From an uncultured Lachnospiraceae bacterium (GTDB lineage: Bacteria > Bacillota > Clostridia > Lachnospirales > Lachnospiraceae), in contig CALZMS010000004.1 in assembly GCA_945788595.1 (NCBI GenBank), positions 1 through 14,918 of the forward strand: 14,918 nucleotides of DNA, read 5' to 3'. The notes beneath the pieces were generated by a model that saw nothing but the letters and a program-made list of their open reading frames with translations, was not told where the DNA came from and ran no database searches. Positions 1 through 14,918 of the stretch are shown one piece after another. The position numbers were made by a program, and so were the translations under genes. Each line of letters starts with the position of its first letter. The stretch's first letter is position 1.

Positions 1-51
1 TAACTATGTGGCTTACAGCCACTTTCACGGCACAGCCGTGAATAATTCAGG
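1..51 (+). repeat. Double-hairpin interspersed repeat, copy 1
   Basis: Two adjacent perfect hairpins: GTGGCT (8-13), loop TAC, AGCCAC (17-22); then TTCACGGC (24-31), loop ACA, GCCGTGAA (35-42), followed by a TAATTCAGG tail. A near-identical copy lies at 12364-12415 in the same orientation, and its tail recurs at 12060-12081. The left limit is unknown because the window starts here. The architecture resembles a REP/MITE-like non-coding repeat. No target duplication can be seen. Read on the minus strand, the repeat supplies the stop and last codons of the neighbouring regulator gene. Confidence 0.75.
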
Positions 52-1158
52 TTTATTATTTGTCAGATAATATTTGCCATGCTTATGATATCCCTGAATA
101 CATTCTCCTGTTAATGCGGCACTGCCGGAAACATAGTTCAGATGCTGATAGATCTTATCAGCGACATCCGGTAGATGATAAGGAGACACCTGACCGGTCA
201 TATAGATCGGAATCCAGCTTTCCAGACCCAGCATCATTTCGTGGAAGGGACGATTGATATTGTGGATCATATTCAGGTGCAATCCCTTTTTGAGAGTCAT
301 GGCAATGGCAAACATCCACTTCTTTCCGAAGTCCAGATCCTCTGCCAGATCATCCATCGGCATATCACTGCACATAAAAACAGGCTCCCGGGATTTGGAG
401 AGTACCGTGGTTTTGAAAAAGTCCAGCTCCCCCTTTTTCATTTCTTCCAGTCCGTAGTATGTCCTTGAGGCCGGCAGCTGGAATGGCATGGATGGAACCT
501 TTAATTCATCAAAATGGATGGCGCGGATATATTCGTCCAGATCAAACTCGTCCAGCTTTTTCAGAAAGTTCTCTACATCATCAACGGTTTCTTTTGGAGC
601 AGCCTGATAGAGCCAACTATTCAGATGGGACAGATAATCGGTATCTGACGACAGCTCATCGGCTGTACAGCCTAGCAGTCCGGAAACCTTTGCTTTGTCA
701 GATGGGCTGTTGTAGCGGGTCGTAATAAAGCGGCAGAGCTGGTGGCAGAAGCTGCCCAGATCATTTGGATGCCGTTGACCGGAACGGACGCGGTACAGAT
801 AGGAGGTATCGTAATTAGTCGCCGAAGCCAGAAACTTCATGTTGATGTCCAGTTCATCGATCAGAGTATTGAAGTTTGCAACAAAATTGTCATATTCCAC
901 GTTCCTTTGTTCCAGCGAGTTCTGTAAAGTAGAAAGTACCTCTTCTGCATCCGTGAGATCGGAAATATTCTTTTCGGCAGCCAGCCGGGTGATTCCGGCA
1001 GCCAGCTTCTGCAGTTGTTCACTGTCAGAAGCCGGTTCCCGCTCACCACTGCGATAACGGCTGATCACGGCAGCAGACAATTCTGACGCCTCTGAAAGCT
1101 CCTTTGAGGTACAGGTAAGCTTTTCGATATAGATAGTTATCTGTTCCTGAAATGTCAT
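25..1158 (-). CDS. Double-HTH (XRE-like) transcriptional regulator, probably 3'-truncated
   Basis: A 377-residue cytoplasmic protein with two Cro/C1-type helix-turn-helix segments: residues about 17-43 (SKELSEASELSAAVISRYRSG) and about 107-131 (FLASATNYDTSYLYRVRSG). They are followed by an effector-like region without membrane segments. The start at 1158 has a strong AAGGAGGAG ribosome site and a promoter with a dyad upstream. The tail, from about PELFTAVP to the TGA stop, is read from the hairpin repeat at 1-51. From memory, relatives of this Lachnospiraceae family continue well beyond the YYLTNN block, so I infer that the repeat replaced the true C-terminus. It could still be functional for DNA binding. 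The target genes are unknown. The gene is transcribed in the same direction as the ABC-F gene upstream of it but has its own promoter. Confidence 0.75.
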   Translation of the reverse strand: MTFQEQITIYIEKLTCTSKELSEASELSAAVISRYRSGEREPASDSEQLQKLAAGITRLAAEKNISDLTDAEEVLSTLQNSLEQRNVEYDNFVANFNTLIDELDINMKFLASATNYDTSYLYRVRSGQRHPNDLGSFCHQLCRFITTRYNSPSDKAKVSGLLGCTADELSSDTDYLSHLNSWLYQAAPKETVDDVENFLKKLDEFDLDEYIRAIHFDELKVPSMPFQLPASRTYYGLEEMKKGELDFFKTTVLSKSREPVFMCSDMPMDDLAEDLDFGKKWMFAIAMTLKKGLHLNMIHNINRPFHEMMLGLESWIPIYMTGQVSPYHLPDVADKIYQHLNYVSGSAALTGECIQGYHKHGKYYLTNNKPELFTAVP

Positions 1159-1180
1159 AAAAGGACTCCTCCTTCATAAA

Positions 1181-1234
1181 ATGAACTTCGTTCATTACAG
1201 CAAGTATTATATCAGAAATCCTGCAGAATGAAAA
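1181..1234 (-). promoter_or_regulatory. Promoter with 15-bp dyad operator upstream of the HTH regulator
   Basis: On the minus strand a perfect TATAAT -10 lies at 1206-1211 and a weak -35 (TTTTCA) at 1229-1234, with a 17-bp spacer. Just downstream, around the expected transcription start, is a perfect inverted repeat with arms ATGAAC and GTTCAT around a 3-base centre (1181-1195). Its position fits an operator for autoregulation by the adjacent HTH protein or for another repressor. The -10 and the dyad are seen directly; the role is inferred. Confidence 0.55.
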
Positions 1235-1256
1235 GGAAGGCTGCCAAGCTTCTTGC

Positions 1257-3332
1257 TTACCTTGCTGATTTTTCTGTCTGTTCCTCTATCTGATCCGACA
1301 GCTCGCTCCACTCATACATCCGTTCCTCCAGCTCCTGTTCCTTCGCGGTGATAGACGCCTGGATCTCGGACAGCTTCCCGTAATCAGAGGCATAATCCGG
1401 ATTCAGCAGCTCGTCTCTGGCAGACTGCAGTTCTGCTTCACACTGGGAGATCAGTTCCTCTACCTTGGCAAGTCTCCGGGTCAGCCGGGACAGCTCTTTT
1501 CCCGGATTGTAGCCGGAACCGGAGACAGTACGGTCAGAAGCCGGGACAGAGGCGGCTGTACTCTCGGAGGTGCGGTCTGAACTGCCAGTCGAAGTCCCGG
1601 TTTGACTGCCTTTGTTCTTCGCGTCCGGTATTCCCTTTAGCAGCTGCGCCTCGTCCGGCTGCCCGGTCTTGTCCTGCTGGTACTGCTCGTAGCTGTACGG
1701 ATAATACTGCACCTGGAAGAAGGTGTTATTCCGGCTGTCGGAGGCTCCTGGGTCAGTTGAATCTTCCTCAAAGATCAGCAGGGAATCGGCTATCTGGCTG
1801 ACGAAATAACGGTCATGGGAGACGAAGAGCACCGATCCGTTGAAATCCTTCAGCATGGCCTCCAGCGTTTCTTTTCCCACGATGTCCATGTGGTTGGTAG
1901 GCTCGTCCAGGATCAGAAGATTCGGACGGCGCTTCAGGATCTTGGCCAGCGCCAGACGACCTTTTTCACCGCCGGACAGCATGGACACTTTTTTAAAGAC
2001 GTCATCCGCGGTAAAGAGGAAGGAACCCAGTAAAGTGCGGACTTCCGTTTGGGTCATATCCGGAAATTCATCCCACATATCATCCAGTACGGGTTTCTCA
2101 CTGGAATACTGGGCGATCTGCTGATCGAAGTAACCCACATCCACCTGAAAACCAAACTGGCTGGTGCCGCCCAGTGCAGGCAGCTGTCCGGTCAGTGTTT
2201 TGAGGAGCGTGGATTTTCCGGTTCCATTGGCACCGATCACAGCCAGCTTCTGTCCCCGGTTCATGGTAAAGGACACCTCAGATAAGATATGTTCCGGTGT
2301 GTAGCCGATCTGCAGATGGCTGACAGTTAGCACCTCCTTGCCGGTCTCACGCTTCGGTGTACAGTTGGCATGAAAGGTCCGCAGGTCATAGCGGGCCGGA
2401 GCTTCGATCTTCTCCATATGCTCCAGCTGTTTGAGCTTGGACCAGGCCATGGAGACCTTGGTCGGATGGTGCTTGAATTTCTCGATCAGAGCGGTCAGCC
2501 GCTCGATCTCCTTCTTCTGCTGGGTGTAATCCTTCAGCTGCTTTTCCCAGTTCAGACGCTTGCGCTCTACGAAGGCAGAATAATTGCCGGGATACCGGGT
2601 GGCGGTGCCGTATTCGATCTCATAGACCACATCTGCGATCTTGTCTAAGAACATCCGATCGTGGGAGACGATCACCACAGCACGATTATAGCTTTTCAGA
2701 TAACCCTCCAGCCATTCCACAGCGGCGATATCCAGGTGGTTGGTAGGCTCGTCTAAGAGCAGGATATCCGGTTTGGACAGCAGAAGCTTTGCAAAGGCGA
2801 TCTTGGTGCGCTGTCCTCCGGAAAATTCGGAGAGCCGCTTGTCTCTGACTTCTGCAGGAAAGCCAAACTGCTTTAAGACCATATCGTATTCCCGTTCGTA
2901 ATCGTAGCCGCCCATCCAGGCAAAACGCTCCTCGGCAGAGGCATATTTCCGGGCGAGCTCTTCGGTTGCTTCGGCAGGCAGATCCGGACGATCCAGCTCG
3001 GTAAGCAGCGTCTCCATCCGGGCCTGCAGGTCAAGGATCGGCTGAAAAGCTTTCCGGATCTCGGCCTCCAGTGTGACGGAATCATCCTCAAAAGCCATCT
3101 GCTTTAAGTAGCCGATGACCGGATTACCGGCTCTGGCGATGTAGATATCCTCATCGCTGTCCCGTTTGGACAGGTCTACCTCCCCTGCGATCAGCTTTAA
3201 CAGGGTGGTCTTGCCGCAGCCGTTCCGCCCTACGATTGCGATTTTTTCCGTATCTCTGATCTCAAAATTGATATGCTCTAAAATGGTGTCCGCAGCAAAA
3301 CGGACTGCTCCATTGTGAATCTGATATAACAT
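1257..3332 (-). CDS. ABC-F family ATPase (ribosome-associated, possible antibiotic-resistance type)
   Basis: A 691-residue soluble protein with two ABC domains and no transmembrane segments. Domain 1 has Walker A GRNGCGKT (35-42), signature FSGGQ (170-174) and Walker B ILLLDEP (190-196). A long charged linker lies at about 240-325. Domain 2 has GANGTGKS (367-374), LSGGE (452-456) and LLILDEP (472-478). A Ser/Thr-rich low-complexity stretch (about 573-608) leads to a C-terminal coiled coil (about 613-690), as in Uup/YdiF-type members. ABC-F proteins bind the ribosomal E site and act as translation factors or dislodge ribosome-targeting drugs. The frame is open upstream, but I chose ATG 3332 because GAGGGG precedes it and the ABC fold begins there with LYQIHNG. 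The attenuator in its leader favours a drug-inducible role; the exact subgroup is not determined. Confidence 0.93.
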   Translation of the reverse strand: MLYQIHNGAVRFAADTILEHINFEIRDTEKIAIVGRNGCGKTTLLKLIAGEVDLSKRDSDEDIYIARAGNPVIGYLKQMAFEDDSVTLEAEIRKAFQPILDLQARMETLLTELDRPDLPAEATEELARKYASAEERFAWMGGYDYEREYDMVLKQFGFPAEVRDKRLSEFSGGQRTKIAFAKLLLSKPDILLLDEPTNHLDIAAVEWLEGYLKSYNRAVVIVSHDRMFLDKIADVVYEIEYGTATRYPGNYSAFVERKRLNWEKQLKDYTQQKKEIERLTALIEKFKHHPTKVSMAWSKLKQLEHMEKIEAPARYDLRTFHANCTPKRETGKEVLTVSHLQIGYTPEHILSEVSFTMNRGQKLAVIGANGTGKSTLLKTLTGQLPALGGTSQFGFQVDVGYFDQQIAQYSSEKPVLDDMWDEFPDMTQTEVRTLLGSFLFTADDVFKKVSMLSGGEKGRLALAKILKRRPNLLILDEPTNHMDIVGKETLEAMLKDFNGSVLFVSHDRYFVSQIADSLLIFEEDSTDPGASDSRNNTFFQVQYYPYSYEQYQQDKTGQPDEAQLLKGIPDAKNKGSQTGTSTGSSDRTSESTAASVPASDRTVSGSGYNPGKELSRLTRRLAKVEELISQCEAELQSARDELLNPDYASDYGKLSEIQASITAKEQELEERMYEWSELSDQIEEQTEKSAR

Positions 3333-3367
3333 AATACCCCTCGTTTCTTTCAAATTAAATGAATAAC

Positions 3368-3399
3368 AAAAAAGGTTCCTCCGGCATACGGAAGAACCT
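3368..3399 (-). terminator. Intrinsic terminator in the ABC-F leader (attenuator, segments 3:4)
   Basis: On the minus strand AGGTTCTTCCG (3389-3399) pairs with CGGAGGAACCT (3373-3383) over 11 bp including one G-U pair, with a 5-nt loop and a run of six U. It ends about 35 nt before the ABC-F start codon and about 270 nt after the predicted transcription start, so it would stop leader transcription before the gene. Confidence 0.85.
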
Positions 3400-3636
3400 G
3401 ATAAGCAGACGTAATGTTTTATTCGCCAAAAAGAATGCATACCCGGCTGTCTTACGGACAGCGGTACACGATCTTTCTGTCAAAATCCCTGCTTGTGATT
3501 CTTCCATACCCACAACAAATAAACCATGGCCCGATTCGGATAATAATCATCGAAAAAGGATTCCGATTCGAGTGACACAGTGCTTCCATGGTCTGCCTGA
3601 CGTCCTACAGGCTGCGTGATCAGATGGCAAGAATCA
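3387..3636 (-). promoter_or_regulatory. Attenuator switch: alternative pairings 1:2 and 2:3 in the ABC-F leader
   Basis: Three segments compete. Segment 1 is TGATTCTTGCCAT (3624-3636), inside the leader-peptide codons. Segment 2 is ATGGAAGAATCA (3496-3507). Segment 3 is GGTTCTTCCGTA (3387-3398), which includes the 5' arm of the terminator. Segment 1 pairs with 2 over 12 bp with one bulged G. Segment 2, shifted by one base (3497-3508), pairs with 3 over 12 contiguous bp with two G-U pairs. Segment 3 otherwise forms the terminator. A ribosome stalled on the leader peptide would hide segment 1, freeing 2 to capture 3 and allow read-through. Between 1 and 2 lies a subdomain closed by ACCATGG/CCATGGT (3586-3592 with 3523-3529), and there is a separate GCTGTC/GACAGC hairpin at 3446-3462. 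The pairings are seen; the mechanism is inferred from the trp/erm-type model. Confidence 0.75.
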
Positions 3637-3646
3637 TAAACTGCAT
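3620..3646 (-). CDS. Leader peptide MQFMILAI of the ABC-F attenuator
   Basis: An 8-codon open frame, ATG to TGA, with an AGAGAGGT ribosome site about 7 nt upstream. It starts about 25 nt after the predicted transcription start. Codons 4-8 are the strand that pairs with the anti-terminator segment, so translation or stalling here would control the downstream terminator. The hydrophobic peptide is in the size range of drug-sensing leader peptides upstream of erm and ABC-F genes. Confidence 0.65.
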   Translation of the reverse strand: MQFMILAI

Positions 3647-3677
3647 GGGATTACCTCTCTTTCATAATACTGAAATT

Positions 3678-3706
3678 ACCATAACATACCGGTGGAGATT
3701 TGTCAA
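3678..3706 (-). promoter_or_regulatory. Promoter of the ABC-F leader transcript
   Basis: Minus strand: perfect -35 TTGACA (3701-3706), 17-bp spacer, -10 TATGGT (3678-3683, 4 of 6 consensus). The predicted start is near 3671, which gives a leader of about 340 nt before the ABC-F gene. Confidence 0.8.
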
Positions 3707-3873
3707 ATAGCGAGACGGAAATTTACTGGAAGCTTTGCCGGAATGAAAGAAAGACATTATGTAAAAGCTGCACCATCTTTTTTGCGAAAAATGGATGTTC
3801 TGTACATAGAAGAAGGAGGATGGGTGATTTATAATAAGCACAACGAGAAGCGTATCAGAAAGGGGATATATCT
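3707..3873 (+). other. Intergenic region upstream of the esterase, with a possible 17-codon upstream ORF
   Basis: No strong promoter is visible for the plus-strand esterase. The best guess is TTGCCG (3735-3740) with TTATGT (3757-3762). A GTG-initiated frame at 3824-3877 (IYNKHNEKRIRKGIYL) is preceded by AAGGAGG (3813-3819) at a short 4-nt spacing. Its TGA overlaps the esterase ATG as ATGA, an arrangement compatible with translational coupling. It may be chance. Confidence 0.25.
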
Positions 3874-5328
3874 ATGAGTAAAATTCATCTGACACCGGGC
3901 AGAAGTGTGACCGGGGATTCTAACATCCGGCATCCGCAGGGAGATATTCTGAATGTGCGTGGTTTTTATGATCAGAATTCTCACGTAATGCCGGAAAATC
4001 TGACAGAGATCAGCAAGGTGCTGGTAGGAGACGAGGAAAGTAGTTGGGTGGAATATGTGCCGCCTTGTTATGATGGTTCTCATCCGGTTCCGCTGGTGAT
4101 TTCCTGCCATGGAGGCGGACAGAGCGGCTGGGGACAGGCATATGCCACAAGCTGGATGAATGTAGCGGACCGGGAGGGATTTATTGTAGTATTTCCGGAC
4201 GCAAAAACCAATAAAGCATGGCAGGTGGCAGGACATCGCGGCGGCTCCGTGGAGATTGATCCGAATACCCGTGATATCCAGCTGATGCTTCGTCTGATCG
4301 AGGAGATGGCAGGTAAATACAACATTGATCAGGGACGTGTCTTTATGCAGGGAATGTCCATGGGAGATCTGATGACGATGCAGTTCGCCAGAGCATTTGG
4401 TGAAAAGCTGGCAGGAGCTGCCTGTGCAGCAGGACCGACCGCGATAGAAGGACTGTTTACAGAGGACGAAGCACTTCGTCCATACTCTGTGCCGGTGCCG
4501 GTATTCCAGTCCCGGGGAGAGCATGATGCTATGGCGGTGTCCGGAGGCTATGACGGCAAGGCAACGCGCTATGATATCAACCGGGCGGATCTACAGTACT
4601 GGTGTACGATCAATGGGTGTGAGAAAGCTCCCCAGTTTCGCATTGACGGCAAAAACAACTATCTCTATTTCAAGGGCAGCAAGGCGGATGTGATCTACCG
4701 GGATGTGAAAAAGCGCGGCCACGGACAGACCTTTGATGATGCAGATGTGGTATGGCGTCAGTTTTTCTCAGGACTTGCGAGACGGGACGGACAGATCGTA
4801 CAGACAGAGACAGAGGAAAAAGCAGAAGGGGATGCCCATGCTGTGCTCCTTGCAGAAGGCTGCACCCATCTGGTACGAAACAATCAGATCGTGTCATTAA
4901 AGGATGGAGTTCCATACAATGAACAGGATGTGTTTGAAATGCCGGAGATTCCGACGGCGCCGGGAGCTGAACCGCCGAAATTCCCGAAGCTGGAGTTTGA
5001 TCCGTGTCTGTATGCACCGGTAACCTTCCTGGAGGTGTTCGGGGCAACAGTAGATTTCCGGGAAGAAACAGCGTTGATCCATACGGCAGATGGCCATGAG
5101 ATTGAGGTGTCAGCCGGAAATGTAGGCTGTGTGATCGACAACTATATTCATTCCATGGAACGGCAGGCGGAATACAAAAAGGGCATGCTGTATGTTCCGG
5201 TGAAATGGTTTGCTGCCAATGTATTCGGCAGATTTGTCACAGAGCATGACGGTGCTGTCTATATCTCAGATCATTATGGAGAGATGACCAATGACATGGC
5301 AAAACTGATCAAAGAGTTTTTAAAGTAA
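3874..5328 (+). CDS. PHB-depolymerase/feruloyl-esterase-like alpha/beta hydrolase with C-terminal copper-amine-oxidase-N-like domain
   Basis: A 484-residue protein. Residues about 50-305 are an alpha/beta-hydrolase of the polyhydroxybutyrate depolymerase/LpqC-like esterase type: oxyanion motif CHGGG (78-82), nucleophile elbow GMSMG with Ser162, likely acid Asp218 (RGEHDA) and likely base His283 (RGHGQ). After an acidic and Pro-rich linker, residues about 325-468 resemble the copper-amine-oxidase N-terminal stalk repeat (APVTFLEVFGATVDF; LYVPVKWFAANVFG). That module is usually found on secreted clostridial proteins, yet there is no signal peptide or membrane segment here, so the enzyme looks cytoplasmic. 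The start at 3874 has AGAAAGGGGA upstream. The gene is monocistronic and ends in a strong terminator at 5353. The substrate is unknown; an ester of a plant or drug-like compound is possible. Confidence 0.85.
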   Translation: MSKIHLTPGRSVTGDSNIRHPQGDILNVRGFYDQNSHVMPENLTEISKVLVGDEESSWVEYVPPCYDGSHPVPLVISCHGGGQSGWGQAYATSWMNVADREGFIVVFPDAKTNKAWQVAGHRGGSVEIDPNTRDIQLMLRLIEEMAGKYNIDQGRVFMQGMSMGDLMTMQFARAFGEKLAGAACAAGPTAIEGLFTEDEALRPYSVPVPVFQSRGEHDAMAVSGGYDGKATRYDINRADLQYWCTINGCEKAPQFRIDGKNNYLYFKGSKADVIYRDVKKRGHGQTFDDADVVWRQFFSGLARRDGQIVQTETEEKAEGDAHAVLLAEGCTHLVRNNQIVSLKDGVPYNEQDVFEMPEIPTAPGAEPPKFPKLEFDPCLYAPVTFLEVFGATVDFREETALIHTADGHEIEVSAGNVGCVIDNYIHSMERQAEYKKGMLYVPVKWFAANVFGRFVTEHDGAVYISDHYGEMTNDMAKLIKEFLK

Positions 5329-5352
5329 ATAATGTGTGTCTTCCATATAGGA

Positions 5353-5385
5353 ACAGAAAAAGCAGCCGTCGGCTGCTTTTTCTGT
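5353..5385 (+). terminator. Perfect 15-bp intrinsic terminator
   Basis: ACAGAAAAAGCAGCC (5353-5367), loop GTC, GGCTGCTTTTTCTGT (5371-5385). The stem embeds the A and U tracts. It follows the esterase stop by 24 nt and separates it from the next operon. Confidence 0.93.
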
Positions 5386-5426
5386 GTGTAATTTTATGTA
5401 TGTTTGCAGGAAGGAAAACAGATTGC

Positions 5427-5455
5427 TTTACACATTTTCAGCGGTGTGGTACACT
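5427..5455 (+). promoter_or_regulatory. Promoter of the deacylase-hydrolase-ParA operon
   Basis: -35 TTTACA (5427-5432), 17-bp spacer, -10 TACACT (5450-5455) with an extended TGg just before it. The predicted transcription start is near 5462, about 30 nt before the first start codon. Confidence 0.7.
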
Positions 5456-5492
5456 TGTCACAGAACATCGAAAGATAAGGAAAGAGATCATT

Positions 5493-5966
5493 ATGTCATT
5501 GGAACGTGCAACAGAGTATTTACAGAAATTCGGTCTGGCAGAGAGGATACAGCTTTTTGACGTATCCAGTGCCACGGTGGAGCTGGCGGCAGCAGCGCTG
5601 GGCTGTGAGGAAAAGCGGATCGCCAAGACTCTGTCCTTCCGGCTTCCGGAGGGCTGTATCCTGATCGTGGCAGCGGGAGATGCCAAGGTAGATAATACAA
5701 AATATAAGGCTAAGTTTCATACCAAGGCAAAGATGCTGGCATTCGAGGAGGTAGAGGAAGAGATCGGACATGCTGTGGGCGGGGTCTGTCCGTTCGGAGT
5801 AAATCTGAATGTGACGGTTTATCTGGATGAGTCGCTGAAGCGGTTTGAGACTGTCTTTCCGGCCTGCGGTACTGCCAACAGTGCGATCGAATTGACGATT
5901 CCGGAGCTGGAGCAATGCTCCGGCTGCAGAGAGTGGGTGGATGTATGCAAGGGTTGGGAAGCATAA
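5493..5966 (+). CDS. YbaK/EbsC-family aminoacyl-tRNA deacylase-like protein
   Basis: A 157-residue cytoplasmic protein of the YbaK/ProX editing fold. Members hydrolyse mischarged tRNA such as Cys-tRNA(Pro) or Ala-tRNA(Pro). Visible hallmarks are the conserved lysine in RIAKTLSF (Lys45), the GDAKVDNTK segment (62-70), GGVCPFG (96-102) and the late ACGTANSAIELT segment. The length matches standalone family members. The frame is open further upstream, but that part overlaps the terminator and promoter. ATG 5493 follows an AAGGAAAGAG site at slightly long spacing, and the fold begins there. It is the first gene of a probable four-gene operon, and its 3' end overlaps the next start by 22 nt. The exact tRNA substrate cannot be told from sequence. 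Confidence 0.9.
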   Translation: MSLERATEYLQKFGLAERIQLFDVSSATVELAAAALGCEEKRIAKTLSFRLPEGCILIVAAGDAKVDNTKYKAKFHTKAKMLAFEEVEEEIGHAVGGVCPFGVNLNVTVYLDESLKRFETVFPACGTANSAIELTIPELEQCSGCREWVDVCKGWEA

Positions 5967-6715
5967 AGGAGAATATCTGCTATCGGGAGGCAGTAAACCG
6001 GGCGGGAGAAACGGAACGGCTGGAACTGGATGTGGATCTTCCGGAGAACGATCTGCGGGAGGCGGAAACGTCTGCCGGTAACAGTGACGGAGCGGATCAG
6101 GAAGGTCAGCCGGTGATCCTTTGGGTACATGGAGGGGCGCTGGTGACCGGGGACAAGGCGGCTTATTATGATCCCTGCGTGGAACTGTCGAAGAAACTGG
6201 CGGCAGAGGGGTATCCGGGTGTCCGGATCAATTACCGTTTGAATCCGAAGGTTTATGAGGATGGCAGCTACGATCGGACTATGCAGGAGGCAGCAGAGGA
6301 TATTACTGCGGCAGCGGAATGGGTCCTTCAGGACCCGGAGAAACTGGGGTTTGCAGGGCGGAAGCTGGTACTGGCTGGTTATTCTGCTGGAGCAGAACTG
6401 GTGACAAATCTTTATTATGACAGCCATATGGTATCTGAATTGAGACGGGAGCAGGTATGCGGTGTTATTGATATCAGCGGGAACAGGCTGTTTTATACAG
6501 ACCGGCCGCTGCCGGAGGCAGCTGTACCATGTCTGGTATTTCATGGTGAGGCGGATGATATCAACCCGCCGGAGGACACCAGAACCTTCCTGGCACAGAT
6601 GGATGGACGGGCACAGATGAACTGGGTCCCTGACCGGGGGCATATGTGGACAGATGAAGAAGGAATGGCATTGCTTTATAAGCGGATATTACAGTATCTG
6701 CATGAGATCAGATAG
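5945..6715 (+). CDS. HSL/carboxylesterase-like alpha/beta hydrolase
   Basis: A 256-residue soluble hydrolase. Motifs: HGGALVTGD oxyanion segment (62-70), nucleophile elbow GYSAG with Ser147, acid Asp204 or Asp205 (HGEADD), base His233 (DRGHMW). The arrangement fits the hormone-sensitive-lipase/BD-FAE esterase group, which acts on small acyl esters; the substrate is unknown. The start is not certain. ATG 5945 gives a frame overlapping the upstream gene by 22 nt with a weak GAGAGTGGGTGG site, and ATG 5915 is an alternative adding 10 residues. Overlap with the deacylase gene and the 23-nt gap to the ParA gene indicate co-transcription and probable translational coupling. Confidence 0.85.
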   Translation: MQGLGSIKENICYREAVNRAGETERLELDVDLPENDLREAETSAGNSDGADQEGQPVILWVHGGALVTGDKAAYYDPCVELSKKLAAEGYPGVRINYRLNPKVYEDGSYDRTMQEAAEDITAAAEWVLQDPEKLGFAGRKLVLAGYSAGAELVTNLYYDSHMVSELRREQVCGVIDISGNRLFYTDRPLPEAAVPCLVFHGEADDINPPEDTRTFLAQMDGRAQMNWVPDRGHMWTDEEGMALLYKRILQYLHEIR

Positions 6716-6738
6716 GATCAGCATCGGAGGGAAGAGAT

Positions 6739-7530
6739 ATGGCTGAGACAAAAGTAATCTGTTTTGCCAATAACAAGGGTGGCAGCGGAAAATCCACTAC
6801 CTGCTCCAATGTGGGAGCGGCACTGGCGCTGGCAGGCTATCGGGTTTTGATGGTGGACGGTGATATGCAGCTGAATCTGTCGTTGTCCTTTCTGCCGGAG
6901 GAACAGGTGCTGGAACTGGCGCGGAGCGAGAAAAACCTGTATCATGCCATCAGGGAGCAGAAGGATCTGAAGGATTATATCGTAGAGACCGGTCTTGCAG
7001 GATTGTCTCTGATTCCGTCTTCTACGCTTATGAGTGGTATAGAGTATGAGTTATTCACCAAGTGGCAGCGGGAATTTATTTTAAAGAAATGCCTGAAAAC
7101 GGTCCGGGAGTCCGGGGAGTATGATTTTATCCTGATGGATGCACCGCCGACGCTGGGAGGCTGGGTCATGAATCTGCTGTGTGCCTCCGATCATCTGGTG
7201 ATTCCGGTGGAGGCTTCGCCATGGGGATTGTTTGGACTGGCGAATATGCTGGAATTTGTGAATACGGTGCAGGAAATGGCGCCGCAGCTTTCACTTCTGG
7301 GACTGGTACTGACCAAGGTGGATGAGCGGAAGAATTATTTTAAGCAGACCAGAGAATATCTGCAGGAGATGGAAGATATCCGGGTATTTGACTCCTATAT
7401 ACGGGTAGACAGCGCCATCGAATGGGCACAGGATAACAGTCAGCCGGTTGTGACATATCGGAAAAGCAGCCGGAGCGCAAAAGAATACACTGCATTGGCA
7501 CAGGAGGTAGCAGAATATGCCGGTAGGTAA
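6739..7530 (+). CDS. ParA/Soj-family ATPase
   Basis: A 263-residue deviant Walker-A ATPase: NKGGSGKST (12-20) with signature Lys13 and P-loop Lys18, the DGDMQ segment (40-44) in the place of DxDPQ, and Walker B FILMDAPP (130-137). The family includes chromosome and plasmid partition ATPases and other positioning ATPases that dimerise on DNA with ATP. The ribosome site GGAGGGAAG is well placed. It has no N-terminal HTH, so it resembles the chromosomal or orphan type. The following gene overlaps its end and encodes a small basic protein, the likely partner. No ParB gene is seen in the window, and the operon with a deacylase and an esterase does not look like an origin region. The cargo it positions is unknown. 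Confidence 0.92.
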   Translation: MAETKVICFANNKGGSGKSTTCSNVGAALALAGYRVLMVDGDMQLNLSLSFLPEEQVLELARSEKNLYHAIREQKDLKDYIVETGLAGLSLIPSSTLMSGIEYELFTKWQREFILKKCLKTVRESGEYDFILMDAPPTLGGWVMNLLCASDHLVIPVEASPWGLFGLANMLEFVNTVQEMAPQLSLLGLVLTKVDERKNYFKQTREYLQEMEDIRVFDSYIRVDSAIEWAQDNSQPVVTYRKSSRSAKEYTALAQEVAEYAGR

Positions 7531-7741
7531 GGGAAGTATTGAGAGAGCCGTAAGGGCGAAAAACGCAGCTGGAAAAGAAAGAGATACAGCAGCTGTCCCG
7601 CAGAAAGCAGGACAACCGGAAGAGAAGATAAAAAGCAATGTGATCGGTGTCGCTTCTCCGGAGGTGTTGGCGATGGTGACAGGAAAGCGGCAGGAGAAGC
7701 TGGTGAAACTGGGCGAGACGATGCCGGAGTATCTGCTGTAG
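7517..7741 (+). CDS. Small basic ParA-partner-like protein (GKGSI N-terminus)
   Basis: A 74-residue hydrophilic protein beginning MPVGKGSIERAVRAKNAAGK and ending in a short region about residues 40-74 (ASPEVLAMVTG...RQEKLVKLGETMPEYLL). It overlaps the ParA gene by 14 nt, and its CAGGAGGTAG site lies inside the ParA coding sequence, so coupled translation is likely. Small Lys/Arg-rich partners of ParA often stimulate ATP hydrolysis through an N-terminal basic peptide, and the GKGSI..A..AN-like start fits that pattern. I recognise the ParA-plus-small-GKGSI arrangement from Clostridia but no assigned function. It could be a centromere or cargo adaptor. Confidence 0.7.
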   Translation: MPVGKGSIERAVRAKNAAGKERDTAAVPQKAGQPEEKIKSNVIGVASPEVLAMVTGKRQEKLVKLGETMPEYLL

Positions 7742-7748
7742 AAAGGTG

Positions 7749-7767
7749 ATCGGATGCAAGATCCGAT
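7749..7767 (+). other. Small perfect hairpin just after the ParA operon
   Basis: ATCGGAT (7749-7755), loop GCAAG, ATCCGAT (7761-7767), 7 bp. It lies between the last stop codon and the terminator. It has no U-tract and may stabilise the mRNA 3' end; the role is unknown. Confidence 0.4.
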
Positions 7768-7789
7768 GGCCCTCAGTGTTAGAAGCAAG

Positions 7790-7834
7790 AATAAGCATCC
7801 AAACTTTAGGCGGTAGGGATGCTTATTTCTTTTT
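7790..7834 (+). terminator. Intrinsic terminator of the ParA operon
   Basis: AATAAGCATCC (7790-7800) pairs with GGATGCTTATT (7817-7827) over 11 bp with a 16-nt loop, followed by TCTTTTT. It sits between convergent genes and may also slow transcription coming from the opposite strand, though the U-tract favours the plus direction. Confidence 0.85.
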
Positions 7835-7864
7835 ATGATTATCTAAGTACGATAGAGCCGCTGA

Positions 7865-8923
7865 TTATATAAACTCTATACTGTTACATGTAGGCCATAG
7901 CTCAAAGGCACAGATCTCGGCCTGCTCTTTTTCTTTCGGGGAGATGGTTTCAAACAGCGTGACAGAAAGCTTCTTTCCGTTCTTTTTCCATTTACCCGCG
8001 ACTCTGCCGTGCAGCAGGACGGCAGGCATTACGATACCGGAAAGGTTGAAGATCCCGCGTAGATGCTCCGGTGGAAGAAACGGATTTTCTGTCTTCTGGT
8101 AACCGAGCATCAGCTGATCGAATCCGGCGAGGAAGATACATGCAGGGATATCTGTCGGGCTGGTGGTTTCCTGCGCTGCGCCGGAAGCATCCGGCTCGAT
8201 ATAATAATAGGTTTTTGAACGGCAGGTTGTGGTACTGACAGGAAGCTGTGACAGCCATTGCTTTACCTCGGTCTGTGTAGTTCCAAAGAAGTAAGCGGCA
8301 TCTCTGATCGTGGCAGGTGCAAAGTGAGTAAAGTACCTTCTTGCCATTTCAAGCCGTGCGGGTGCTTCTTCCATCGGAGTAAAAGGCGGGCATAGTTCAA
8401 AGGCTTTCTTTTCCTGAACCTTGTGGCAGATAGTGCCCATTTCACACAAAGCGCGAATCGTACCGCCCCAAGAGTTGAAGACGCTCTCTGCTTCCTGCCC
8501 CGTCATGCCGTGCTCTGCACATACAGTCTTCAGTTCTTCGCGGGTATGGATTCCGGCCGCAATCTGTTCCAGGATCAGATCGGCAAAGTATTGCTTGCGC
8601 TCTTTTGTAATAGATTCGTCCGCTTCCAGCGTGTCGCATGGTCTCAGAAAATGCTTCCGTCCCTGATGAAGAAACAGCGGGAGGTCCGTCTGTGAGAATA
8701 CATGGACAGTTCCGCGAAGCGTCCAGCTTTTGACCAGACCGGCAGTACAAAGTTCCGGACGATCCTCCGAAAAATCGTGACAACGGATCTTCAATGCATG
8801 CATGGCATTGGACAGAAACTGAGCCTGGATGCCGCAGAGATCGCGGATGACAGTCTGGCAGTCGGATGGAGTTATCAGATGCTGGCCGACAAGCCGCCGG
8901 AACTTGATTTCTTCAGGTGTCAT
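7865..8923 (-). CDS. AlkZ-like (HTH_42) DNA glycosylase, winged-helix DNA-binding protein
   Basis: A 352-residue protein of the HTH_42/YcaQ-AlkZ superfamily, built from winged-helix modules. Family members remove bulky N7-alkyl guanines and unhook DNA interstrand crosslinks. The diagnostic catalytic Q-x-Q motif is seen as QAQ (Gln33 and Gln35) in LCGIQAQFLSNA. Other family marks are WTLRGTVHVF (about residue 67) and the C-terminal HGRVAGKWK segment. The frame is open further upstream, but ATG 8923 is chosen because AAAGGAGG precedes it by about 10 nt and the fold begins with EEIKFRRLVGQHL. It has its own consensus promoter and is divergent from the nuclease-fusion gene. Self-protection or general alkylation repair are both possible; no toxin biosynthesis genes are visible here. 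Confidence 0.87.
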   Translation of the reverse strand: MTPEEIKFRRLVGQHLITPSDCQTVIRDLCGIQAQFLSNAMHALKIRCHDFSEDRPELCTAGLVKSWTLRGTVHVFSQTDLPLFLHQGRKHFLRPCDTLEADESITKERKQYFADLILEQIAAGIHTREELKTVCAEHGMTGQEAESVFNSWGGTIRALCEMGTICHKVQEKKAFELCPPFTPMEEAPARLEMARRYFTHFAPATIRDAAYFFGTTQTEVKQWLSQLPVSTTTCRSKTYYYIEPDASGAAQETTSPTDIPACIFLAGFDQLMLGYQKTENPFLPPEHLRGIFNLSGIVMPAVLLHGRVAGKWKKNGKKLSVTLFETISPKEKEQAEICAFELWPTCNSIEFI

Positions 8924-8947
8924 GCTGTATGAAACCTCCTTTTCTTT

Positions 8948-8976
8948 AGTATATTGTATAGTTTCAGTTTGTTCAA
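8948..8976 (-). promoter_or_regulatory. Promoter of the AlkZ-like gene
   Basis: Minus strand: -35 TTGAAC (8971-8976), 17-bp spacer, -10 TATACT (8948-8953). It lies about 25 nt upstream of the predicted start codon, so the leader is short. Confidence 0.75.
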
Positions 8977-9029
8977 GAGATACAGAAAAGAAAAAAACCA
9001 AAAGTGCTTAACATTATTCCGTAATTTAA

Positions 9030-9058
9030 TTGATTTTTTTCTTTTTGCCCAGTATAAT
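9030..9058 (+). promoter_or_regulatory. Promoter of the HTH-ATPase-nuclease cluster
   Basis: -35 TTGATT (9030-9035), 17-bp spacer, perfect -10 TATAAT (9053-9058). It is divergent from the AlkZ-like promoter, and the two -10 boxes are about 100 bp apart across an AT-rich stretch. Confidence 0.78.
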
Positions 9059-9092
9059 AAAAGTACGAAATTGTGCAGGGAGGTATCAGGAG

Positions 9093-10949
9093 ATGAGAGA
9101 TACGATGTCGGTCAGAGAAGCTGCCGGACTTTGGAATCTGACGGAAAGAAGAGTTTCCGGTCTTTGCAAGGAAGGGAAGATCAAAGGTGCCAGAAAGCAG
9201 GGACATTTCTGGCTTATTCCTGCTGATGCACAAAAACCGGCGGATAATCGTGTGAAAACAGGTGCATATAAAAAGAATAACCGTCCTTCCGGACGGTCTC
9301 TGCCCATTGGCATTTCCGACTATCGTCTGGCATCATCTGAATATTATTATATTGATAAGACGATGCTGATCAAGGATTTTATTGATGAGCGCCCTATGGT
9401 ATCTCTTTTTACCCGTCCGCGCCGGTTCGGAAAAACATTGAATATGGATATGCTTCGGACTTTTTTTGAAAAGACGGAGGAAGATACCTCTGTCTATTTC
9501 AGAGATAAAAAGATATGGGCCTGTGGGAAAAAATACCGCGACTATCAGGGTAAATATCCCGTTATCTTTATCACCTTCAAGGATGTAAAGAAAGACACAT
9601 GGGAGGAAACCTTCAGCCATATCGTTCAGATCATCACCATCGAATATAAACGACATTCAGAGCTTCAGACCAGCACCAGAATCCAGGATGGGAATTATTA
9701 TGAGCAGATCGTAAAAGGCACGTTTGATAAGAGCCTGTTTGATTCTTCTCTCTATATGCTGTCTAAAATGCTTCATGAGCATTATGGTATGGCGCCGATC
9801 ATCATCATTGACGAATACGATACTCCTATCCAGCAGGGATATATGAAAGGCTTTTATGATGATATTATTCTCTTTATGCGTAATCTGTTTTCAGGCTGCT
9901 TAAAGGATAACAGGCATCTTTCCTATGGATTTCTGACAGGGATTCTCCGTGTCGCAAAGGAAAGTATCTTCAGTGGGCTGAACAATCTGATTATTAACTC
10001 GGTTTTGGACAATAAGTACAGCGAATTTTTTGGCTTTACATCCGATGAGGTAAAGGAAATGGCAAACTATTACAATGCCGGAGAAAAGTATGAGGAGATC
10101 TGTGAATGGTATGATGGTTACCGCTTTGGTACAACAGAGATTTTTAACCCCTGGTCGGTGATCAATTATTTCAGAAACGATTGTCAGCCGGGCGCTTACT
10201 GGCAGTCTACAGGTAGTAATGAAATTATAGGTGAAATTCTGACAGAAGCTGATCCGGATATTTACGGGAAACTGCAGTCTCTTTTGCAGGGAGAGATTGT
10301 ACCGGCTTATATCGATACAGGGGTTATCTATCCACAGGTCAGAAGCAACCCATCTTCTGTGTTCAGCTTTTTGCTGGTGGCCGGCTATTTAAAAGCAGTG
10401 AGCAGCGAAATGTCTTTCAGCGGTGACTTTATGTGTAAAGTGGCACTTCCAAATAAAGAAATTTCCTATGTGTACCGAAAAGAGATCCTGCGGAAACTAT
10501 CTGATATGATACCGCAATCCTCGGTTATCTCTATTCAGGAGGCAATTTATTCCGGTAATGCAGAGGATTTAAAACAGCGGCTACAGGAACTTTTGCTGCA
10601 ATCGGCAAGCTGTTATGATACAGCAGGCGAGAATTTTTATCATGGTTTTTTTCTGGGTCTCTGTGCCGTTCTGGAGCAATATCGGAGGAGCTCCAATAAG
10701 GAATCCGGCTATGGCAGGTATGATATTCAGTTGATGCCAAGGGTTACGAATCTGCCGGGGATCATCATAGAACTGAAAGCGGTCAGAGACTGCACGGAGG
10801 AAGAATTAAAAGATCTGGCTCAAAAAGCGTTGAGACAGATCAAGGATAAGAAGTATGATACAGAATTGAAAGCGGCGGGAATCACCGATATTATCAGATA
10901 CGGTGTTGCTTTCAGCGGAAAGAATGTGGAAATTGCAGTGGAGGGATAA
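9093..10949 (+). CDS. HTH / AAA-ATPase-like / PD-(D/E)XK nuclease fusion protein
   Basis: A 618-residue protein. Residues about 5-48 (VREAAGLWNLTERRVSGLC..., HFWLIP) form an excisionase/MerR-like winged helix-turn-helix. Residues about 70-400 are the AAA-ATPase-like domain: P-loop RPRRFGKT (108-115), Walker B IIIIDEYDTP (236-245), then the family block WYDGYRFG...IFNPWSVINYF. The C-terminal domain has a PD-(D/E)XK core with Asp544 (RYDIQ), Glu560 and Lys562 (IIIELKA) and the helix ALRQIKDKKY. The ATPase-nuclease pair is greatly expanded in gut anaerobes and has no firm function; phage defence and mobile-element maintenance have been suspected. ATG 9093 follows GGGAGGT by 8 nt; ATG 9105 is an alternative. 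It probably heads an operon with the GNAT gene 15 nt downstream. Confidence 0.88.
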   Translation: MRDTMSVREAAGLWNLTERRVSGLCKEGKIKGARKQGHFWLIPADAQKPADNRVKTGAYKKNNRPSGRSLPIGISDYRLASSEYYYIDKTMLIKDFIDERPMVSLFTRPRRFGKTLNMDMLRTFFEKTEEDTSVYFRDKKIWACGKKYRDYQGKYPVIFITFKDVKKDTWEETFSHIVQIITIEYKRHSELQTSTRIQDGNYYEQIVKGTFDKSLFDSSLYMLSKMLHEHYGMAPIIIIDEYDTPIQQGYMKGFYDDIILFMRNLFSGCLKDNRHLSYGFLTGILRVAKESIFSGLNNLIINSVLDNKYSEFFGFTSDEVKEMANYYNAGEKYEEICEWYDGYRFGTTEIFNPWSVINYFRNDCQPGAYWQSTGSNEIIGEILTEADPDIYGKLQSLLQGEIVPAYIDTGVIYPQVRSNPSSVFSFLLVAGYLKAVSSEMSFSGDFMCKVALPNKEISYVYRKEILRKLSDMIPQSSVISIQEAIYSGNAEDLKQRLQELLLQSASCYDTAGENFYHGFFLGLCAVLEQYRRSSNKESGYGRYDIQLMPRVTNLPGIIIELKAVRDCTEEELKDLAQKALRQIKDKKYDTELKAAGITDIIRYGVAFSGKNVEIAVEG

Positions 10950-10964
10950 GGAGGAGAATGAGCT

Positions 10965-11369
10965 ATGATCGAATATCGGGAATTTAATGAAGCACGGATT
11001 GGAGAGGTAAAGGACATTTATCGGCAGGAAGAATGGTATGCCTATCTGAGGGATGATGAAAAGCTGGTCCGGGCGTTCCGGCAGTCGCTGTATCTGCTGG
11101 GTGCCTTTGAAGAAGAGAAGCTGATTGGCTTTGTCCGGTGTGTGGGAGACGGCGAGCATGTATTGCTGGTACAGGATATGATCGTGGCACCCGCCTGGCA
11201 GAAGCAGGGTATCGGAACGCATTTACTGGAGACGGTTTGGGAACGGTATGCAGATGTGCGGATGTTTCTGGTGCTCACAGACATAGAGGATGAAGTGGAC
11301 AATAAATTCTATCAGAAGGCCGGACTGGTGAAGTTGGAAGAGAAAAGCATAGTGGGGTATATGAGATAG
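10965..11369 (+). CDS. GNAT-family N-acetyltransferase
   Basis: A 134-residue single-domain GNAT that transfers an acetyl group from acetyl-CoA. The pyrophosphate-binding motif QKQGIGTHLL lies at 79-88, preceded by the beta strand LVQDMIVAP (68-76). The C-terminal FYQKAGLVKLEE segment is typical. The ribosome site AAGGAGGAG is about 8 nt upstream and the gene follows the nuclease fusion by 15 nt, so they are likely co-transcribed. The substrate cannot be inferred; a small amine or protein N-terminus is equally possible. The length is normal and all core motifs are intact. Confidence 0.9.
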   Translation: MIEYREFNEARIGEVKDIYRQEEWYAYLRDDEKLVRAFRQSLYLLGAFEEEKLIGFVRCVGDGEHVLLVQDMIVAPAWQKQGIGTHLLETVWERYADVRMFLVLTDIEDEVDNKFYQKAGLVKLEEKSIVGYMR

Positions 11370-11381
11370 GAGGGGATCAAT

Positions 11382-12017
11382 ATGGATTCTGAACAGCTGC
11401 GTCAGATCACAGATGAGGCAGAACAGGGCTATCGGGTGGACGCACTGGAGCTTGCGGATAACAATGTCCGGGTGTTCCGGGAGAAGCTGGCGCAGAAGCC
11501 GGAGGCGGGTATCACACTGTGACAGGGCAATGCACTGGATCTGTCTGTATACGGCGACGATTCTTTTGATGTGGTACTACTGTTTGGGCCATTGTATCAT
11601 CTGCATCGGGAAGAAGACCGGCAGCGTTGTATTGCGGAAGCCAGACGGGTATGCAAGCCGAATGGAACTCTGTTCGTTGCGTTTATCGGCAATGATATGA
11701 TCCCATTGACGGAATTTTGTTACGATCCGGATTACTTTAAAGGAGACAGCTATGATCATGACACCTTTAAGGTAGAGGATTTTCCTTTTGTATTCTTCAA
11801 CCTTGACCAGTGCCGGCAGATGCTGACAGACGGAGGCGTGCATATTACTCATGAGGTGGCATCCGATGGCGTCAGCGAGCTGCTGGCGGACAGGATCAAT
11901 GCCATGGACGAGGAAAGCTACCGGCAATACCTGAAATATCATTTCTACTGCTGTGAGAAGCCGGAGATGCTGGGGCACAGCAATCATTTTCTGTTTGTAG
12001 GGCATATATCGAAATAA
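11382..12017 (+). pseudogene. Decayed class-I SAM-dependent methyltransferase
   Basis: A single frame from ATG 11382 (AGGAGGGG upstream) to TAA 12015 is interrupted by TGA at 11520-11522 (codon 47). The part after the stop is a clear methyltransferase core: QGNALDLS, SFDVVLLFGPLYHL, ARRVCKPNGTLFVAF. The part before it (GYRVDALELADNNVRVF) matches the strand after motif I, but motif I itself (the glycine-rich E/DxGxGxG loop) is absent. The first 17 residues do not contain it, so an upstream in-frame deletion is likely as well. Two independent lesions make a working enzyme unlikely. It follows the GNAT gene by 12 nt and was probably part of the same operon. Confidence 0.8.
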
Positions 12018-12036
12018 AAAGGATATGAACAATAAA

Positions 12037-12076
12037 CCTGAATTATGCACGCATATACTGCCGTGAATAATTCAAG
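12037..12076. repeat. Imperfect inverted repeat sharing the interspersed-repeat tail
   Basis: CCTGAATTATGCACG (12037-12051) and CGTGAATAATTCAAG (12062-12076) are inverted with two mismatches around a 10-nt centre. The 22 nt at 12060-12081 match 12399-12420 with one difference. It follows the methyltransferase pseudogene stop by 20 nt. It has no U-tract, so it is not a standard terminator. It is likely a deleted or rearranged copy of the double-hairpin repeat. Confidence 0.65.
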
Positions 12077-12363
12077 ATAAACACTGTTCTTCTGATGGCA
12101 AAAGCTTATCCACAAATAAAAAATTTAAAAATCAGCACTTTGCACAAGGGTTATGCTGGCGTCTGAACAGTAACGATAAATCGCCTCCGTCAAAATTTAT
12201 TTTAATCTGTCTATTGCTTTTCAATGTAAAGGTGTTTAAAATGTCCATAGAGAGACTTTTCTTTCGTGGATTTTGAGACTCTAGACACCTCAATTTTACC
12301 ACAAGTTAGGTCTCTTTTTCTATTCACTTAACAGATGAAATGCAATAAACAGCTTAAATATAG

Positions 12364-12415
12364 TAACTATGTGGCTTTCAGTCACTTTCAACGGCACAGC
12401 CGTGAATAATTCAGG
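12364..12415 (+). repeat. Double-hairpin interspersed repeat, copy 2
   Basis: A direct copy of 1-51, 52 nt long, with about two substitutions and one extra A. Hairpins: GTGGCT/AGTCAC (12371-12376 with 12380-12385, one G-U pair) and ACGGC/GCCGT (12391-12395 with 12399-12403), the latter extended by TTC/GAA across a bulged A. Stems are kept despite the changes, which suggests structure matters. Confidence 0.78.
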
Positions 12416-12688
12416 ATAAAAGAATTTTGAATAAGCAATTGGAAGGAGCTGATCGTTAAAAAATGATTTGACAACTATAAGCGAAAAGCGGAAATCTGCG
12501 AAAATTTATTTTTCGCTAATAACAAAATTTTATGTTTTGTGATATCGAGGGTATGGGGAATCGTAATCTCCATCAAGTTCGTCAGAGAATCAAAATCCAG
12601 AAACTGGGTTTTGAGTTACTCTGGGCGATACTTGCTTTAGAAAATGATTTGCCATAATGAGCATGGAACAATGGAATTTGAATTGCAT

Positions 12689-12719
12689 AAAAAAGAGAGA
12701 GCTATAAGAAACTCTCTCT
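12689..12719 (-). terminator. Intrinsic terminator of the XRE regulator gene
   Basis: On the minus strand AGAGAGAG (12712-12719) pairs with CTCTCTCT (12694-12701) around a 10-nt loop and is followed by TTTTTT. It lies 19 nt past the regulator's stop codon. Confidence 0.88.
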
Positions 12720-12737
12720 GTGATAAAATCAAAATAT

Positions 12738-13535
12738 TTATAGTATCAGTGATTCAGTAAGATTACAAAAATCCTTAACAGGAATATTCTCTTTAAATGG
12801 TAAAGCTGTTTCTAAAAAGGTTTCATCTGCAAATTTCTCGAGTTCAGAATCAAAATGTATAATTGAAACTATTGTATTTAATTGGTATGGGGGAATTGTA
12901 ACAAAATAATCGTAATCTTCGTAAGAAGGAGTGGCACAAGAAACTTTGATTTTTCCGTCCAATTTCAATTTTGTGAATTCACCATAAATGGAGGTTAAGG
13001 CTTTTTCCTTTTCTTCATCAGAAGTAATTCTATCTACATATCTGATATACCAGTAATCTATATTCCCATCTTTTAACTCAATTAAATAATCGTATGATCT
13101 GGGTGTTCCGGATTTTATTGTCCATTCAACTTTATGCAGACTTGTCATCATAGAAAGACCACGCATTAAGGTAGAAAAAAACTTTTCATGTACTTGAATT
13201 GCGGAGAGATCCGGAGAAAATCCATTGTCAGCAATTATTTTCTTCCGTTCCCGTATTTTTTGAGAAGAATATCCAGTCGCATCATATAATTCCTTGATAA
13301 GTTCTGGATCATCAATGGCTTTTGCAATTTTATCAATAGTGCTTTTATATGGTCTTCCAGATCGGGCACCGTTGAGCATTCGTGAAATGGTTGCATTATT
13401 TAAGCCGGTTTGTTCAGATAATTCTTTTTGTGTTTTTGTCTGTAAAATGATTTGAAGTATATTGATGAATCTTTCCTGATCGTAAACGCTGTCAGGATTT
13501 ATTAGTGTGCTTGGATTTGATAAAAATTCGTTCAT
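12738..13535 (-). CDS. XRE-family HTH regulator of the recombinase element
   Basis: A 265-residue cytoplasmic protein with an N-terminal Cro/C1-type helix-turn-helix (about residues 36-58, QKELSEQTGLNNATISRMLNG). A C-terminal domain of about 180 residues, rich in acidic and aromatic positions, follows and is not recognised. ATG 13535 has AAAGGAG 7 nt upstream. It is divergent from the tyrosine recombinase, and the intergenic DNA is crowded with GAAGTCAAA repeats, two of which lie inside its own leader. It is therefore probably the repressor or switch that controls itself and the recombinase. It has its own terminator. AT-rich codon use, unlike the genes left of 12017, marks it as acquired. 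The C-terminal domain could sense an induction signal; that part is inference. Confidence 0.85.
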   Translation of the reverse strand: MNEFLSNPSTLINPDSVYDQERFINILQIILQTKTQKELSEQTGLNNATISRMLNGARSGRPYKSTIDKIAKAIDDPELIKELYDATGYSSQKIRERKKIIADNGFSPDLSAIQVHEKFFSTLMRGLSMMTSLHKVEWTIKSGTPRSYDYLIELKDGNIDYWYIRYVDRITSDEEKEKALTSIYGEFTKLKLDGKIKVSCATPSYEDYDYFVTIPPYQLNTIVSIIHFDSELEKFADETFLETALPFKENIPVKDFCNLTESLIL

Positions 13536-13597
13536 TCCAATCTCCTTTTGACTTCTTTGATTTTATATGAATTGACTTCTTGTATTTTATCTTATCA

Positions 13598-13603
13598 ATT
13601 ATA
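13598..13603 (-). promoter_or_regulatory. Likely -10 box of the XRE regulator
   Basis: A perfect TATAAT on the minus strand, about 65 nt upstream of the regulator's ATG. No good -35 at standard spacing is seen. Repeats at 13572 and 13548 lie just downstream, where bound repressor would block transcription. Confidence 0.45.
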
Positions 13604-13688
13604 TCCCTAAAAATCAATTTCAAACATGAAGAAATCAAAAAAACATTATAGACACTTCTTTGTAAAGTCAAAGAAGTCAAAAACGCAA

Positions 13689-13716
13689 TTGACATTTTGA
13701 CTTCTTTGTGTATAAT
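13689..13716 (+). promoter_or_regulatory. Consensus promoter of the tyrosine recombinase
   Basis: -35 TTGACA (13689-13694), 16-bp spacer, -10 TATAAT (13711-13716): both boxes are perfect. A TTGACTTC operator copy lies within the spacer and copies flank both sides, so the promoter is strong but probably tightly repressed. Confidence 0.88.
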
Positions 13717-13776
13717 GTAAAATTAAGAAGTCAAAGAAGTCAAATAAATCAAAATGAAAGGAAGGAGGGCTGTGGA

Positions 13777-14880
13777 TTGAAATATAGGGTTGTTTCGGTT
13801 TTAAAAGATAATAGACCACGTTTTTTGATTATTTCTGATATAGAAGAAATTGCAATCCTTCCATCAAAGTATTTGAAGCATCTGGATCAGATTAATGCTT
13901 CTCCGAATACTGTAAAATCCACAGCCTTCGCACTTTCATATTATTACAATTTTCTGCAGGAACAAACGATAGGATTGGATGAGGTTACATTGCTGTCCTA
14001 TTCAGAGCAGAATAAACATTTTATTGATTTCTTGTATTGGGTTAAGGATGGAAAACATACGGAACACAATACACAGACGAGCAATAAGACCTGCAATATG
14101 TATCTTGGTGCAGTTTTCAGATATTATCAGTTCTTGGCGCTGGAAGATGTTTTGCCAATGATTAAAGTCTTACGAGTGAAAAAAGTATCGTATTTTGACA
14201 GCATGGGAGTAAATCATCAAAATTCAGTGAATTCGTTTAAAGGTTTCTTCAGAGAAGAAGAACCGAATCTGGAAGAAATTACATCGGAAGAAATACAGGA
14301 ACTGATAAATGCCTGTACGAATGATAGAGACCGATTGCTGATAGCAATGATGGCAGAAACCGGTCTTAGATTAGGGGAAATTCTGGGAATACATTATACC
14401 GAAGATATTGATTTTGAAAGAAGGACAATTCGTGTAAGGTATCGTGAAACCAATACCAACTTGGCGAGGGCGAAAAATGCAGAATATAGAATGGCATTGT
14501 TAAGCAATACAACTTTTGAGTTTTTGGTTAAATATATTTCTGACAACCGGAAAAGTCTGATGAATTCGGAATATCTGTTCACAAAATTGACTGGGAAAAA
14601 CAAGGGGGAGCCATTAGATGCGGATTCTGTATATAGCATGTTGAAAAGTCTATCCAAAAAGACGGATATTAATTCACATCCCCATCAGCTTCGACATTAT
14701 TTTGCGGAGGAACGAAGAAAAGAAGGATGGGATTTGAACGATATACGTTTTGCTTTAGGTCATAAGAAAGTTGAAACTACCATTAAATATTTGGGTGAGA
14801 ATAATGAACGGTTGATAGAAGCGACAGATCAGTATTATTCGAATAATGAAGATTTATATCAAATTGCAGATTTTCTGTAA
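13777..14880 (+). CDS. Tyrosine recombinase (integrase/TnpA-like)
   Basis: A 367-residue tyrosine recombinase that cuts and rejoins DNA through a phosphotyrosine bond. The N-terminal SAM-like core-binding region (about 30-135, SPNTVKSTAFALSYYYNFL) is followed by the catalytic domain (about 170-345): Arg198 (TGLRLGE), a candidate Lys233, His303 and Arg306 (HPHQLRH), His329 (LGH) and nucleophile Tyr338 (TTIKYLG). All catalytic residues are present, so it is likely active. The start is TTG 13777, 7 nt after AAGGAGGG; the frame is open back to 13708, but that part overlaps the promoter and operators. Another gene with the same TTG-type start follows after 18 nt, recalling the tandem recombinases of Tn554-like transposons. 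AT-rich base use marks it as acquired. Confidence 0.9.
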   Translation: MKYRVVSVLKDNRPRFLIISDIEEIAILPSKYLKHLDQINASPNTVKSTAFALSYYYNFLQEQTIGLDEVTLLSYSEQNKHFIDFLYWVKDGKHTEHNTQTSNKTCNMYLGAVFRYYQFLALEDVLPMIKVLRVKKVSYFDSMGVNHQNSVNSFKGFFREEEPNLEEITSEEIQELINACTNDRDRLLIAMMAETGLRLGEILGIHYTEDIDFERRTIRVRYRETNTNLARAKNAEYRMALLSNTTFEFLVKYISDNRKSLMNSEYLFTKLTGKNKGEPLDADSVYSMLKSLSKKTDINSHPHQLRHYFAEERRKEGWDLNDIRFALGHKKVETTIKYLGENNERLIEATDQYYSNNEDLYQIADFL

Positions 14881-14898
14881 AAGGAAGGAGGGATTACC

Positions 14899-14918
14899 TT
14901 GGCAGTATTAAAAATTGT
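14899..14918 (+). CDS. Start of a further gene, cut by the window edge
   Basis: AAGGAAGGAGGG (14881-14892) is followed after 6 nt by TTG GCA GTA TTA AAA ATT, encoding an initiator plus AVLKI before the window ends. The ribosome site and TTG start mirror those of the upstream recombinase. Position and spacing suggest an operon partner, possibly a second tyrosine recombinase, but six codons cannot show this. Confidence 0.5.

Follow-up and report, generated by a model that had tools for sequence, protein, structure and literature searches.

A probable vmlR-like transcription attenuator ahead of a chromosomal OptrA-related ABC-F gene in Lachnospiraceae

How does an uncultured Lachnospiraceae bacterium switch on a chromosomal relative of the mobile resistance gene optrA? 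The question is posed by an ABC-F gene at 1257..3332 on the minus strand of the window, by which we mean the whole 14,918-nt stretch of DNA that was analysed. A leader of about 340 nt, on the same strand, separates its promoter (3706-3678) from its start codon (3332). Our answer is that this leader is very probably a ribosome-controlled transcription attenuator like that of Bacillus subtilis vmlR. Its parts, their conservation and covariation, and its mutually exclusive folds are established by sequence and computation.

The gene encodes a 691-residue protein whose profile matches, plasmid matches and place in a tree make it an OptrA-related, ribosomal-protection-like ABC-F protein. It scores 468.6 bits with the NCBIfam profile for ribosomal protection-like ABC-F proteins (NF000355), over the cut-off of 380 bits. 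Its best NCBIfam profile is that of OptrA (NF000514), where 635 bits falls far under the cut-off of 1450 bits; the CplR profile gives 282 bits (cut-off 780). OptrA was the best among the plasmid matches listed, with 51-52% identity over residues 1-527, and comparison with mobile OptrA gives about 52% over residues 1-526. A tree of 46 ABC-F rows places three plasmid OptrA rows next to a group of 33 Lachnospiraceae proteins, among them that of the window. Support is 91/89 for the 33 and 98/99 for their joint group with OptrA, where long branches, the OptrA rows among them, meet and make the join less sure than its support values. The interdomain linker aligns to OptrA without gaps, as do the linkers of relatives that have no leader. 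We take the protein to be probably ribosome-protective. In one close relative (L034, 3001-4662) the ABC-F frame hits an in-frame stop after 553 residues, and in a similar genome, G124, the search tool gave one TAG within its ABC-F match.

All the parts of the leader lie on the minus strand. The promoter, a sigma-70-type consensus match (TTGACA-17-TATGGT, 3678..3706), is followed by a ribosome site, AGAGAGG (3654..3660), and an eight-codon open reading frame (ORF), MQFMILAI* (3620..3646), recognised from the sequence and from the ORFs of relatives. Segment 1 (3622..3652), which takes in the ribosome-site region and the ORF, is by folding and pairing the 5' side of an anti-antiterminator. Next comes a conserved hairpin (3523..3592), a predicted pause hairpin with outer arms ACCATGG/CCATGGT and an inner hairpin, and then TTATTTGTTGTG (3511..3522), with TTNTTT inside it and a predicted NusG-dependent pause near 3512. 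Segment 2 (3484..3513) is, by pairing and stall-masked folding, the partner of either segment 1 or segment 3. Segment 3 is the 5' arm of an intrinsic terminator hairpin of 11 bp with a 5-nt loop (3373..3399), after which there is a U tract (3366..3372). Last comes GAGGGG (3337..3342), from its sequence the likely ribosome site of the ABC-F gene. The sequence-only reading that preceded this work had named the promoter, Shine-Dalgarno sequence, ORF, segment 2 (there 3508-3496) and U-tract terminator, and all are found where it put them. It overlooked the conserved hairpin and TTTATTTGTTGTG block (about 3592-3511) directly ahead of segment 2, and it was wrong to call the fold unfamiliar: the architecture is that of the vmlR leader as set out in PMC9226507, with a different ORF of different length.

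Taken alone, scans for such elements say little. The window holds seven promoter-like sites, compared with 3.4 +/- 2.2 in shuffles, and two terminator-like sites, compared with 2.3. No Rfam family reached its gathering score for the leader; the lone signal was a match to an unrelated family, below threshold and on the opposite strand. The fold of the leader as a whole is another matter, at -104.9 kcal/mol against -81.4 kcal/mol in shuffles (z -5.0, 0 of 100 as low). That shuffles hold terminator-like matches just as often is the one point in favour of chance, that is, of a short ORF and a terminator that merely happen to pair. We reject this as scarcely credible: it runs against conservation in six other genomes and against the covariation, permutation and shuffle results given below.

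Where else does the leader occur? At E <= 1e-140, a cut that excludes more distant ABC-F proteins, 36 of 397 sampled Lachnospiraceae genomes have a homologue of the gene, the window's genome included. The locus was examined in 30 of the 36, and four have the leader: G000 (the window's genome), G298, G124 and G154. The genus of G154 has the gene in four of five genomes searched at the same cut, and the leader in all four of those. These add three more species to the four genomes above and bring the total to seven, the window's and six other Lachnospiraceae, and the leader always stands before the orthologous ABC-F gene. They form two clades, each with 100/100 support: clade A holds the window, L053 (from G298) and L034 (G124 by match), and clade B holds G154, G423, G424 and G425. 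The remaining 26 of the 33 Lachnospiraceae rows in the tree have no such leader, and with two separate leader-bearing clades this means that the leader has either often been lost or has moved.

All seven genomes are predicted to have an upstream ORF that can be translated from a ribosome site of its own. The site, G[AC]GAGG[TC]A, stands ahead of the ORF in 7/7 leaders, and an exact TTGACA with a -10-like hexamer in six of seven distinct leaders (L070 has TTGATA). The peptides of the relatives are MRFTIFAV, MQFTILAI, MKRCL (two genomes), MMLCI and MILCI. Between the window and L034, four of the five changed sense codons are synonymous. Two contigs from metagenome-assembled genomes, L032 and L033, carry the window's leader with nine substitutions, all in the 26-nt linker (3409-3434) that lies between segment 2 and the terminator; L032 has only three other differences from the window over its whole 3055-bp contig.

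Two covariance models were used. R1, built from four leaders with the window excluded, aligns along the full length of the window leader, where the hairpin loop takes an insertion of 55 nt; the score is low, at 24.2 bits (E 0.095 in 256 kb). R2, built from all seven leaders, finds the same four genomes strongly among the 397 (E <= 2e-8), matches that are not independent of the leaders from which it was made. Of its seven further weak matches there (E 0.04-1), only one, L116, looks leader-like by eye. An order-wide R2 scan of 315 genomes at E <= 0.1 found G000 only, and a class-wide R1 scan found 0/391, though leader-bearing G000 was likewise missed; the genome scans with both models used stricter filters, at which weak matches are lost. 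A 28-base pattern from the start of the clade-A leader, with up to three mismatches, occurs in four of the 397 family genomes: G000, G298, G124 and, as a chance-like match without a model hit, G374. Carriage on mobile or viral DNA was rejected too. The leader DNA has no match among plasmids and four weak ones among phages (E 0.6). Three scans of viral contigs returned 0, 4 and 12 pattern matches, and among the 12, R1 picks out only L104 (24.5 bits) and L102 (18.3). R2 gives L104 31.4 bits, with the hairpin and pause block absent.

Do the segments pair as an attenuator should? In the window, 1:2 pairing is worth -24.0 kcal/mol (p 0.015 against segment-2 shuffles) and 2:3 pairing -29.5 kcal/mol (p 0.0005 against segment-3 shuffles). 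As in vmlR-type attenuators, the ORF is buried in the anti-antiterminator (1:2), and 2:3 excludes the intrinsic terminator in the window; in L070 and G423 it does so only as nascent RNA. Judged leader by leader, 1:2 outdoes its shuffles in the window, L053, L034 and L091 (p 0.0005-0.015) and shows no excess over them in L070, G423 and L092 (p 0.06, 0.10 and 0.15). A segment 3 is present in six leaders, and in each of them 2:3 pairs better than shuffles do (p 0.0005-0.04); L034 has none. When ORFs and segments 2 were reassigned among six leaders (the window, L053, L034, L070, L091 and L092; G423 was omitted as a near copy of L070), the pairing of each ORF with its own segment 2 had the lowest summed energy of 720 assignments. 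In clade B, three of the 11 pairs of the ORF:segment-2 helix are changed on both sides, and three are broken, in two, one and two of the four sequences. The whole clade-B structure has 93.1% of its cells paired, compared with 29-42% when slid, and 9 of 500 shuffles match its covariation score.

We then modelled a stalled ribosome by holding unpaired the RNA upstream of it and beneath it, with the P site set by codon. At equilibrium the window terminator falls from 0.97 in free RNA to 0.20, 0.11, 0.09 and 0.01 with the P site at codons 4, 5, 6 and 7. At codon 8 it stands at 0.41, a less complete switch, and at codons 1, 2 and 3 at 0.77, 0.76 and 0.47. The clade-B leaders switch poorly: the equilibrium antiterminator with a ribosome is 0.00 in L070 and G423, which stay in the terminator state, 0.17-0.25 in L091 and at most 0.23 in L092, which leave it in part. 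Nascent RNA, modelled as a transcript ending 5 nt beyond segment 3, responds more widely. A ribosome over the ORF raises 2:3 in 6/6 leaders; in the window it goes from 0.14 to 0.91. None of 200 segment-2 shuffles equals this rise in the window, L070 or L053; 18 of 200 do so in L092, 30 in L091 and 38 in G423. Conservation in relatives, the lack of which the sequence-only reading had named as grounds to refute it, was sought and is present. The four-segment, ribosome-controlled attenuator of that reading is supported on several counts: leaders and ORFs recur in six other genomes and two clades, 1:2 covaries in clade B, 2:3 beats shuffles in 6/6 leaders, and masking segment 1 with a modelled stall moves the nascent window RNA from 1:2 to 2:3.

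These same numbers bear on where the ribosome would stall. The switch could work through arrest at initiation, by a pleuromutilin, lincosamide or streptogramin A and with little dependence on the peptide. The vmlR and cplR leaders, with their three-codon ORFs, are reported to respond in this way (PMC9226507, PMC10201436), and in our nascent-RNA model of the window 2:3 reaches 0.91 with the ribosome at codon 1 just as it does with the ribosome at the end of the ORF, so that segment 2 is released about equally in both cases. We consider this rather unlikely. The equilibrium terminator stays at 0.77 with the ribosome at codon 1, against 0.20-0.01 at codons 4-7; the window ORF has eight codons and a peptide kept by mostly synonymous change; and the protein groups with OptrA, whose spectrum is phenicols and oxazolidinones (PMC8987054).

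The stretch that the earlier reading passed over suggests how the ribosome might be given time to load. The hairpin arms and T-rich block stand just ahead of segment 2 in 7/7 leaders, and TTNTTT is intact in five of seven distinct leaders, broken in L070 and G423. In NusG pauses TTNTTT sits at about -11 to -6. Such spacing in the window would put the RNA end near 3512, 11-12 nt past the hairpin. NusG-dependent pausing in B. subtilis is described as relying on a non-template-strand TTNTTT and on a hairpin that lies 11-12 nt back from the RNA end, and the same account names an Asn-Thr pair for pro-pausing NusG (PMC12288461). A housekeeping NusG with that pair, its correspondence judged by eye, is present in 5/5 genomes tested; G298 has in addition a second, distant NusG-like protein without it. 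In the hairpin and TTNTTT block we see a likeness to the NusG-dependent pauses of vmlR and tlrB, and we predict a pause here. In clade B the terminator loop is a possible pairing partner for part of the T-rich block, and pausing may therefore not be the sole reason why the block is conserved there.

From these parts we infer both pausing and drug-dependent stalling, and the mechanism that we favour would run as follows. In the absence of drug, the leader ribosome site and ORF would pair with segment 2 (1:2), leaving segment 3 free to form the terminator, and transcription would halt about 40 nt short of the gene. A probable pause of RNA polymerase at the TTTATTTGTTGTG block and CCATGG hairpin, before segment 2 emerges, would allow time for a ribosome to load on the leader ORF. 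A drug acting at the peptidyl transferase centre, the inducer that we think likely, would arrest that ribosome within MQFMILAI, with the neighbourhood of codons 7-8 as the likeliest place; with codon 8 in the P site, Ala is penultimate and the stop codon is next. The arrested ribosome would cover segment 1, 2:3 would pair, the terminator would be barred and the ABC-F gene would be transcribed.

Which drug? Tentatively, and with a little less than even confidence, we suggest a phenicol- or oxazolidinone-type compound. Phenicols and oxazolidinones are the drugs against which OptrA and PoxtA protect, and chloramphenicol and linezolid arrest the ribosome best with a penultimate Ala, less well with Ser or Thr (PMC8987054). 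All three clade-A peptides end Ala-(Ile/Val)-stop. It is this ending, together with the kinship to OptrA, that favours these drugs over the others listed by the sequence-only reading. The clade-B peptides (4/4) end Cys-(Ile/Leu)-stop, and Cys is not among the arrest residues named there. The endings fit an arrest in which the P site holds the last sense codon; against this stands the codon-8 model, with its less complete switch than codons 4-7.

The short hydrophobic peptides of clade B, MILCI and MMLCI, which end at a stop codon, bring macrolides to mind, as the msrD leader peptide MsrDL (MYLIFM) is arrested at termination (PMC10314930). Macrolide sensing through the same switch is nevertheless improbable, since the clade-A peptides are unlike MsrDL and OptrA gives no protection against erythromycin (MIC 0.5, compared with 0.5-1 for the empty vector; PMC8987054). 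Might the leader instead sense slow translation in general, through drug-free stalling or starvation, and might the ABC-F protein be a housekeeping factor for ribosome rescue whose activity feeds back on the leader of its gene? The nearest relative of OptrA is reported to be the probable housekeeping protein YdiF (PMC8987054), and 26 of 33 relatives do without the leader. We find this idea unlikely: a homologue in only 36 of 397 family genomes at E <= 1e-140 is not housekeeping-like, and the leader ORFs have no run of one regulatory codon. An amino acid attenuator is rejected on that same ground, no leader ORF having a single-codon run.

How does the leader compare with known systems? With vmlR (PMC9226507) it shares a uORF in the anti-antiterminator, a hairpin with the NusG motif TTNTTT (here a predicted pause signal), an antiterminator, an intrinsic terminator, a downstream ABC-F gene and also a translational layer, which here is computed for relatives. 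The likeness is one of architecture, the sequences not having been aligned. The vmlR leader has a three-codon uORF, MIN, and initiation arrest, whereas here the ORF has eight codons (clade A) or five (clade B), and relatives appear to swap the terminator for sequestration of the Shine-Dalgarno sequence. The B. subtilis tlrB (yxjB) leader (PMC6851288) has a NusG pause between ORF and gene that gives the ribosome time to load, as we predict here, and it combines transcription with translation attenuation, as this leader family appears to do. It differs in its gene, which encodes a 23S rRNA methylase, in its RYR arrest motif and in that no overlapping antiterminator was identified in that work. 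MsrDL (PMC10314930) shares a short hydrophobic peptide, stop-codon arrest (here predicted), a terminator, TTNTTT and an ABC-F gene, but has TTNTTT within the ORF, the peptide MYLIFM and a response to cladinose macrolides. The Clostridioides difficile cplR leader (PMC10201436) is likewise that of a clostridial ABC-F gene, with a uORF, terminator and Shine-Dalgarno sequestration; its uORF is MR[I/M], and the terminator stem itself hides the Shine-Dalgarno sequence. Mobile optrA has an upstream ORF too. Four plasmids (L108-L111, about 1360-1500) carry a conserved ORF, MKSTTxVTFKELHV*, ahead of optrA. By eye, the RNA there can adopt alternative pairings, and these could hide the optrA Shine-Dalgarno sequence. 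The ORF has 14 residues, a terminator was not seen by eye, and the leader shows no likeness to ours. We found nothing on it in the open-access literature searched. Nor did the open-access papers searched yield an account of our peptides or of a leader for this gene group.

What the sensor controls may differ even between close relatives. No clear terminator was found in L053, where segment 3 matches both segment 2 and the gene's Shine-Dalgarno sequence (duplex -12.3 kcal/mol); a stalled leader ribosome lowers the modelled cost of opening the gene start region from 14.2 to 5.9-6.3 kcal/mol. In L034 it is the 1:2 hairpin itself that takes in the Shine-Dalgarno region of the gene, and the opening cost falls on stalling from 10.6 to 4.0-4.8 kcal/mol; unlike this energy, the unpaired probability of its Shine-Dalgarno sequence does not clearly change. 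In the window the cost goes up, from 2.6 to 3.8-6.5 kcal/mol. In these models one sensor appears to act through a terminator in some leaders (the window and clade B) and through Shine-Dalgarno sequestration in others (L053 and L034). It is possible, though we lean against it, that the ORF, pause hairpin and segment 2 make up a sensor module, whether inherited or mobile, that belongs to the sister group of OptrA in the Lachnospiraceae, with three outputs (terminator; segment 3 on the Shine-Dalgarno sequence; direct sequestration in 1:2), tuned to phenicol/oxazolidinone-type arrest by the penultimate Ala (or Cys) before the stop codon.

A few neighbouring observations deserve a place here. In G423 (contig C576; L093, about 105-2000, minus strand) a group II intron, recognised by matches to Rfam RF02001 and RF01998 and a 439-residue reverse-transcriptase-like ORF, sits directly after the clade-B terminator U tract and separates the leader from the ABC-F gene. 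Terminators are favoured sites of class C introns, and on that preference the insertion site would support the hairpin as a terminator. L116 (1501-1610; G202:C48:44879-44984) has an ORF, MRSPI*, the hairpin GACCATTCAAGTGGTC and TTTTTGTTGTGG directly before a gene of 382 codons, whose product is MFS-transporter-like by eye; the R2 match is weak (33 bits, E 0.037 per genome). This could be chance, or else a pause leader akin to ours that serves a different gene. The right end of the window itself holds a gene (13708-14880) with tyrosine-recombinase profile matches; beside it, 12738-13535 encodes a product that is helix-turn-helix-like by eye and has no NCBIfam match. This end is perhaps the edge of a mobile element.

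What, then, does the leader add? The principle, of the vmlR kind, is known. New are this family of leaders and the gene that it precedes, its division into two clades and an apparent swapping of outputs. The small set of characterised ABC-F attenuators is joined by a leader family that is conserved and has peptides of its own. It occurs in gut-type Lachnospiraceae, and the chromosomal ABC-F proteins of these bacteria group with OptrA, a mobile oxazolidinone and phenicol determinant. The family is also a case for the suggestion, made in PMC9226507, that further resistance leaders with NusG pauses are worth seeking. Clear predictions follow, for the arrest codon, the drug class, the pause site and the compensatory pairs. 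Among near relatives, one sensor appears to serve both transcriptional and translational outputs, and if the idea of a sensor module is true, that module would be the native drug-sensing circuit of OptrA's chromosomal relatives.
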